From: Sporichthya polymorpha DSM 43042
GTDB lineage: Bacteria; Actinomycetota; Actinomycetes; Sporichthyales; Sporichthyaceae
Direction of reading: 5' to 3'
DNA length: 64,000 nt
Assembly (NCBI RefSeq): GCF_000384115.1
Contig: NZ_KB913029.1
Location: 1,212,907-1,276,906, forward strand
Shown: positions 1 to 64,000 of the stretch, in pieces
How the letters are laid out: each line of letters starts with the position of its first letter
Numbering within the stretch: the stretch's first letter is position 1
The notes under the pieces: model-generated
The model's input: the letters and a program-made list of their open reading frames with translations, nothing else
Told to the model about the DNA's origin: nothing
Databases searched by the model: none
Position numbers and translations under genes: made by a program

Positions 1-82
1 GACCTTCACGAACTCTCCTGATGCCGGTGGTGGGGGCCCCTCAACGGTAAACACCGTGTTTCCGGACCCGCACTCCGGCTGG

Positions 83-928
83 TCAGACGACCGCGACGGG
101 CGCCTCCGCCCCGTGGACGACGGCCATGCTCACCGAGCCCGCGATCATCCCGGTGAAGGCCCCGCGGCCCCGCGAGCCGACGACGACCATGCCCGCGTCG
201 GCCGACGCGGCGAGCAGGGCCTCGGCGGCCGGCCCCTCGGTGCAGTGGGTGCGGACCTCGACGACCGGGTGGGCCACGGCGACGGCCGCCTCGGCGAGGG
301 CCAGGATCTGCCGGGCGGCCTCGTGCGGGTCCATGGTCGTGACGCCGTAGAGCGGGGGCTCCCCCGTGGAGCAGAGCACCTCCAGCGGCGCCCCGCGGCG
401 CTCGGCGACTCCGGCGGCGAACTCCACGGCGGCCGCCGCGTGCTCGGAGCCGTCGGTGCCGACGACGACCCGCCGGGCCGGGCCGGGACGCGTCTGCGCG
501 CACGCCGGCTTCACGACGACGACCGGGCACGCCGCCTTGGCCGGGACGATCAGCGAGATCGAGCCGAGCAGCGACCCGAGCACCGGGCCGTACCCCCGGG
601 ACCCGATGACGAGCAGCGACGCGTCCTCCGAGGCCTCCATCAGCGCCCGGGCCGGGCTGGTGATCTCGGTCCGGCCGGAGACCGCCAGGCCGGGCTGCAG
701 GACGAGGGCCTCGGCGACGCCCCGGGTGGTGACCTCGTTCGCGGCGTCCAGCGCGCCGGGCTCCAGCTCGATGCTCGAACCGGGCGGGGTGATCATGCCG
801 GGATAATTGGCCGCGAACAGGACCTGGAGCGGCAGTCCACTCGCCGATGCCTCGTCCGCCGCCCAGGCAAGGGCCTCACGGGAGTCCTTGCGGTCGTGGT
901 ACCCGACGACCACTGGCCGTGCGTCCAT
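83..928 (-). CDS. Universal stress protein, tandem UspA domains
   Basis: A 281-residue cytoplasmic protein made of two tandem UspA domains (about 1-140 and 150-281). Each domain ends in the ATP-binding glycine signature: GSRGYGPVLGSLLGS in the first half and GSRGRGAFTGMIAGSVS in the second. Such tandem Usps are common in actinobacteria and bind ATP, with roles in dormancy and redox or hypoxic stress known for some relatives. The ATG at 928 is preceded by a GGGAAG ribosome site. It is transcribed away from the Mrp antiporter operon, and the two starts are only about 60 nt apart. Family is certain; the stress it answers to is not visible. Confidence 0.93.
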   Translation of the reverse strand: MDARPVVVGYHDRKDSREALAWAADEASASGLPLQVLFAANYPGMITPPGSSIELEPGALDAANEVTTRGVAEALVLQPGLAVSGRTEITSPARALMEASEDASLLVIGSRGYGPVLGSLLGSISLIVPAKAACPVVVVKPACAQTRPGPARRVVVGTDGSEHAAAAVEFAAGVAERRGAPLEVLCSTGEPPLYGVTTMDPHEAARQILALAEAAVAVAHPVVEVRTHCTEGPAAEALLAASADAGMVVVGSRGRGAFTGMIAGSVSMAVVHGAEAPVAVV

Positions 929-988
929 GCGCTTCCCTTCGCCCGCCTAGGCTGATCATGTCCGTCCGGCTATCGAAGGCGTACCCCT

Positions 989-3859
989 TTGCTCGCGATT
1001 ATTGCTGCGCACTTCGCCGTCGCAGCGGTCGCGCCGTGGCTCGTGCACCTGCTGCGCCGCCGGGCCTTCGTCGTCCTCGCCGTGGTGCCGCTGATCTCCT
1101 TCGTGTGGTTGCTCACACAGGCCGACGCAGTGCACGACAGCCACCCGCCGACGGAGACGTACGACTGGGTGCCGAGCCTCAGCATCGACATCGCGTTGCG
1201 CATGGACACCCTCGCCTGGGTCCTGGCGCTCGTCGTGACCGGCGTCGGTGCGCTCGTGCTCGCGTACTGCGCCTGGTACTTCGACGACGACCACCCCGGC
1301 CTCACCCTGTTCACCGGCACGTTCACCGCGTTCGCGGGGTCGATGCTCGGTCTGGTCCTGTGCGACGACCTGCTGGTCCTCTACGTCTTCTGGGAACTGA
1401 CGACGGTCTTCTCGTTCCTGCTGATCGGGACCGACCCGACCAAACGCGCCGGCCGGCAGGCCGCGATGCAGGCGCTGATGGTGACGACGTTCGGCGGCCT
1501 GGCGATGTTCGTCGGGATGCTGCTGCTCGGCCGGGAGGCGGACACCTTCCGCATCAGCGAGATCCTCGCCGACCCGCCGTCGGGGACGCCGACGACCGTC
1601 GCGGTGTTCCTGCTCCTCGTCGGGGCGTTGAGCAAGTCCGCCCTGATCCCCTTCCACTTCTGGCTCCCGGGCGCGATGGCCGCCCCGACCCCGGTCAGCG
1701 CGTACCTGCACGCGGCCTCGATGGTGAAGGCCGGCGTCTTCCTCGTCGCCCTGCTCGCGCCGGCGTTCGCGGGGACGCCGTGGTGGCACGAAACCGTGCT
1801 GACCCTCGGCGTCGGGACGATGATCCTCGGCGGCTGGCGGGCGCTCCGGCAGCAGGACGCAAAGCTCCTGCTCGCCTACGGGACCGTGAGCCAACTTGGC
1901 TTCCTGATCGTCGTCTTCGGCGTCGGGACGCGGGCGAGCGCCCTCGCCGGCCTCGGTCTCCTGCTCGCCCACGCCCTGTTCAAGGCGACGCTGTTCCTCG
2001 TCGTCGGCATCGTCGACCACCAGGCGAGGACGCGGGACATCCGCGTGCTCTCGGGAGTCGGACGCAGCGCCCCGGCGCTGTTCGTCGTCGCGCTCATCGG
2101 CGGGGTCTCGATGGCCGGGCTGCCGCCGCTGCTCGGCTTCGTCGGGAAGGAGAGCGTGTTCGCCGCGCTGCTCGACGTCGCCCGGGACGGCGACCGCGCG
2201 GACCTGAGCTCGACCGCCGGCTGGCTGGTGATCGTCGGCGTGATCGTCGGCTCCGCGCTCACCGTCGCGTACACCGCCCGGTTCCTCTGGGGCGTGTTCG
2301 CGACCAAGCCCGAGGTGGAGCCGACGGACTTCCCGGCGGTCCCGCTCGGTTTCATCGGCGCCCCGCTGGTGCTCAGCGGCCTGACGGTCGCGCTCGGGTT
2401 CGCGGGGCACCCGTTGACGACAGCGTTCGAGCCCCACGCCGAGCAGTTCCCCGAGGGCGTGCACCACGCGGAACTCGCGCTCTGGCACGGGCTCGGCCTG
2501 CCGCTGGCGTTCTCCGCGATCACCGTCGGCGTCGGCCTCGTGCTGTTCACGTTGCGCCGCCCGATGGCCCGGTTCCAGCACCGGGTGCGCTTCCGCTGGA
2601 CCGCGGACGGCGCCTACCGCTTCGGGATGCGGACCGTCGACCGCTGGGCGGTCGAGGTCACCAGTGCCGTGCAGCGCGGCTCGGTCGCCGAGTACCTCGT
2701 CGTCATCCTGCTCGTGGTGCTGCTCCTGCCCGGCGTCGCGGTGATGACCGCCCTCGACGACGCCGTCGACGTCGAGCTGTGGGACACGCCCGCGCAGGCG
2801 CTGGTCGGTCTCGTCACCTGCCTCGCCGCCCTCGCCGCGGCGCGGTCGCGGCGCCGGCTCCGCGCGGTGATGCTCGTCGGCGTCACCGGCTACGGGACGG
2901 CAGTGATGTTCGTGCTCCACGGCGCCCCGGATCTGGCGCTCACTCAGGTTCTGGTCGAGACCTCGAGCCTGGTCGTCTTCGTGCTCGTGCTGCGCCGACT
3001 GCCCCCGTACTTCACCGACCGGCCGCTGTCCCCGCGCCGCTACCTGCGCATGGTGCTCGGCGTGCTCGTCGGCGCGACCGTCGCGGTCGTCATGTTCGTG
3101 ACCACCGGCGCCCGGACGGCGGAGCCGGTCTCGGCGACGTACCCGACCGAGGCCGTCGAGTTCGGCGGGGGCTACAACATCGTGAACGTCATCCTCGTCG
3201 ACATCCGCGCCTGGGACACGATCGGAGAGATCTCCGTGCTGGTCGCCGCCGCGACCGGTGTCGCGAGCCTGTTGTTCCTCAACACCCGGCGCTCCGGGAT
3301 CCGCCGCATGGTCGATGCGGACACCGAGGTCGTCGCGCGCGTGCGCGACGCCACCGGCACGCACATCTGGCTGCCCGGCCCGCGGACGCTGCCGCCCGAC
3401 CGCCGCTCGATCCTGTTCGAGGTCGTCGCGCGGTTGCTGTTCCCGATCGTGGTTGTGTTCTCGATCTACCTGCTGTTCGCCGGCCACAACTTCCCCGGCG
3501 GCGGCTTCGCCGCCGGCATGGTCACCGGCCTCGCCCTGATGGTCCGCTACCTCGCGGGCGGCCGGTACGAGCTCGACGAGGCCGCGCCCATCGACGCCGG
3601 TGTCCTCATGGGCCTGGGTCTCTCGGTCGCGGCCGCGTCCGCCCTCGCCCCGCTGGCGTTCGACGGCGCGATCCTGCAGAGCGCGATCGTCGACCTGCAC
3701 GTCCCGGCGGTCGGCGACATCCACTTCGTCACGTCGACGTTCTTCGACATCGGGGTCTACCTGGTGGTCGTCGGCCTGATCCTCGACCTGCTGCGCACGG
3801 TCGGCGCCCGCATCGACACCCAGATCCTCGCCGAGGAGCAGGAGGCGGCCCTGCGATGA
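989..3859 (+). CDS. mrpA: Mrp-type Na+/H+ antiporter, fused subunits A and B
   Basis: A 956-residue polytopic membrane protein, the large subunit of the multi-subunit Mrp/Mnh cation-proton antiporter, related to NuoL of respiratory complex I. The N-terminal two thirds carries the proton-channel core (conserved WELTTVFSFLLIG and SKSALIPFHFWLPGAM blocks). The MrpA-specific C-terminal helices follow, and from about residue 800 there is a complete MrpB domain (GHNFPGGGFAAGMVTG). No separate mrpB exists in the operon, so A and B are fused, as in the group-2 Mrp systems. The TTG start at 989 gives the standard N-terminus; an ATG at 958 lies in another frame. It heads a six-gene operon with 4-nt overlaps. 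Confidence 0.95.
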   Translation: MLAIIAAHFAVAAVAPWLVHLLRRRAFVVLAVVPLISFVWLLTQADAVHDSHPPTETYDWVPSLSIDIALRMDTLAWVLALVVTGVGALVLAYCAWYFDDDHPGLTLFTGTFTAFAGSMLGLVLCDDLLVLYVFWELTTVFSFLLIGTDPTKRAGRQAAMQALMVTTFGGLAMFVGMLLLGREADTFRISEILADPPSGTPTTVAVFLLLVGALSKSALIPFHFWLPGAMAAPTPVSAYLHAASMVKAGVFLVALLAPAFAGTPWWHETVLTLGVGTMILGGWRALRQQDAKLLLAYGTVSQLGFLIVVFGVGTRASALAGLGLLLAHALFKATLFLVVGIVDHQARTRDIRVLSGVGRSAPALFVVALIGGVSMAGLPPLLGFVGKESVFAALLDVARDGDRADLSSTAGWLVIVGVIVGSALTVAYTARFLWGVFATKPEVEPTDFPAVPLGFIGAPLVLSGLTVALGFAGHPLTTAFEPHAEQFPEGVHHAELALWHGLGLPLAFSAITVGVGLVLFTLRRPMARFQHRVRFRWTADGAYRFGMRTVDRWAVEVTSAVQRGSVAEYLVVILLVVLLLPGVAVMTALDDAVDVELWDTPAQALVGLVTCLAALAAARSRRRLRAVMLVGVTGYGTAVMFVLHGAPDLALTQVLVETSSLVVFVLVLRRLPPYFTDRPLSPRRYLRMVLGVLVGATVAVVMFVTTGARTAEPVSATYPTEAVEFGGGYNIVNVILVDIRAWDTIGEISVLVAAATGVASLLFLNTRRSGIRRMVDADTEVVARVRDATGTHIWLPGPRTLPPDRRSILFEVVARLLFPIVVVFSIYLLFAGHNFPGGGFAAGMVTGLALMVRYLAGGRYELDEAAPIDAGVLMGLGLSVAAASALAPLAFDGAILQSAIVDLHVPAVGDIHFVTSTFFDIGVYLVVVGLILDLLRTVGARIDTQILAEEQEAALR

Positions 3860-4308
3860 GCGGCAACCTCACGCTGATCCTCACCGCGTCGGTCCTCATC
3901 GGCTGCGGCGTCTACCTGATCCTCGAGCGCAGCCTGACGCGGGTGCTCGTCGGTCTGCTCGTGATGGGCAACGGCGTCAACATGCTGTTCCTGGTCGCGG
4001 GCGGTCGCGCCGGGAAGGCGCCGATCGCCAACGAGTACGCCCCGGCGGAGATCTCCGATCCGGTCCCGCAGGCGCTCGTGCTCACGGCAATCGTCATCGC
4101 CCTCGGCACGACGGCCTTCGTGCTCGCGATGGCCCACCGCAGCTGGCAGCTCTACGGCAACGACGACGTCCAGGACGACGTCGAGGACGCCGCGATCCGC
4201 CGCCTCGCCGCGGCGGACGAGGCCTCGGACAGCCACGACCTCATGACGCAGGGCGTCGACCTGCCCGAGGACGATCTCGAACGACTGCGCGAGGAGGAGA
4301 CGGCGTGA
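3856..4308 (+). CDS. mrpC: Mrp antiporter subunit C
   Basis: A 150-residue subunit resembling NuoK, with three membrane helices (about 4-22, 28-48 and 73-95) and the conserved GxGVNMLFLV segment around residue 38. The C-terminal 45 residues form an acidic cytosolic tail that is longer than in typical MrpC (about 110-120 residues). The ATG overlaps the mrpA stop by 4 nt, which implies translational coupling. The subunit is required for assembly of the antiporter complex. Confidence 0.94.
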   Translation: MSGNLTLILTASVLIGCGVYLILERSLTRVLVGLLVMGNGVNMLFLVAGGRAGKAPIANEYAPAEISDPVPQALVLTAIVIALGTTAFVLAMAHRSWQLYGNDDVQDDVEDAAIRRLAAADEASDSHDLMTQGVDLPEDDLERLREEETA

Positions 4309-6044
4309 ACGTCCTCGTGCCCCTGCCGGTCCTGCTGCCGCTGTTCGGCGCCGGGGCCGCGCTCGCGCTCTCGCGGCACCCGAAGATTCAGCGGGCGATC
4401 ACCGTCGTCGTGCTGTCGGCGATCGTCGTCCTCGCCGCGGCCCTGATGGTCCGCGCCGACCAGGAGGGCCCGCAGGTCGCCTGGATCGGTGCGTGGACCC
4501 CGCCGTTGGGGATCAACCTCGTCGCAGACCGGCTCTCGGCGCTGATGCTGCTCGTCTCGGCGGTCGTGACCCTCGCCGTTCTCCTGTACTCGATCGGACA
4601 GGGCCTCACCGACGACGACTCCGAGTCACCGGTCTCGATCTACCACCCGACGTTCCTGGTCCTCGTCGCCGGCGTCTCCAACGCGTTCCTCGCCGGCGAC
4701 CTGTTCAACCTGTTCGTCAGCTTCGAGATGCTGCTGTTCGCGAGCTACGTGTTGCTCACGCTCGGCGGCACGGCGACGCGGATCCGCGCCGGGACGATCT
4801 ACGTCGTCGTGAACATGTTGTCCTCGACGCTGTTCCTGATCTCGATCGCGGCCGTGTACGCCGCGACGGGGAGCCTGAACTTCGCGCAGCTCGCCGGACG
4901 GCTCGACGACCTGCCCGACGGCGTGAGCCTGACGCTGCAGTTGCTGCTGCTCACGACGTTCGCCATCAAGGCGGCGGTGTTCCCGCTCTCGCTCTGGCTG
5001 CCCGACAGCTACCCGACGGCGCCCGCCCCCGTCACCGCGGTCTTCGCCGGGTTGCTGACGAAGGTCGGCGTCTACGCGATCCTGCGGACGCAGACGCTGT
5101 TGTTCCCCGAGAACCCGCTCTCCGACCTGTTGATGTGGGCCGCGCTGGTGACGATGGTCGTCGGCATCCTCGGCGCGATCGCGCAGTCGGACATCAAGCG
5201 AATGCTGTCCTTCACGCTGGTCAGCCACATCGGCTACATGATCTTCGGCATCGGGCTCGCGACCGAGGCCGGCGTCTCCGGCGCGATTTTCTACGTCGCG
5301 CACCACATCACGATCCAGACCGCGTTGTTCCTCGTCGTCGGTCTCATCGAACGAAGAGCCGGCAGCACCGCCCTGCTCCGGCTCGGCGGGCTGGCGCGGC
5401 TCGCGCCCCTGCTCGGGATCCTGTTCTTCGTGCCCGCGATGAACCTCGCGGGCATCCCGCCGATGTCCGGGTTCCTCGGCAAGGTCGGCCTCCTGCAGGC
5501 CGGGCTCGACGTCGGCGGCTGGCTCGCGGTCACGCTCGTGATCGGCGGGACCGTGACGAGCCTGCTGACGCTGTACGCGGTCGCGAAGACCTGGTCGGCC
5601 GCGTTCTGGCGGACGCCGGAGCAGGCACACGACATCGCGCAGTCGCTCGCCGCGCCCGACCCGGAGCAGGACGCGGGCGACTCCGGCGCTCGGATCATCC
5701 GCCACCGCGGCCACATCCACGTCGGCGCCACGGCGTTCGGGGACCGGGAGATCGCGGCCGCGCGGCGCGTCGTCGACGACGAGTCCTCCGACCGCGACCT
5801 CCACCAGATGCTCCGCGACGGCGACCTGCCCTCCCGGCTGCCGGCGGCGATGGTCGGGCCCGCCGCGGCGCTGGTCGGGGTGAGCCTGGTCTTCACGTTC
5901 CTCGCCGGGCCGTTGTTCTCCTACACCGACCGCGCCGCCGAGGACCTGCTTTTGCGCTCGCCCTATCTCGACGCGGCCCTGAACCCGGACGACACCCCCG
6001 GTGACCCCGACTCCGGGGCTCGCGGCATCGGGGACGACTCGTGA
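4305..6044 (+). CDS. mrpD: Mrp antiporter subunit D
   Basis: A 579-residue NuoM/NuoN-like proton-channel subunit. Family blocks visible include GDLFNLFVSFEMLLFASY, the lysine helix AIKAAVFPLSLWLPDSYPTAP and DIKRMLSFTLVSHIGYM. The last 150 residues are unusual: a hydrophilic stretch of about 90 residues (roughly 435-520), rich in Asp, Arg and His, separates the antiporter core from one final membrane helix. Usual MrpD is near 500 residues, so this is an insertion before the last helix. The GTG start overlaps mrpC by 4 nt. Confidence 0.94.
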   Translation: MNVLVPLPVLLPLFGAGAALALSRHPKIQRAITVVVLSAIVVLAAALMVRADQEGPQVAWIGAWTPPLGINLVADRLSALMLLVSAVVTLAVLLYSIGQGLTDDDSESPVSIYHPTFLVLVAGVSNAFLAGDLFNLFVSFEMLLFASYVLLTLGGTATRIRAGTIYVVVNMLSSTLFLISIAAVYAATGSLNFAQLAGRLDDLPDGVSLTLQLLLLTTFAIKAAVFPLSLWLPDSYPTAPAPVTAVFAGLLTKVGVYAILRTQTLLFPENPLSDLLMWAALVTMVVGILGAIAQSDIKRMLSFTLVSHIGYMIFGIGLATEAGVSGAIFYVAHHITIQTALFLVVGLIERRAGSTALLRLGGLARLAPLLGILFFVPAMNLAGIPPMSGFLGKVGLLQAGLDVGGWLAVTLVIGGTVTSLLTLYAVAKTWSAAFWRTPEQAHDIAQSLAAPDPEQDAGDSGARIIRHRGHIHVGATAFGDREIAAARRVVDDESSDRDLHQMLRDGDLPSRLPAAMVGPAAALVGVSLVFTFLAGPLFSYTDRAAEDLLLRSPYLDAALNPDDTPGDPDSGARGIGDDS

Positions 6045-6673
6045 TGCCCGCTCAGGCCCCGGCGCGACGGGCGACGAAGATCCGCGCGCGCTTCGGCCTG
6101 CTGGAGTGGCCGATGCTGCTCTGGCTCACGGTCGTCTGGATGATCCTGTGGGGACAGCTCTCGGTGCTCACCGCACTGGGCGGTCTCGCCGTCGCGGTCG
6201 TCGCATCGATCGTGTTCCCCCTGCCGCCGGTGCGGCTGAACCTGCGGGTCCGGCCGCTCGCACTGCTCCGGCTCGTCACGAAATTCTTCACCGACGTCGT
6301 CCGCTCCAGCATCCAGGTCGCGGGGGTGGTGCTGCGTCCGCAGCGGCCGCTGCGCAACGCGATCGTCGAGGTCAACCTCAAGACGCCCTCGGAGTTCGTG
6401 CTCACGATCGTCGCGGAGATGACCTGCCTGATCCCGGGCAGCCTCGTCGTCGAGGCGCGCCGCTCGACGCACACGCTGTTCCTGCACGTGCTCGACGTCG
6501 GGGACGCCGAGGGCGCGGAGCGGTTCCGGCAGAGCGTGCTCGCCCAGGAGGACCGGGTCGTCCGCGCGCTCGGCGCGGAGATCGCGCACCTCGACGACCT
6601 CTCCAGCGGCGTCCCCAGCTCCTCCCCCGACTTCCCCGTCTCGCCCGACGACCCCGCCGGAGGGAAGCGATGA
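6041..6673 (+). CDS. mrpE: Mrp antiporter subunit E
   Basis: A 210-residue subunit with two or three N-terminal helices followed by a cytosolic domain containing the conserved segment LKTPSEFVLTIVAEMTCLIPGSLVV. It has about 45 extra residues at the C-terminus (Ser/Pro/Asp-rich) compared with the usual 160. Translation may begin at GTG 6041, which gives the 4-nt overlap with mrpD, or at ATG 6044. MrpE is needed for full antiport activity rather than for ion conduction itself. Confidence 0.93.
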   Translation: MMPAQAPARRATKIRARFGLLEWPMLLWLTVVWMILWGQLSVLTALGGLAVAVVASIVFPLPPVRLNLRVRPLALLRLVTKFFTDVVRSSIQVAGVVLRPQRPLRNAIVEVNLKTPSEFVLTIVAEMTCLIPGSLVVEARRSTHTLFLHVLDVGDAEGAERFRQSVLAQEDRVVRALGAEIAHLDDLSSGVPSSSPDFPVSPDDPAGGKR

Positions 6674-6948
6674 CCGCCGTCCTGTCCGTGTGCCTGGCGA
6701 TGCTCGCCGTGGCCGCGGTGTGCGTGCTCGCCCGCATCGTGCGGGGGCCGACCGTCCTCGACCGCGCGGTGGCACTCGACATGTTGGTCGCGATCGGGAT
6801 CTGCTCCCTCGCGATCGAGGCCGCCTGGAACCGGCACTCGCACACGCTGCCGATCCTGCTCGTCCTGACGCTGCTGGGCTTCGTCGGCTCGGTCAGTGTC
6901 GCCCGCTTCACCCGCGGCAGCGACGACATCGAGGTGGAGCGGTCATGA
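6670..6948 (+). CDS. mrpF: Mrp antiporter subunit F
   Basis: A 92-residue, three-helix protein with the diagnostic RIVRGPTVLDRAVALDML loop after helix 1 and a conserved central acidic residue region (AIEAAW). Its ATG overlaps the mrpE stop by 4 nt. It is a small structural subunit of the Mrp complex. Length and motif match the family exactly. Confidence 0.94.
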   Translation: MTAVLSVCLAMLAVAAVCVLARIVRGPTVLDRAVALDMLVAIGICSLAIEAAWNRHSHTLPILLVLTLLGFVGSVSVARFTRGSDDIEVERS

Positions 6949-7316
6949 GCTGGACCGACGTCGCCGACGTTCTCGCCGCCGCCTGTCTGCTGACCGGAGC
7001 GACCCTCGCGCTGATCGCGGCCATCGGCGTCCTGCGCCTGCCCGACCTCCTCAGCCGGATGCACGCCGCCACCAAACCGCAGGTGCTGGGCCTGGTCCTC
7101 GTGCTGATCGGGCTGGGCTTTCGGCTCCTCGAGCCGGGCGCGATCGGCGTCCTCGTGCTGATCGGGGTCTGCCAGATGATGACGTCCCCGATCGGGAACC
7201 ACATGGTCGGCCGCGCCTCGGTTCGCGCCGGTCAGGTCCGCGAGGACCTGCTGGTGGTCAACGACCTCCGCGCGGTCCTCCCCGCCCCCGGCCCGGACCC
7301 GGACCGGCCGGTCTAA
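6945..7316 (+). CDS. mrpG: Mrp antiporter subunit G
   Basis: A 123-residue protein with three membrane helices and the MrpG signature GVLRLPDLLSRMHAATKPQ after helix 1. It closes the mrp operon, overlapping mrpF by 4 nt. Only 12 nt separate its stop from the stop of the convergent helicase gene, so there is no room for a dedicated terminator hairpin between them. Confidence 0.94.
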   Translation: MSWTDVADVLAAACLLTGATLALIAAIGVLRLPDLLSRMHAATKPQVLGLVLVLIGLGFRLLEPGAIGVLVLIGVCQMMTSPIGNHMVGRASVRAGQVREDLLVVNDLRAVLPAPGPDPDRPV

Positions 7317-7328
7317 CACGGCTCTGCG

Positions 7329-9467
7329 TCAGCGGTTCTGCAGAGCGTCGGTCAGCAGCGAGACCAGCGCCTCCAGCTGGACGTCGACCGAGGACGAGAC
7401 CTCGTCGTCGGAGCCGTCGAGCGCGCGGGCGGCGAGGCCGGCCTTGCTGTCGATGAGCTCCGCGATGCGGGCGTCGAGGGTCTGCGCGGCGATGATGCGC
7501 CACGCGGTGACGGGTTCGGTCTGGCCGATGCGGTGGCAGCGGTCGATCGCCTGCGTCTGCTCCGCGTCGGTCCAGGACAGCTCGGCGAGGACGATGTTCG
7601 ACGCGACCTGCAGGTTGATGCCGACACCGGCCGCGGTCAGGGAGCAGACCGCGATCGAGACCTCGGGGTCGTTGGTGAACGCGTCGACCTGCTTCTGTCG
7701 CGCCGCGGAGGTCTGGTCGCCGCGGATCGACGCGAAGGTGATGCCGGCCTTGGTGAACGTCTCCTCGGCGGCGTCCATGACGTCGATGTGCTTGGCGAAG
7801 AACACCACCTTGCCGGCGCTGCGGGCCAGCTGGGCGGCGTAGTCGGCGGCGAGGACGGCCTTGGACTGGCCGATCTTGCGCATCAGGCCGAACACGTTGC
7901 CCTCGGTCTTGCTGTTCGTCGCCTCCTTGCGCTCACGCGTCGCGATGAGGCGGACCAGGTCGTGGTCGATGCCGTCGGCGATGTGGCCGCTCGTGCGCGC
8001 CTCGAGCGCGGCCTCGTAACGCGAGACCATCCGCTTCGCGAGACGCTGCTCGGCCTGCCGGATCGACTTGCCCAGCTTGTCCTCGAGCTCGACGGGCAGG
8101 TCGGCGATGCGGCGGGCCGGGATGTCGGCAGCGACGTCCACCTTGCGGCGGCGGACGATGCCCATGTCGATGACGCAGCGGCGGGCCGCGGGGTAGAACT
8201 CGCGATCGATCGGCGTCAGGCCGGTCTCCTCGAGGCGGGCCATCAGCTCGCTGCGCGGTTTCTTCGCGTCGATCCAGCCGAGGAACTCCCAGATCGCCTG
8301 GAAGTCCTCGATGTCGTTGATCAGCGGCGTCCCGGTCAGCGCCATCAGCAGCGGGCGGACCGAGCGGTTGCGGATCCGCTCGGCCAGCTCCAAGACGTGC
8401 TGGGAGCGCTGCGAGGTCTTGTTCTTGATGAAGTGGGCCTCGTCGACGACCATCCCGCGGAAGCCGAAGTCGCCGATCCAGCCGACGTGCCGGTCGAGCA
8501 CCTCGTAGTTGACGATGACGACGTCGGCGAAGCCGTCGATGGTCTCGCCGTTGCCGTGGATCACGGTGGGCTTGCGGTTGGGCGTCCAGATCCCGACCTC
8601 ACGCGCCCAGTTCGTCTTGACGACGTTCGGGACGACGCAGAGCAGCGGGAACGCGTTCGCGGCCTCGGCGGCGAGCAGCGCCTGGGCGGTCTTGCCGAGA
8701 CCGGGTTCGTCGGCGAGCAGGAAGGTCCGGTGGCCGGCGGCCGCGGCGGCGATCAGTCGGGACTGGTGCGGCATCAGCTCGCGGCCGGAGAACACCCGCA
8801 GGTCGCCCGGTTCGGGCAGCGGCATGAGCGCCGAGTCCCCGCCCGTGGCTTCCTCGAACGAGCGGAAGAGCGGCTCGAGCAGCTCCCAGGTCGCGAGGTG
8901 ACGGGTCCGCGGGGCGGTCGGCTGCGCCGCGGCCGCGGAGAAGTCGGGGGCGAGGAACGGGTTCGCCAGCTGCCGCTGCATCACCGACTGGGGCACGACG
9001 CGCTTCTCGGCGGCCGGCGTGGCGGGAGTGGGGGCGGGGCGGGGCTCCTCCTCCGGCGGGGCTTCGAGCCCGGCGTCGGTAAGCATCGACCGGACCATCG
9101 CCCGCGTGTCGGCGGGGACGACCGCGTCGTCGGCCAGCAGGGCGAGCAGCGAGGGTTCCCGGACCGAGGTCTGGGCGAGGATCATCGCGATCCCGTCCAG
9201 GCGCTTGAGCATCTCGGCCTTCTGGGCCTCGCCCGCCGAGCTGTCGCTCTTGACCCGCGCCCGCTCCTGGCGGACCAGCAGGGCCACGCTCTGGAACTTC
9301 GTGCGCACGGACGGCGAGATCGACCCGCGGTTCACCGACGCCTCGACGGCCCGTACGGCACGGGCCAGCACCGGGATGATGCCCTCGTCCGAGCGTGCTT
9401 TCGGCCGGCGGTCCGGCCGCGGGACGGGGCGACGAGCACCCGACGGTGCCTGCCGAGGTCGAGCCAC
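7329..9467 (-). CDS. SNF2-family DEAD/DEAH-box helicase
   Basis: A 712-residue superfamily-2 ATPase of the SNF2 type. Motifs in order: Walker A LADEPGLGKT (about 251-260), DEAH (342-345), ALTGTPLIND (about 376-385), and motif VI QAIDRCHRIGQ (639-649). The N-terminal 230 residues are basic and Pro/Ala-rich with no recognised domain. An upstream in-frame extension to 9599 exists, but GTG 9467 has a strong AAGGAGG site five bases before it, so I place the start there. The compact layout resembles annealing helicases and DNA-repair SNF2 proteins; the substrate is unknown. A 217-nt gap follows to the desaturase stop upstream. Confidence 0.9.
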   Translation of the reverse strand: MARPRQAPSGARRPVPRPDRRPKARSDEGIIPVLARAVRAVEASVNRGSISPSVRTKFQSVALLVRQERARVKSDSSAGEAQKAEMLKRLDGIAMILAQTSVREPSLLALLADDAVVPADTRAMVRSMLTDAGLEAPPEEEPRPAPTPATPAAEKRVVPQSVMQRQLANPFLAPDFSAAAAQPTAPRTRHLATWELLEPLFRSFEEATGGDSALMPLPEPGDLRVFSGRELMPHQSRLIAAAAAGHRTFLLADEPGLGKTAQALLAAEAANAFPLLCVVPNVVKTNWAREVGIWTPNRKPTVIHGNGETIDGFADVVIVNYEVLDRHVGWIGDFGFRGMVVDEAHFIKNKTSQRSQHVLELAERIRNRSVRPLLMALTGTPLINDIEDFQAIWEFLGWIDAKKPRSELMARLEETGLTPIDREFYPAARRCVIDMGIVRRRKVDVAADIPARRIADLPVELEDKLGKSIRQAEQRLAKRMVSRYEAALEARTSGHIADGIDHDLVRLIATRERKEATNSKTEGNVFGLMRKIGQSKAVLAADYAAQLARSAGKVVFFAKHIDVMDAAEETFTKAGITFASIRGDQTSAARQKQVDAFTNDPEVSIAVCSLTAAGVGINLQVASNIVLAELSWTDAEQTQAIDRCHRIGQTEPVTAWRIIAAQTLDARIAELIDSKAGLAARALDGSDDEVSSSVDVQLEALVSLLTDALQNR

Positions 9468-9684
9468 GCGCTCCTCCTTGGCCCGGGCGCCCCGGGCACG
9501 ATGCGCCAGCCGGCTCCCGGGCGATTCGGTCTGCCGGACCGACCCGCTCCCCAACTGGTGGAACTTCGGGCGAGTTCCGCGGCCCAAAATGCGGCGCACC
9601 GGATCATCAAGCCCGACGGTCCTGGTGGGGACCGTGTGCCCCCAGTATGACGCATCGGGGGGAGATCGCGCGCTGCGACCTGCG

Positions 9685-10683
9685 CTACGCGCGTCGGCCG
9701 ACGTGCTGGAGGTGCCGGATCGTGATCCCGAACGAGCGCGCCAGCGGTTCCTCGGCGTAGGGAAGTCCGAGGTCAGAGCAGTGCGCGCGGACCAGCGGCC
9801 GCGCGGCGCGCAGGTTCGGGCGCGGCATGCCCGGAAACAGGTGGTGCTCGATCTGGTAGTTCAGTCCCCCGAGGAACCAGTCCGTGGCCGGCCCGCCCTG
9901 CACGTTGCGGGTGGTGAGGACCTGCTTACGCAGGAAGTCCCAGCGCGACCCGGGCGGCGGCATGACCATGCCCTTGTGCCCGGGCGCGAACGCGCAGCCG
10001 AGGTGGAGTCCCACGAGCGCCTGGTGCACGAGGAGGAACACGACCGCCTTGCCCGGTCCCATCGCCCACAGGAGCAGGCCGAGATAGGCGGCGACGTGCG
10101 CGCTGAGCATCGCGAGTTCCCGGGCACTGCGCGCTACCCGAGCGCTGCCGACGTGCAGGTTCAGCGCCTCCAGCATCAGCAGCGGGAAGAACAGCCGCCC
10201 CTGGTGCCGGCCCAGCCAGGTCATCAGGCGCGAGCGGCCCATCGCCTGGTCCGTCGTCCAGCACAGGGCGCCCGTCCCCACGTCGGGGTCCCGACCGACC
10301 TGATTCGGGTTCGCGTGGTGCCGGGAGTGCTTGTCGATCCACCAGCGGGCGCTCAGACCGAGCAGGACGTCCCCGACGAGGTATCCCGCGATCCGGTTCA
10401 CCCGGGAGGTCCGCGCCACCTGCCGGTGGCCGACGTCGTGGGCCACGAAGATCATCCGGACGGTGAAGATCGCCAGCGGGAGCGTCAGGAAGAGTTGCCA
10501 CCAGGTGTTGCCGACGACCTGAATGATCGCCCAGACCCCGGCCAGGGCCAGCAGGTCACCAGCGATCATCACGGCGTAGCGGCGGCGGCGCAGCCGCAGC
10601 AGGCCGCTGCGGCGCACCTGGTCGAGCAGCGGGGCGAAGTCGCTGGCGCTACGGGCGGTCGGTTCGATCAGGACGTCGGTCAA
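9685..10683 (-). CDS. Membrane fatty-acid desaturase
   Basis: A 332-residue integral-membrane di-iron desaturase. The three histidine boxes are HDVGH (82-86), HSRHH (119-123) and QIEHH (277-281); the QIEHH form is typical of front-end acyl-lipid or acyl-CoA desaturases such as the DesA3-like group. Helices lie near 40-80 and 195-230. Electrons must come from a separate reductase, since no cytochrome b5 domain is fused. The listed TTG start at 10683 has no clear ribosome site, so an internal start is possible. It stands alone between the helicase and a methyltransferase on the same strand. Confidence 0.9.
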   Translation of the reverse strand: MTDVLIEPTARSASDFAPLLDQVRRSGLLRLRRRRYAVMIAGDLLALAGVWAIIQVVGNTWWQLFLTLPLAIFTVRMIFVAHDVGHRQVARTSRVNRIAGYLVGDVLLGLSARWWIDKHSRHHANPNQVGRDPDVGTGALCWTTDQAMGRSRLMTWLGRHQGRLFFPLLMLEALNLHVGSARVARSARELAMLSAHVAAYLGLLLWAMGPGKAVVFLLVHQALVGLHLGCAFAPGHKGMVMPPPGSRWDFLRKQVLTTRNVQGGPATDWFLGGLNYQIEHHLFPGMPRPNLRAARPLVRAHCSDLGLPYAEEPLARSFGITIRHLQHVGRRA

Positions 10684-10793
10684 CAGGGCACCGGGGTTCC
10701 ATCGGTGTACAGCGACCGGGTGCCGCCAGAGCCGGACGTGGGCTGCCCGGTACCCCAGGGTAGTCGATCGGGCGGGATCCGGGCTGGCCGTCG

Positions 10794-10833
10794 CTCAGCG
10801 GTGCTCAGCGGTGCTCAGCGGTGCTCAGCGGTG
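10794..10833. repeat. Four tandem copies of a 10-bp unit
   Basis: The unit CTCAGCGGTG is repeated four times without a mismatch in the 180-nt gap between the desaturase start and the methyltransferase stop. It is probably a slippage-prone microrepeat. The rest of this gap (10684-10863) shows no gene. Confidence 0.85.
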
Positions 10834-10863
10834 CCAGGTCGACCACGACAGATCCTCCAGGTT

Positions 10864-11913
10864 TCAGGGCTTGGCTTCGAGGATGAGGTTGAACGGGGTC
10901 TCCGTCGCCCGACGAACGCGAGTGAAGCCGGCGGCGTGCAGGACCTCGGTGAGTCGCGCTTCCCCGGCCTGGGCCCCGAGCGCGGCACGCGGCGGTGCGG
11001 TGAGGGAGTGCGGGACGCAGATGACCGTCGACGCGGTGTAGAACAGCCGGCCCACGGGGTGCTGGTTGTCGGTCAGGTCGTCGCCGGCCATGGGCTCGAC
11101 GAGCAGGAACGTCCCGTCCGGGACGAGCGACTGCCGGATGTGCGTCGCGGCTCCGACCGGGTCGGGCATGTCGTGCAGGGCGTCGAAGATCGCCACCAGG
11201 TCGTAGCTCTCGCCGGGGAAGTCCGCGGCGGCGGCCTCGACGAACGCGACGTCGACCCCCGCCTCGGCGGCGAGCGTGCGAGCCCGCTCGACCGACGGCC
11301 CGTGGTAGTCGAAGCCGGTGATCTGCGAATTCGGGTACGACTGCCCGAGCAGGATCGTCGAGGCGCCGTGACCGCAGCCCACGTCGGCGACCTTCGCGCC
11401 GGCGCGCAGCTTCTCCTCGACGCCGTCGAGCGCCGGGATCCACGAGGACACGAGGTTCATCACGTAGCCGGGGCGGAAGAAGCGCTCGGTCCCCTCGAAC
11501 AGCCCGGCGTCGTGCTGGTGCCAGCCGAAGCCCTCGTCGTGGGCGATCGCCTCGGCGATCGTGTCGATGTTCTTCGTCACCGCGACCGGCAGCGCGAACG
11601 CCGACGCGATCTGCATCCCGCCGGGGTCGGCGAGGGCGAAGTGCTGCTCCGGGGTGAGGGAGAACTTCTCCGTCCCGGCGTCGTAGGTGACGTAGCCGCC
11701 GGCGGTCTGGCCGCGCAGCCACTCCAGGACGTAGCGCTCGCCGACGTTCGCGCGCTTCGCGACGTCGGCGGCGGTGGCGGGCATGGTCTCGGCGAGCGCC
11801 GCGTACAGGCCGAGGCGATCGCCGATAACGGCACTGATGGCGTGGAAGCTTCCGCCGAGGTCGGTCACGAAGCTGCCGAGCAGGTCGTGGAGCTTGGTCT
11901 CGTCGATGTGCAT
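10864..11913 (-). CDS. SAM-dependent methyltransferase with winged-helix N-terminus
   Basis: A 349-residue class I methyltransferase. Residues about 20-95 form a winged-helix-like dimerisation domain (ATAADVAKRANVGERYVLEWLRGQ), and the SAM-binding fold follows with motif I VADVGCGHGASTILL. The layout matches the M. tuberculosis Rv2258c type and plant or antibiotic small-molecule O-methyltransferases. The ATG at 11913 has a GGAGG site six bases upstream; the in-frame extension to 11991 lacks support. Its divergent neighbour is the epimerase at 12082. The substrate is unknown. Confidence 0.87.
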   Translation of the reverse strand: MHIDETKLHDLLGSFVTDLGGSFHAISAVIGDRLGLYAALAETMPATAADVAKRANVGERYVLEWLRGQTAGGYVTYDAGTEKFSLTPEQHFALADPGGMQIASAFALPVAVTKNIDTIAEAIAHDEGFGWHQHDAGLFEGTERFFRPGYVMNLVSSWIPALDGVEEKLRAGAKVADVGCGHGASTILLGQSYPNSQITGFDYHGPSVERARTLAAEAGVDVAFVEAAAADFPGESYDLVAIFDALHDMPDPVGAATHIRQSLVPDGTFLLVEPMAGDDLTDNQHPVGRLFYTASTVICVPHSLTAPPRAALGAQAGEARLTEVLHAAGFTRVRRATETPFNLILEAKP

Positions 11914-12081
11914 TTCCGGCCTCCGATCCGTGTGGTTCGTCTGGCGGTGCACGAACGGGACGACTCTCCTCCCGCGGGTGGACGGCCACAAGACGGTGGC
12001 CCATTACCAGGTTCTGACGGCCCGTTGCCTGCCGGGTTCGACGGTGCGTCAGATGCCTCGGACGTGGGTAACGTGACGCGC

Positions 12082-13140
12082 ATGCGCGTGCTGGTCACCG
12101 GCGGGGCCGGGTTCATCGGGTCCCACGTCGTCGAGGCGTTGCTGACCGCCGGTCACGAGGTGCGGGTCCTCGACGCGCTGCTACCGGCGGTGCACTCCGC
12201 GACACCGGCGCTCCCCGTCGAGGCGGAGGTGCTTGCGGGGGACGTCCGCGACGCCGACGCCGTCGAGCGGGCGCTCGACAACGTCGAAGCCGTCTGCCAC
12301 CAGGCGGCGATGGTCGGGCTCGGCGTCGACTTCGACGACGCCCCCGACTACGTCGCGAGCAACGACTGGGGCACCGCGGTGCTGCTCGCCGGCATGGCCC
12401 GCGCGGGGATCCGACGGCTGGTGCTGGCGAGCTCGATGGTCGTCTACGGCGAGGGCCGGTACGAGTGCCCGCAGGACGGCGTCGTCGCGCCCGGCCCGCG
12501 GACACCGAGCGCCCTGCGCGACGGGCGGTTCGAGCCCCCGTGCCCACGGTGCGGCGCCGATCTGGAGGCGGGGCTGGTCGACGAGACCGCGCCACCCGAC
12601 CCGCGCAACGTCTACGCCGCGACCAAGCTCGCGCAGGAGCACCTCGCGGCCGCGTTCGCCCGCGCGACCGGGGCCCGCGTCGCCGCGCTGCGCTACCACA
12701 ACGTCTACGGCCCGCGGATGCCGCGCGACACCCCGTACGCGGGCGTCGCGAGCCTGTTCCGCTCCAGCCTCGCCGCCGGCCAGCCGCCCAAGGTCTTCGA
12801 GGACGGGGCGCAGCGGCGCGACTTCGTCCACGTCCGCGACGTCGCGACCGCGAACCTCGCCTCGCTCGACGCCGTGTCCGGCCCGGGGCCGGTCGAGGCG
12901 GGGGCGTTGCGCGCCTACAACGTCGGGAGCGGGACGGTCCGGACCGTCGGCGAACTCGCGCTCGCCCTGTCCCGCGCGTGCGGCGGCCCCGAGCCGGTCG
13001 TCACCGGTGGCTACCGCCTCGGCGACGTCCGGCACATCACCGCCTCCTCGCTCCGGCTGCGCACCGAGCTCGACTGGTCGCCCCGCGAGGACTTCGACGC
13101 CGGCATGGCCGAGTTCGCCGCCGCGGCGATGCGCGTCTGA
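12082..13140 (+). CDS. NAD-dependent epimerase/dehydratase with zinc-knuckle insertion
   Basis: A 352-residue extended short-chain dehydrogenase of the UDP-glucose 4-epimerase or dTDP-glucose dehydratase type. The NAD-binding motif TGGAGFIGSH is at 7-16, catalytic Ser-Ser-Met follows VLASSMVVYG, and the catalytic YxxxK is YAATK near residue 179. Between the Ser loop and the Tyr there is an insertion with CPRCGADLEAG, a CxxC pair usual in zinc knuckles and absent from standard epimerases. The start is the ATG at 12082. It probably acts on a nucleotide-sugar; its product may feed the glycosyltransferases at 15-20 kb. Confidence 0.88.
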   Translation: MRVLVTGGAGFIGSHVVEALLTAGHEVRVLDALLPAVHSATPALPVEAEVLAGDVRDADAVERALDNVEAVCHQAAMVGLGVDFDDAPDYVASNDWGTAVLLAGMARAGIRRLVLASSMVVYGEGRYECPQDGVVAPGPRTPSALRDGRFEPPCPRCGADLEAGLVDETAPPDPRNVYAATKLAQEHLAAAFARATGARVAALRYHNVYGPRMPRDTPYAGVASLFRSSLAAGQPPKVFEDGAQRRDFVHVRDVATANLASLDAVSGPGPVEAGALRAYNVGSGTVRTVGELALALSRACGGPEPVVTGGYRLGDVRHITASSLRLRTELDWSPREDFDAGMAEFAAAAMRV

Positions 13141-13145
13141 CCCCC

Positions 13146-13233
13146 CTTCACCAGCCGAGCCGCGCACTTCACCAGCTGAACCCCACCTTCACCAGCCAGG
13201 CCGGGCCGGTGAAGACCGGTACGGCCGGTGAAG
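13146..13233. repeat. CTTCACCAGC direct repeats with inverted partners (possible terminator)
   Basis: CTTCACCAGC occurs three times (13146, 13167 and 13187, period about 20). It is followed by two copies of GCCGGTGAAG (13205 and 13224), which are inverted, nearly complementary versions. The set fills the gap between the convergent epimerase and histidine-kinase genes. It can fold into alternative hairpins and may act as a bidirectional terminator, though no T tract is present. Confidence 0.55.
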
Positions 13234-13247
13234 GCGCGCCGTCCGGA

Positions 13248-14381
13248 TCAGGCGAGAGCGGGGAGCGAGACCTCGAACCGGCAGCCGTGGCCGGTGTTCG
13301 CGACGGTGATCTCGCCCGCGTGGGCCTCGACGATCCCGCGGACGATGGCGAGGCCGAGGCCGGCGCCGCCGTCGGCGCCGGGGGTCCGGGCGTTGTTGCC
13401 CCGCCACGCGACGTCGAAGACGCGCGGCAGGTCCTCCTCGGGGATGCCACCGCACCCGTCGGTGACGGCGATCGTCGCGCGGCCGTCGCGCTCGACGAGG
13501 CTGATCTCGACGGCCCCGTCTGCCGGCGTGTGGCGGATCGCGTTGACGACGAGATTGCTCATCAGCCGCGAGAGTTCACGGCTGTCGGCGCGGACGGCGA
13601 CGTCGGCGGGGGCGTGCCCGTGCAGGGCGATGCCGCGCTCGCGGGCCAGGGCGTCGGCGCCGGCGAGGGTGTCACTGACGAGGTCGGAGAGGGAGATCTT
13701 CTCGAGCGAGAGCTTGAGCGCCCCGGCCTGGATGACCGACAGCTCGAAGAGGTCGTCGACGAGCCCGGCGAGGCGGTCGACCTCCATGCGGATCTGCTTG
13801 CGGTAGCGATCCGGGTCCTCGGCGACGCCGTCCTCGAGCGCCTCGGCCATCGCCCGGATGCCGGCGAGCGGCGAGCGCAGGTCGTGGGAGACCCAGGCGA
13901 CGAGCTCGCGCCGCGAGGTCTCCAGCGCCTGCTCGCGGGCGCGGGACTCGGCGAGCCGGGTGCGCGCGGCGTCGAGCTCCCGGCTGAGGGCGGCCAGTTC
14001 GGCACTGGCGGGGGCGCGGTGGGGAGTCTCGTCGGCGGAGAGGTCGAGGGCGGCGATGTCACCGATGGCGCGGGTTCGCGCGGCCAGGGCGCGACTGCCC
14101 TCGGCGAGGTTGTGCGCGAGCAGGCCCGAGACCCCGGCCATGAGCACCGCGACGACGACGCTGACGAGCAGCAGCACCTCGAAGTCGTGGTCGGAGAGGA
14201 ACATCGCGTGCGCGGTGCCGATGGTCGCGGCGATCACCGCGGCGACCGTCGTCAGGCACAGCGCGAGCAGGGACGCGCGGAGCGAGCGACCCCGCAGGAC
14301 ACGCAGCAGGCCGGCGCCCGCCACCGCCACCGCGCCCGACCAGCCGAGCGCGATGAGGACGATCTCGACACGGTCGCTCAC
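13248..14381 (-). CDS. Sensor histidine kinase
   Basis: A 377-residue two-component sensor. Three membrane helices (about 5-25, 36-60 and 66-90) leave almost no extracytoplasmic domain, so it probably senses within the membrane. A HAMP-like linker leads to the phospho-acceptor box WVSHDLRSPL with His166. The HATPase domain shows the N-box LMSNLVVNAIRHTP, G1 DGCGGI and G2 GAGLGLAIVRGI. The GTG start overlaps the stop of the response regulator gene by 4 nt. It is convergent with the epimerase gene. Confidence 0.93.
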   Translation of the reverse strand: MSDRVEIVLIALGWSGAVAVAGAGLLRVLRGRSLRASLLALCLTTVAAVIAATIGTAHAMFLSDHDFEVLLLVSVVVAVLMAGVSGLLAHNLAEGSRALAARTRAIGDIAALDLSADETPHRAPASAELAALSRELDAARTRLAESRAREQALETSRRELVAWVSHDLRSPLAGIRAMAEALEDGVAEDPDRYRKQIRMEVDRLAGLVDDLFELSVIQAGALKLSLEKISLSDLVSDTLAGADALARERGIALHGHAPADVAVRADSRELSRLMSNLVVNAIRHTPADGAVEISLVERDGRATIAVTDGCGGIPEEDLPRVFDVAWRGNNARTPGADGGAGLGLAIVRGIVEAHAGEITVANTGHGCRFEVSLPALA

Positions 14382-15106
14382 GCCGGCGCGCCCACGTCCG
14401 CGGACGCCGCCGTCACCGGCGGGTCGAACCGGTAACCGACGCCCCAGACGGTGACGAGCAGCGTCGGGTTCGCGGGGTCGGTCTCGATCTTCTCCCGCAG
14501 CCGGCGGACGTGGACGGTGACCGTCGACTGGTCGCCGAACTCCCAGCCCCACACGGTCTTCATGAGCTCCTCGCGGGTGAACGCCTGGCCCGGGTGGGCG
14601 AGCAGGTGCGCGAGCAGGTCGAACTCACGGGTCGTCAGGGACAGCGGTTCGCCGCGCAGCGTGACGCGGTGCCCGACGACGTCCATGCGGATCGGGCCGG
14701 CCGCCAACACCGTCGGGCCGGTCGCGGGGGCAGGCGCGGTTCCGGCGCGGCGCAGGACCGAGCGCACCCGCAACGCGAGCTCGCGGGGGCTGAACGGCTT
14801 GGTGACGTAGTCGTCGGCGCCGACCTCGAGCCCGACCACCCGGTCGGCCTCGGATCCCAGGGCGGTCAGCATGATCACGGGAACCTCGCCGACGGCGCGC
14901 AGGCGGCGGCAGACCTCGAGGCCGTCGATGCCGGGCAGCATCAGGTCCAGCACGACGAGATCCGGCCACTGCCGGGCGGCCGCGTCGAGCGCGGCCTGGC
15001 CGTCGGCGGCGTGCTCGACCTCGTGCCCGTCCCGGGAGAGGTACGCGATCACGACCTCTGCCACCGTCGGGTCGTCCTCGACGACCAGCACCCGATTGCC
15101 CGTCAC
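14378..15106 (-). CDS. OmpR/PhoB-family response regulator
   Basis: A 242-residue regulator. The receiver domain has the acidic pair Glu10-Asp11-Asp12, phospho-acceptor Asp54 (VVLDLMLPG) and Lys103 (VTKPFS). The C-terminal winged helix carries TREFDLLAHLLAHPGQAFTREEL and ends VWGVGYRF. I chose the GTG at 15106; a start at 15127 would add seven residues. Neither has a clear ribosome site, so the mRNA may be leaderless. It is the partner of the overlapping kinase gene. It is divergent from the glycosyltransferase operon at 15223, which makes that operon a candidate target. Confidence 0.93.
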   Translation of the reverse strand: MTGNRVLVVEDDPTVAEVVIAYLSRDGHEVEHAADGQAALDAAARQWPDLVVLDLMLPGIDGLEVCRRLRAVGEVPVIMLTALGSEADRVVGLEVGADDYVTKPFSPRELALRVRSVLRRAGTAPAPATGPTVLAAGPIRMDVVGHRVTLRGEPLSLTTREFDLLAHLLAHPGQAFTREELMKTVWGWEFGDQSTVTVHVRRLREKIETDPANPTLLVTVWGVGYRFDPPVTAASADVGAPA

Positions 15107-15222
15107 GTTCGGGAGTCTAGGGAGCACGAGGCTCCGCGCGCGCCGGTCGATGCGGGGCCGTCAGAACTCCGTAACCCGCCGACCCGGTTTCCCGGGCCCC
15201 GAACCCGCCTACGGTCCGGGAC

Positions 15223-15879
15223 GTGACGAACTTCGAGGCCGACGTCGTGCTCCCGTGCCTGGACGAGGCCGGCGCGCTGCCCTGGGTACTGGAACGGATG
15301 CCGCACTGGGCCCGGCCGATCGTGGTCGACAACGGGTCGGCCGACGGCTCGGCGCAGATCGCCGCGTCGCTGGGGGCGACGGTGGTCTCCGAGCCGCGGC
15401 GGGGCTTCGGCGCCGCCGCGCACGCGGGGCTGCTGGCCGCGACCGCCGACGTGGTCGCGTTCTGCGACTGCGACGCCTCGCTCGACCCGCGCCAGCTCGA
15501 ACGCGTGGTCGCGCCGGTCCGGTCCGGGGCGGCGGACCTGGCGCTCGGCCGCCGGCGCCCCGCGCGCGGTGCGTGGCCGGCGCACGCGCGAGTGGCGAAC
15601 GGGGCCCTCGCGGTTCTGACGAGCCGTCAGGCCGGAGTACGGCTGCACGACCTCGGACCGCTTCGGGCGGCTCGGCGCGCCGATCTGCTGGCGCTGGACC
15701 TCCGCGACCGGCGGTTCGGCTACCCGCTGGAGATGGTCCTGTCCGCGGCGGCCGCCGGGTGGCGGATCACCGAGTGCGACGTCGACTACCGGCCTCGGGT
15801 GGGGAAGTCGAAGGTGACGGGGACGGTGCGCGGCACCGTCCGGACCGTGCGGGACATGCGGGCGGTGCTGGCCCGATGA
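15223..15879 (+). CDS. Family 2 glycosyltransferase
   Basis: A 218-residue GT-A fold glycosyltransferase. It begins DVVLPCLDEAGALPWVLE and has the nucleotide-sugar region IVVDNGSADGS (about 34-44) and the metal-binding acidic triplet CDCDASLDP near 84-92. There is no membrane helix, and length matches short soluble GT2 enzymes related to DPM synthase. It is the first gene of a six-gene operon whose members overlap by 4-8 nt. The GTG start at 15223 leaves about 115 nt to the divergent regulator gene. Confidence 0.88.
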   Translation: MTNFEADVVLPCLDEAGALPWVLERMPHWARPIVVDNGSADGSAQIAASLGATVVSEPRRGFGAAAHAGLLAATADVVAFCDCDASLDPRQLERVVAPVRSGAADLALGRRRPARGAWPAHARVANGALAVLTSRQAGVRLHDLGPLRAARRADLLALDLRDRRFGYPLEMVLSAAAAGWRITECDVDYRPRVGKSKVTGTVRGTVRTVRDMRAVLAR

Positions 15880-16490
15880 CGACGCTGCTGGTGATCGCGA
15901 AGGCCCCCGTCCCGGGCCGGGTGAAGACACGCCTGACGCCACCGTTCTCGCCGGACGAGGCCGCGGCGCTGGCCGAAGCCGCCCTGCGAGACACCCTCGA
16001 CGCGGTGTGCGCCGCCCCGGCCACGCGGCGGGTCCTCGCACTGGAGGGCGCTCCCGGTCCGTGGCTGCCGCCGGGGGTGGAGGTCGTGCCCCAGCGCGGT
16101 CGCGGCCTCGACGAGCGCATCGCCGCCGCGCTGGCCGGGATCTCCGGGCCGGTGCTGCTGGTCGGCATGGACACCCCACAACTGACGCCTCATCACCTTC
16201 GGGTGAGCTGGGACAACCACGACGCCTGGTTCGGCCCCGCCGCTGACGGCGGCTTCTGGGCGCTCGGGCTGCGGCAGTCCGACCCCGCGCGGGTGCTCGG
16301 CGTCCCGATGTCCCGCGGCGACACCGGCGCCCACCTGCGGGCCCGTCTGACCGGGCTGCGGGTGGGGGAACTCCCGACGCTCACCGACGTCGACACCGCC
16401 GCGGACGCGACCGCCGTCGCGGCGGCCGGACCCACGACCCGCTTCGCCCGCCTGCACGCACGGCTCGCTCTGGCGACCGGCCGTGTCTGA
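15876..16490 (+). CDS. TIGR04282/DUF2064 nucleotidyl- or glycosyltransferase-like protein
   Basis: A 204-residue protein beginning LVIAKAPVPGRVKTRLTPPFSPDEAA, the signature of the TIGR04282 (DUF2064) family, which is related in fold to CofC-type nucleotidyltransferases. Further family marks are QRGRGLDERIAAAL, the GMDTPQLTP metal-site loop and the GPAADGGFWALGL block. The family is sometimes called arsenosugar glycosyltransferase, but no arsM or radical-SAM arsS lies nearby, so that name should not be carried over. The pairing with a GT2 gene, a methyltransferase and a Moco oxidoreductase seems recurrent in actinobacteria. Confidence 0.85.
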   Translation: MTTLLVIAKAPVPGRVKTRLTPPFSPDEAAALAEAALRDTLDAVCAAPATRRVLALEGAPGPWLPPGVEVVPQRGRGLDERIAAALAGISGPVLLVGMDTPQLTPHHLRVSWDNHDAWFGPAADGGFWALGLRQSDPARVLGVPMSRGDTGAHLRARLTGLRVGELPTLTDVDTAADATAVAAAGPTTRFARLHARLALATGRV

Positions 16491-17151
16491 GGCCGCGTGG
16501 GGGCCGACCGAGAGCGCTTGGACGCCCGGGGTGCTGTCGCGCTACGACCGCGCACTGTGGGACGGCGCACCGCTGCGGGTGCGCGACGCCCACGGCGCGG
16601 TCCTGCCCTTCGACGTCGCGCGCTGGCTGCGCGAGCCCGACGAGGCGGACGAGACCCTGCTGGCGCGGTGCACCGGACCCACGCTCGACATCGGGTGCGG
16701 CCCCGGCCGGCTCGCGGCCGCGCTGGCCGCCCGCGGGGTGCCGGCGCTCGGCGTCGACGTGGCGACGGCAGCGGTCGCGATCGCGCGCTCCTGCGGGGCG
16801 GCGGTCCTGCGGCGGTCGGTGTTCGACCGCCTGCCCGGCTCCGGCCGGTGGGAGGTCGCGCTGCTCGCCGACGGCAACATCGGGATCGGCGGCAACGTCG
16901 GGCAGTTGCTGACGCGGGTGCGCGAGCTCGTCGTCCCCGGCGGGACGGCGCTGATCGAGGTCGCCGACCGCGACGGCATGACCGAGTACACCGCGGTGGT
17001 GGCGGACGCCGACGGCGCGACCGTCGCGACCTTCCCGTGGGCCCAGCTCGGCGCGCTCGCGCTCATCGACCTCGCGGTGCCGCAGGGGTTCCGGACCCTC
17101 GACCGCTGGACCCGCCACGACCGTCACTTCGTCGCCCTGGAGCGCCGATGA
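16483..17151 (+). CDS. Class I SAM-dependent methyltransferase
   Basis: A 222-residue methyltransferase with motif I TLDIGCGPGRLAAALAARG (about 67-85), an acidic post-I loop (GVDVATAAV) and the strand-4 segment VALLADGNIGIGG. The GTG start at 16483 overlaps the previous gene by 8 nt. It is the third gene of the operon. Its substrate is probably the glycosylated product made by the flanking transferases, but this rests on context only. Confidence 0.84.
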   Translation: MSEAAWGPTESAWTPGVLSRYDRALWDGAPLRVRDAHGAVLPFDVARWLREPDEADETLLARCTGPTLDIGCGPGRLAAALAARGVPALGVDVATAAVAIARSCGAAVLRRSVFDRLPGSGRWEVALLADGNIGIGGNVGQLLTRVRELVVPGGTALIEVADRDGMTEYTAVVADADGATVATFPWAQLGALALIDLAVPQGFRTLDRWTRHDRHFVALERR

Positions 17152-18386
17152 TCGCCGCACCGCCGGGCCCGTTCCGCCCCGGATTCTGGCGCTCCCCGAT
17201 CCGGGGCCGGTGGCTGACGTCGGTGCTCGGCGTCGTGCTGCTCGTCGGCGTCCCGATTCTGTTCGTGACCGGCTACCTGTCCTACCTCGCCTACAACCCC
17301 TGGCTGGAAGGCAACGACACCCGCCACGGCAGCGGCGTGCTGACGCCGGTGCCGTTCGGATGGCCGGCGGCGCCGGCGTGGGGGTACCGGTTCACGCAGG
17401 GGCTGCACGTCACGCTCGGGGCGGCGCTGGTGCCGGTCGTGCTGGCGAAGCTGTGGTCGGTGATCCCGAAGCTGTTCGTCTGGCCGCCGGTCGCGTCGCC
17501 GGCGCAGGCGATCGAGCGGGCGTCGGTGTTTCTGCTGGTCTCCTCCGGCGTGCTGACGTTCGCGACCGGGCTGCTCAACATCCAGTACTGGTACCGGTTC
17601 CCGGGCTCGTTCTACGTCCTGCACTTCTACGCGGCGTGGGTGTTCGTGACCTCGGTCGCGGCCCACGCGGTTCTGAAGGTGCCTCAGATGCGCGCGGCCC
17701 TGCGGGAGCGTCCCCTGCGGGCCGAGCTCGCCACCGACCTCGCCCACACCGAGCCCGAGGACGACGCGCCCACCGCGACCCCGACCATCTCCCGCCGCGG
17801 CGCGCTCGGGCTGGTGGCGACCGGGTCGGTGACCGCGCTGGTGATGATGGCGCCGCAGTCGATCGGCGGGCCTCTGCGGCCGATCGGCCTGCTCTCCCCG
17901 CGCGGGGGCTACTCCCCCGGTGACGGGCCGAACGACTTCGCCGTCAACACGACCGCGGCCGAGGCCGGCATCGGGGACGTGCTCGGCTGGCGCCTGGAGC
18001 TCGTCGGACCGGACGGGACGCTGGCCTTCACCCGCGCCGAGCTGCTGGCGCTCCCGCAGTACGCCGCCGACCTGCCGATCGCCTGCGTCGAGGGGTGGTC
18101 GACGGGCAACCAACGCTGGGAGGGCGTCCGGCTGCGCGATCTCGCCGTGCGGGCGGGTCTGCCCGACGCACGGTCGCTGTTCGTCCAGTCCCTGCAGGGC
18201 GCCGGCGAGTTCCGCCAGGGCCGCCTGGCGGGCAATCAGGTCCGCCACCCCGACAGCCTGCTCACGCTCCGGGTCAACGGGGCGGACCTCTCGTCCGACC
18301 ACGGCTTCCCGGCGCGCATTCTCGTCCCCAACAACCCGGGCGTGCGGAACACGAAGTGGGTCGCCCGCCTCACGTTCGAGTCATGA
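17148..18386 (+). CDS. Cytochrome b-like membrane domain fused to a molybdopterin oxidoreductase domain
   Basis: A 412-residue fusion. Residues 22-180 form a four-helix cytochrome b561/DUF4405-like domain with candidate haem histidines at His87, His159 and His173. A Tat-like motif SRRGAL (215-220) followed by a hydrophobic stretch comes next. The sulfite-oxidase-type molybdopterin domain occupies about 270-412, with the likely Mo-ligand Cys313 in IACVEGWST. Nearest relatives by layout are YedY/MsrP-like enzymes whose haem partner is normally a separate gene. The twin-arginine motif in mid-protein suggests the Moco domain is moved across the membrane after the cytochrome part is inserted. Confidence 0.85.
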   Translation: MIAAPPGPFRPGFWRSPIRGRWLTSVLGVVLLVGVPILFVTGYLSYLAYNPWLEGNDTRHGSGVLTPVPFGWPAAPAWGYRFTQGLHVTLGAALVPVVLAKLWSVIPKLFVWPPVASPAQAIERASVFLLVSSGVLTFATGLLNIQYWYRFPGSFYVLHFYAAWVFVTSVAAHAVLKVPQMRAALRERPLRAELATDLAHTEPEDDAPTATPTISRRGALGLVATGSVTALVMMAPQSIGGPLRPIGLLSPRGGYSPGDGPNDFAVNTTAAEAGIGDVLGWRLELVGPDGTLAFTRAELLALPQYAADLPIACVEGWSTGNQRWEGVRLRDLAVRAGLPDARSLFVQSLQGAGEFRQGRLAGNQVRHPDSLLTLRVNGADLSSDHGFPARILVPNNPGVRNTKWVARLTFES

Positions 18387-18838
18387 ACGCGCTGCGCCGT
18401 CTCTATGGCGAGCACCCGGGGCACGCGCTCGTGCTGCTGGTGTCGTTCGTCCCCGCCGCCCTGGCCCTGCGTGAGCTGCTCGACGAACGGCCGCGCGAGG
18501 TCGCGACCTGGCTGATCGGCGGCGCCGTCCTGCACGACGGGCTGCTGCTCCCGGCGTACGTGGTGGCCGACGCGGTCACGGTGGCCGCCTGGCGCCGGCG
18601 GCCCGGGCGGGTGGCCTGGCTGAACTTCGTCCGGATACCGCTCGCGGTCTCGGGAATGCTGCTGCTGATGTTCTCGCCGACCATCCTGCGCCAGGCCTCC
18701 TCCTACGAGGCGAAGACCGGCCGACCGCTCGACGAGTTCGCGGGCCGGTGGCTGCTCGTCACCGCGATCCTCGCCGGGATCTCGGCGCTCTGGTACCTCA
18801 CGCGGGTGGCGGTCGTCCGGCGGGCGGCCCCGACATGA
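18383..18838 (+). CDS. Small membrane protein of the glycosyltransferase/Moco operon
   Basis: A 151-residue protein with about four predicted helices (13-32, 38-60, 73-92 and 118-140) and no recognised domain. It overlaps both neighbours by 4 nt, so it is co-translated with the Moco fusion and the GT87-like transferase. A role as membrane partner or quinone-site subunit of the Moco protein is possible. I see no catalytic motif. Confidence 0.75.
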   Translation: MNALRRLYGEHPGHALVLLVSFVPAALALRELLDERPREVATWLIGGAVLHDGLLLPAYVVADAVTVAAWRRRPGRVAWLNFVRIPLAVSGMLLLMFSPTILRQASSYEAKTGRPLDEFAGRWLLVTAILAGISALWYLTRVAVVRRAAPT

Positions 18839-20265
18839 CGGTCCGTCAGCTCGCGGCCGTCGCCGCCCTGGCGTTCGCCGGTTCGGTGGTCGTCGAGGTC
18901 GGCGCGCTGCGCGGAGGAGCGCCGGACGCCGGCTCGGTCGAGCGGCTGCTGGCCTGGTACGCCGCGGCGGCGGTGCTGTTCGCCGTCGGGGGGTGGGCGG
19001 TACGGAGCCTGCCGCTGCGCGCGTCGCTGAGTGCGACCCTGGCGGGAGGCGCGCTGCTGCAGGTGGTCGCGGTCGGGTACTCGCCGACCACGACCGACGA
19101 CTTCTGGCGCTACCTGTGGGACGGCAAGGTCCAGGCAGCCGGGATCGACCCGTACCGCTACGTCCCGCTGGACCCGGCGCTGGCCCACCTGCGCGACGAC
19201 GAACTGTTCCCGCCCGACCCGCGGACACCCGAGCAGGCCGCCGAAGCGACTGCCTTCGGCCGGACCGACGTCTGCACCACCCGCGGCGTCTCGCACGACT
19301 GCACGTGGATCAACCGGCCGCACGTCCGCACGATCTACCCGCCGGTGGCCGAGGGCGGCTTCCTGCTGCTCCACGTCGCGTCCCCCGACGAGCACCGGGT
19401 GCGGACGTTGCAGGTGACCCTCGGCGCGCTCGCGGTCGCGGTGACGGCCGCGCTCGCGTGGGCCCGGCAGCGGGCGGGGCGTGACCCCCGCGCGGCCGTG
19501 TGGTGGGCGTGGTGTCCGGTGGTGTGGCTGGAGGGTGCGAACAACGCGCACATCGACGTGCTCGGGGTGCTGCTGCTGGTCGGCGCGCTCGGACTGCTGG
19601 CCGGGCGTCGACTGGTCGCGGGTGGGGCGCTGTTCGGCGCGGCCGTCGCGGTGAAGCTCGTCCCCGTGCTGCTGGTGCCGGCGCTGCTGGTGCGCCGGGG
19701 ACACGTGGTGCTCGCCGCGGCGGCGGCGGTGTTCCTCGCGGGGTACGTCCCGCACGTCGCCGCCGTGGGCACGAACGTCCTCGGCTACCTGCCGGGCTAT
19801 CTGGAGGAAGAGGGGTACTCGGGCGCGCAGCGGTTCGGAGCGGTCCGGCTGCTGGTGCCGGACGCGGCGGCGCCGGCGGTGGCGGTCGCGGTGGGCGTCG
19901 CGGTGGCGGTGTGGGTGTGGCGGCGAGCGCAGGAGCACCCGTCGGCGGCGGACGCGCTGACGCTGGCAGGTGTCGCGTTCGTCCTCGTCGGCCCGAGTCA
20001 GCCCTGGTACGGGTTGCTGATCGTCGCGCTCGTCGCGCTCGCGGACCGACCGGAGTGGCTGGCGATCGCCGCCGCGGCGTATCCCGTCTACCAGGCGGGG
20101 AACCTGGGCGTGGACAACACGGCGATGCAGCAGTGGTGCTACCTGACGGCGGCCGCGGCGGCCGCGGTCGGCGGAGCCGTCAGACGGCGGCGGGGGTCCG
20201 CTCCGGCGGAGCGGCCCAGCTCGGCGCTTCCGCGGGAGCGGGCGTCGCGTCCGGCGCGGGCGTGA
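18835..20265 (+). CDS. GT87/DUF2029-type polyprenyl-phosphate mannosyltransferase
   Basis: A 476-residue polytopic GT-C transferase. After the first helices it shows the family signature TTTDDFWRYLWDGKVQAAGIDPYRYVP (Asp pair near 85) and a second conserved region DCTWINRPHVRTIYPP. At least eight further helices follow. Relatives add mannose from polyprenyl-phosphate-mannose to lipoglycans in the periplasm. The C-terminal 25 residues are Ser/Arg-rich. Its 3' end overlaps the convergent flavodoxin-like gene by 86 bp. Confidence 0.85.
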   Translation: MTVRQLAAVAALAFAGSVVVEVGALRGGAPDAGSVERLLAWYAAAAVLFAVGGWAVRSLPLRASLSATLAGGALLQVVAVGYSPTTTDDFWRYLWDGKVQAAGIDPYRYVPLDPALAHLRDDELFPPDPRTPEQAAEATAFGRTDVCTTRGVSHDCTWINRPHVRTIYPPVAEGGFLLLHVASPDEHRVRTLQVTLGALAVAVTAALAWARQRAGRDPRAAVWWAWCPVVWLEGANNAHIDVLGVLLLVGALGLLAGRRLVAGGALFGAAVAVKLVPVLLVPALLVRRGHVVLAAAAAVFLAGYVPHVAAVGTNVLGYLPGYLEEEGYSGAQRFGAVRLLVPDAAAPAVAVAVGVAVAVWVWRRAQEHPSAADALTLAGVAFVLVGPSQPWYGLLIVALVALADRPEWLAIAAAAYPVYQAGNLGVDNTAMQQWCYLTAAAAAAVGGAVRRRRGSAPAERPSSALPRERASRPARA

Positions 20266-20587
20266 AGACCAGACGCGTCATCTTCAGGTGCCGGTCGGGC
20301 GAACCGTCGGGGCAGTCGGGGTGGTGGTGGACGATCCACACCGGCCGCGTGCGCAGCAGTTCGGCGTTCGCGTTGAGGAAGCGCTCCAGCTCGACCCGGC
20401 CGGCGCTGGAGGGCCGGGCCCATCCGATGTAGGTGGCCGCGTAGGGCGCGATCGAGGTGATCCGGCTGAGCGGCTTGACGTCGACCTCGAGGTCGGGGAC
20501 GTCCGCGATCTGGTTCGCGATGTCGGTCGCGCAGGCGCTGTCGCACCCGGTTCCGCTGGCGTACGCCACAAGCACACGTGCGCTCAC
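20180..20587 (-). CDS. Flavodoxin-domain protein
   Basis: A 135-residue protein beginning MSARVLVAYASGTGCDSACATDIANQI, the phosphate-binding loop of a flavodoxin fold, followed by YIGWARPSSAGRVELERFL. The last 30 residues are Pro/Ala-rich and lie in the 86-bp overlap with the 3' end of the GT87 gene on the other strand. This tail is therefore constrained by, or derived from, the overlapping reading frame. An FMN-binding electron carrier of the HemG/FldA type is the likeliest role. Confidence 0.72.
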   Translation of the reverse strand: MSARVLVAYASGTGCDSACATDIANQIADVPDLEVDVKPLSRITSIAPYAATYIGWARPSSAGRVELERFLNANAELLRTRPVWIVHHHPDCPDGSPDRHLKMTRLVFTPAPDATPAPAEAPSWAAPPERTPAAV

Positions 20588-20727
20588 GACGGCCTCCTCC
20601 CACGAACGCCCTCGCGGGCGGCTGCGAGGCGACTACCCACCGGATCGGGCTCTCACACGAAAGGGTGAGCAAGATTGCAGTCAACGCTCCGCCTGGCCGC
20701 CGAACGGTCACTTCTCGCGCCGGACGG

Positions 20728-21189
20728 TCACGCCAGACGGGGCGGAAAACCCCCGGTCGCGGCCGGTCCCCAGCGCGTGGGCGTGATCCGGAGCAGGGAT
20801 TTGTTCTGCGCGACCATCGCCTGGCGGTACTCGTCCCAGTCCGGGTGCTCGCCGGAGATGCAGCGGAAGTACTCGACGAACGGCTCGACGTCCTCGGTCA
20901 CGTCGATCACCTCGGCGGTCCCGTCGACCTGGACCCAGGCCCCGTTCCATTCGTCCGAGAGCACCACGACGCTGACCTGCGGCCGCGCCCGCGCGTTCCG
21001 CGTCTTCGCCCGCTCCGGGTAGGTCGCGATCACGATCCGGCCGCCGGTGTCGACGCCCCCGGTCACCGGCGACGCCTGGGGCGTCCCGTCCGACCGCGTG
21101 GTCAGCAGGATCATCCGGTGCCGCGGCCGTACGAACTCCAGCAGCTGGTCCCGGTCGAGCTCGGTGTTCGTCGCGATCGTCCGTGCCAT
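20728..21189 (-). CDS. PPOX-class F420-dependent split-barrel protein
   Basis: A 153-residue split-barrel flavin/deazaflavin protein. It has the family opening RHRMILLTTRSDGTPQASPVTGGVDTGGRIVIAT, then KTRNARARPQVSVVV and WVQVDGTAEVID. Such F420-binding PPOX proteins reduce small heteroaromatic or quinone compounds in actinobacteria. It is monocistronic: 140 nt separate it from the flavodoxin gene and 28 nt from the small Cys protein upstream. Confidence 0.87.
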   Translation of the reverse strand: MARTIATNTELDRDQLLEFVRPRHRMILLTTRSDGTPQASPVTGGVDTGGRIVIATYPERAKTRNARARPQVSVVVLSDEWNGAWVQVDGTAEVIDVTEDVEPFVEYFRCISGEHPDWDEYRQAMVAQNKSLLRITPTRWGPAATGGFPPRLA

Positions 21190-21217
21190 GCCGCTCCTGT
21201 ACCCGTCGGTGCCGGCT

Positions 21218-21526
21218 CTAGGGTCGCGGATCCGTACGACGCCAGGAACGGCGGTCCCGGGAACGCCGCGTCGCCACCGTGCACGCGGGGCAGACGAAGC
21301 GCACCGCGTCGGCGTGGCCCCCCGACTCGGGCTGGACGTCGTCCCACGTCACGTGGGAGAAGCGATTCAGGCGGGCCCGCGAGAGCGGCAGCCCGCAGAC
21401 CGTCTGGTTCAGCCCCGGCACCCAGGCGTGGACCGCCCCCGCCGGAGCCCGGAACCCGTCCGGGTCGACCCAGGTGTCCGATGCGGCGACCGACGCGGTG
21501 GCGGCCTGAACCTTGGGCTGCGGCAT
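21218..21526 (-). CDS. Small cysteine-containing protein of unknown function
   Basis: A 102-residue soluble protein. A VCGLPLSR segment near residue 43 and a FVCPACTVA segment near residue 77 together supply three cysteines, with nearby histidines that could bind zinc. Tryptophans at 20, 34 and 61 are spaced through the core, and the C-terminus is basic. I do not recognise a named family, but the segment HAWVPGLNQTVCGLPLSRARLNRF has the look of a conserved actinobacterial protein. Its promoter region holds the long inverted repeat at 21564-21630. Confidence 0.65.
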   Translation of the reverse strand: MPQPKVQAATASVAASDTWVDPDGFRAPAGAVHAWVPGLNQTVCGLPLSRARLNRFSHVTWDDVQPESGGHADAVRFVCPACTVATRRSRDRRSWRRTDPRP

Positions 21527-21563
21527 GCTGCTCCGCTACCCCGGCGGGGCCGCATGAAGTGAG

Positions 21564-21630
21564 TGGACGAGTTGCAACTCGGGATCACTCGTGAGGCGGC
21601 GCAACCGCCCCATCCGTTGCAACTCGTCCA
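21564..21630. repeat. Long inverted repeat with 15-bp perfect arms
   Basis: TGGACGAGTTGCAAC (21564-21578) and its exact complement GTTGCAACTCGTCCA (21616-21630) enclose a 37-nt loop that has its own GGCGG/CCGCC stem. The left arm also contains the self-palindrome GAGTTGCAACTC. It sits after the 3' end of the methyltransferase gene and before the start of the small Cys gene, so it may be a terminator, an operator or both. Confidence 0.75.
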
Positions 21631-21649
21631 GTGGGTGCATGGAGCTCTT

Positions 21650-22456
21650 TCAGGCGAGGCGCACCAGCGACTGCAGATACTCCTGAGGCAGGACGAGGGT
21701 CCCGTCGTTGGCCTCGTTGCGGCGGCGCCAGACGTCGAGGACGGCGGCGCGGAGGTCGGCGAAGCGGTCGCCGAGCATGCGGGCGGCCACGACCATCATC
21801 GGGAAGTTCGCCAGAAAGTAGTCGGCGAAATCCTCCGGTGACCGCCACTCGATGGTGGCGGTGAGCTCGGCGAACTCGACGTCGGCGGCGCCAGGGAACA
21901 TCGCGTGGACGTGGTCGCGGGTGCCCCACAGCACCGGCGGGGAGGCGAAGGGCGGGGGCGGGGGCAGGAAGGAGCCGGAGGTCGCGAAGACCTCGCCCAC
22001 CGTGCCTTCCGGCGTCCAGCAGCAGATCGCGATCAGCCCGCCGGGGCGGGTCACGCGCGCCATCTCGGCGGCCACGACGTCGTGGCGGGGCGCGAACATG
22101 TGGCCGAAGGTCGAGAAGACGACGTCGAACGAGTCGTCGTCGAACGGCAGGGCCTCGGCGTCGCCCTCGACCCAGGTGATCTCGACCCCGGCGTCGGCGG
22201 CCTTCTTGCGGCCCGCGTCGAGCAGGGCTGGGACGAGGTCGAGGCCCGTGACCGTCGCGCCGGCGCGTGCGGCGGGGAGCGCCGCGTTCCCCGCGCCGCA
22301 GGCGACGTCGAGGACCGCCGCCCCCGGCGACACCTGCGCGGCCTCCACCACCCGCACCCCGACGTGCTCGATGTGCCGGGAGAGCTCGACGTAGTTCCCG
22401 GCGGCCCAGGCTTCCTTCGCCATGGCCTTGACCTGGTCCAGCGACGGACTGTTCAC
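21650..22456 (-). CDS. UbiE-like SAM-dependent methyltransferase
   Basis: A 268-residue class I methyltransferase of the UbiE/Methyltransf_11 type. Motif I is VLDVACGAGNAALPAARAGATVTGLDL (about 49-75), motif II is EGDAEALPFDDDSFDVVFSTFGHMF, and motif III is RVTRPGGLIAICCW. The GTG start at 22456 follows a GGAGGTGA ribosome site. It is a single gene between the acyl-CoA synthetase and the inverted repeat. The substrate is unknown. Confidence 0.88.
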   Translation of the reverse strand: MNSPSLDQVKAMAKEAWAAGNYVELSRHIEHVGVRVVEAAQVSPGAAVLDVACGAGNAALPAARAGATVTGLDLVPALLDAGRKKAADAGVEITWVEGDAEALPFDDDSFDVVFSTFGHMFAPRHDVVAAEMARVTRPGGLIAICCWTPEGTVGEVFATSGSFLPPPPPFASPPVLWGTRDHVHAMFPGAADVEFAELTATIEWRSPEDFADYFLANFPMMVVAARMLGDRFADLRAAVLDVWRRRNEANDGTLVLPQEYLQSLVRLA

Positions 22457-22575
22457 GGCTCACCTCCACAGCGGGCCGGCGCACCACCGGGCGCCGGCGG
22501 TTCCGCGGCCAGTATCGAGCCGAGACGCGCCCAGGAACCCTTACGAGTCCGTGACGCCGCGTCAGTCCGGATGGG

Positions 22576-24294
22576 TCAGCCGCCGAGGACCTCGCCCGCC
22601 CGCCGGACCAGCGCGAACTTCTGCACCTTGCCGGTCGGGGTGGTGGGGAGCTCCGCGCCGTCGAGAAGCAGGACGTGCTTGGGGACCTTGAACCGCGCGA
22701 GCTTGTCCCGACACAACTGCAGGACGGCCTCGGGGTCGACGGTCGTCCCGGGCTCCGGGACGACCCACAGGCACCCGACCTCGCCCCAGCGGTCGTCGGG
22801 GACGCCGACGGCGTACGCCTGGCTGACCCCGGGCATCGCCGAGACGAGTTCCTCGATCTCCTTGGGCATCACGAGTTCGCCGCCGCTCTTGTAGAGCTCC
22901 TTGCTGCGCCCCGTCAACTGCAGGTACCCGTCGTCGCGGACGAGGCCGAGGTCGCCGGAGTGGACCCAGCCGCCGCGGAGAGCGAGCGCGGTCTCCTCGG
23001 GCTTGTCCCAGAACCCGCGCATGTGCGTCGGGCCGCGGGAGACGAGTTCGCCCTCGGCGCCGGCTGGCAGCGGATCGCCGGTGAGCGGGTCGACGGTGCG
23101 GTACTCGCACAACGCACCGCCGACGGGGTCGACCGCGCCGTCGGGGCCGGGCAGGCCCGCGACGCCGGCGAGCTTCGGACGACCGACGGTGGTCGAGTGC
23201 TGCTCGAGCGGGTCCTCCGGCACGGACAGGGTCATGGCCCCGCCGGTCTCGGTCATGCCGTAACCGGTGACGATCTCCGTGATGCCGAGTTCACTGCGGA
23301 CCTTCTCCCACAGCCACACCGGGGCCGGGGCCGCGCCGGAGAGGATCGCGAACACCGACGACAGGTCACGCGTGGCGCGGTCGGGGTGCTCCACGAGCGC
23401 GACGGTCATCGTCGGTACGCAGAGAATGTCGGTCGCGCGGTGGCGCTCGATGCCGGCGAAGTAGTCGGCGGGCGTGAACGTCAGCCGCGGCACGATGGCA
23501 CCGCCGACGAACATCGACGCGATCAGACCTTCGACGTAGCCGAACATGTGGTAGCAGGGCAGTGAGAACAGCACCCGGCGGCCGTCCTCGAACGCGCGGG
23601 TCAGCGCGGACGCGTAGCCGGTCCGTTGCACGGCGTCGTGACTGACCATCACACCCTTGGGTGAGCCGGTCGTCCCGGAGGTGTAGAGGATGTCGCCCAC
23701 GTCGGACGGATCGACGTCGTGCGTCGCGGCGCCCGGGTTCGCGTCGCCCAGTTCGCCGAGACTGCCGACGGTGTGGACCCCGGGCCGCTCCCGGCCGTCG
23801 GTCGAGAGCACCACGACGGCACGCAGGTCGGGCAGCGCGTCGGTGGGGCCGTTCTCCCAGCCGGGCGCGATCTCGTCGAGCATCGCGAGGTAGTCGAGGT
23901 CGCCGAAGCTGGTCATCGTCACGAGCACGTTGCAGCGCGACTGCCGCAGCACGTACGCGAGCTCGTCCACGCGGTAGAGGAAGTTGAACGGGATCGCCAC
24001 CGCGCCGACCCGCGCGATCGCGAACTTGCACGGGACGAACTCGAGGTGGTTCGCCATCAGCATCCCCACCCGGTCGCCGGGGCGGACACCCAGCGCGGCG
24101 AGCCCGTCGGCGAGGCGACGGGACTCGGCCGCCGCGTCCGCGTAGCTCAGCGCCCGGTCGTCGGTGAGGACCAGGGGGCGGTCACCGAACTCGGCGGCGC
24201 AGGAGTCGAGGAAGGCGTCCAGGGTCCGCGGTTCCCAGATCGGGAAGCGGGCCGCGAGCGCCGTACGTCGCTGCTGGGGGCTCGTCGGGAACAT
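22576..24294 (-). CDS. Fatty-acid/carboxylate-CoA ligase (ANL superfamily)
   Basis: A 572-residue adenylate-forming enzyme. It shows the AMP-binding P-loop YTSGTTGSPKGV (about 205-216), GYGMTETGG, the hinge TGRSKELYKSGGE and the C-terminal catalytic lysine in TPTGKVQK. It activates a carboxylic acid to its CoA thioester. I place the start at ATG 24294, where the MFPTSPQQRR sequence begins; the 24-residue extension to 24366 reads like non-coding sequence. The adjacent TetR-controlled block makes lipid or steroid acids plausible substrates, but nothing in the sequence fixes chain length. Confidence 0.9.
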   Translation of the reverse strand: MFPTSPQQRRTALAARFPIWEPRTLDAFLDSCAAEFGDRPLVLTDDRALSYADAAAESRRLADGLAALGVRPGDRVGMLMANHLEFVPCKFAIARVGAVAIPFNFLYRVDELAYVLRQSRCNVLVTMTSFGDLDYLAMLDEIAPGWENGPTDALPDLRAVVVLSTDGRERPGVHTVGSLGELGDANPGAATHDVDPSDVGDILYTSGTTGSPKGVMVSHDAVQRTGYASALTRAFEDGRRVLFSLPCYHMFGYVEGLIASMFVGGAIVPRLTFTPADYFAGIERHRATDILCVPTMTVALVEHPDRATRDLSSVFAILSGAAPAPVWLWEKVRSELGITEIVTGYGMTETGGAMTLSVPEDPLEQHSTTVGRPKLAGVAGLPGPDGAVDPVGGALCEYRTVDPLTGDPLPAGAEGELVSRGPTHMRGFWDKPEETALALRGGWVHSGDLGLVRDDGYLQLTGRSKELYKSGGELVMPKEIEELVSAMPGVSQAYAVGVPDDRWGEVGCLWVVPEPGTTVDPEAVLQLCRDKLARFKVPKHVLLLDGAELPTTPTGKVQKFALVRRAGEVLGG

Positions 24295-24377
24295 TTCTCC
24301 ACTCTGCCAAAGACCGGCGTGCCCCGGACGGCGCTCGTCGATCCGCTCCCCCGGTTCGCCCCTCATCCCCCCCGGTC

Positions 24378-24427
24378 AAGAAAGGGTGACACCCCTTACT
24401 CCGCAGTAGGGGGTGTCACCCTTTCTT
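24378..24427. terminator. Palindromic terminator repeat, copy 1
   Basis: Perfect 18-bp arms AAGAAAGGGTGACACCCC and GGGGTGTCACCCTTTCTT are joined by TTACT-CCGC-AGTAG. Only one mismatch separates this from a 23-bp stem with a CCGC loop. It lies 29 nt past the livF stop and is oriented to terminate livGF. Near-identical copies lie at 40384 and 48106. Confidence 0.85.
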
Positions 24428-24455
24428 CACAGCGTCTCGCGGGCGCACCGCGACA

Positions 24456-25202
24456 TCAGGCGGTGCGGGCGGCAGCAGCGCCGGCGGTGCCGGCGGTGTT
24501 CGTTCCGGCGTAGGCGGCGAAGATCTCGTCCTCGCTGAACTGGTCGGAGCGGCCGGCCAGGCGGATCGTTCCGCGCGCGACGACGACAACGCTGTCGGCG
24601 AGAGCGAGCGCACGGTGGACGAACTGTTCGACGACGATGAGCGCCACGCCCGCGTCCTTGAGCGTGGCCAGGAACTCGAAGATCTCGTCGACGAGGTTGG
24701 GCGCCAGGCCCATCGAGACCTCGTCGAGCAGGACGACCTTCGGGGACTGGATGTAGGAACGCGCGACCGCGAGCATCTGCTGCTCGCCACCGCTCATGGT
24801 CCCGGCGACCTGCGAGAGGCGCTGACCCAGACGCGGGAACGCCGAAGCGGCCTTCTCGATCGCCGTCGTGGCCTGCCCACGCGGGGCCTGCAGGATCAGG
24901 TTCTCCTTCACCGTCAGCGACGGGAAGATCCCGCGGGGGTCGGGGATGTGGCACAGCCCGGCCTTGACCCGCTCGTGCGTGGAACGCTTGGTCATGTCCT
25001 TGCCGTCGACGAGGATCTGACCCGCCGTCGGCTTGAGCAGACCGGAGCACGTCTTGAGGAACGTGGTCTTCCCGGCACCGTTCGGGCCCAGGATCGCCAT
25101 CGACCCGCCGGCCGGCAGCGTCAGACTCATGTTCCGCACGACCGTCTTCTCGCCGTACCCCGACGTGACGCCCCGCGCCTCGAGAATGTTCAGAGCACCC
25201 AT
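24456..25202 (-). CDS. livF: Branched-chain-type ABC transporter ATPase LivF
   Basis: A 248-residue nucleotide-binding protein. Walker A is GPNGAGKTT (39-47), signature MSGGEQQMLAVARSY and Walker B VVLLDEVSMGLAPNLVDE, the LivF-specific form. It lacks the C-terminal extension seen in LivG. The ATG shares one base with the livG stop (TGATG). The C-terminus is Ala/Thr-rich. No permease is in this operon; the fused LivHM at 34574-36556 is the nearest candidate partner. Confidence 0.92.
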   Translation of the reverse strand: MGALNILEARGVTSGYGEKTVVRNMSLTLPAGGSMAILGPNGAGKTTFLKTCSGLLKPTAGQILVDGKDMTKRSTHERVKAGLCHIPDPRGIFPSLTVKENLILQAPRGQATTAIEKAASAFPRLGQRLSQVAGTMSGGEQQMLAVARSYIQSPKVVLLDEVSMGLAPNLVDEIFEFLATLKDAGVALIVVEQFVHRALALADSVVVVARGTIRLAGRSDQFSEDEIFAAYAGTNTAGTAGAAAARTA

Positions 25203-26020
25203 CAGTGGCCTCCGACTCCGATGTCCTCCGTGCCCAGGTACGCCTTGCGGACGATGTCGCTGGTGAGGACCTCGCTCGGGACGCCTTCGAAGATCAGCTG
25301 ACCGAAGTCCAGGACGTAGGCGTAGTCGCACAGCCCGCTGATGACCGTCATGTCGTGCTCGACAATCAGGATCCCGATTCCGTTCTCGGCGACCACGTGT
25401 CGCAGCAACTCGGTGAACGCATCACTCTCGGAGTGGTCCAGACCCGAGGACGGCTCGTCGAGCAGGAGCAGCCGGAAGTCCCCCGCGAGCGCACGGGCCA
25501 GCTCGACCAGGCGCCGCTGACCGGTCGAGAGCCGGCCCGCCCGCGCCGAGGCGAGTTCACTGATCCCGCATTGCTCCATCGCACGCTGCGCGGCCTCCAT
25601 GACCAACGAGCGCTCACCCCGGCGAGGCAGCAACTGCGTCACCGGCGAGACCCCGGCGAGGCGTGCCTCGCGCCCCAGCGCGACGTTCTCGGCGACCGAG
25701 AGACTGTCGAACAGCTCGATCCGCTGGAACGTACGCCCGATACCCAAATGCGCGCGGCGGGACTCCGGCGCCTTCGTCAGATCGACCCCGTCGAAGGTGA
25801 TCGACCCCTCCGACGGGGTGAGGGAGCCGGAACAAGCGTTGAACGTCGTCGACTTGCCGGCACCGTTCGGTCCGATCAGGCCGGTGACCTGGCCGATCGG
25901 GGCACTCATCGTCAGGTGGTCCACCGCGGTGTGCCCACCGAAGCGGATCACCAGGCCGTCGATGTGCAGCCCGGCCAGGGCCGCGCGGGTCGCCGCGGCT
26001 TCGGTTGCCGTTATGGTCAT
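25202..26020 (-). CDS. livG: Branched-chain-type ABC transporter ATPase LivG
   Basis: A 272-residue nucleotide-binding protein. Walker A is GPNGAGKST (50-58), and the signature reads LSTGQRRLVELARAL instead of the usual LSGGQ. Walker B is LLLLDEPSSGLDHSES. The segment GIGRTFQRIELFDSLSVAENVALG is typical of LivG. I start at ATG 26020; the 29-residue extension upstream would read through the TGTCTAT operator. First gene of livGF, divergent from the FAD oxidoreductase operon. Confidence 0.92.
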   Translation of the reverse strand: MTITATEAAATRAALAGLHIDGLVIRFGGHTAVDHLTMSAPIGQVTGLIGPNGAGKSTTFNACSGSLTPSEGSITFDGVDLTKAPESRRAHLGIGRTFQRIELFDSLSVAENVALGREARLAGVSPVTQLLPRRGERSLVMEAAQRAMEQCGISELASARAGRLSTGQRRLVELARALAGDFRLLLLDEPSSGLDHSESDAFTELLRHVVAENGIGILIVEHDMTVISGLCDYAYVLDFGQLIFEGVPSEVLTSDIVRKAYLGTEDIGVGGH

Positions 26021-26022
26021 GG

Positions 26023-26047
26023 TGTCTATTATAGACATCCTGTCTAT
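26023..26047. promoter_or_regulatory. Putative TetR operator, TGTCTAT half-sites
   Basis: TGTCTAT (26023-26029), ATAGACA (26031-26037) and TGTCTAT (26041-26047) form two overlapping inverted repeats in the 46-nt gap between the divergent livG and FAD oxidoreductase starts. The same half-sites recur at 39659-39681. It is probably bound by one of the two paralogous TetRs encoded at 28717 and 39736. Confidence 0.75.
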
Positions 26048-26066
26048 TTCTGGCGAGGGTGCACAC

Positions 26067-27677
26067 ATGGACAACGTCGACGTCATCGTCATCGGGGCGG
26101 GCCACAACGGGCTCGTGGCCGCGAACTACATCGCCGACGCCGGCCGGCGGGTGCTCGTCGTCGAGGCCAACCCCGAGATCGGCGGCTTCACCGCGTCGCA
26201 GCGTGCGATCCCGGCGGCGCCGGACCACCTGACGCACCCGTACTCGTTCGACCCCTTCTTCTGGGACTCGTTCCCACCGGCGACCGAGCTCGGCCTCGAC
26301 CGCTACGGCCTTCGGCGGGTGCGTGTCGACCCCGGCCTGGTGTACCTCGACCCCGACGACGCCTCGCTCGCGTTCTGGGAGGACCCGCGGGAGACGGCGC
26401 GCGAGATCGAGCGGTACTCCAAGGTGGACGCCGCGTCCTACCTGGAATTCGCCCGCCTGCTGCGCGCCTTCAGTGACATCGCCCTCGCGTACTTCGTGGC
26501 GAACCCGGTGCGGTTCGACGTCCGGCCCCTCGCCCGCACGGCACGGCACGCGCTGCGGCACCGCAAGTACCTGCGCGACATCGCGGCCCTCGCCACCGGG
26601 ACGGCGGCCGAGGCGATCGCCGACCGCTTCACCCACCCCGTCGTCCGCAACGCACTGCACGCCGCGGCCGGGTCGACGATCCCCAACTCCGCCGACGGCA
26701 GCGGCGCAGGCTTCCTCTGGCTCGCCAACCAGCACCGCCACTCGCACCAGCACCCCCTTGGGGGTATCCAGTCACTGCCCAACGCCCTCGCGAAGCGCCT
26801 GACCTCTCACGGCGGGAGGGTCGAGGTCAACGCCCCGGTCGCGGAGATCTTGGTCCGGGACGGCCGCGCCGTCGGCGTCAAGCTCCGTGACGGCCGGGAG
26901 ATCGCCGCGACCGAGGCCGTCGTCGCGAGCTGCGACCCCAAGACCGCCCTCGGCAAGCTCCTGCCGGAATCCGCACTCCCGGCGAAGCTCCGCTCGCGCG
27001 TCGACAACATCGCGGTGCGCAACGGCGGCTACGGGCAGATGAAGGTCGACCTCGCGTTCTCGGGCCGACTCTCCCTGGACCGCTACGCCAAGCGCCGCGG
27101 AGACGGACTCGACCTGCGCCGCCCCATGCACGTGCTCGCGACCGAGGACGGTATCGAGCGAGCATTCGCCCGCTCCGCCGCCGGCCTGCTGCCCCACTCC
27201 GACGACTTCAGCATGTGGAACGTGATCCCGACCGGCGTGGACCCGTCCCAGGCGCCCGCCGGACAGGACAACTTCTACTGCTACCTCGCGGTCGCGCCCT
27301 ACGAGGTCGAGGGTGGCTGGGACACCGCCGACAGCGCCGGCCTGACGATGCGTCAGCGAGCAGGAGACGCCGTCGTCGCGAAGCTCGGCCGCTTCTACGA
27401 CGGCGTCGAGACGCTGGAGATCGGCCGCCGCGTCCTCACCAACACCGACTTCGAGGCCCTGGTCGGGGCGAGCGGCGGCAACATCACGCACGTCGACATG
27501 ACGCTGAGCCGCGGCGGCCCGCGGCGCCCGGCCCGCGGCCTCGCCGGCTACCGCTCCCCGGTCCCCGGCCTGTACCTCGGGGGGTCCGGCTCGCACCCGA
27601 GTGGCGGCATCACCGGCGCACCGGGCTACATGGTCGCCCGCGAACTCCTCCGCGACCGCCGGAAGCAGCACAAGTGA
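26067..27677 (+). CDS. Phytoene-desaturase-like FAD oxidoreductase
   Basis: A 536-residue flavoprotein. The dinucleotide motif VIGAGHNGLVAANYIADAGRRVLVVEA lies at 8-34 with GG after it. The C-terminal FAD-closing motif is LYLGGSGSHPSGGITGAPGYMVAREL. It resembles the CrtI/PYROXD2 family, which desaturates or oxidises polyprenyl or other lipophilic chains; no phytoene synthase is nearby, so carotenoid work is unlikely. The ATG at 26067 has a GAGG site. It is first of four genes overlapping by 4 nt, under the TGTCTAT operator. Confidence 0.87.
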   Translation: MDNVDVIVIGAGHNGLVAANYIADAGRRVLVVEANPEIGGFTASQRAIPAAPDHLTHPYSFDPFFWDSFPPATELGLDRYGLRRVRVDPGLVYLDPDDASLAFWEDPRETAREIERYSKVDAASYLEFARLLRAFSDIALAYFVANPVRFDVRPLARTARHALRHRKYLRDIAALATGTAAEAIADRFTHPVVRNALHAAAGSTIPNSADGSGAGFLWLANQHRHSHQHPLGGIQSLPNALAKRLTSHGGRVEVNAPVAEILVRDGRAVGVKLRDGREIAATEAVVASCDPKTALGKLLPESALPAKLRSRVDNIAVRNGGYGQMKVDLAFSGRLSLDRYAKRRGDGLDLRRPMHVLATEDGIERAFARSAAGLLPHSDDFSMWNVIPTGVDPSQAPAGQDNFYCYLAVAPYEVEGGWDTADSAGLTMRQRAGDAVVAKLGRFYDGVETLEIGRRVLTNTDFEALVGASGGNITHVDMTLSRGGPRRPARGLAGYRSPVPGLYLGGSGSHPSGGITGAPGYMVARELLRDRRKQHK

Positions 27678-28720
27678 CCGCCCTGCACGAGCATCCCACG
27701 CCGACCGCAGCCGGCCCGGCGCCGCAGCGGCGTCCGGGCCCCCTGACCTTCTGGTCCGCGGTCGGTGCGCTCACGATCGCGCTGACGGCCTACTGCTGGA
27801 CGCGGTGGATCCTCTCCGGGAACTTCACCCGGGCCGAAACGGGGACGGACTCCTACGACTATCTCTGGTACCTGCGGACGTTCGAGATCACCGCCACGGC
27901 GGCCGGCGTGGTCATGCTGTGGTGCTGGGTGATCCGCCCCTGGCGCCGGAGTCGGCACGTGCCGATCGACGGCAAGATCTTGCTCGGGATGATGTTCGCC
28001 TACGTCGTCGACCCGACGCTGAACGTCTTCAACTCCGCGTTCGCAATGAACGCCCACTCGGTCAGTTACGGCTCGTGGGGCCCGTGGCTCCCGCTGGGCT
28101 GGAGCGCCGACGAGGAACGCTTCGCCGAGGGCCTGCTGTGGGCCCCGCAGCTCTACATGTACTTCGGGCTCTTCGCCGCCATGGCCGGTTGCGTGGCGCT
28201 GCGGTGGCTGCGGCGCCGCTGCCCCCGGGCGAGCAACCCGACCCTCTACGCGACCGTCTTCGTGGCGTTCACGCCGCTCGCGTTCGTCGTCGAGATGATC
28301 TTCCTGGTCCTGCCGCAGCTCTACGTTTTCCCCGGCGTCCCGAGCAACTTCAGTGTGTTCACCGGCGAGGTGTACCAGTACCCGTTCTACCAGGCGCTGT
28401 TCGCCGCCGTGTTCGGCCTGATGGTCACCTGGCTGCGCGACTCGGTCGACGAGACCGGGCGCTCCGCCGTCGAGCGCGGCGTCGACCGTCTCCCGATCGC
28501 CGAGTGGCGGCGGCACGCGATGTCGTTCTGCGCGGTGACCGGCTTCTGCACGGCGTCGGCGCTGAGCTACTTCCTGCCCTACGGGTACGCCTCGATGTCG
28601 GCGGACACCTACGTCGAGCTCCCCTCCTACCTCGCCCCGGCCGCCTACTGTGGCGTCGAGGGCAAGCCGATGTGTGCGTCCGAATACCTCGACCGACTGC
28701 AGAACGGCACGACTGAATGA
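27674..28720 (+). CDS. AveC-family integral membrane protein (1)
   Basis: A 348-residue protein with about seven hydrophobic helices. The block DGKILLGMMFAYVVDPTLNVFNS and the following GSWGPWLPLGW and LLWAPQLYMYF align with corresponding positions of the protein at 38449-39597, including DPxxNxF-x(n)-GSW. I assign both to the family named after the avermectin spirocyclase AveC. Known AveC acts on a polyketide spiroketal, but this window has no polyketide synthase, so the reaction here is unknown. It ends with cysteine-containing segments AAYCGVEGKPMCA. GTG start, 4-nt overlap on both sides. Confidence 0.7.
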   Translation: MTALHEHPTPTAAGPAPQRRPGPLTFWSAVGALTIALTAYCWTRWILSGNFTRAETGTDSYDYLWYLRTFEITATAAGVVMLWCWVIRPWRRSRHVPIDGKILLGMMFAYVVDPTLNVFNSAFAMNAHSVSYGSWGPWLPLGWSADEERFAEGLLWAPQLYMYFGLFAAMAGCVALRWLRRRCPRASNPTLYATVFVAFTPLAFVVEMIFLVLPQLYVFPGVPSNFSVFTGEVYQYPFYQALFAAVFGLMVTWLRDSVDETGRSAVERGVDRLPIAEWRRHAMSFCAVTGFCTASALSYFLPYGYASMSADTYVELPSYLAPAAYCGVEGKPMCASEYLDRLQNGTTE

Positions 28721-29352
28721 GCAAGAAGGCTCCGGAGACGGTGCAGGCGCGGACCGGCGCCCGCCGTCGGGAGGCGACGCAGACCGCCATCGTGGACGCG
28801 ATGCGCGCGCTGCTGCTGGCCGGCGAGCCGTTCTCCACACTGTCCGTCGAGCAGATCGCGAGTGCCGCCGGCCTCTCCCGCGCGACCTTCTACCTCCACT
28901 TCGCGGACAAGAAGGAGGTCATGATCCGCCTGGCCCACGAGATCGTGGAGCAGCGGTTCGTGATCGGGGCCGAACCCCTCGCTGACCCCCACATCAGCCG
29001 GGACGCGGTGAACGCCGTCGTCACCGAGATGGTCGACCGCTGGATCGACGACGCTCCCCTGCTCGAAGCGCTCATTGAACTCGCCGAGCAGGACGCGGCG
29101 GTGAACCAGAACTGGATGGATGCGGTCCACGAGGTCGGCGAGATGGGCGCGAAGCTGATGTCCGCCCACTGGGGCGGCGGGACGGGCGCGTACGACGACC
29201 CGGAGACCCTCGGCAAGGTCCTGGCCTGGATGTTCGAACGCTCGGCGCACCAGCTGACGCGCGACCGGTCGGCCCGCGACTCCGTGATCGCCGCCATCTC
29301 GGAGGTGCTCTGGCGCGTGTTCGAGTACCGGCCACCTCGCGGCCGGGCATGA
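28717..29352 (+). CDS. TetR-family regulator (1), paralogue of the one at 39736
   Basis: A 211-residue TetR regulator. The DNA-binding helix-turn-helix is FSTLSVEQIASAAGLSRATFYLHFADKKEV (about 38-67). The ligand domain contains LAWMFERSAHQLTRD and ends EVLWRVFEYR. These segments match the TetR at 39736 (RATFYLHFKDKSE, FTWMFERSCHQILRD, IIWRVLDYR), so the two are paralogues. It overlaps the AveC-family gene by 4 nt. It is the likely binder of the TGTCTAT sites at 26 and 39.7 kb. Confidence 0.9.
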   Translation: MSKKAPETVQARTGARRREATQTAIVDAMRALLLAGEPFSTLSVEQIASAAGLSRATFYLHFADKKEVMIRLAHEIVEQRFVIGAEPLADPHISRDAVNAVVTEMVDRWIDDAPLLEALIELAEQDAAVNQNWMDAVHEVGEMGAKLMSAHWGGGTGAYDDPETLGKVLAWMFERSAHQLTRDRSARDSVIAAISEVLWRVFEYRPPRGRA

Positions 29353-30017
29353 CCGCCGCGGCTCCGGCGCCACGCGGACCCCGGCGCCGGACCTCGGCGG
29401 AGGTGCAGCACGGCATCCTCACCGCCGCCCGTGACGCCTTCGCCGGCGAAGGGTACGACGGCACCGCCACGCGGCGGATCGCCGCCGCGGCGGGTGTCGC
29501 GGAGACACTGATCTTCCGTCACTTCGGTTCCAAGGCAGGGCTCTACCGGGTCGCGATCCTGGAGTCGTCTCCCTGGCTCATCCGCGAGTTCCGATGGACC
29601 CGCCGGCCCGAGGTCGAGCCCGAGACGAGCGCGCGGAACTGGGCGAACCATGTCCTGACGGTCGTCGAGGGCAACCGGGTGATGCTGGCCGGGCTGCTCA
29701 ACCACGGCCTGCCGATCACCGGCGACCCGGAACTCACGGCGGAGGTCCAGGCCGTGCGGCGCGAGCTCTTCCGCGTGCTCGACCGCGGCGCGCGGGACGC
29801 GGTCGGGCGGGCGACGCCGGGCGTCGGGATCGCCCTCGCGGCCCGCAGCGCCTTCGCGACCTTCGTCTCGGTGTCCGCGTACGCGGCACTCTTCGACGTG
29901 CCGGACCCGGACGCGCTCGACGTCGACAGCCGGGCGGAGCTGGTCCGGCTCGCCGCGACCGCTCTCCTCGCCGCCGCGACGGAACCCGGCCGGTCGACTC
30001 AGGCGTCCGGGGCGTAG
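29349..30017 (+). CDS. TetR-family regulator (2)
   Basis: A 222-residue TetR regulator of a different subgroup. The helix-turn-helix YDGTATRRIAAAAGVAETLIFRHFGSKAGLYRVAI lies at about 37-71. The ligand domain shows no similarity to the adjacent TetR beyond the fold. It is last in the four-gene operon, overlapping its neighbour by 4 nt. Its 3' end overlaps the convergent AAA+ ATPase gene by 19 bp. Confidence 0.88.
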   Translation: MTAAAPAPRGPRRRTSAEVQHGILTAARDAFAGEGYDGTATRRIAAAAGVAETLIFRHFGSKAGLYRVAILESSPWLIREFRWTRRPEVEPETSARNWANHVLTVVEGNRVMLAGLLNHGLPITGDPELTAEVQAVRRELFRVLDRGARDAVGRATPGVGIALAARSAFATFVSVSAYAALFDVPDPDALDVDSRAELVRLAATALLAAATEPGRSTQASGA

Positions 30018-30826
30018 GACGCGATCATCGCGACCAGGCCGCCGCGCAGACCTTCGTCGTCGGTCAGGGTGCCGGCGATCGCGGCGGTGGCGGCGTCGAC
30101 GAACCCGATGCCCGCGCGGATGAGACAGGCCGCCGTGATGAGTGTGCGGGTGGAGGCGACTTCGCGCAGGCCGGCGTCGTCGAGACGACGGATGGCGGCG
30201 CCGAGGCGGATGAGCGCCTGCGCGTCCTCCGCCCGGACGTCGACCTCGCCGCGCAGGATGTTCAGCTCCACCTCGGGCGAGGGATAGGTGAGCTCGACGG
30301 CGACCATGCGCTGGCGGGTGGACGTCTTCAGGTCCTTGAGGACGCTCTGGTACCCGGGGTTGTAACTGATGACCAGTTGGAAACCCTCCGCGGCGCGGAG
30401 CACCTCGCCGCCCCGCCGTTCCAGGTTCAGCTCGCGGCGGTGGTCGGCGAGCGAGTGGATCGCGACGGTCGCGTCCTGGCGTGCCTCGACGATCTCGTCG
30501 AGGTAGCAGATCCCGCCCTCGCGGACGGCGCGCGTGAGCGGACCGTCCTGCCACACGGTCTCCCCACCGGAGAGGACGTAACGGCCGAGCAGGTCGGAGG
30601 CGGTCATGTCCTCGTGGCAGGAGACGGTGAAAAGTGGCACGCCCGCCTCGGCGGCGACATGCTCGACCAGACGCGTCTTGCCGCACCCGGTCGGCCCCTT
30701 GAGCATCACCGGCAGACCCTCGCGTCGGGCCGCGCGGAACAGCTCGACCTCGTTGCCGACCGGCACGTAGCGGGGTACGCCGGTCGCAATGAGGGCCGGC
30801 GTGGGGGTCGTCGTGGTCAGGGTCAT
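29999..30826 (-). CDS. MoxR-type AAA+ ATPase of the CbbQ/NirQ/NorQ group
   Basis: A 275-residue AAA+ ATPase. Walker A is GPTGCGKT (44-51), Walker B is GGICYLDEIVEARQD with Asp110-Glu111, and the pre-sensor segment is NPGYQSVLKDLKTSTRQR. The C-terminal helical domain matches the CbbQ_C type. Relatives work with a VWA partner (CbbO or NorD) to activate or insert metal into enzymes such as Rubisco or nitric oxide reductase; neither target is in the window. The ATG overlaps the VWA gene stop by 4 nt. Last gene of the nine-gene operon. Confidence 0.88.
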   Translation of the reverse strand: MTLTTTTPTPALIATGVPRYVPVGNEVELFRAARREGLPVMLKGPTGCGKTRLVEHVAAEAGVPLFTVSCHEDMTASDLLGRYVLSGGETVWQDGPLTRAVREGGICYLDEIVEARQDATVAIHSLADHRRELNLERRGGEVLRAAEGFQLVISYNPGYQSVLKDLKTSTRQRMVAVELTYPSPEVELNILRGEVDVRAEDAQALIRLGAAIRRLDDAGLREVASTRTLITAACLIRAGIGFVDAATAAIAGTLTDDEGLRGGLVAMIASYAPDA

Positions 30827-32535
30827 GCGCGTACTCCTCCTCCTCGCCGCCGGGCCGGGACCGGAGCCTCGGCCGAGCGGATGGAACGTCGGCTGGCCGC
30901 AGCGGTGCGGACGGCCCGGGCGAACAGCGGACGGATGTGGGCGGGCAGCGCCCCGGCGTCGACGAGTCGGGCCTGCGGGAGCTCCTGCCAGATCCGGTCC
31001 ACGGCGGGATCGGGGCCGTGGCCGGCGTCCACGCTGATGCGCACACAGCCGACGCCGCGGGCGATCGCCGCGTGGAGCGCGTGACGGCAATCGGCCTCGG
31101 CGTAGTCGCCCTCGTAGTCCGACTCGTAGGGGAAGCCGTCCCCGACCATCACCAGCAGACGTCGAGTCGTTCCCGCCTCGCGCTCCAGGACGGCGGTGGC
31201 GTGGCGCACCGCGGCGCCCAGACGGGTGAAGCCGTGCGGTTCGATGCGAGCCAGGCGTTTCCGGGCGCCGGAGTCGTAACGGTCGGCGAAAGACTTCACA
31301 CGCAGGAAGCGGACGTCCTGCCGCCCCGCCGACAGGAACCCGAACGCGGCGACGGGGTTGCCCAGCCGGTCGAGTGCCCCGGTCAGGGCGTCCACGATCC
31401 GGCGGTGCTCGTCGTACTGGCGACGGCCGTCGACGGAGTCGGCGCTGGACGAGGTCGCGTCGAGCAGGACGAGAACGCCGAGGTCGCGTCCGGTCCGCCG
31501 CGGCTGCGCATAGACGCGCGCCTCGCGGGTGTCCCCGGCCGCGCGGTCGGCGACCAGGTCGACGAGTGCGTTCAGGTCGAGAACGTCGCCGGACTCGTGG
31601 CCCGTGCGGTACTCGGCGGCGTGGCCCAACGCGGCGAGTTGTCGGCGCAGCGCGCGGTCCTCCACGACGAGCGGACACCCGTCGAGCTCCACCTCCGGAG
31701 GGTCGAACTCGGCGACGACGCAGCGGTCGGGCCGGAGCACCTGCCTCCGGACGTCCCATTCGGGATAGTGCGATCCCCGCGGGACGGGTCGGCTGTCGAC
31801 GACCCGCCCCGGCAACGCCACGGCGAGCCGTCGGGCGTGCTCGCCCGGCCGTCCGGGCCCGCGGTCCTCGCCGGTCGAGTTGTCCCCGCCCCCGCCGCCA
31901 CCCTCGCCGGGCGACCGGCCCATGCCGAGCAGCTTGCGGAAGACCGAGGACAGCGGGCTGGACCCCGGCATGGAGAACATCTCCAGGACCCGCGAGGACT
32001 CGGCCTCGTCGGGGTCGAGTTCGGGAACGCCCCCGTCGAGGCGGAGGTCGTCCGCCGGCGAGATCGGAGTCGAACCAGAGTCCGCAACTGCGGCTCGCCG
32101 GACCTGACCCGGCCTCAGTTCCCCGAACCACGGGGGCGGTCCGGCGATCGGACGCCGCCGCTCCTGCGCCCAGGCCAGCGACTCCGCCGCGCTGGCGGAG
32201 CAGGGGCCGGGGACGGCACCCGCGATTCGAGCAGCGACGCGGGGCGGCAGGACCGGAACCGTGGTCGCCGCCCGCGCCACCTCGAGGGCGAGGTACCGGG
32301 GGTGCAGCCGACGGTGCCCGGCCAGCCGCTTGACCATCGCGAGGTCGAGACCCCCCGCCGCGATCAGCGCCGCCTGGGTCAGCACGGTCGCCTCGACGAG
32401 CGCCGGATCCGTCGGCGGGACGAAGATCGTCCGGCCGTCGGTCCAGGCCCGCTCGCCGGTCGCGGGGGCCACCGTGAGGGAGCGACCCGCGACCGCGGAG
32501 GCGAGCAGGTTCAGTCGATCGAGTTCGTCGAGCAC
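30823..32535 (-). CDS. NorD/CbbO-like VWA-domain protein
   Basis: A 570-residue protein. The von Willebrand A domain occupies about 350-530. Its MIDAS reads DATSS (Asp359, Thr361, Ser363), a variant of DxSxS, followed by GFTRLGAAVRHATAVL and VMVGDGFPYESDY. The N-terminal half is mostly helical, with a Gly-rich, low-complexity linker near 207-235 (six consecutive Gly). It pairs with the NorQ-like ATPase as a chaperone complex. GTG start at 32535 overlaps the upstream exported-protein gene by 25 nt. Confidence 0.85.
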   Translation of the reverse strand: MLDELDRLNLLASAVAGRSLTVAPATGERAWTDGRTIFVPPTDPALVEATVLTQAALIAAGGLDLAMVKRLAGHRRLHPRYLALEVARAATTVPVLPPRVAARIAGAVPGPCSASAAESLAWAQERRRPIAGPPPWFGELRPGQVRRAAVADSGSTPISPADDLRLDGGVPELDPDEAESSRVLEMFSMPGSSPLSSVFRKLLGMGRSPGEGGGGGGDNSTGEDRGPGRPGEHARRLAVALPGRVVDSRPVPRGSHYPEWDVRRQVLRPDRCVVAEFDPPEVELDGCPLVVEDRALRRQLAALGHAAEYRTGHESGDVLDLNALVDLVADRAAGDTREARVYAQPRRTGRDLGVLVLLDATSSSADSVDGRRQYDEHRRIVDALTGALDRLGNPVAAFGFLSAGRQDVRFLRVKSFADRYDSGARKRLARIEPHGFTRLGAAVRHATAVLEREAGTTRRLLVMVGDGFPYESDYEGDYAEADCRHALHAAIARGVGCVRISVDAGHGPDPAVDRIWQELPQARLVDAGALPAHIRPLFARAVRTAAASRRSIRSAEAPVPARRRGGGVRA

Positions 32536-33065
32536 GGCGTCGATGGATTCTCGCGGGCGGTTCGCACGAGGACAGCGATCTGACGGAGGGTTAGGTCACC
32601 CGGAGCGATCGCCTTGCCGCCCGTGTCCGCGAGTGCGTCGAGACCGTCCGCGAACGCGTCCACGCCCTGATTGGCCATCTCGTTGCCCGCCGCGAACGGT
32701 GCGATCACGGCCCGGACCTGGTCGATGTACCCGGGTGCCTCGGTGCGCAGTTGCTGCACGCCCTGTGCACCCTGGGCGAGGAACTGGGCCTGCGCCGTGC
32801 CGAGCGGGTCCGGCAGCGGCTGCGAGAGCGCGGCGAGCGCGATGCCGTACACCACGGACGGGCCCGCGACGGAGCCGGTCGAGAGTGCGTCCAGCAGCGC
32901 GGAGAACCCGGTCACCCGCGCCGCGGGGCAGGGTCCGGCCGCCGTCGTCGGCACCGGCGTGTTCGGCAACTCGGCGGCCTGCGCGCTCCCCGCGACCACG
33001 GGAGCGCTGCCCAGCAGTACTCCGAGCATCCCGGCGGTGACACCGCACCGCGTGGCGATCTTCAT
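32511..33065 (-). CDS. Exported protein of unknown function
   Basis: A 184-residue protein with a signal peptide (MKIATR, hydrophobic core, cleavage expected after GSAQA near residue 29). The mature part is Ala-rich and helical, with two cysteines (about 46 and 178) that could form a disulphide. No family recognised. It lies between the binding-protein gene (28-nt gap) and the VWA gene (25-nt overlap). A role outside the membrane, alongside the lipoprotein, is inferred from position. Confidence 0.72.
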   Translation of the reverse strand: MKIATRCGVTAGMLGVLLGSAPVVAGSAQAAELPNTPVPTTAAGPCPAARVTGFSALLDALSTGSVAGPSVVYGIALAALSQPLPDPLGTAQAQFLAQGAQGVQQLRTEAPGYIDQVRAVIAPFAAGNEMANQGVDAFADGLDALADTGGKAIAPGDLTLRQIAVLVRTARENPSTPCSTNSID

Positions 33066-33093
33066 GACGACTCCTTCCGTTCGTGCGCCGCGA

Positions 33094-34587
33094 TCAGCCC
33101 TTGGGGCAGTTCAACGCCGGGCCCGGGCCCTGGGTGAACTTCTTGCCCTTGACGACGACGATCCCGAAGCACAGCTTCTTCGGGGCGCTCTTGCCCTTGG
33201 TGAAGTCGAGGGGGTACGTCATGCCACCGAGCGACTCCCCCTTGATCTGGTAGACGCCCTTGAAGACGTCCGCCGCGGTGGGGTTCTCCGCCGGCAGGTT
33301 CACCGCGGCCGCGCCGAAGAAGGCACCGGCCGCCCAGCCGAGGATGTTGCTGCCGTCCGGCGCCACACCGGGGGCGTACCGAGCGAGCGCGTCGATGAAG
33401 GTCCGCACGCCCTCGACGTTCGTCGCCGTCCACGGCGCGATCTTCGTGCCGATCACGATGCCGTCGACGACGTCCGCCTTCGGCAGCCCGGCGTTCACGA
33501 CGATGTCACCCGTGCCGAGCATCGGCCGGTAGTTCTGCCGCGCACAGTCCGAGGCGAACCGCTCGATGCTGGCCGAGTCCATCCCGAAGACGAGCAGGTC
33601 GGCGCCGGCTTGCTTGGCAGCGAGGCAGTTGGCCGTGTAGTCCGGCTGGGTCAGCGAAGGCCGGGCCGCCATCATCGGCGTGAGGCCGATGGACTTCATG
33701 TAGGCGGGGTCCTTCCACGTCGCGTCGAACAGGTCGCAGATGCTGAAGTCACTGCACGCGAACGAGGCGACCTTCGTCTTGCCGGCGCGCACGGCCTCCT
33801 GCGCGACCGCGCCGATGATGGCCTTGGCGAACATGTCGCCGGCCGGGAACGCCGTGACCGTGTAGGGGTTCTCGTAGAACTGGTTGAGACCGCCCTCGGA
33901 GCTGAAGGTCACGATCTTCTTCGCGTTCAAGTACTCGTTGTTGCCCGCCGGAGCGAAGCCGAGGGTGTTCTGGACGAACGCGATGACGTTCCGCTGCTCC
34001 ACGAACTCCTTGACGAGCGAGTTGTAGCGGGCCGGGTCGCCGCCGTCGTCACCGACCAGCACGTTGATCGGGTGGCCGTTCGCTCCGCCATTGGCGTTCG
34101 CGTGGCTGGCCCAGACGCGCGCCCCGGTGGTGGTCCCACCGACCAGCGCGCCGATCGGACCGGAGAAGGTGCCGACGAGCCCGACGTTGATCGGGCTGAG
34201 GTTGGCGACCTTCGGGGTGTTGGTCTTGGCGGTGCCGCTGTTGCCGGCGCCGGCCGTTGCGGCCGTACCGGCACCGGCGGCCGGCTTGGTGCCGGTGTTC
34301 GTCCCGGCGGTCGCGGGGGCCGCCGCACCACCCGCCGCCGGTGCGCCGGCAGCGGGCGCCGCGGCCGGGCCGGCGACACCACCCGCGGGAGCGTCGGCCG
34401 CCGCGCCCGAGACGCCCGCACCCGGGTCCGCGACGGCCGGCGGTGCACTGACGGCGCCGACGCCGGCGGCGGCAGCGACCTCGGCCTCGGGGTTGCGGTT
34501 TCCGCACCCGGTGAGCGAGGCGGCCAGCGCCAGGGCGAGCAGCGTCACCGCGCTCCGCGAAACGCGACCGGACCTACTGCGAGACAT
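33094..34587 (-). CDS. Lipoprotein substrate-binding protein, Liv/amide type (1)
   Basis: A 497-residue ABC-transporter binding protein of the type-I periplasmic fold (Peripla_BP_6). The N-terminus has a lipobox LAASLTGC. A low-complexity Ala/Gly/Pro linker of about 90 residues (32-120) tethers the binding domain to the membrane. The domain starts INVGLVGTFSGPIGALVGG. Four cysteines in CSDFSICD and near the C-terminus may pair. The ATG at 34587 follows an AGAAGGAG site and overlaps the permease gene by 14 nt. Ligand unknown; the Liv-type family binds amino acids, amides and aromatic acids. Confidence 0.88.
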   Translation of the reverse strand: MSRSRSGRVSRSAVTLLALALAASLTGCGNRNPEAEVAAAAGVGAVSAPPAVADPGAGVSGAAADAPAGGVAGPAAAPAAGAPAAGGAAAPATAGTNTGTKPAAGAGTAATAGAGNSGTAKTNTPKVANLSPINVGLVGTFSGPIGALVGGTTTGARVWASHANANGGANGHPINVLVGDDGGDPARYNSLVKEFVEQRNVIAFVQNTLGFAPAGNNEYLNAKKIVTFSSEGGLNQFYENPYTVTAFPAGDMFAKAIIGAVAQEAVRAGKTKVASFACSDFSICDLFDATWKDPAYMKSIGLTPMMAARPSLTQPDYTANCLAAKQAGADLLVFGMDSASIERFASDCARQNYRPMLGTGDIVVNAGLPKADVVDGIVIGTKIAPWTATNVEGVRTFIDALARYAPGVAPDGSNILGWAAGAFFGAAAVNLPAENPTAADVFKGVYQIKGESLGGMTYPLDFTKGKSAPKKLCFGIVVVKGKKFTQGPGPALNCPKG

Positions 34588-36556
34588 CGACGAGCTCCTT
34601 CTGATCGTGCTGAGGGTGAGGACGTAGGGCGTCGGCACGCCGGGCGGAACGCGGCGAACGCCAGTTCCGGTCGAGGGTGCGCACCGTGCGCCGATTTGAT
34701 CCCGCGCGCCGGGCCGGAGCGATCAAGCTGCTCTTGATCCGCTCGACGACGTCGATCTGACTGGCCGCCACCAACGCCGCGACGATGGCCAGCGCGCCGA
34801 ACGCGGCCGTCTGGTAGTTGCCCGAGTCGTCGGGCAGGTAGGACGGCATGACGGTCAGCAGCCCGGCCGCGAGGACCGACGACCGGATCAGCTGATTGCC
34901 GGTGATGGCGAGGACCGCGACCCACAGCAGCGACTGCAGCGAGCCGAGGCCGCCCGCACCCGCCGCCTGCGCGCCGGTTGCGATGACCGCACCGGCAACG
35001 CCGGCGAAGAACGCGGAGATCGCGAACAGCAGGACGAGGGTCGTCGTCGTCCCGGTGCCGTAGGTGGACAGCGCCAGCGGCGAGTCCGCGAGGGCGCGGA
35101 GTAGTCGGCCGAGCCGGGACCTCTGGAGGACGACGATGGCCACGATGCAGGCCAGCAGAACCCCGACCGCGACGTAGAAGTACTGCCGGTCGTCGGCCAC
35201 GCCGACGCCCGGAAGGTCCGGCCGCGGCGCGTCGCGCCGGGCATTGACCCCGAACATCCACGAGGACCGGTAGACGAGGTTCTCCAGCAGGACGCCGAAG
35301 CCGAAGGTCGCCAGGGCGAGATAGATCCCCGACAGGCGGATCGCCGGCAGGGCGAGGATCACCCCGATCGGCAGCGTGATCAGGCCGGCGCCGAGCAGCG
35401 CGAGGAACCAGGGCAGCCCGGCGTCCACGCTGAGGCGGCTGAATGCGACCGCGCCGACCGCGACGAACGCGGCGTGGCACAGGGAGACCTGACCGGCGAC
35501 CTTCACCAGCAGACCGAGCGACAGGAACATGATCGTGAAGCCGACGGCGTTGATGTAGACCGGCAGCTTCGTCCCCACCAGGTCCGGCAGAACAATCACC
35601 ACGGCGAGGGCGGCGATCCCGGCCGTGACGCTGACACCCTTCGGCGGGGCGGTGAACCGCTCCAACTGGGGGCGGCGGACCAGCGGGGCCGTCGGCAGCC
35701 CGCGGCGTCCGACGACGAGCAGGACACCGAACAGCACGATGAACGGCACACTCGACGGGAGACCCTGGAACTGCGGGTGGGACGCGGCGTACTTCTGCCC
35801 GAGCGCCGCGAGGACGCCGATGATCAGGCCGCCGGCGAAGGTCCAGGGCAGATTGCGGAACCGCCCGATCGCCGCCGCTCCGAAGGCCTGGACGACGAGC
35901 GCCGTGAGGCGGATCGGGTCGAGGCCGAACGTCGGCGCGATGAGCACGCCGGACAGGACCGCGACGCCGCCGCCGATCATCCAGGCCAGGCGCCGCACCT
36001 GCGCGGCGTCGAAGCCGGTCATCTCGATCAGCTCGGGGTCGTCGACAACCCCTCGCATCGCGATGCCGAGTCGGGTCCGCGTGAGCAGCACCGCGAGACC
36101 GGCACTGACGGCCACACCGACGCAGGTGATGATCAGCTGGTCGTAGCCGATGTCCACCGCGAGGTGGAACGTGTTCGTCGGCAGGAAGTCCTCGGTCGTG
36201 AACGTCGCCGCGCCGTACCGGATCGTGGCGATGGCCTGGATGATCAGCAGCGGACCGATGGTCGCGACCACCACGACCGCGACGGGGGCCCGCGTCAGGC
36301 GGCGGGCCAGCAACTCCAGCAGGACACCGAGCGTCGCACCGAGCCCGACGACGCAGATGACCATGGCGATCGGCCACGGGATGTCGTTGCGGACCTGCAG
36401 TTCGTAGAACAGGTACGCACCCGCGGTCGCCATCGCCCCGTGGGCGAAGTTGAACACCCCGGAGGTGCGGTAGGTCAGGACGAGACCGACGCCGGCCAGG
36501 CCGTAGACCGACCCGGACACGATGCCGATGACGATGAACGGCAGGTACTCGTTCAT
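34574..36556 (-). CDS. Fused LivH-LivM ABC transporter permease
   Basis: A 660-residue protein in which both inner-membrane permeases of a branched-chain-type ABC transporter are joined. Residues 1-290 are LivH-like (YRTSGVFNFAHGAMATAGAY), and 320-610 are LivM-like (VKVAGQVSLCHAAFVAVGAVAF, LALATFGFGVLLENLVY). The last 45 residues are basic and cytosolic. The livGF ATPases at 24-26 kb are the only ATPases available in the window. It is the fifth gene of the nine-gene operon and overlaps both neighbours. Confidence 0.9.
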   Translation of the reverse strand: MNEYLPFIVIGIVSGSVYGLAGVGLVLTYRTSGVFNFAHGAMATAGAYLFYELQVRNDIPWPIAMVICVVGLGATLGVLLELLARRLTRAPVAVVVVATIGPLLIIQAIATIRYGAATFTTEDFLPTNTFHLAVDIGYDQLIITCVGVAVSAGLAVLLTRTRLGIAMRGVVDDPELIEMTGFDAAQVRRLAWMIGGGVAVLSGVLIAPTFGLDPIRLTALVVQAFGAAAIGRFRNLPWTFAGGLIIGVLAALGQKYAASHPQFQGLPSSVPFIVLFGVLLVVGRRGLPTAPLVRRPQLERFTAPPKGVSVTAGIAALAVVIVLPDLVGTKLPVYINAVGFTIMFLSLGLLVKVAGQVSLCHAAFVAVGAVAFSRLSVDAGLPWFLALLGAGLITLPIGVILALPAIRLSGIYLALATFGFGVLLENLVYRSSWMFGVNARRDAPRPDLPGVGVADDRQYFYVAVGVLLACIVAIVVLQRSRLGRLLRALADSPLALSTYGTGTTTTLVLLFAISAFFAGVAGAVIATGAQAAGAGGLGSLQSLLWVAVLAITGNQLIRSSVLAAGLLTVMPSYLPDDSGNYQTAAFGALAIVAALVAASQIDVVERIKSSLIAPARRAGSNRRTVRTLDRNWRSPRSARRADALRPHPQHDQKELVDVSQ

Positions 36557-36819
36557 CCGAGCGCCTCGACGTCGGCGCCTCGCACCCGCTGGACGCGCTG
36601 GACGCGTCGCCGCACGGTCCGTCGGTACAGCACGAGATAGCCCGCGCAGGATGCGAGCACCACGATCTCGCCGACGATGCCGACGTTCAGCGCCGTCAAC
36701 TGGTCCTCGTACCGCAGTTCACCGCTCGCGGTGACCCAGGACAGGCCGATCAGCACCAGGCCCACGGCGATCAGGCCGGCGAACAGGGCCGGCCGCGGCC
36801 GTCCGTCCCGAGAGGTCAC
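36553..36819 (-). CDS. Small two-helix membrane protein
   Basis: An 88-residue protein with helices at about 11-30 and 47-66 and a basic tail rich in Arg and Val (RTVRRRVQRVQRVR). The GTG start overlaps the preceding gene stop by 4 nt, and its own stop overlaps the permease ATG by 4 nt. No family recognised. Tight coupling on both sides argues that it is a real gene and perhaps an accessory subunit of the transporter. Confidence 0.7.
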   Translation of the reverse strand: MTSRDGRPRPALFAGLIAVGLVLIGLSWVTASGELRYEDQLTALNVGIVGEIVVLASCAGYLVLYRRTVRRRVQRVQRVRGADVEALG

Positions 36820-37181
36820 GTACGCACCCGCTCGTGCTGGGCCGCCCCGTTCAGGAGGCCGGACAGGTGCGAGACGTGGAGCTCGAGCTCCCGCACGCGC
36901 TCGGCCAGCGCCGCGTCGGACTCCGTGCCGCGCGCGGGGTCGAGGCGGTCGAGCGTCCGCCACTCGTCGCTGAGGTCGGCGGACAACCAGAGCGTGGCGC
37001 CGACGCCGATCAGGGCGAGGCCGCCCAGCCCGCCGGAGAGCAAGTAGGGCAACTGGTTGGCGATGTAGACCTCGCCGCTGGCGCCGATCCACCCGGCGAT
37101 CAGGACGACGGCACCGAGCAGCACGAGGACGGCTCCGACGATGCGGTCCCACTGCAACGTGAACCAGGGGATCAGCTCCAT
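36816..37181 (-). CDS. Small membrane protein with coiled-coil tail
   Basis: A 121-residue protein with two helices (about 9-31 and 43-65) and an acidic, heptad-like tail (RVRELELHVSHLSGLLNG) near 92-112. I place the start at ATG 37181, which overlaps the preceding gene by 10 nt; a GTG eight codons upstream is possible. Function unknown. It may pair with the next, two-helix protein. Confidence 0.7.
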   Translation of the reverse strand: MELIPWFTLQWDRIVGAVLVLLGAVVLIAGWIGASGEVYIANQLPYLLSGGLGGLALIGVGATLWLSADLSDEWRTLDRLDPARGTESDAALAERVRELELHVSHLSGLLNGAAQHERVRT

Positions 37182-38452
37182 GAACGTCTCACTCCCACAA
37201 CCCAACGCGTTCCGACGCTGACGAGGACAAAAAGAAGGGCGCCACCCGCGATGTACGGGTAGGCGCCCAGAGACGGGAGCGACACTGCGCCCGGCTGCGT
37301 GTTGGCCAGGGCGAAGGCCTGCGTACCCGGCGGGGTGACCGGCGCGACCCCCGTCGGCAGGACGCCGGTGCCGACGCCCGGGATGACCGGCGCGGCGGCG
37401 ACGTTGTCGACGCCGCCCACCGTGGACACTGGAGCCGCGAGACCGGAAGCGCTGTTGTCCGTGCTGCCCGCGGTGCTGCCGACGGCCGGAGCGGAGCTCC
37501 CGGTCGCCTGAGCGAAGGACCGGCCGATGACGAAGTCGGTGACCACGGTGCGCCCCACCGGCGCCGGGACGTCCATGGGCGTGGAGATCTGCAGACCCGG
37601 AGCTAGCACGGAGTCCTCGGTGCTGGATGCCTCCACATAACGGATCGTCGTGTTGCCGACCGTCAGGGACTTCTGCGCCGGGTGCACCGACCCGATGAGG
37701 CTGACACCTTCCTCCGTGACGGCCACGCCGACGCCGTTCACGGAGAGGCTCGAGACCTTGAAGTCGGAAGTGCGGACGACCTTGCCCGCGTTGTCGATGG
37801 CTACCTCGGCGCGGGAGACCGCGCCGTGGATCGCCACGACACCGAGCTGCAGGTCGAGCCGCGACTCCGCGGCGGAGACGAAGTTCTCCGCCGTGCGGAC
37901 GACCTCGGCGGTCGCGAAGGCACCAGCCTCATCGGCGCTCGGCGCGAGGCGTGCGCCGGCCTGCGCGACCGAGCGCGCCTCGCGCTCGCGCGCGACCGAG
38001 TCGAGGTGGTACCCCGGCTGGTCCAGGCTCACTTCCTGGGCGCTCGGGTACTGGCTGGTCACGACGAACGGATAGGTGGGGACGGGCTTGCCCGACAGCG
38101 TGCCCGCCAGACCGGGCGCCGCGATGGCGAGGTCGCCGGGGTACGGGAACGACGCGAAGCCGGTGCTGGACCCCAGGGAGTTCAGCGCGGCCTGGGCAGT
38201 CGGACCGCCGCCGTTCACGAGGTTCTCGATGATGAGGAAGCGCGGCAGCGCGGCCAGGAAGTAGGCAGCGTTGGCGGAGGCCTGTCCGTGGTACGCGCTC
38301 AGCGTCGTGGTGCTGCTCGGCTCCGCCGTGGCGGAACCGAGTGCACTGCTCGTCGGGAGCAGCGTGACCAGCGCGGCGGTGGACACCGCCGCCGCGCCGG
38401 TCGCTGCTCGCCGCAGGCGCCGCGGACGGCGCCGGTGGCTGCGGGTCGTCAC
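37172..38452 (-). CDS. Exported, C-terminally anchored protein of unknown function
   Basis: A 426-residue protein. An arginine-rich N-terminus and hydrophobic core form a signal peptide (cleavage near residue 45, after SALGSATA). About 320 residues are predicted outside the membrane, and a single helix near 400-418 plus a short basic tail (VRRSWS) forms a C-terminal anchor. The pre-anchor region (about 325-390) is low-complexity Ala/Gly/Val/Pro. There is no LPXTG. GTG start at 38452 overlaps the AveC-family gene by 4 nt. Probably works at the cell surface with the binding protein. Confidence 0.75.
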   Translation of the reverse strand: MTTRSHRRRPRRLRRAATGAAAVSTAALVTLLPTSSALGSATAEPSSTTTLSAYHGQASANAAYFLAALPRFLIIENLVNGGGPTAQAALNSLGSSTGFASFPYPGDLAIAAPGLAGTLSGKPVPTYPFVVTSQYPSAQEVSLDQPGYHLDSVAREREARSVAQAGARLAPSADEAGAFATAEVVRTAENFVSAAESRLDLQLGVVAIHGAVSRAEVAIDNAGKVVRTSDFKVSSLSVNGVGVAVTEEGVSLIGSVHPAQKSLTVGNTTIRYVEASSTEDSVLAPGLQISTPMDVPAPVGRTVVTDFVIGRSFAQATGSSAPAVGSTAGSTDNSASGLAAPVSTVGGVDNVAAAPVIPGVGTGVLPTGVAPVTPPGTQAFALANTQPGAVSLPSLGAYPYIAGGALLFVLVSVGTRWVVGVRRSWS

Positions 38453-39597
38453 TGCGTCTTCACCGCCGGGGCGACCGGGATGGTCGTGCCGTCGGGGACG
38501 ACGAGCTTGCCGTCGGGGCCGACGCGCAGGGACGACTCGCCCCGCGGGATCGGCAGATCCGGGTTCGGGCAGGCGACATCCGTGCCGGCACCGCAGTAGC
38601 CGTTGATGAAGTACGACCGCTCCTGGACGTCCTGCGGCCACGCGTCGCCGCGCTGCGAGATCAGCGCGTTCGGCAGGTGGTAGAAGACGAAGAAGATCGC
38701 GGTGATCGCGCCCGAGACCGCGAAGAAACGCATCGCGCCCTTGACCCGCTTGGACACGCTCAGGCGGTCGATGCCCGCCTCGGCGAACGAACGCCCCTGG
38801 TCGTCGCGGAAGAACCGCAGCGCACCCCAGCTCGTGTAGAGCAGGCTCGCGGTGATGCCCTGGTAGACCGGGAAGCCGTAGTAGTTGCCGTGGTTCAGCG
38901 TCAGCCAGCTGATGCTCGCGCCGTACTGGTGCGAGCCCATGACCATGAAGGCCGCTTCCCACATCGTGCCGACGACCATCATCGGGATGAACGCGACCGC
39001 GCACAGCCCGATGGCGCTCATGCTCGGGTACCGCTCTCGGGTCTTACGCATGAGCGTCGTGACGATCAGGACCATCAGGAAGAACGCGCAGGTGTAGACG
39101 CCGGGCAGCCAGAGCAGGGGCTGCGGGATCTCTTCCGCGTTCGGCGACATCCAGCCGGGGGTGTGCCCGATCCACGAGCCGGCGTTGATGAAGTACGTGT
39201 TGTAGTTGAAGCCCGGAGAGAAGTAGTTGTAGAGCGGGTCGGACCACCACATCAACGAGAACGAGATGACGATCAGACCGTCGAGCGGGACCGACCCGGT
39301 CCGGCGCAAGGGAAGGACCGCCTTGAACAGGATCAGGGCGAGCATCCCGGCGAACAGGCCGTACTGCTGCACGCTCAGGCAGATCTTCATCCACGTCGGC
39401 AGCGGGGTCTCGCCGGTGCCGACGCGGTGCGGCTCGCCGGCCACCAGCCACGCGACGATCAAGTACGCCGCGAAGGCGAGGAAGCCGAAGCCGAGCGCCG
39501 CCCACCAGGTGATGGGACGGATCCGCTTCGGCGCCGTCGGCGCTACCGGACGCGAGGCGTCCAGGCCACTGCGCGGCGGCAGGTGTGTGGTGGCCAT
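38449..39597 (-). CDS. AveC-family integral membrane protein (2)
   Basis: A 382-residue protein with about seven helices. It aligns with the protein at 27674 through DGLIVISFSLMWWSDPLYNYFS, then NAGSWIGHTPGW and PLLWLPGVYTC. The C-terminus ends in INGYCGAGTDVACPNPDLPIPRG, which looks like a conserved tail. The ATG at 39597 has a GAGGAGG site. It is the first gene of the nine-gene operon, downstream of the TGTCTAT operator at 39659. No polyketide genes are near, so AveC-type spirocyclisation cannot be assumed. Confidence 0.72.
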   Translation of the reverse strand: MATTHLPPRSGLDASRPVAPTAPKRIRPITWWAALGFGFLAFAAYLIVAWLVAGEPHRVGTGETPLPTWMKICLSVQQYGLFAGMLALILFKAVLPLRRTGSVPLDGLIVISFSLMWWSDPLYNYFSPGFNYNTYFINAGSWIGHTPGWMSPNAEEIPQPLLWLPGVYTCAFFLMVLIVTTLMRKTRERYPSMSAIGLCAVAFIPMMVVGTMWEAAFMVMGSHQYGASISWLTLNHGNYYGFPVYQGITASLLYTSWGALRFFRDDQGRSFAEAGIDRLSVSKRVKGAMRFFAVSGAITAIFFVFYHLPNALISQRGDAWPQDVQERSYFINGYCGAGTDVACPNPDLPIPRGESSLRVGPDGKLVVPDGTTIPVAPAVKTQ

Positions 39598-39658
39598 GCC
39601 GGGGCCTCCTCATAAGTTTCGGGAAACGACGTACGCCTTGTGGTGGGCCGCGTCACTT

Positions 39659-39681
39659 GATAGACAGACACTATGTCTATC
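39659..39681. promoter_or_regulatory. Putative TetR operator, GATAGACA-N7-TGTCTATC
   Basis: An 8-bp perfect inverted repeat with a 7-bp spacer, midway between the divergent starts of the nine-gene operon (39597) and TetR (39736). It uses the same half-site as the operator at 26023-26047, but with a longer spacer than the N3 and N1 spacings seen there. Confidence 0.75.
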
Positions 39682-39735
39682 TAATTGGGAGCGGTCAAGC
39701 CTTTGGGCGGCTTCGACCCGATTCGTGGAGGTTCG

Positions 39736-40347
39736 ATGAGTTCGCCGGCGCGCCCCCGCACGGACCGACGTCGCACGGGGCCCGCGACGCGCAGCGACCT
39801 TCTGGAGGCGACGAAGCGCCTGCTGGCCGGCGGCGCTCCCGTCGCCACGCTGCGGGTGGACCAGATCGTCGCGGAGGCCGGGATGGGCCGCGCGACGTTC
39901 TACCTCCATTTCAAGGACAAGTCCGAGCTGATGGCGGCGCTCGCCGAGGACCAGGTCGCCTGGCGCGACCAGATCGGCGCCGAGGTGCTCGCGGACCCCA
40001 AGCTGACCCGCGAGTCCGTGCACCTGCTGATGCGGACGATCGTCGGCCAGTGGGCGGAGAACTGGGGCGTCCTCGCCGCGATCATCGAGGTCGCCGAGTA
40101 CGACGCCGCCATGGCCACCATCTGGAAGACCTCGATGGGCGAGGTCACCGAGAAGGCCGCCGAGCAGTTCCGCCGACGCTGGGAGAGCCGGCCGGGCCAG
40201 TCTCCCGACCCCGACATGATCGCCGAGCTGTTCACCTGGATGTTCGAGCGCTCGTGCCACCAGATCCTGCGCGACCCGTCCCGCGTCGACGCCGCCGCCG
40301 CCGGCATGACCGACATCATCTGGCGCGTGCTCGACTACCGCGCCTGA
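39736..40347 (+). CDS. TetR-family regulator (3), paralogue of the one at 28717
   Basis: A 203-residue TetR regulator with helix-turn-helix VATLRVDQIVAEAGMGRATFYLHFKDKSEL (about 37-66). The ligand domain matches the TetR at 28717 (MFERSCHQILRDPS against MFERSAHQLTRDRS). The ATG at 39736 follows a GGAG site and is preferred over an in-frame GTG at 39685. It is divergent from the nine-gene operon across the TGTCTAT operator, the classic arrangement for an autoregulated repressor of that operon. Confidence 0.9.
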   Translation: MSSPARPRTDRRRTGPATRSDLLEATKRLLAGGAPVATLRVDQIVAEAGMGRATFYLHFKDKSELMAALAEDQVAWRDQIGAEVLADPKLTRESVHLLMRTIVGQWAENWGVLAAIIEVAEYDAAMATIWKTSMGEVTEKAAEQFRRRWESRPGQSPDPDMIAELFTWMFERSCHQILRDPSRVDAAAAGMTDIIWRVLDYRA

Positions 40348-40383
40348 CCCGCGGAACTGACACAGCCTCAGAGAGCCATCGAA

Positions 40384-40427
40384 AAAGGGTGACACCCCGT
40401 ACTCCGCAGTAAGGGGTGTCACCCTTT
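40384..40427. terminator. Palindromic terminator repeat, copy 2
   Basis: 15-bp arms AAAGGGTGACACCCC and GGGGTGTCACCCTTT surround an inner TACT-CCGC-AGTA stem-loop. It lies between the convergent TetR and binding-protein genes, so it can serve both strands. It is nearly identical to the copies at 24378 and 48106. Confidence 0.85.
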
Positions 40428-40448
40428 CGTGACACCGAAACGCCGGGG

Positions 40449-41948
40449 TCAACCCTTGCCGAAGCACTCCACCTTGGAGCCGGCGGGGGCGGAGAAGCCC
40501 TTGGTGTCGAGCTTGATCGGGTAGTAGCACTCGAGCGCCTTGGCCGTGGATCCCTTCGCGAACGTGGCGCCGGGGCTGAGGCCGTCGAGCTTCTCGTTCT
40601 TCAGCTTCCACAGCCCTTCGAGAATGCGGGCGGTGCTGACGTCGCCCGCACGAGCCTGGTCGGAAACCTTGGCCAGCGCGGCCTCGAACAGCTTCCCCGC
40701 GGTCCAGCCCAGCAGGGCCTGCTGCTCCTCCTTCGCGGAGGGGGCGAAGCGGGCAAACGCGTCGTGGAACGCACGGATGCCGGGGGTGTCGGTGGTCATG
40801 AACGGCACGACGCCGTTGCCGAGATACATGGAGTTGCGTTGGACGCCGGGGTCGGCCGCCACGGCGGCGCTGACGCCAACGGCTCCGGTGGCGATCGTCG
40901 GGAAGTAGTTCAGCGACGCACACGAGCGGACCGCCCGGATGATCGCCGACCCGTCGAGGCCGAGGAAGAGCGTGTTCACCCCGGCGGACTTCATCGTCTG
41001 GCATTCGGAGGTGAAGTCCGGCTGGGTCAGCGAGACCGCCTGGATCGGGCCGAGCGCGGCCTTCGCCAGTTCGGTGCTGCGCTGGAAGCCGTTCTTGATC
41101 GCCGAGCAGATCGACGCCTCGACGCAGTAGAAGAGACCGGTCTTCGGCGCGCCCTGCGCGTTGCGCGCGGCCTGGACGAGGGCGCCGTCGTTCGCCGTGA
41201 GCGGGGCCGCGCCGGGCGGGAACAGGTACGGGCTCTGGGTCCAGTCGCCGGCAACGACGTCACCGCCGACGACCGGCACCTTGTCGCGTTCGGCGGCCGT
41301 TCGCAGGGCCGCGATCGCGATCGGGACGCCGGCGCCGACGACGGCGACCGCGCCGCGGTCCTTCACCAGCGTGTTCCAGTTCGACGCGACGCGCGCGGGG
41401 TCCGAGGCGTCGTCGAGCTGGATCAGCTGGATCGGGTGGCACTGCACGCCACCGCGTGCGTTGACCTCCTTGGCCCAGACGGCGAGGCCGGTCCGCAGGC
41501 CCGAGATCGAGGCGCCGACCAGGCCGGAGGTCGCGAGCGTCTGCCCGAGGACGATCGGCTTCAGCGGCGTCGTGCACGGCTTGCTGCCGCCGCCCGCCGC
41601 CCCGCCCGGCTGCGCGGGGTTCTGGCCGGCGCCCGGTCGCGGCGCGGTCGGGGACCCGGGCTGGGCCGGCGTGTCACCCGTCCCGGAGCTCGACCCCGGA
41701 GCCGCGGTCGGGCCTGCGCCCGGCACGGCGACGCCCGGGGCGACGCCGGCACCGGCGTCGGCGCCCGGGACCGCGCCGGGGGCGACCGGCGCGCCGGCGG
41801 CGTTGTCGGACTGTGCGTCGACGGGACCGTAGCCGTTGCCGACAGCGGCGACCTGCTCGTGCGGTACGCGGTTGCCGCAGCCGGCGGCGAGGGCGAGGGC
41901 GCCGATCAGCGCCGCCGCCGCGACTTGGCGGGTTCGGAGTTTCAACAT
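40449..41948 (-). CDS. Lipoprotein substrate-binding protein, Liv/amide type (2)
   Basis: A 499-residue Peripla_BP_6 protein with lipobox LALAAGC and a Pro/Ala/Gly linker of about 85 residues (40-125). The binding domain opens TPLKPIVLGQTLATSGLVGASISG. Cysteine pairs (CVEASIC and others) resemble those in the binding protein at 33094, and both end in a short Cys-Gly-Lys tail. ATG 41948 is preceded by AGGAGG; a TTG one codon earlier is also possible. It is last in the cysD-cysNC-TetR operon and has no permease or ATPase of its own. Confidence 0.88.
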   Translation of the reverse strand: MLKLRTRQVAAAALIGALALAAGCGNRVPHEQVAAVGNGYGPVDAQSDNAAGAPVAPGAVPGADAGAGVAPGVAVPGAGPTAAPGSSSGTGDTPAQPGSPTAPRPGAGQNPAQPGGAAGGGSKPCTTPLKPIVLGQTLATSGLVGASISGLRTGLAVWAKEVNARGGVQCHPIQLIQLDDASDPARVASNWNTLVKDRGAVAVVGAGVPIAIAALRTAAERDKVPVVGGDVVAGDWTQSPYLFPPGAAPLTANDGALVQAARNAQGAPKTGLFYCVEASICSAIKNGFQRSTELAKAALGPIQAVSLTQPDFTSECQTMKSAGVNTLFLGLDGSAIIRAVRSCASLNYFPTIATGAVGVSAAVAADPGVQRNSMYLGNGVVPFMTTDTPGIRAFHDAFARFAPSAKEEQQALLGWTAGKLFEAALAKVSDQARAGDVSTARILEGLWKLKNEKLDGLSPGATFAKGSTAKALECYYPIKLDTKGFSAPAGSKVECFGKG

Positions 41949-41997
41949 CAATGCGTCCTCCTGGAGCAGTGGTGCGGTGCGACGACCTGAGGGGGCA

Positions 41998-42627
41998 TCA
42001 GGTCAATCCGTCGAGCACCAGTCGCACGGTGTGGGCGGCAATCTGTTCCGCCGTGGCCAGTCGTTGGACGGCGGGGTAGGAGCCCGAGAGCGAGCGCAGG
42101 TTCGTCAGCCCGAACAGCAGCGCGAACGTCGACGCCATCGCGAGCTCGGCGTCCAGGTCGGGGTCGATCTCGCGCAGGATCTCGGAGAACAACGAGAGCG
42201 GCTCGGCGAACAGTCCACGGTCGAGCAACTGCGGCATGTTCGACCGGGGGGTGAGCACCTCACGGTTCAGCAGGCCCCGGAAGATCTCGTTGTCCACCAG
42301 TGCCTGCAGGTACCAGGTCAGCAGCAGTTCGAGCCGGTCCCGAGCCGACCGTGCCGGATCCCGGGTCTCCGGCGGGATCACCGAACTGCCGCCGAAGGCC
42401 CGCTCCACCACCGCCGCGTAGATCGCGTCCTTGCTCGCGAAGTGGTGGTACAGCGCGCCGACGGCGACGCCGGCACCGGCCGCGATCTCCTTGGTGGTGA
42501 CGGCATCGAGCCCGCGCCGGGCGAACATCTCCTCGGCCGTGTCGAGGATCCGCTTCTCCGTCGCCACGGCGTCGCGGACCCGCTTGACGCGCGGGGCGGG
42601 CGCCTCGGTCGTGATGGGCTCGGTCAC
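41998..42627 (-). CDS. TetR-family regulator (4)
   Basis: A 209-residue TetR regulator with helix-turn-helix [31 protein letters not shown] (about 39-69). It is the third gene of the cysD-cysNC operon: its GTG start overlaps the cysNC stop by 4 nt and the binding-protein gene follows after about 50 nt. It probably autoregulates through the ACCGAGCGCTCGGT palindrome at 45476. Ligand unknown. Confidence 0.88.
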
Positions 42628-44552
42628 GGGCGCAGCCCCGTCCGGTTCAGGTAGTCGACGACCTGCGTCGCCGCGGTCTCGGCGTCGACCTCGGTGGTCC
42701 GGACGTGGACCTCCGGATCCGCGGGCGGTTCGTAGGCCGAGCCGGTCCCGGTCAGGTTCGGCAGCTCGCCCTGCGCGGCCTTGCGGTACAGGCCCTTGCG
42801 GTCCCGGGCCGCGGCGACCTCGAACGGGGTGTCGACGTAGACCTCGACGAATTCGCCCTCGGCCAGCTTCGCGCGGACCTGGTCACGCTCCTCGGCGAAG
42901 GGTGAGATCAGCGAGACGAGGACGACGATCCCGGCGTCGGCCATCATCGAGGCGACCTCGCCGACGCGGCGGATGTTCTCGATGCGGTCGGCGTCGGTGA
43001 ACCCGAGGTCCTTGTTCAGGCCGTGGCGGACGTTGTCGCCGTCGAGCAGGTAGGTGCGGACGCCGTCGGCGTGCAGGCGACGCTCGACCAGGTTCGCGAG
43101 CGTCGACTTGCCGGCGCCGGAGATGCCGGTGAACCAGACGACGCGCGGGCGGTGGCCGGCGAGCGAGGCACGGGCCTCGCGGTCGACGTCGACCGCCTGC
43201 CAGTGCACGTTCGTCGAACGCCGCAGGGCGAAGTGCAGCAGCACCGCCCCGACGGTGTTGTTGGTCAGCCGGTCGATCAGGATCCCGCCACCGAGGTTGC
43301 GGTCCTGCGTGTACGGCTCGAACGGCACGGCCCGGTCGAGGGTCAGCGTCGCGACGCCGATCTCGTTGAGCTCAAGGGTGTTCGCGGCGACGTGGGCGAG
43401 GGTGTTGACGTCGACGCGGTGCTTCGGCGGTGACACCGTCGCACCGACCGTGCGGGTGCCGATCTTGAGCAGGTAGTGCCGACCGGGCACCAGCGGCTCC
43501 TCGGCCATCCAGACGACGTCGGCCTCGAACTGGTCGGCCACCTCCGGCGGATTCCCCGCGGCGGCGAGCACGTCGCCCCGGCTGACGTCGATCTCGTCGG
43601 CCAGCGTAAGCGTCACCGACTGGCCGGCCTCGGCCTCGGGCAGCTCGCCGTCGAGGGTGTGGATCCCTGCGACGGTGGTGGTCTGGCCACCCGGGAGGAC
43701 GCGGACCTCGTCGCCGGGGCGGATCCGTCCGGCGGTGAGCTGCCCGGCGAAGCCGCGGAAGTCCAGGTCCGGGCGGATGACGGTCTGGACCGGCATGCGG
43801 AAGGCCGCCTCGGCGGTGAGGTCCGGGACCGGCACGTTCTCGAGGTGCCCGAGCAGGGTCGGACCGTCGTACCAGGGCATGTTCTGAGACTGCGTCAGAA
43901 TGTTGTCGCCGAGCAGGGCGGAGGTCGGGATCGTCGTCACGTTCTCCAGGCCGATGCTCGCCGCGAACTCGCGGTAGTCGGCGTCGATCGCCGCGATCCG
44001 GTCCTGGTCGTAGTCGATGGCGTCGACCTTGTTGATCGCGAGCACGACCTGGCGGATCCCGAGCAGGGAGACCAGGTAGGAGTGCCGGCGGGTCTGCGTC
44101 AGCACCCCCTTGCGGGCGTCGACGAGGATCACCGCGAGGTCCGCGGTCGAGGCGCCGGTGACCATGTTCCGGGTGTACTGCTCGTGCCCGGGGGTGTCGG
44201 CGACGATGAACTTGCGTTTGTCGGTGCTGAAGAACCGGTAGGCGACATCGATCGTGATGCCCTGCTCCCGCTCGGCCGCCAGACCGTCGACCAGAAGCGC
44301 GAGATCGAGCTCGCCGCCCTGCGTGCCCATCGTCCGGCTGTCCGCGGTGACGGCCTCGAGCTGGTCGGAGAAGATCTGCTGCGACTCGTACAGCAGCCGC
44401 CCGATCAAGGTCGACTTGCCGTCGTCCACCGACCCGCAGGTGATGAACCGCAACAGCGTCTTGTGCTCGTGCCGGTGCAGATAGGCCTCGATGTCGGTGG
44501 CCGCGAGGTCCAGGTCGGCGTTCTGCGTCGCGTTGGTCAGCGGGGTGCCCAT
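42624..44552 (-). CDS. cysNC: Bifunctional sulfate adenylyltransferase large subunit / APS kinase (CysNC)
   Basis: A 642-residue fusion that makes PAPS with CysD. The GTPase half has G1 GSVDDGKST (40-48), DTPGH (119-123) and NKVD (174-177), followed by EF-Tu-like barrels. The APS kinase half starts near 468, with P-loop GISGAGKST (476-484), [10 protein letters not shown] and the lid region near 530-575. CysN drives ATP sulfurylase by GTP hydrolysis, and CysC phosphorylates APS. The ATG shares one base with the cysD stop. No APS/PAPS reductase is nearby, which fits sulfation rather than assimilation. Confidence 0.95.
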
Positions 44553-45451
44553 CAGAAGTACCCCTCCTGCTTCTTCTTCTCCATGGACGCCTTCGAGTCG
44601 TGGTCGATCAGCCGCCCCTGCCGCTCGGACGTGGTGGTCAGCAACATCTCCTGCACGATCCCGGTCAGGCTGTCCGCCTCGGAGGGGACGGCGCCCGAGA
44701 GCGGGTAGCAGCCCAGGGTCCGGAAACGCACCTTGCGCATCGTCGGTTTCTCGCCGTCCCGGAACCGGAACCGGTCGTCGTCGACCATGATCAGCGTCCC
44801 GTCCCGCTCGACCACCGGACGCTCGGCCGCGAAGTACAGCGGCACGATCTCGATGTTCTCCCGCCCGATGTACTGCCAGACGTCGAGCTCGGTCCAGTTC
44901 GAGAGCGGGAAGACGCGCACGCTCTCGCCCGGGTGCACGCGGGAGTTGTAGAGCCGCCAGAGCTCGGGGCGCTGCTGCTTGGGGTCCCAGCGGTGGTCCT
45001 TGGTCCGGACGCTGAAGACGCGCTCCTTGGCCCGCGACTTCTCCTCATCCCGGCGCGCTCCACCGAAGGCCACGTCGAAGCGCCCCGCCTCCAACGCCTG
45101 CTTCAGACCCTCGGTCTTCCACAGATCGGTGTGCATCGCCGAGCCGTGGTCGAACGGATTGATCCCCAGCCGCACACACTCCGGGTTCGCATGCACGATC
45201 AACTCCGCGCCCGCCGCCGCGGCCGCCCGGTCCCGGAGCTCGTACATGGCCCGGAACTTCCACGTCGTGTCCACGTGCAGCAACGGGAACGGCAACCGCC
45301 CCGGCGCGAACGCCTTCCGGGCCAGGTGCAGCATCACCGCCGAGTCCTTGCCGATGGAGTAGAGCATCACCGGCCGCTGCGACTCCGCCACCGCCTCCCG
45401 CAGGATCGCGATGCTCTCCGCCTCCAGACGTTGCAGATGAGTCAGCGTCAC
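44552..45451 (-). CDS. cysD: Sulfate adenylyltransferase small subunit (CysD)
   Basis: A 299-residue PP-loop ATP sulfurylase subunit with [17 protein letters not shown] (PP-loop near 32-37), [16 protein letters not shown] and [15 protein letters not shown], all diagnostic of CysD. Together with CysN it forms APS from sulfate and ATP. The GTG start at 45451 follows a GGAGG site. First gene of a four-gene operon, divergent from the DUF1214-sulfotransferase pair across the palindrome at 45476. Confidence 0.95.
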
Positions 45452-45475
45452 GAATCTCCTCCAGGGTCTTTACCG

Positions 45476-45489
45476 ACCGAGCGCTCGGT
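45476..45489. promoter_or_regulatory. Perfect 14-bp palindrome, putative TetR operator
   Basis: ACCGAGCGCTCGGT lies in the roughly 90-nt gap between the divergent cysD (45451) and DUF1214 (45544) starts. Palindromes of this composition are common operators of actinobacterial TetR proteins. The TetR at 41998, encoded in the cysD operon, is the natural candidate to bind it. Confidence 0.7.
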
Positions 45490-45543
45490 TTGTACCGTAG
45501 TGACCTGGCTCTCACTCCACAACCCCCGACGAAAGGGCTGGTC

Positions 45544-46761
45544 GTGACTGATTTCTCGGCAGACGCTGCGCTGAAGGCCGCGTGGGAGCTCTGGCATTCC
45601 ACCGCGGAGGACGTGCGGGCGGCGATCGAGAACACCGACCGCTTCCGGAACGACCCGGCCCAGCGGGGTGCGGCGTACCAGTCGCTGCTGGAGGCGCAGG
45701 CGATGGCGTACAACATCGCGGTCGCCCCGCGGCGGTACATGGAGCACCCGCGGGTGTTCAACCACTCGACCTGGCACGACAACCTGCTCGCACTGGGCCA
45801 ACCGATCCAGGACTTCAAGTACACCGGCCTGTTCCTCGACGGCCGGCGGACCTACTCCGCACGCATCCGCCGCGGGGAGAGCAAGCTCTGGCTGACGCAG
45901 GTGCACAACAAGTGCCTCGGCGATCCGGAGTCCAAGGAGATCGGCAACTACGACTACGACGACTTCGCCGCGAACCCCGACGGCACGATCGATCTGGTCT
46001 TCAGTGCGCAGGAGCACCCGGGCAACTGGATCCGCCTCGACTCCGACTCCGCGTTCAACTGGCTCGTGATGCGCCGCATTCTGGGCAACTGGACCGACGA
46101 CCTCGGCGGCTTCGAGTTCACCTCCGCGACCCCGGCTCCCGAGGTCACCGATCCGACGGCCGAGGCGGCGGAGTCGATCGCCGCCGCGGCGCACCTCGTC
46201 CGCTACCTGGTCAACGCGTTCACGATCGGGCTGCACACGCTCTACGCCGCCCGCGCGGGTGGCGTGAACACCTGGGCGACCATGCCGGGTGCCGAGGTCA
46301 AGGACTCGCTGATCGGCAGCCGCTCGACGGTCTACGTCCCCGCCGCCTTCCGCATCGAACCCGACGAGGCCCTGCTCATCGAGTGGGACGTCCCGGTCTC
46401 GGCGTACTGGAGCTTCCAGGTCGGCGACGTCTGGTCGCGTCCGCTCGACTACCTGAACCACCAGACCGACCTGAACATGAACCGCGCGAACGTCGACGCG
46501 GACGGCAAGGTCCGCATCGTCGTCAGCCTGAGCGACCCCGGCGTGCCGAACTGGCTCGACACCTGCGGACGTCGTGAGGGCACCGTGGTGATGCGGAACT
46601 ACCGCTCGCCCGCCGACACGACGGTCCCCGAGCTGCGCGTCGTCAAGGCCGCGGACCTGCCGAACCTGCTACCTGCCGACAGCCCGCGCTGCACGCCCAA
46701 GCAGCGGGCGGCCGCGATCGAACGTCGACGCACCGAGGCCGCCCGCCTCGTCGCCCAGTGA
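45544..46761 (+). CDS. DUF1214-domain protein
   Basis: A 405-residue soluble protein. The C-terminal half carries a DUF1214 domain (YWSFQVGDVWSRPLDYLNHQTDLN, then VSLSDPGVPNWLDTCGRREGTVVMR). The N-terminal half is helical and may belong with the DUF1254/1214 architecture. Biochemical role is not established for this type. GTG 45544 is favoured over 45490 because it follows an AAAGGG site and leaves the operator outside the gene. It precedes the sulfotransferase by 45 nt. Confidence 0.82.
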   Translation: MTDFSADAALKAAWELWHSTAEDVRAAIENTDRFRNDPAQRGAAYQSLLEAQAMAYNIAVAPRRYMEHPRVFNHSTWHDNLLALGQPIQDFKYTGLFLDGRRTYSARIRRGESKLWLTQVHNKCLGDPESKEIGNYDYDDFAANPDGTIDLVFSAQEHPGNWIRLDSDSAFNWLVMRRILGNWTDDLGGFEFTSATPAPEVTDPTAEAAESIAAAAHLVRYLVNAFTIGLHTLYAARAGGVNTWATMPGAEVKDSLIGSRSTVYVPAAFRIEPDEALLIEWDVPVSAYWSFQVGDVWSRPLDYLNHQTDLNMNRANVDADGKVRIVVSLSDPGVPNWLDTCGRREGTVVMRNYRSPADTTVPELRVVKAADLPNLLPADSPRCTPKQRAAAIERRRTEAARLVAQ

Positions 46762-46806
46762 CCTGACGATCCCTCACCCGTCGTCCCAACCTTTGGAGCC
46801 CCCCTC

Positions 46807-48087
46807 ATGACCGACTACTCCTCCGACGCCGACCGCCGCTCGCACTGGGTTCCCCGTGAGCGCCCGGAGTGGGTGACGACGCTGAACACCGAGCTCGGCC
46901 ACCTCGACATGGTCGGGTGTGTGCCGCTCGACGAGGCGTCGCTGCTGAACTCGGCGATGGCCCGGACCGGCCTGTCGGACTTCGACGACGAGTTCAACGA
47001 CGGCGCCTGGCGTGAGCCGTTCCGCGTCCTGATTCAGGCGCTGGAGGAGGAGGCGGAGCTCAACCCGCTCGGCCGCCTGATGGCCCGCAACGACATCCTC
47101 AACGCGCTGTGCGCCCGGCTCCAGGTCGCCCAGGTGTTCAAGGAGCACCCGGAGATCAACGACGAGGAGATCGTCGCTCCGCTGCTGATCATCGGTCAGG
47201 GCCGGTGCGGCTCGACCGCGCTGCACCAGCTGATGAGCGCGGACCCCGACAACCGCGTCCTGCGCACCTGGGAGAGCATCGCGCCCTGCCCGCCGCCGGA
47301 GACCGCGACCTACGAGACCGACCCGCGCATCGCCGCGCTCGACCCGATGGTCACGATGGTGAACCGCATCGTCCCGGAGGTCACGGGCATGCAGGTCTTC
47401 GCGAGCTGGGAGGCGCAGGAGAACATCCTGCTGCACTCGATCACGTTCCGCTCGCCGGCGTGGCTGTCCGCCGTGGTCGGCCAGGTTCCGAGCTACATGG
47501 GCTACATGTTCGGCCAGGACCCGACGATCAACTACCGCGAGGAGAAGCGCCTGCTGCAGATGCTGCAGTGGCGCAAGCCCGGCAAGCGCTGGGTGTGGAA
47601 GTCCCCGTTCGCGACGCTCGAGCTGCCCGCGGTCCTGCAGGTCTACCCGGACGCCAACCTCGTCTACATGCACCGCGACCCGGTGAAGGCTCTCGCGTCG
47701 CTCGTCGACCTCGTCGGCACGATGAACTGGGCCCGCAGCGACCACCCGCTCAAGGACGGCGCCTTCGAGCAGCACACCAACGCGCAGATGGTGAACGGCA
47801 TGCTCTGCATGCCGATCCAGTGGATCACCGGCGGCGTGGTCCCGAAGGATCAACTGATGAACGTTCAGTTCCCCGAGTTCCGCGACGACCCGCTCGGCGT
47901 CGTGGAGCGGATCTACGCCACCTTCGACATGGAACTCACCGACGCCGGCCGCGCCGCGATGGCCGAGTACCAGGCCAGCACCCCGTTCCGGCGCCACAGC
48001 TACGAGCTCGGCTCCGACCAGGCCATCGCCTACGAACGCGCCGCCTTCGCCCCGTACCAGTCCTACTTCGGGGTCGAGAACGAGTAG
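46807..48087 (+). CDS. PAPS-dependent sulfotransferase
   Basis: A 426-residue sulfotransferase. The 5'-phosphosulfate loop is LLIIGQGRCGSTALHQLM (127-143), and the 3'-phosphate region is in VYMHRDPVKALASLVDL. Kinship is with the actinobacterial Rv3529c/Rv2267c-like group, which has a helical N-terminal extension of about 120 residues. It transfers sulfate from PAPS to a hydroxyl of a small or lipid substrate. A GGAG site lies before the ATG. Divergent from cysD-cysNC, which would supply the PAPS. Its 3' end is followed by the palindromic terminator. Confidence 0.88.
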   Translation: MTDYSSDADRRSHWVPRERPEWVTTLNTELGHLDMVGCVPLDEASLLNSAMARTGLSDFDDEFNDGAWREPFRVLIQALEEEAELNPLGRLMARNDILNALCARLQVAQVFKEHPEINDEEIVAPLLIIGQGRCGSTALHQLMSADPDNRVLRTWESIAPCPPPETATYETDPRIAALDPMVTMVNRIVPEVTGMQVFASWEAQENILLHSITFRSPAWLSAVVGQVPSYMGYMFGQDPTINYREEKRLLQMLQWRKPGKRWVWKSPFATLELPAVLQVYPDANLVYMHRDPVKALASLVDLVGTMNWARSDHPLKDGAFEQHTNAQMVNGMLCMPIQWITGGVVPKDQLMNVQFPEFRDDPLGVVERIYATFDMELTDAGRAAMAEYQASTPFRRHSYELGSDQAIAYERAAFAPYQSYFGVENE

Positions 48088-48105
48088 CCCAACCGGCCCC
48101 CGCCG

Positions 48106-48165
48106 TGTCAAGAAGGGCGCCGACACCCCTTACTGCGGAGTAAGGGGTGTCACCCTTTCTTGACA
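48106..48165. terminator. Palindromic terminator repeat, copy 3 (inverted)
   Basis: Outer arms TGTCAAGAA and TTCTTGACA and inner arms GACACCCCTTACT and AGTAAGGGGTGTC surround a GCGG loop. That loop is the reverse complement of the CCGC loop in copies 1 and 2, so this copy lies in the opposite orientation. The left arm has a small divergence (GGGCGCC). It sits between the convergent sulfotransferase and CoA-transferase genes. Confidence 0.85.
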
Positions 48166-48168
48166 GCG

Positions 48169-48810
48169 CTACGGGGTGAGCGCGACGGCGAAGTCGGGTT
48201 CGGTCTTCGCCCGGACCTCGTCGACGGTGACGCCCGGCGCGGTCTCGCGGAGAACCAGCCCGTCGGGGGTGACGTCGAGGACCGCGAGGTCGGTGATCAC
48301 CCGGTGGACGACGCGGCGCCCGGTGTACGGGAGCGAGCACTCGTTCACGATCTTGTACGAGCCGTCCTTCGCGACGTGCTCCATCAGGACGAGGACGCGC
48401 TTCGCGCCGTGGACGAGGTCCATCGCCCCGCCCATGCCCTTGACGAGCTTGCCCGGGACCATCCAGTTGGCGAGGTCACCGGCGGCGGAGACCTGCATGG
48501 CACCGAGGATCGCGACGTCGATCTTGCCGCCGCGGATCATCCCGAACGACAGCGCGGAGTCGAAGAACGTCGCCCCCGGCCGGACGGTGACGGTCTCCTT
48601 GCCGGCGTTGATGAGGTCCGGGTCGAGCTGGTCCTCCCGCGGGTACGGGCCCACCCCGAGGATGCCGTTCTCCGAGTGCAGTACGAGCTCGACGTCGTCG
48701 GCGACGTAGTTCGGCACGAGCGTCGGCAACCCGATGCCCAGGTTGACGTACCAGCCGTCCCGCAGCTCCGCCGCCGCCCGGGCCGCCATCTGCTCCCGCG
48801 TCAACGCCAC
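48169..48810 (-). CDS. 3-oxoacid CoA-transferase subunit B
   Basis: A 213-residue family I CoA-transferase beta subunit. It has the catalytic glutamate motif [10 protein letters not shown] near residue 47 and the [19 protein letters not shown] block. It moves CoA between acyl-CoA and 3-oxoacids. Subunit A is normally encoded just upstream in the same operon, but upstream here are only a palindrome, a very small gene and a tRNA. Its A partner must be elsewhere or lost. Confidence 0.9.
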
Positions 48811-48842
48811 GGCATGACCGTACTGCCGCGCCCGAGACCCCG

Positions 48843-48890
48843 TAACGTCAGCGGGATCGTGCGCTATAGCGCGCGATTCCGCTGACGTTA
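48843..48890. repeat. 48-bp near-perfect palindrome
   Basis: The outer arms TAACGTCAGCGG and CCGCTGACGTTA match perfectly. Inside them, ATCG/CGAT and the self-complementary centre GCGCTATAGCGC continue the symmetry with only two mismatched base pairs. It lies between the divergent CoA-transferase start (48810) and a small gene (48902). Roles to consider: operator, recombination site, or remnant of a small palindromic element. Confidence 0.8.
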
Positions 48891-48901
48891 GAGAGTTCGG
48901 A

Positions 48902-49063
48902 GTGCCTGCCGACGGCGGCCTGGTGATCGCGGTGCTCCTGTACCTGGACGGCGCCCGGGACCGGCTGCCGGCCGAGCACGGCTCGATCGAGGCCTACCGG
49001 GCGGCCGCGGGGGTCGGCCCCGAGGGGCTGGACCGGCTCCGCGAGGTCCTGCTGCAAGGGTAA
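48902..49063 (+). CDS. Very small protein; possible phosphatase C-terminal remnant
   Basis: A 53-residue frame with good actinobacterial codon use, beginning [19 protein letters not shown] and ending [17 protein letters not shown]. The segment [21 protein letters not shown] resembles the C-terminal helices of actinobacterial tyrosine phosphatases (pattern HGSxEAYL-x(3)-GV-x(3)-L-x-RLR). It could be a genuine small protein or the stranded 3' end of a phosphatase gene. Only a weak purine-rich site precedes the GTG. Confidence 0.4.
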
Positions 49064-49072
49064 AAGCCCTGG

Positions 49073-49149
49073 TGGAGCCGCCTGTCGGAATCGAACCGAC
49101 GACCTGCTCATTACGAGTGAGCTGCTCTGGCCGACTGAGCTAAGGCGGC
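49073..49149 (-). tRNA. tRNA-Thr (anticodon CGT)
   Basis: The cloverleaf is read on the minus strand. Acceptor stem GCCGCCT pairs with AGGCGGC, followed by discriminator T and an encoded CCA. The D arm is GCTC/GAGC, the anticodon stem is GCTCA/TGAGC with loop CTCGTAA (anticodon CGT), and the T arm contains GGTTCGAATCC. The range includes CCA (49073-49075). Confidence 0.96.
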
Positions 49150-49153
49150 GGAC

Positions 49154-49180
49154 GGGGAGCGAGCTCCCCGACGCGGGGAG
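49154..49180. terminator. Hairpin after the CAP-domain gene
   Basis: GGGGAGC/GCTCCCC and CTCCCCG/CGGGGAG can form alternative stems in the gap between the CAP gene stop (49203) and the tRNA. On the minus strand this would separate CAP-gene transcription from the tRNA. No T tract follows, so the call is moderate. Confidence 0.5.
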
Positions 49181-49202
49181 TTTACGGCATGGCCGGAGCG
49201 GG

Positions 49203-49691
49203 TCAGTACCCGAAGTCCTGGACCCAGTAGTTGCCGGACTTCACGTACCCGACGCCGATGTTCCGGAACTGGCAGTTGACGATGTTCCGCCGGTGGCCGG
49301 GTGAGTGCATCCAGGCCGACATGACCGAGGACGCGCTGTAGTACCCGCGGGCGATGTTCTCGCCGCCGGGCTGCCGCCAGCCGGTCCGGCGGATGCGGGT
49401 GACCCAGCTCGTGCCGTCCTTGGACGTGTGGCTGAAGTACCGCTTGCGGGACATGTCCTTGGCGTGGCGCTGGGCGGCCTGGTTCAGCTTCGGCCGGACC
49501 TTGAGCGCCCGGCACCCGTGGGCCTTGCGGATCTTGTTCGTCTTCTTGACGATCGCGCGCCGCTGCTCCTTGATGCTCATGCTGCGCGCCTCGGCGGGCT
49601 CGGCGGTGACCACAGTCGCCCCGAGGGTCCCCCCGAACAGCGAGAACGTCAGAGCGAAGGCGGCCAACAGCCGCGGCGCGCGGGCACGCAT
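49203..49691 (-). CDS. Secreted CAP/SCP-domain protein
   Basis: A 162-residue exported protein. Signal peptide 1-36 (hydrophobic core LLAAFALTFSLFGG, cleavage after AEA near 35). The CAP domain (about 45-162) shows LNQAAQRHAKDMSRKRYFSHTSKDG, GENIARGY and MHSPGHRRNI, the bacterial CAP family motifs with two histidines of the cavity. The basic first part (KEQRRAIVKKTNKIRKAHG) is usual. The function of bacterial CAP proteins is largely unknown; cell-wall or lipid binding is suggested for some. Confidence 0.9.
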   Translation of the reverse strand: MRARAPRLLAAFALTFSLFGGTLGATVVTAEPAEARSMSIKEQRRAIVKKTNKIRKAHGCRALKVRPKLNQAAQRHAKDMSRKRYFSHTSKDGTSWVTRIRRTGWRQPGGENIARGYYSASSVMSAWMHSPGHRRNIVNCQFRNIGVGYVKSGNYWVQDFGY

Positions 49692-49808
49692 GGATCCCCC
49701 GGTGTCATCGAGAATCGGCAGTTGCGACTCTCTTCGGACACCGGAGCGGCCGACCTGAGCGAGACCAGCTGTGAGGCGCCTGACTGACGCCCGCTCAGAT
49801 CGGACGAA

Positions 49809-50576
49809 TCACCCGGTAGGCACCGATTCCCGCTCCGCCGGACGCTCGGACGCCGGCGGCGCGTACTCGGGAAGGCTGCGGTAGTAGGCGATCGAGACGA
49901 TGTCGATCGCGATGTTCCCGACCGCGATCAGGATGTAGACCGGGTGGGTGAAGTGGTCCGGGTCGGAGACCATCATCCAGGGCCAGAACCCGCACGAGAG
50001 CGTCAGATAACCCCACAGGATGAACTCGCTCATCCCGCGCCGGTCGCCGCGCGACCGCATCATCGAGATGTTGAACGCCGACGCCATGATCACGGTCGTC
50101 GTCAGGCCGTAGTACTCCAGCGGATCGTCGGTGATCCCCTGGAACCACCAGAAGATCCCGAACACGAAGGCCTGCATCGCCGAGTAGATCGCGATCGCCC
50201 GCGGCACGCTGCAGCCGGCGCCCCAGAGGTCCTCGCGCGCGTACCGGATGATGTGCGAGATCACCACGAGTTCCATGAGCGAGAACACGATCAGCCCGAC
50301 CCAGAAGAGCTTGAGGATCCAGAGCTCGTTCTCGTCGTCGTACCAGGACTCGAAACTCAGCACGAACGTCACGTCGTGCGCGAAGTTCCAGAGGTTCGTC
50401 ACCAGCGGGATGCAGTACTGCCGGTCTCGCGCCCCACGCCGGATCGCGCCCACGTACTGCATGTAGCCGCCGATGCCGGCGACCGCCATGAGCACGAGGA
50501 TGACGGCCATCGAGAGGCCACCGGTGCTGTTGTCGATGACGACCTGGGGGTCGTAGCCCTCGTTCATGGCGCCCAT
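49809..50576 (-). CDS. Polytopic membrane protein, unknown function
   Basis: A 255-residue protein with about six to seven helices. Charged pairs lie within or next to membrane segments (NLWNFAHDVTFVLSFESWYDD, SLMELVVISHIIRYARED). The layout of acidic residues at helix ends recalls small integral-membrane terpene cyclases of the Pyr4/PaxB kind, but I cannot confirm homology. ATG 50576 or 50567 are both possible; I used the first. It is divergent from the AveC-family gene at 50615. Confidence 0.65.
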   Translation of the reverse strand: MGAMNEGYDPQVVIDNSTGGLSMAVILVLMAVAGIGGYMQYVGAIRRGARDRQYCIPLVTNLWNFAHDVTFVLSFESWYDDENELWILKLFWVGLIVFSLMELVVISHIIRYAREDLWGAGCSVPRAIAIYSAMQAFVFGIFWWFQGITDDPLEYYGLTTTVIMASAFNISMMRSRGDRRGMSEFILWGYLTLSCGFWPWMMVSDPDHFTHPVYILIAVGNIAIDIVSIAYYRSLPEYAPPASERPAERESVPTG

Positions 50577-50614
50577 TCTGCCGCCCGACCTGCCCGTCCA
50601 CAATTACTGACATC

Positions 50615-51631
50615 TTGACAGATTCGTCAGTGTTGGAGGACGCTCGTCCGGTGGCCGTCCTCGCCGAAGAGGTACGCCCGGACGTCACCCGACGCCCGGT
50701 CCCCCGACCGCGCCTGATTCTCGGGGCCGCCGCGGCCGGCGCGCTCGTCCTCACGATCCTGATCACGGCGAAGAAGGGCCCCGAGGGCCGGATCCTCGCC
50801 GACCGGCCGGCGGAGTCGTGGCCACAGTTGTGGGGCTACGACCACTGGATCTCCACCGTCCAGATCGCGACGCTGATCGCCACCACGTCGTTCCTCGCGT
50901 ACTTCACCGTCTGGTCGCGCCGGAACGCCCGCCTGCACCCCGCGTTCCCGGTGCTCGCCGGCCTGTTCGTCATGGGCGCGTTCGCCGACACGTTCGCGAA
51001 CTGGACCTCGTCCGCGGCGATGAACCCCGGACTCCTGCACTACCCGACGGACTGGCCGATCCTCGACGTCTCCCCGACGACCGAACCGATCATCAACAAG
51101 GTCGCCTACCCCTACCTGTTTCTCTTCCCGGCGCTCGCGGTCGTGACGCTGTTGCGCCGGCGCGCCCGGGAGACCGGCCGCTCACCACGGCGCCCGCTGT
51201 GGACGGTCTTCGGCATCACGTTCGTCATCGCGGTCCCGATCAACTGGGTGCTGGTCAACCTCTTCATGTGCCGCATCGGGTACTGGACCTACACCCAGAT
51301 CCCCGACTGGGCCGCGGTCCGCGGCGGAACGCCGTGGCAGTACTCGTGGCACGACCCGCTGTCGCTGTCGTTCATCACCGCGGCCGTCGGCGTCCTGCTC
51401 TGGATCAGCTACTCCCGCGACACCCGCGCCCTGAAGCAGTTCGGCGTCACCGTGCTCGTCACGGCGATCGCCTACCTCCCCTACAACGCCGTGTGGGCGT
51501 CGTTCCGCCTGACCGACAGCGGCGACACGCTCGCGCCCTGGATCTACGAGAACACGAAGGTCTACGACCCCAAGGGGAACTACGCCGAGGCCGGGGTCCC
51601 CGGTCCCTACTTCAAAGGAATCTGGCCATGA
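50615..51631 (+). CDS. AveC-family integral membrane protein (3)
   Basis: A 338-residue protein with about seven helices. It shows DTFANWTSSAAMNPGLLHYPTDWP, then EPIINKVAYPYLFLFPALAVVTLLRRRARE, an arrangement like the DPxxNxF-GSW-P-helix-R order of the two other members, and ends KVYDPKGNYAEAGVPGPYFKG. The assignment to the AveC family is therefore by pattern, weaker than for the other two. The listed start is TTG 50615; GTG 50630 is also possible. It overlaps the next membrane gene by 4 nt. Confidence 0.6.
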   Translation: MTDSSVLEDARPVAVLAEEVRPDVTRRPVPRPRLILGAAAAGALVLTILITAKKGPEGRILADRPAESWPQLWGYDHWISTVQIATLIATTSFLAYFTVWSRRNARLHPAFPVLAGLFVMGAFADTFANWTSSAAMNPGLLHYPTDWPILDVSPTTEPIINKVAYPYLFLFPALAVVTLLRRRARETGRSPRRPLWTVFGITFVIAVPINWVLVNLFMCRIGYWTYTQIPDWAAVRGGTPWQYSWHDPLSLSFITAAVGVLLWISYSRDTRALKQFGVTVLVTAIAYLPYNAVWASFRLTDSGDTLAPWIYENTKVYDPKGNYAEAGVPGPYFKGIWP

Positions 51632-52464
51632 TCGTGGCGGCACTGACAGCTGAGCGGGACATCACCCAGATCCCGACGATCTCCTCCGAACGCGCTGACG
51701 CGTTCTTCACGCTCTCGGCGATCATGGCCGGCGCGTTCGTGCTCTGGGCACTGTTCGAGGTGGTGTTCCGCCGCTCGCCGATCCTGGCGTTCTGCCTGCT
51801 CGGCAGCGTGCTCTGCAACCTCAACGAGCCGATCTGGGACGCGCTCGGCAAACTCCGCTTCCACGAGGGCAACCACATCGCCTGGACGCAGTTCCCTGAC
51901 TTCGCCCAGCCGGTCCACTACCCGTACTGGGCGATGTTCGTCTACACGGGCTTCGGCGGCGTCGCCTGCTTCGTGTTCTACAAGGCCTTCGCCTCGCGCA
52001 GCTGGAAGATCTTCGGCTACGCCGTCCTCGGCCAGGCCGTCATGAACATCGTGCTCGAGGGCTTCATCATCACCAGCGCCTACGACTACTACGGCGAGCA
52101 GCCGTGGCGGATCGGCACCGACTTCCCGCTGTGGTGGGTGCCGGTGAACTACGGCGAGATGCTGGCGGGATTCCTGCTCTGCATCGCGATCCGCCAGTGG
52201 GGCGTGGTCAAGGGCGGCCTGACGTCGATCGCGCTCGTGCCGTGCTGCTTCTCCGCGTGGCAGCTGTGGGCCGGCTGGCCGACCTACGCCACGATCAACA
52301 TGGACATCCACGGCGCGTGGCGCAGCCTCGCCGCTCTGTCCGGCGTGTGCATCGCCGGCGCGTCCGCCTACCTGATGGGCCGTTACCTGTTCGGGCCGCT
52401 GAACACCGCCACCGCCACCGCGGCGCCGGTCGAGCAGCGCGAGCGGGAGGCCGTTCCGGCCTGA
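51628..52464 (+). CDS. Polytopic membrane protein co-transcribed with AveC-family gene (3)
   Basis: A 278-residue protein with about seven helices (first at 27-48). Conserved-looking polar positions include CNLNEPIWDALGKLRFHEGNH and YYGEQPWRIGTDFPLWWVPVNYGEM. No signal peptide or known domain. The ATG overlaps the upstream gene by 4 nt, so the two products probably act together. Its 3' side carries a strong bidirectional hairpin. Confidence 0.72.
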   Translation: MIVAALTAERDITQIPTISSERADAFFTLSAIMAGAFVLWALFEVVFRRSPILAFCLLGSVLCNLNEPIWDALGKLRFHEGNHIAWTQFPDFAQPVHYPYWAMFVYTGFGGVACFVFYKAFASRSWKIFGYAVLGQAVMNIVLEGFIITSAYDYYGEQPWRIGTDFPLWWVPVNYGEMLAGFLLCIAIRQWGVVKGGLTSIALVPCCFSAWQLWAGWPTYATINMDIHGAWRSLAALSGVCIAGASAYLMGRYLFGPLNTATATAAPVEQREREAVPA

Positions 52465-52496
52465 CGACACATCAGTCCACCGCCTCAGCACACACA

Positions 52497-52533
52497 GAAG
52501 CGGCGGCGCCCCGGCGGGGGCGGCCGCCGCTTC
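52497..52533. terminator. Bidirectional terminator hairpin
   Basis: Arms GAAGCGGCGGC (52497-52507) and GCCGCCGCTTC (52523-52533) match perfectly over 11 bp around a 15-nt GC-rich loop. It sits between two convergent genes, at 52464 and 52555. Confidence 0.75.
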
Positions 52534-52554
52534 GTGTTCGGCAGCGAGAGTTCG

Positions 52555-53064
52555 TCAGTGCTTGACGCGCGTGAGGCGGAAGTACAGCTTCGCGTCGTTC
52601 TCGTCGATCTGCGTGTTGCGGACGTAGCCGCCGGCGTCCTCGAACTTGCCGGTGCCGTCGCGGACGGGGAGCCGGGCGGTGAAGTCCGAGTCGACCAGGT
52701 CGTCCCAGTCGATGCGGACCTTGCCGCGGGCCGTCACCGAGCCGGTGTCGAAGAAGCGGTACTTGACCTTGCACTCGAGCACAGCGGCGCTCGGGTCGCG
52801 CCGGTTGCCGATGAAGCGGACGAACTCGCACTCGCCCCGGTCGGTGCCGACCCGCTTGCCGTTCTGCCGCAGGTTCGCCTTCCAGGCGAAGCGGTCGCCC
52901 TTCTCCGGCATGCCGGAGAAGTCGTCGTCGTAGTCGGTCTGCCGCTCGTCGACGCGGATGACGAAGACGTGGTTCGCCTCGGCCGGCGAGGCGAGGACGA
53001 CGAGGCCGGTGGCCACGAGGGCGGACGCGCCCCCGAGGGCGCCGATTCGGGTCAGTGTGCTCAT
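52555..53064 (-). CDS. Secreted allene-oxide-cyclase/dirigent-like barrel protein
   Basis: A 169-residue exported protein. Signal peptide 1-31 (cleavage after SPAEA). The mature part has the pattern of the AOC-like barrel found in actinobacteria: GDRFAWKANLRQNGKRVGTDRGECEF, a central strand series, then PVRDGTGKFEDAGGYV. The two cysteines (in GEC and LEC) could pair. ATG 53064 follows a GGAGG site and is preferred over 53235. No substrate is implied, since bacterial members are uncharacterised. The 194 nt upstream (53065-53258) hold no gene. Confidence 0.7.
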   Translation of the reverse strand: MSTLTRIGALGGASALVATGLVVLASPAEANHVFVIRVDERQTDYDDDFSGMPEKGDRFAWKANLRQNGKRVGTDRGECEFVRFIGNRRDPSAAVLECKVKYRFFDTGSVTARGKVRIDWDDLVDSDFTARLPVRDGTGKFEDAGGYVRNTQIDENDAKLYFRLTRVKH

Positions 53065-53258
53065 GGGTCCTCCAGACCGTGCCGCTGCCGGACGGCCGTG
53101 GGCACGCTGACGGTGACCCACGCGTCCAATCGGGGCAAACCTATGCAGACGGTGACGAAAGGCACCAGACAGTAAAAGGTGAATCACTTGCAATGTTTCG
53201 GATGGGTCCCGGCCAGGACTCGGTCGAACGGCCACTACGCAGCGTCAGAAGCTGCAGC

Positions 53259-54827
53259 TCAGTCGCACTCCACGCCGTCGCGCGGCGCCTCGCCGTTCAC
53301 GAGGTAGTCCTCGACCAGTCGGTTGATGCATGTGTTGTCGTCGCCGTAGACCGTGTGCCCGTCGCCGTCGTGCGAGACGAAGATGCCGCTCTCCAGCTGG
53401 TCGGCCAGGACCTTGGCCCACTCGTACGGCGTCGCCGGGTCGCGGGTGGTCCCGATGACGACGATCGGGGCGGCACCCGCCCCGGTCACCGGGCCCGGCT
53501 CGTGAGCCGGCTGGACCGGCCAGTAGGTGCAGGGCAGCAGACTCCAGGCGATGAACTCGCCGAACAGCGGGGACGCCTCCTGGAACCGCGGCAGGTCCGC
53601 CTCGATCTGCGCCGGGGTGCCGGTGAACGGGCGGTCCAGGCAGTTGACCGCGTAGATCGCCTCGTTGGAGTTGTCCGGGAACCCGCCCCGGTCGTTGCGC
53701 TGCAGGTAGGCGTCGGCCAGGTAGAGCAGCCCGGTGCCGTCACCGTTGTAGGCCGAGAGCAACGACGCGCGCAGGAACTCCCACCGCTGCGTGCTGTACA
53801 GCGCCGAGACGACGCCGAGCGTCGCCATCGCCTCGGGTACCGGACGACCGGAGCGCGACCGTAGCGGGCTCTTGTCCGCCGCCGCGAGCATGCCGCGCAG
53901 ACGGGTCTCGATCTCCCCGCGCTTGCCGCCGATCTGACAGTCCTTCTTGTCCTTCAGGCACGCGGCGACGAACGCCTCCCACGCGATCTGGAACCCCTGA
54001 GCCTGCGCAAGGGAGAGTTCCACCGCGGACAGACCCGGGTCGATCGCGCCGTCGAGGACCATCCGCCCGACCTTGTCGGGGAACAGCTCGGCGTAGCGGG
54101 CGCCGATGAAGGTGCCGTAGGAGTAGCCGAGGTAGTGCAGCGTCTCGTCCCCGAGCACGCCCCGCAGGACGTCGAGGTCGCGCGCGACGTTGTCGGTGTC
54201 GACCTCGCCGAGCAGCGGCCCGGTGCGCTGCGAACAGCCGGCCGCGAACCGCTTGGCGATCCGGTCCCAGGCCGCGATGTCGTTCGCGTCGTCCATCGTG
54301 ACGTCGGCGGAGAGGAACTCGTCGAGCTGACCGTCCGTCACGCAGTCGATCGGCTTGCTCTTGCCGACGCCACGCGGGTCGAAGCTGACGAGGTCGTAGT
54401 TCGCCCGCACCGGCTCGGTGATGCCCTGGTAGGCCGCCTGCAGATAGCCCACGCCGGACGCGCCGGGCCCGCCCGGGTTCAGCAGCAGCGACCCGAGGCG
54501 CTTGCCGTTGGTCCGCAGCCGGGTGACGGAGAGGTTCAGCGTCGCGCCGTCCGGTTTCTCGTAGTCGACCGGCACTTTGACCTTGGTGCACTGGAACCCG
54601 CCGCCGCAGGCGCTCCAGCTGAGCTTCTGGTCGTAGAACTTCGCGAGCGCGGCGGCGACCGCCGGGGCCGGCGTGGGGACCGGGGTGCCGTCTACCGCCG
54701 ACGTCGGCGCCGGGGCCGGGCTGGCCGACGGCAGGCGGTCCGACCCGCCGCTGCAGCCCGCGGCGACCAGACCCAGCACCGCGATCACTGCTGCCGCGCG
54801 GACGCGGGTCCCCCGCCGGTTCGTCAT
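53259..54827 (-). CDS. Exported alpha/beta-hydrolase, SlpD/Hip1-like peptidase
   Basis: A 522-residue lipoprotein hydrolase. The lipobox is VAAGC (about 21-25). The alpha/beta-hydrolase core has oxyanion motif LNPGGPGASG, nucleophile GYSYGTFIG and catalytic His in DGDGHTVYG, with the C-terminal TAP-like extension. This is the mycobacterial Hip1/CaeA (Rv2224c) and streptomycete SlpD/E type, which are serine aminopeptidases or esterases at the cell envelope. It precedes holB in the same order as in Streptomyces. Confidence 0.88.
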   Translation of the reverse strand: MTNRRGTRVRAAAVIAVLGLVAAGCSGGSDRLPSASPAPAPTSAVDGTPVPTPAPAVAAALAKFYDQKLSWSACGGGFQCTKVKVPVDYEKPDGATLNLSVTRLRTNGKRLGSLLLNPGGPGASGVGYLQAAYQGITEPVRANYDLVSFDPRGVGKSKPIDCVTDGQLDEFLSADVTMDDANDIAAWDRIAKRFAAGCSQRTGPLLGEVDTDNVARDLDVLRGVLGDETLHYLGYSYGTFIGARYAELFPDKVGRMVLDGAIDPGLSAVELSLAQAQGFQIAWEAFVAACLKDKKDCQIGGKRGEIETRLRGMLAAADKSPLRSRSGRPVPEAMATLGVVSALYSTQRWEFLRASLLSAYNGDGTGLLYLADAYLQRNDRGGFPDNSNEAIYAVNCLDRPFTGTPAQIEADLPRFQEASPLFGEFIAWSLLPCTYWPVQPAHEPGPVTGAGAAPIVVIGTTRDPATPYEWAKVLADQLESGIFVSHDGDGHTVYGDDNTCINRLVEDYLVNGEAPRDGVECD

Positions 54828-54873
54828 GGCGCGACCTTATGCGAGCCGTCGGCGGGCTCGGCGGAGATCCCCG

Positions 54874-56013
54874 TCAGCGCAGGGCCAACGTCATCGCCTC
54901 GACCGCGAGAAGGGGTGCGGCGTTGGTCTCCAGGGCGGTCCGGCAGGCGAGGACGGCCTCGATCCGGCGCAGGGTGCTCTCCGGCGTGCTGTCGGCCGCG
55001 ATCTCGCGGACGGCCGCCGCCTCGGCGGCGTTCACCGGCTCCACGTCGGCGCCGAGCTGCACGGCGAGGACGTCCCGGTAGAAGGCGACGAGGTCGACCA
55101 GGGCGCGGTCGAGGCCGTCCCGCTGGGCGCGGGTGGCGCGGGCCTTCTGCCGCTTCTCCAGCTCCTTGAGCGCGGTCGCGGCGCCCGGGGGCTGCTTGGC
55201 GCCGGTCCCGATCCCGAGCGCGGACTTCAGCGCCTCCCGCTCCGCGGCGTCGGAGATCTCGGACGCGGCGGCGACGTCGGCCTTCACCGCCTCGATCAGC
55301 CGTTCCGCGGCACGCAGACACGACCCGACGTCGGTGATGCCGCGCGGCAGGGCGAGTACATCGGCCCGCCGGGAGCGGGCGTCGGCGTCGGTCGCGAGCC
55401 GCCGGGCCCGGCCGATGTGGCCCTGCGAGGCGAGGGCGGCGACGCGCGCGGTCTCCGGGTCGATCCCGTCCCGGCGGGTGAGCACCTCGGCCACCGCCGT
55501 CGTGCTCGGCGTGACGAGGTGCACCGAACGGCAGCGGGAGCGGATCGTGGGGAGCACGTCGTCCGTGGCCGGCGCACAGAGGATCCACACGGTCCGCGGC
55601 GGCGGTTCCTCGATCGCCTTCAGCAACGCGTTGGCGGCCTGGTCGGTGAGCCGGTCGGCGTCCTCGGCGATGATCACCTGCCACCGCCCGTTCGACGGCG
55701 AGAGCGCGGCCCGGCGCACGAGCTCGCGGGTCTCCTTGACGCCGATGCTGAGCAGCTCGGTCGTCAGGACCTCGACGTCGGCGTGCGTGCCGGTCAGGAC
55801 CGTGTGGCACTCGGGACACTCGCCGCACCCGCCCTGCGGGCACTGCAGCGCCGCGGCGAACGCGCGCGCCGCGACCGAGCGGCCCGAGCCGGGCGGGCCG
55901 GTCACCAGCCACGCGTGGGTCATCGCTCCCGGCTCCCCCGCGACGGCGGCCGCGAGCGCCGCCACCGCCGACTCCTGACCGACCACGTCCGTCCAGACCC
56001 CGCCCAACGTCAC
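54874..56013 (-). CDS. holB: DNA polymerase III clamp-loader subunit delta'
   Basis: A 379-residue AAA+ clamp-loader subunit. It has a modified P-loop GPPGSGRS (39-46), the four-cysteine zinc module (Cys58, 63, 66, 69), sensor segment IIAEDADRLTDQAANALLKAIEEPP and the SRC motif (TIRSRCRSVH). Loads the sliding clamp together with delta and tau/gamma. GTG start at 56013 overlaps the tmk stop by 4 nt. Confidence 0.93.
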   Translation of the reverse strand: MTLGGVWTDVVGQESAVAALAAAVAGEPGAMTHAWLVTGPPGSGRSVAARAFAAALQCPQGGCGECPECHTVLTGTHADVEVLTTELLSIGVKETRELVRRAALSPSNGRWQVIIAEDADRLTDQAANALLKAIEEPPPRTVWILCAPATDDVLPTIRSRCRSVHLVTPSTTAVAEVLTRRDGIDPETARVAALASQGHIGRARRLATDADARSRRADVLALPRGITDVGSCLRAAERLIEAVKADVAAASEISDAAEREALKSALGIGTGAKQPPGAATALKELEKRQKARATRAQRDGLDRALVDLVAFYRDVLAVQLGADVEPVNAAEAAAVREIAADSTPESTLRRIEAVLACRTALETNAAPLLAVEAMTLALR

Positions 56014-58055
56014 GGCGTGCTCCCTTCGGGCTGCTGCTGCTCCTCGACCGGGGGCGCCGGCGACTCCGCCAGCAACTGCCCCACCCGCTGGAGGACGGCG
56101 GCGGTGATCTCGGTCGGCGTCTTCGTCCCGTCGACGACGAAGTAGGAGCGCGGCCGCCGGGCCGCGCGGTCCAGGAAGCCCTGGCGGACACGGTGGTGGA
56201 AGTCCATCGACTCGGACTCGATCCGGTCCGGCGGGAGCAGGCGCCGCTCGGCCGCGACCTCGGGCGGGACGTCGAGCACGATCGTCAGCGTCGGCATCAG
56301 GCCGCGGGTCGCGAAGCGGGAGAGCCGCTCGACGTCCGACGCCGACAGTGCCCGTCCCGCGGCCTGGTAGGCGATCGAGGAGTCCACGTACCGGTCGGTG
56401 ATGACCACCGCGCCCCGTTCGAGCGCCGGGCGGATGACCTCCTCGACGTGCTGGGCCCGGTCCGCGGCGTAGAGCAGCGCCTCGCTGCGCGGGGACAGGC
56501 CGAGGTCCTGGGTGTCGAGCAGCATCTGCCGCAGGCGCCGGCCGATCGCGGTGGCCCCGGGCTCGCGGGTCACGACGACCTCGTGCCCGCGAGCGGTCAG
56601 CCACTCCGCGAGCCGGGCCACCTGCGTCGACTTGCCCGCGCCGTCCCCACCCTCGAACGCGACGAACCAGCCGGACGTGATCGGGTCCGCGAGCGGGGTC
56701 TCGTGCCGCAGCGCGGAGACGACGTCGCGCGCCAGGGAGATGCCCTTGCGGTCGTCCATGTGCCGGTAGGAGAAGAACCCGACGGCGGCCGCGACCGCGC
56801 CCGCGCCGAGGAACACGACGGCGGCCCCGCTGTAGGCCACCGTGACGTCGTCGGTCGGGTGGAAGTCGACGTGGCCGACGGCGCCGGCCAGCGCCGGCGA
56901 GGCTGCGAGCACCGCGACGAGCGTCAGGCGGACCATCGACTGCACGAACGCGAACGTCCGCCCGCGCAGCTCGTCCGCGACCTCCAGGCCGATCAGCGTG
57001 TAGCCGGTGACCCAGGCGACGCCGGACGCGAGCCCGAGCGCGACGGTGAACAGCACGACGACCGGCAGCTCCGGGATCACCGCGATCACCATGAGCAACA
57101 GACCGGCCGCGACGATCGACATCGCGAACAGCCGACGGCGGGACAGCCCGGCGAGCAGGCGCGGTCCGAGCAGCATCCCGAGCGCGAGGCCGACGAAGAC
57201 CGCACCGAAGAGCAGGCCGTAGCCGGGGTTGCCGGCGCCGAGGCCGCGCACGAACGTCGGCGCCAGGCCGACCACCGTGCCGCCGGCGGCGAACGCGCCG
57301 AGCATGCCGATCAGCAGGCCGCGCACGACCGGCGTCTGCGCGACGAACTTCCAGCCCTCGACGAGGTTCCGCCACGGGTTCTCGGCCTTCGCCCGGTCGA
57401 CGTTGTCCCGCGGGATCTCGAGCGTCGCGATCGTCGCCGCCGCGAACAGGAACGTCCCGGCGTTGAGCCAGAGCGCGAGCGAGGCCGGGTGCGTCACGAA
57501 GAACTCGAACCGCGCACCGAGCGCCGCGGTGATCAGCGACAGGACGGTGAAGATGCCCGCCGCGATCGGAGCGGACCCGTAGGCGGTGACGAGGCTGATC
57601 TGGTTGGCCGCCTCCAGGCGCTCCCGGGGCACGAGGTTCGGGACCGTGGCCTCCTTGGCCGGGATCCAGAACAGGCTGAGCGCCTCGATCAGGAAGGTGG
57701 CGACCAGCAGCCACCACAGTGACCCGACGACCGGGATCGAGATGAACAACCCCGCGCGCAGGATGTCCGTGACGACCATCGTCAGCCGGCGGTCCAACCG
57801 GTCGGCGACCACGCCGGCGATCGGGGCGAACAGCAGCGCCGGGATCAGCCGGAGGATGAAGACGCCGGCGACGGCGTAGTTCTGGTCCGCCGAGCTGTCG
57901 GTGGTGAGCTCGGCCGCCATCGCGGTGATCGCGAGCAGCCCCAGCCAGTCCCCGAGGCTCGAGAACGACAGCGAGATCCACAGCCGCCGGAACGGGGCGA
58001 TCTGCAGGACCCCCCGTACGTCGTGGTCCAGCGGCTGGTCCGGCACGTTCCCCAC
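56010..58055 (-). CDS. tmk: MFS transporter fused to thymidylate kinase
   Basis: A 681-residue fusion. Residues 1-430 form a 12-helix major-facilitator domain of the MFS_3/enterobactin-exporter type (GVVADRLDRR between helices 2 and 3). Residues 460-665 are a dTMP kinase: P-loop FEGGDGAGKST (467-477), DRY (about 554-556) and LDVPPEVAAERR. It phosphorylates dTMP to dTDP. This fusion is known from several actinobacteria, but what the transporter carries is unknown. It overlaps holB by 4 nt. Confidence 0.92.
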   Translation of the reverse strand: MGNVPDQPLDHDVRGVLQIAPFRRLWISLSFSSLGDWLGLLAITAMAAELTTDSSADQNYAVAGVFILRLIPALLFAPIAGVVADRLDRRLTMVVTDILRAGLFISIPVVGSLWWLLVATFLIEALSLFWIPAKEATVPNLVPRERLEAANQISLVTAYGSAPIAAGIFTVLSLITAALGARFEFFVTHPASLALWLNAGTFLFAAATIATLEIPRDNVDRAKAENPWRNLVEGWKFVAQTPVVRGLLIGMLGAFAAGGTVVGLAPTFVRGLGAGNPGYGLLFGAVFVGLALGMLLGPRLLAGLSRRRLFAMSIVAAGLLLMVIAVIPELPVVVLFTVALGLASGVAWVTGYTLIGLEVADELRGRTFAFVQSMVRLTLVAVLAASPALAGAVGHVDFHPTDDVTVAYSGAAVVFLGAGAVAAAVGFFSYRHMDDRKGISLARDVVSALRHETPLADPITSGWFVAFEGGDGAGKSTQVARLAEWLTARGHEVVVTREPGATAIGRRLRQMLLDTQDLGLSPRSEALLYAADRAQHVEEVIRPALERGAVVITDRYVDSSIAYQAAGRALSASDVERLSRFATRGLMPTLTIVLDVPPEVAAERRLLPPDRIESESMDFHHRVRQGFLDRAARRPRSYFVVDGTKTPTEITAAVLQRVGQLLAESPAPPVEEQQQPEGSTP

Positions 58056-58087
58056 CCTAGTGAGCGCCCCCGACGACGCTCCGCGGG

Positions 58088-60970
58088 TTACTTCTTGGCC
58101 GCGGTCTTCTTCGCGGCGGTCTTCTTGGCGGGAGTCTTCTTCGCCGCCGTCTTCTTCGCCGCCGTGGTCTTGGCCGCGGTCTTCTTGGCGGCCGCCTTCT
58201 TCGCGGGAGCCTTGCGGGCGGCCTTCTTCGCCGGCCCGCGGGCGCGGCGGTCGGCGAGGAGCTCGGCGGCGCGCTCGTCGGTCAGGGTCTCGACGTCGTC
58301 ACCCTTGCGGAGTGAGGCGTTGGTCTCGCCGTCGGTGACGTAGGGGCCGAACCGGCCGTCCTTGACCACCATCGGCTTGCCCGAGACCGGGTCGTTGCCG
58401 AGCTCCTTGAGCGGGGCCGCGGCCGAGGCCTGCCGGCCGCGCTGCTTGGGCTGGGCGAGCAGGGCGAGCGCCTCGTCGAGGGTGACGGTGAGCAGCTGCT
58501 CCTCCGCGCCCAGCGACCGGGTCTCGCTGCCCTTCTTCACGTACGGGCCGTAGCGGCCGTTGGACGCGACGACCGGCTCGCCGTCGACCTCGCCGAGCGT
58601 GCGGGGCAGGCTCAGCAGGTCCAGCGCCTGCTCCAGGGTCACCTCGTCCAGCGCCATCGACTTGAACAGCGAGGCGGTGCGCGGCTTGTCCTTCGAGCCC
58701 TCCGGCAGGACCTCGGTGACGTAGGGGCCGAAGCGGCCGTTCTTCGCGACGACCTCGAGCCCGGTCTCCGGGTGCACGCCGAGGACGCGGTCGTCCGACG
58801 GCGCGGAGAACAACTCCTCCGCCTTCTCGACGGTCAGCTCGTCCGGCGGCATCTCGTCGGGGACGTTCCCGCGCTGCAGCTCGCCGTCGCGCTCACGCTC
58901 GACGTACGGCCCGTACCGGCCGACCCGGACGAAGATGCCGTTGCCGATCGGGATCGAGTTGACCTCGCGGGCGTCGATGTCGCCGACGTGCTCGGAGACC
59001 AGCTGCTTCAGGCCGACGATCGCGTCGGAGCCGGACGGACCTGACGAGCCGTCACCATTGGCACTGGCCGCGCCGTCCCCGGGCGGGCCGAAGTAGAAGC
59101 GCGACAGCCAGTCGACCATCTGCGCCTCGCCGTTGGCGATGTCGTCGAGGACGTCCTCCATGCGGGCGGTGAAGTCGTAGTCGACGAGGTGCGGGAAGTG
59201 CTTCTCCAGCAGCCCGACGACCGAGAAGGCCAACCACGCCGGCACCAGCGCGGTGCCCTTCTTGAACACGTACCCGCGGTCGAGGATCGTGCCGATGATC
59301 GACGCGTACGTCGACGGCCGGCCGATGTCCCGCTGCTCGAGCTCCGCAACCAGCGAGGCCTCGGTGTACCGCGCCGGCGGCCGGGTCTCGTGACCTTCGA
59401 CGCTCATCTGAAGGACCGTCAGAGCATCGTCCTCGGTGAGGACCGGCAGCCGCTTCTCGCGGTCGTCGAGCTCGGCGTCGGGGTCGTCCGCGCCCTCGAC
59501 GTAGGCCTTGAGGAAGCCCGGGAAGGTGATCGTCTTGCCGGAGGCGGAGAACTCGGCGTCCTCACCCGAGGACGAACGGCCACCGATACGCACCGACACC
59601 GACTGCCCGGTCGCGTCCTTCATCTGCGACGCGACGGTGCGCATCCAGATCAGCTCGTAGAGGCGGAACTCGTCGCCGGAGAGCCCGGTCTGCGCGGGGG
59701 TCTGGAACTCGTCACCGGCCGGCCGGATCGCCTCGTGGGCCTCCTGCGCGGTCTTGGACTTGGACTCGTAGCGCCGCGGGGTGTCCGGGATGTACTCGCG
59801 CCCGTACAGCGCGGTCGCCTGCGACCGGGCCGCCGCGACCGCCGTCTCCGACAGCGTCGTGGAGTCGGTACGCATGTACGTGATGTAGCCGTTCTCGTAC
59901 AGGCGCTGCGCGACCTGCATCGTCCGCTTCGCGCCGAAGCCGAGCTTGCGCGACGCCTCCTGCTGCAGGGTCGTCGTGCGGAACGGCGCGTACGGCTTGC
60001 GGGTGTACGGCTTGCGCTCGACCTTGCGCACGGTGAACGACGAGGACGACAGGCGGCCGGCCAGCGCGCCGGCCGCGGCCTCGTCGAGGTGCAGGACGCC
60101 CCCGTTCCTGAGGTCGCTCTTGAGCTCACCGAGGGAGGAGAAGTCACGGCCGGTGGCGACGCGCTTGCCGTCGACCTGCACCAGCCGGGCGGTCACGGTG
60201 GTCGGCTCGTCGGCGTTGCGCGCGCGGCCGGTGTCGAACTCGGCGTCGAGGTCCCAGTAGGCGGCGGCGCGGAACGCCATGCGCTCGCGCTCGCGCTCGA
60301 CGACCAGCCGGGTGGCGACGGACTGCACGCGGCCGGCCGAGAGCCGGGGCATGATCTTCTTCCACAGGACCGGCGAGACCTCGTAGCCGTAGAGCCGGTC
60401 GAGGATGCGCCGGGTCTCCTGGGCGTCGACCAGTCCCTGGTCCAACGTGCGCGGATTCTCCACGGCCTCGCGGATCGCCCGCTCGGTGATCTCGTGGAAC
60501 ACCATCCGGTGCACGGGGACCTTGGGCTGCAGCAGTTCGTGGAGGTGCCAGGCGATGGCCTCGCCCTCGCGGTCCTCGTCTGTCGCGAGGTAGAGCCGGT
60601 CGACGCCGTCCATGGCGTCCTTCAGCTTCTTGACCTGGGCCTTCTTCTCCGCCGCGACGACGTAGAGCGGCTCGAAGCCGTTGTCGACGTTGACGCCGAG
60701 CCGGGCCCACGCCTCGCCCTTGTACTTGGCCGGAACCTCCGCGGCGCCGTTCGGCAGGTCGCGGATGTGCCCGTAGGAGGACTCGACGACGTAGGAGCTG
60801 CCTAGGTAACCAGCGATCTTCTTCGCCTTGGTGGGCGACTCGACGATGACCAGGGCACGACCGGATCCGGCTCCAGAGCGAGCCTTCTTCTCAGCGGCCA
60901 CTTCCGCACTCCCCGGTTCCTCGTCCTCGGATCGTCCCACCCCGGCTCCGAGGCGACGCAGCGACACCAT
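58088..60970 (-). CDS. topA: DNA topoisomerase I
   Basis: A 960-residue type IA topoisomerase. TOPRIM domain about 38-150 with DEDREGEA (131-138); catalytic tyrosine at 365 in GYITYMRTDS. After the catalytic core come several TopoI C-terminal repeats (each with RYGPYV or RFGPYV), in place of zinc fingers. A tail of about 50 residues is made of AAKKT-type repeats, the actinobacterial basic tail that aids processive relaxation. The ATG at 60970 has GGGAG close by; a few in-frame GTGs downstream are possible alternatives. Confidence 0.95.
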   Translation of the reverse strand: MVSLRRLGAGVGRSEDEEPGSAEVAAEKKARSGAGSGRALVIVESPTKAKKIAGYLGSSYVVESSYGHIRDLPNGAAEVPAKYKGEAWARLGVNVDNGFEPLYVVAAEKKAQVKKLKDAMDGVDRLYLATDEDREGEAIAWHLHELLQPKVPVHRMVFHEITERAIREAVENPRTLDQGLVDAQETRRILDRLYGYEVSPVLWKKIMPRLSAGRVQSVATRLVVERERERMAFRAAAYWDLDAEFDTGRARNADEPTTVTARLVQVDGKRVATGRDFSSLGELKSDLRNGGVLHLDEAAAGALAGRLSSSSFTVRKVERKPYTRKPYAPFRTTTLQQEASRKLGFGAKRTMQVAQRLYENGYITYMRTDSTTLSETAVAAARSQATALYGREYIPDTPRRYESKSKTAQEAHEAIRPAGDEFQTPAQTGLSGDEFRLYELIWMRTVASQMKDATGQSVSVRIGGRSSSGEDAEFSASGKTITFPGFLKAYVEGADDPDAELDDREKRLPVLTEDDALTVLQMSVEGHETRPPARYTEASLVAELEQRDIGRPSTYASIIGTILDRGYVFKKGTALVPAWLAFSVVGLLEKHFPHLVDYDFTARMEDVLDDIANGEAQMVDWLSRFYFGPPGDGAASANGDGSSGPSGSDAIVGLKQLVSEHVGDIDAREVNSIPIGNGIFVRVGRYGPYVERERDGELQRGNVPDEMPPDELTVEKAEELFSAPSDDRVLGVHPETGLEVVAKNGRFGPYVTEVLPEGSKDKPRTASLFKSMALDEVTLEQALDLLSLPRTLGEVDGEPVVASNGRYGPYVKKGSETRSLGAEEQLLTVTLDEALALLAQPKQRGRQASAAAPLKELGNDPVSGKPMVVKDGRFGPYVTDGETNASLRKGDDVETLTDERAAELLADRRARGPAKKAARKAPAKKAAAKKTAAKTTAAKKTAAKKTPAKKTAAKKTAAKK
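58091..58215 (-). repeat. Lysine-rich pentapeptide repeat coding region in topA
   Basis: Roughly eight units of about 15 bp encode AAKKT, PAKKT and similar. This direct-repeat DNA lies inside the 3' end of topA and is likely to vary in copy number by slippage. Confidence 0.8.
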
Positions 60971-61020
60971 AGCTCCCGGTCGGCCGATTCACGCTTGACC
61001 GCCCGGCCCGGCGGATGCGA

Positions 61021-61055
61021 CGGACCCGCCGCCCCGAGGAGGGACGGCGGGTCCG
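61021..61055. terminator. Terminator hairpin after hppA
   Basis: Arms CGGACCCGCCG and CGGCGGGTCCG match perfectly over 11 bp around a 13-nt loop. It lies downstream of the hppA stop (61075) and ahead of the topA start on the same strand. There is no T tract, typical of high-GC actinobacterial terminators. Confidence 0.65.
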
Positions 61056-61074
61056 CGTTCTACGTTTACGCAGG

Positions 61075-63441
61075 TCAGCCAGCAACCCCGGCGGTGGACT
61101 TGCCGGAGGTGCTCTCGTCGCTGACGGCGATGCTCTTCCGCTTCGAGTTCACGACCGCGCCGACAATGATCAGCGTGGCCAGACCCGCGATGGTGCCGCG
61201 GAGCAGGTCGTTCTCGTCCTCGCCGACGGTCAGCTTGACCACGGCGGGGGCGATCAGCAGCGCGACCAGGTTCATGACCTTGATCAGCGGGTTGATGGCC
61301 GGACCGGCGGTGTCCTTGAACGGGTCACCGACGGTGTCACCGATGACGGTGGCCGCGTGGGCCTCCGAGCCCTTACCGCCGTGGTGGCCGTCCTCGACCA
61401 GCTTCTTGGCGTTGTCCCAGGCACCACCGGAGTTGGCCAGGAACACCGCCATGAGGACACCGGCGCCGATGGCGCCGGCGAGGAAGCCGGCCAGCGGAGC
61501 CGTGCCGAGGCCGAAGCCGACGGCGATCGGCGCCATGACCGCGAGGATGCCCGGCGTGGCCAGCTCCCGCAGCGAGTCGCGGGTGCAGATGTCGACGACC
61601 TTGCCGTACTCCGGCTTGGCCGTGCCCTCCATGATCCCGGGGATCTCGCGGAACTGGCGCCGGACCTCGAACACGATGGCGCCGGCCGCACGGGCGACCG
61701 CGTTGATCGCCAGACCGGAGAAGAGGAACACCGCGGAGGCACCGAGGATCAGGCCGACCAGGATGTTCGGGTTGATGATGTCGAACGTGGCCAGCGCCTG
61801 CTGCGTGCGCAGGCCGACCTCGGACGGGTCCACCCCGGTCTCGTCGACCGCCTTGACGACCTCGTTGTAGTACGACCCGAACAGCGCGGTCGCGGCGAGG
61901 ACGGCGGTCGCGATCGCGATGCCCTTGGTGATGGCCTTGGTCGTGTTGCCCACCGCGTCCAGGCTGGTGAGGACCTGAGCGCCCTCGCCGTGGACGTCGC
62001 CCGACATCTCGGCCACGCCCTGGGCGTTGTCCGAGACCGGGCCGAAGGTGTCCATGGCGACGATGACGCCGACCGTGGTGAGCAGACCGGTACCGGCCAG
62101 CGCCACCGCGAACAGGGCGAGGATCAGGACACCCGAGCCGAGCATGTAGGCCGCGTAGACGGCGAGACCGATCAGGGCGGCGGAGTAGACCGCGGACTCC
62201 AGACCCACCGAGATGCCGGCGAGGATGACGGTCGCCGGACCGGTCAGCGAGGTCTTGCCGATGTCCATGACCGGACGGCGGTTGGTCTCGGTGAAGTAGC
62301 CCGTCAGCTGCTGAATCGCCGCCGCGAGCACGATGCCGATGAGGACCGCGACGACCGCGAACATCCGCGGGTCGCCGTCGACGATCGCGGCACCGGTGTC
62401 GTCGAGGAGCTGGCTCGACGCCGACAGGCCCTCGTACTCGTCGGGCAGGAAGATGAACGCGGCGATCGTGCAGAAGATCGCCGAGGCGACGGCCGAGATG
62501 AAGAAGCCGCGGTTGATGGCGGCCATGCCGTTGCGGTCGTTCGGACGCGGGGACACCGCGAAGATGCCGATGATCGCGGTGAGCACACCGATCATCGGGA
62601 CGATCAACGGGAAGACCAGACCGTCGTCACCGAAGGCGGCGACACCGAGGATCAGCGCCGCGACGAGCGTGACGGCGTAGGACTCGAACAGGTCGGCGGC
62701 CATACCGGCGCAGTCACCGACGTTGTCACCGACGTTGTCGGCGATGGTGGCGGCGTTGCGCGGGTCGTCCTCGGGGATGCCCTGCTCGACCTTGCCGACG
62801 AGGTCGGCGCCGACGTCGGCGGCCTTGGTGAAGATGCCGCCACCGACACGCATGAACATGGCGAGCAGCGCGGCGCCGAAGCCGAAGCCCTCGAGAACCT
62901 TCGGAGCCTCGTCCTCGTAGATCAGCACGACCGTCGCGGCACCCAGCAGACCGAGGCCGACGGTGAACATGCCGGCGACGCCACCGGTGCGGAACGCGAT
63001 CCGGGTCGCGGGGAGCTCACCGGCCTTGCCGACGCGAGCGGCCGCGGCGACACGCACGTTCGCACGGACGGCGAGCCACATGCCCACGTAGCCGGTGATC
63101 GCGGAGAACACCGCGCCGACCACGAAGAAGATGGACCGCCCGATGCGTTCGTTCGTGCTGTTGGCCGGCAGGGCGAACAGCACGAAGAACGCCAGGACGG
63201 CAAAGATGCCCAGCGTCCGGAACTGACGGGTCAGATAAGCGGCGGCGCCTTCCTGCACGGCACCCGCGATCTCCTGCATTCTCTCCGTGCCCTGATCGGC
63301 GCGCAGAACTTCCTTGACCAGGAAGCCCGCGACACCCAACGCGAGTACGGCGACGAGCGCGACCACAACGACGATGGTCAGGTTCCCGCCCGACAGGGAG
63401 ACCGTCTCGCCGCTCTCGGCGGCGAGGTTGATCCCTGACAT
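61075..63441 (-). CDS. hppA: Proton-pumping membrane pyrophosphatase, K+-independent type
   Basis: A 788-residue membrane pyrophosphatase with about 16 helices. Substrate loops are DVGADLVGKVEQGIPEDDPRN, DNVGDNVGDCAGM and the third near GDTVGDPFKDTAGP. The position that decides potassium dependence reads GNTTKAITKG; Lys rather than Ala marks the K+-independent H+-pumping class. Energises the membrane from PPi. ATG 63441 is preceded by AGGAGG five bases away; an adjacent TTG at 63444 is less likely. The 235-nt region upstream holds a terminator for the next gene and otherwise no gene. Confidence 0.95.
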   Translation of the reverse strand: MSGINLAAESGETVSLSGGNLTIVVVVALVAVLALGVAGFLVKEVLRADQGTERMQEIAGAVQEGAAAYLTRQFRTLGIFAVLAFFVLFALPANSTNERIGRSIFFVVGAVFSAITGYVGMWLAVRANVRVAAAARVGKAGELPATRIAFRTGGVAGMFTVGLGLLGAATVVLIYEDEAPKVLEGFGFGAALLAMFMRVGGGIFTKAADVGADLVGKVEQGIPEDDPRNAATIADNVGDNVGDCAGMAADLFESYAVTLVAALILGVAAFGDDGLVFPLIVPMIGVLTAIIGIFAVSPRPNDRNGMAAINRGFFISAVASAIFCTIAAFIFLPDEYEGLSASSQLLDDTGAAIVDGDPRMFAVVAVLIGIVLAAAIQQLTGYFTETNRRPVMDIGKTSLTGPATVILAGISVGLESAVYSAALIGLAVYAAYMLGSGVLILALFAVALAGTGLLTTVGVIVAMDTFGPVSDNAQGVAEMSGDVHGEGAQVLTSLDAVGNTTKAITKGIAIATAVLAATALFGSYYNEVVKAVDETGVDPSEVGLRTQQALATFDIINPNILVGLILGASAVFLFSGLAINAVARAAGAIVFEVRRQFREIPGIMEGTAKPEYGKVVDICTRDSLRELATPGILAVMAPIAVGFGLGTAPLAGFLAGAIGAGVLMAVFLANSGGAWDNAKKLVEDGHHGGKGSEAHAATVIGDTVGDPFKDTAGPAINPLIKVMNLVALLIAPAVVKLTVGEDENDLLRGTIAGLATLIIVGAVVNSKRKSIAVSDESTSGKSTAGVAG

Positions 63442-63637
63442 CAAGTCCTCCTAGATGTGGAGCAGCAACGTTGCTGTTCCGGGACGGCGCCGGACCAGGC
63501 CGACACACACGAGGGGAGGCCGTCGGGTCGCTCTACTAAACGGGGCGAGCGCGCCCGCGGCTATGGAGCGCTGCGGAGTCTACGCAAGTGGATCTGCCCA
63601 AAGTGACGCGGCCCACCGTGGGCGTCCGGGGTTTGTG

Positions 63638-63670
63638 CAAAAGCGAAAACGCCCGGCCCGGGTGAGGGCG
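63638..63670. terminator. Intrinsic terminator after the anti-sigma-like gene
   Basis: Reading the minus strand, a CGCCC/GGGCG stem with a GC-rich loop is followed by a T-rich run (TTTTCGCTTTT). It begins about 7 nt past the stop at 63677 and separates that gene from hppA. Confidence 0.7.
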
Positions 63671-63676
63671 TGCGAC

Positions 63677-64000
63677 TCAGAGCGAGGTCGCGGGCCAGGT
63701 CATCCGGACGACGGTGCCGTCCGAGCCCGGGACCACGGCGACGTCGTCGACGAGGCCGGAGATCAGGGCCAGACCGAGCGAGGTGTCCATGTCGGCGGGG
63801 TCGGCGTCGAGCAGGTCGGCCGGGGACGTGATCTCCGGCAGCATCTCGGCCAGGGGGAGCCCGATCGGCACGACGTCGGCGACCTCGACGCAGAAGCGCC
63901 CGTCCTCGGTGTGCAGCTTCATCGACACGGGCTCGTGCAGCCCGGAGCGGGCGTGCTGGCCGACGGCGCGGGAGCACGCCTCGCCCACGGCGAGGCGGAC
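63677..64000 (-). CDS. Anti-sigma-factor-like ATPase domain protein, partial (5' end beyond window)
   Basis: 107 C-terminal residues of a GHKL/HATPase_c_2 protein of the RsbW type; the N-terminus lies past 64000. The N-box region reads LAVGEACSRAVGQHA, where RsbW-type proteins normally have EACxNAV; Arg replaces the Mg-binding Asn, so ATP use may be altered. The C-terminal strand is GTVVRMTWP. In Streptomyces coelicolor the gene next to hppA (SCO3548) is an anti-sigma factor beside bldG, so a bldG-like antagonist gene is expected just outside the window. Confidence 0.7.
   Translation of the reverse strand, partial: VRLAVGEACSRAVGQHARSGLHEPVSMKLHTEDGRFCVEVADVVPIGLPLAEMLPEITSPADLLDADPADMDTSLGLALISGLVDDVAVVPGSDGTVVRMTWPATSL

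Follow-up and report, generated by a model that had tools for sequence, protein, structure and literature searches.

The palindrome and its surroundings

The stretch of DNA analysed here (64,000 nucleotides, referred to as the window) includes, at positions 48843-48890, a long palindrome located between two gene starts, and the question is whether it is a single odd site or part of something more general, and what it may do. The initial annotation described a near-perfect palindrome of 48 bp, 24 bp on each side with two mismatches, between a CoA-transferase gene and a possible gene remnant and near a tRNA, and suggested that it could be a recombination or replication-fork site, a long terminator-attenuator or the scar of a deleted element. 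Its form was reproduced. The palindrome has no spacer; each arm is 24 bp long and two pairs are mismatched. It scored 18 in an independent inverted-repeat scan of the window. Four palindromes in the 64 kb scored 13 or more, this one and three of a second repeat family (family B). Five order-1 Markov shuffles of the window had no palindrome scoring at least 13, and the best ones in five further shuffles scored 10-13. The palindrome is real and well above what chance would produce. The described surroundings were also found, and the relevant features are as follows.

48122..48151, no strand, family B copy in the gap where a sulfotransferase and a CoA-transferase gene converge, with CCCTTTCTT following on the plus strand
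48169..48810, minus strand, CoA-transferase subunit (PF01144), ORF start 32 bp from the palindrome
48843..48890, no strand, the palindrome, one copy of a dispersed family, subtype A, with ACGTCAGCG arms (scan and pattern searches)
48845..48888, no strand, 44-bp fixed-length core, common to 94/94 aligned copies without gaps (alignment)
48902..49063, plus strand, tyrosine-phosphatase remnant, with a weak, below-cut-off match to positions 201-239 of 240 of PF13350
49073..49149, minus strand, tRNA-Thr(CGT), its 3' end facing the palindrome, 184 bp from the core

In the codon model, 48789 is the preferred start of the CoA-transferase gene, which leaves 55 bp to the core. When the sequence 48843-48890 was folded as RNA, the energies were -45.1 kcal/mol for the plus strand and -41.6 kcal/mol for the minus strand (z scores of -7.7 and -6.6); together with the conserved pairing described below, they correspond to the stable hairpin of a canonical Rho-independent terminator. 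No terminator-like match was found at 48843-48890. Rfam returned nothing above the gathering score at this site, where the only hit was a chance-level microRNA model (23.3 bits against a cut-off of 100), and returned tRNAs only on twelve other copy loci.

Other palindromes were observed in the window and around the family copies discussed below. Family B (AAGAAAGGGTGACACCCCTTACT..., mostly with T-rich tails on both sides) occurs in the window at 24378-24427, 40384-40427 and 48122-48151. At no more than 3 mismatches there are 80 family B copies in the own genome (G000) and 108 in the sister genome G002, and none in G001, G003 and G005. This family looks like an amplified bidirectional terminator. 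A third palindrome type, built around TGGAGATG(A/T)CATCTCCA, was seen in L063, L079 and L092 (near 3960-4250), where it directly adjoins the 48-bp element, as well as in L091 (4298-4326) and L095 (6761-6813 and 7113-7147). Two near-identical inverted repeats, each 70 nt long and separated by about 100 bp, are present in L074 at 7475-7544 and 7641-7710.

A dispersed family and its placement relative to genes

Searching the genome and its relatives, as the initial annotation had proposed, uncovered dozens of copies, so that the idea of a repeat stood and that of a single odd site did not. The own genome (5.5 Mb, one contig) has 26 subtype-A copies, defined by their ACGTCAGCG arms, at no more than 3 mismatches, and the reversed-pattern control gave 0. 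Weaker matches, with other arms and the same length, served to derive a common superfamily pattern. At no more than 1 mismatch, this pattern was found 56 times in the own genome, 26 and 16 times in its congeners G002 and G001, 3 and 4 times in G003 and G004, which belong to the same family, and 0 times in the remaining 143 of the 148 genomes, all of the same class. Comparison of the exact subtype-A pattern with named genome contigs returned two records, both from one Sporichthya MAG, in a scan that possibly did not extend to this genome or very near ones; viral contigs had 0 exact matches for two subtype patterns. The 48-bp palindrome is one member of a dispersed palindromic family of fixed length (a 44-bp core), not a lone site, and the family is confined to this taxonomic family among the genomes searched. 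No literature on such repeats in Sporichthya or actinobacteria was found among the open-access papers listed, judged on titles and the beginnings of abstracts.

All 16 exact TAACGTCAGCGG sites in the own genome lie within 48-bp copies, so a longer parent that has exactly these ends was not seen. The exact subtype-A 12-mer was not found as an isolated half site in the own genome. MITEs are recognized by terminal inverted repeats, which the family possesses trivially, the whole element being an inverted repeat.

Placement was analysed in 44 own-genome copies, 42 of the 56 matched by the pattern and two more-divergent ones. Genes were called with an own, uncurated codon model plus tRNAs, and the ORFs around L161 and L164 were not trusted as genes (no family, or a family on one side only). 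Twenty-two copies were convergent, 18 tandem (located after a single gene or tRNA) and 1 divergent; of the other three, 2 lay within ORFs and 1 at the edge of a locus. The element-free gaps of at least 50 bp in the same loci were 15 convergent, 55 tandem and 40 divergent. With copies treated as independent, the excess of convergent placements had a Fisher p value of 2.4e-6 and the deficit of divergent ones a value of 7e-6. The 3' end of a gene or tRNA was within 17 bp in 28 of the 42 non-coding copies and within 60 bp in 35 of them; copies behind tRNAs are found 49 bp after a tRNA-Gly and 15 bp after a tRNA-Phe. In eight copies the adjoining ORF, as called, terminates at or within the element (distances -1 or -25), so that the element itself provides the stop codon. 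Two copies, in L061 on the left of 4002 and in L065 on the right of 4045, abut near-identical DUF222 upstream regions with a CGAACATACGTTCGAAC box that resembles an actinobacterial LexA site.

The family as a whole thus lies mostly behind gene 3' ends, as a Rho-independent terminator does, and the interpretation changes accordingly: what seemed an isolated oddity is a dispersed, taxon-specific repeat at gene ends. The window copy is atypical, being flanked by the starts of the CoA-transferase gene and the phosphatase remnant, and it was classed as tandem solely through the 3' end of tRNA-Thr, 184 bp away. An operator at which a transcription factor controls the CoA-transferase and phosphatase genes would agree with a copy that sits between two gene starts and is retained in G002. 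However, such an operator should lie upstream of starts, whereas only 1 of the 41 classified own-genome copies is divergent (the window copy being counted as tandem) compared with 40 of the 110 background gaps, and in neither species is the phosphatase gene more than a remnant. This candidate was rejected as highly improbable.

In-frame copies inside ORFs are a minority and are solid at two loci, an ABC-transporter fusion and an AAA/VWA protein. They use the single open frame of the palindrome and encode TSA...DPADVT-like peptides, which shows that the element can also occupy coding linkers. The intra-ORF copies fit the notion of a selfish or neutral MITE- or REP-like repeat that inserts widely, has no termination role and persists only where it is little harmful, just behind genes. 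Pneumococcal repeats and IS elements have the same placement bias, for which tolerance is one reading (excerpts of PMC3049150). On the other hand, the distances are anchored on stop codons, as the 28 of 42 copies within 17 bp illustrate, and are not spread over the gap, and no longer parent with exactly the TAACGTCAGCGG ends was seen. A neutral repeat is an unlikely explanation, although one that deserves serious consideration, and the comparison of arms and sister sites bears on it further.

Arm symmetry and orthologous sites

Ninety-four copies from five genomes aligned without gaps over 44 bp. The G002 copy L083:4001 was left out of these rows because the copy and its near flanks are identical to a G000 copy, and was kept for the comparison of pairs. 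The two main subtypes, A (CGTCAGCG) and E (CGTCCGAAG, CGTCCGACG, CGTCCGGGG, CGTCCGTG), have in common the ends NCGTC...GACGN, and subtypes switch their outer arms in concert (AGCG against CGAAG). Across all copies, 90.2% of the cells were paired compared with 77.2% in shuffles and 25-43% in slid-partner controls, and both-sided changes numbered 269 against 116 in shuffles, with 0 of 500 shuffles as high. The pattern used to collect the copies is itself symmetric; therefore, the fair test is that of the positions that it left free. These core positions (1, 8, 9, 13, 16 and 17) were paired in 80, 90, 84, 70, 51 and 79 of 93 distinct rows, respectively. The two arms of the family co-vary strongly. 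Within subtype A of the own genome there was no excess symmetry (19.12 of 22, and 18.88 with shuffled arms), and the pairing signal is thus one between subtypes and species. Conservation of pairing across subtypes argues against a neutral repeat.

The 14 subtype-A pairs that are in place in both G000 and G002 differ at 3 of 252 positions in the outer nine bases of each arm, which are nearly frozen, and at 49 of 364 in the inner 26. This distribution also argues against a neutral repeat. It would suit a duplex-DNA site for a sequence-specific protein (a nucleoid, gyrase-type, boundary or terminator factor) between convergent genes, for which the REP/BIME-gyrase sites are a model. The invariance of C2, T4, C5 and G7 of the core in 94 of 94 rows, which exceeds the constraint on a mere hairpin, points in the same direction. 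Nonetheless, a single protein would have to tolerate the concerted switch of the outer arms, and we consider a site of this kind improbable.

The centre of the core follows the genome and not the locus: CTATAG and CTATGA are present in 15 and 3 of the 26 G000 A copies, and in 1 and 8 of 17 in G002. An identical two-base change was found in 5 of the 14 A pairs, and the G000 copy was the better palindrome in 10 pairs and equal in 4. Template switching is described as perfecting quasipalindromes in part of PMC7202029. The symmetry and the concerted centres could be produced by this process or by conversion between copies. A more elaborate proposal, which we put forward tentatively and with a good deal of doubt, is that of a self-homogenising 3'-end palindrome in which arms and copies change together at fixed positions and palindrome families are interchangeable at a gene end. 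A factor specific for the outer arms might then make it a factor-assisted, U-less, strand-symmetric terminator, with symmetry maintained by template switching, inter-copy conversion or both.

Orthologous sites in G002 were judged for 19 of the 26 subtype-A copies; L061, L064, L070:4002, L072, L073, L075, L078 and most E-type sites were left out, and flank matching was one-sided in L074/L086 (right flank only) and in L066/L087 (left only, at a contig end). An A copy is in place at 14 sites, including that of the window, a palindrome of a different type stands at 2, and 3 carry no palindrome. The copy is generally retained between orthologous sites and is sometimes absent or swapped for another palindrome type, and these differences in presence and type are in line with a neutral repeat. 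One swap is that of L069:4002, where the own genome has family A and G002 has family B (GACACCCCTTACT...). The copy of L068 lies within an ORF in which a branched-chain amino-acid permease domain is linked to two ABC domains; it is of type A in the own genome, of type E in G002 and of a third form in G001, and is absent from G003 and G004. L081 and L082 belong to a TCGTCCGGGG subtype in the own genome, and their G002 counterparts bear outer arms of the A type. A G001 E-type copy (L142:5473/L158:6060) has both flanks in place and inner arms of another type on both sides. As for absences, the G002 counterpart of L062 is an empty site that is nearly clean, where 10 other bases stand opposite the element-bearing stretch and no target-site duplication of the kind left by MITEs is readable. 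For L065 and L071, what was recovered in G002 was the gene or tRNA end alone, followed by a different sequence, and these absences are therefore in rearranged places. In L079 (4000-4303), the own genome carries a pair of elements that differ in subtype and are separated by 260 bp, where G002 has one; this difference represents either a tandem gain or a deletion between palindromes.

The window copy was found in G002 (L096) with 4 of 44 positions changed, flanks 95-97% identical and the same neighbours, and none of the elements collected from G001, G003 and G004 has the flanks of the window. Fixation together with the flanking genes, which the initial annotation would have taken as the mark of a simple operator or terminator, was seen only in the nearest sister. 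Given the dozens of copies elsewhere, and a window copy that is in place in the sister beside the same neighbours, the suggestions of a deletion scar and of a recombination or replication-fork site are unsupported. The adjoining phosphatase gene does have an internal deletion, larger in the window than in G002, but this deletion is within the phosphatase ORF and not in the palindrome. We regard an origin as a scar or a recombination or fork site as most improbable. The decay of the phosphatase gene (window 48902-49063; L096 4058-4306) is stepwise: the G002 ORF is truncated too, less so, with the first codons and the C-terminal part kept, and the window has lost about 90 bases more.

A probable role in termination and comparison with known systems

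Among the options offered at the outset, the long terminator was the best fit with regard to gene 3' ends and conserved pairing, and fell short in its lack of a U-tract. We propose that the element is probably a dispersed, REP/SPRITE-like 3'-end hairpin that acts as a bidirectional terminator without a U-tract, the part about termination being an inference. A hairpin at the 3' end that can be read both ways is favoured by the placement, the pairing and the one swap with the T-tailed family B. When transcribed from either side, the element would form a hairpin of 20-22 bp directly behind the stop codon, and this hairpin would be a bidirectional, U-tract-less 3'-end signal, either a terminator or a barrier at the 3' end of the RNA. 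Copies would spread by some copy mechanism and survive chiefly behind genes, where they may be useful or harmless. At the window locus, the element would keep transcription out of the CoA-transferase gene, both read-through from tRNA-Thr and transcription antisense to the phosphatase remnant.

How transcripts end without U-tracts in GC-rich actinobacteria is still debated. A canonical U-tract terminator was considered and rejected here, since an earlier T enrichment in the flanks was contradicted by a side-by-side test of 36 tandem copies from five genomes: T amounted to 25.6% at +7..+11 on the far side versus 37.2% on the near side, and only 3 of the 36 copies had far-side runs of at least three T. 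The negative far-side result suggests that the earlier enrichment came at least partly from stop codons. The absence of a U-tract is also consistent with a neutral repeat. According to parts of PMC8355165, a U trail is not necessary (M. tuberculosis and Streptomyces are named), and 66% (cluster) and 58% (single) of the hairpins identified are within 20 bases of the stop codon; a U-less terminator is therefore plausible. Another part of the paper cites, for E. coli, that hairpins should be at least 30 nt from the stop codon, and the fact that most family copies are nearer counts against a terminator. So do the 2 of 44 own copies inside long ORFs, where termination makes no sense, the position of the window copy itself between two gene starts, the 3 of 19 subtype-A sites that lack a palindrome behind the same gene in the sister, and the absence of excess symmetry among the subtype-A arms of the own genome. 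Termination is the most likely, if unproven, reading, and tolerated insertion is its main rival. The family occurs at gene ends in one bacterial family, and its present, absent and exchanged sister sites are natural test pairs for the role of the hairpin as well as a natural record of how palindromes stay symmetric.

The known systems most alike are the pneumococcal SPRITE repeats, the REP elements and the Rickettsia palindromic elements. REP/REPIN elements are short extragenic palindromes found behind genes in many copies, together with a RAYT (Y1 transposase). The family resembles them in its many short extragenic palindromes, but its elements are longer and near-perfect, and the exact subtype-A 12-mer does not occur as a half site by itself. 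A REP system with a resident RAYT was rejected, since Y1_Tnp (PF01797) was found in 0 of the five genomes searched (G000-G003 and G005) and in 5 of 14 control genomes; this result also stands against a neutral repeat. The SPRITE repeats, as characterized in parts of PMC3049150, are likewise small interspersed hairpin repeats in excess between convergent genes and near gene 3' ends, with a proposed co-option as terminators. Unlike the family described here, they are rich in AT and combine a duplex of 18 bp with a U-rich tail, whereas this family is GC-rich, spacer-less, symmetric on both strands and U-tract-less, and has several arm subtypes. The Rickettsia palindromic elements also comprise several palindromic families, some in frame within genes, but in the portions of PMC10969869 that describe them they are about 150 bp long and noted for their in-frame gene copies, compared with 2 of 44 own copies in coding sequence here. 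Ordinary terminators, unlike these elements, are not repeats of one family whose length is fixed and whose outer sequence is frozen. What the family shares with the actinobacterial U-less intrinsic terminators, as they are presented in parts of PMC8355165, is a stable hairpin close after stop codons.
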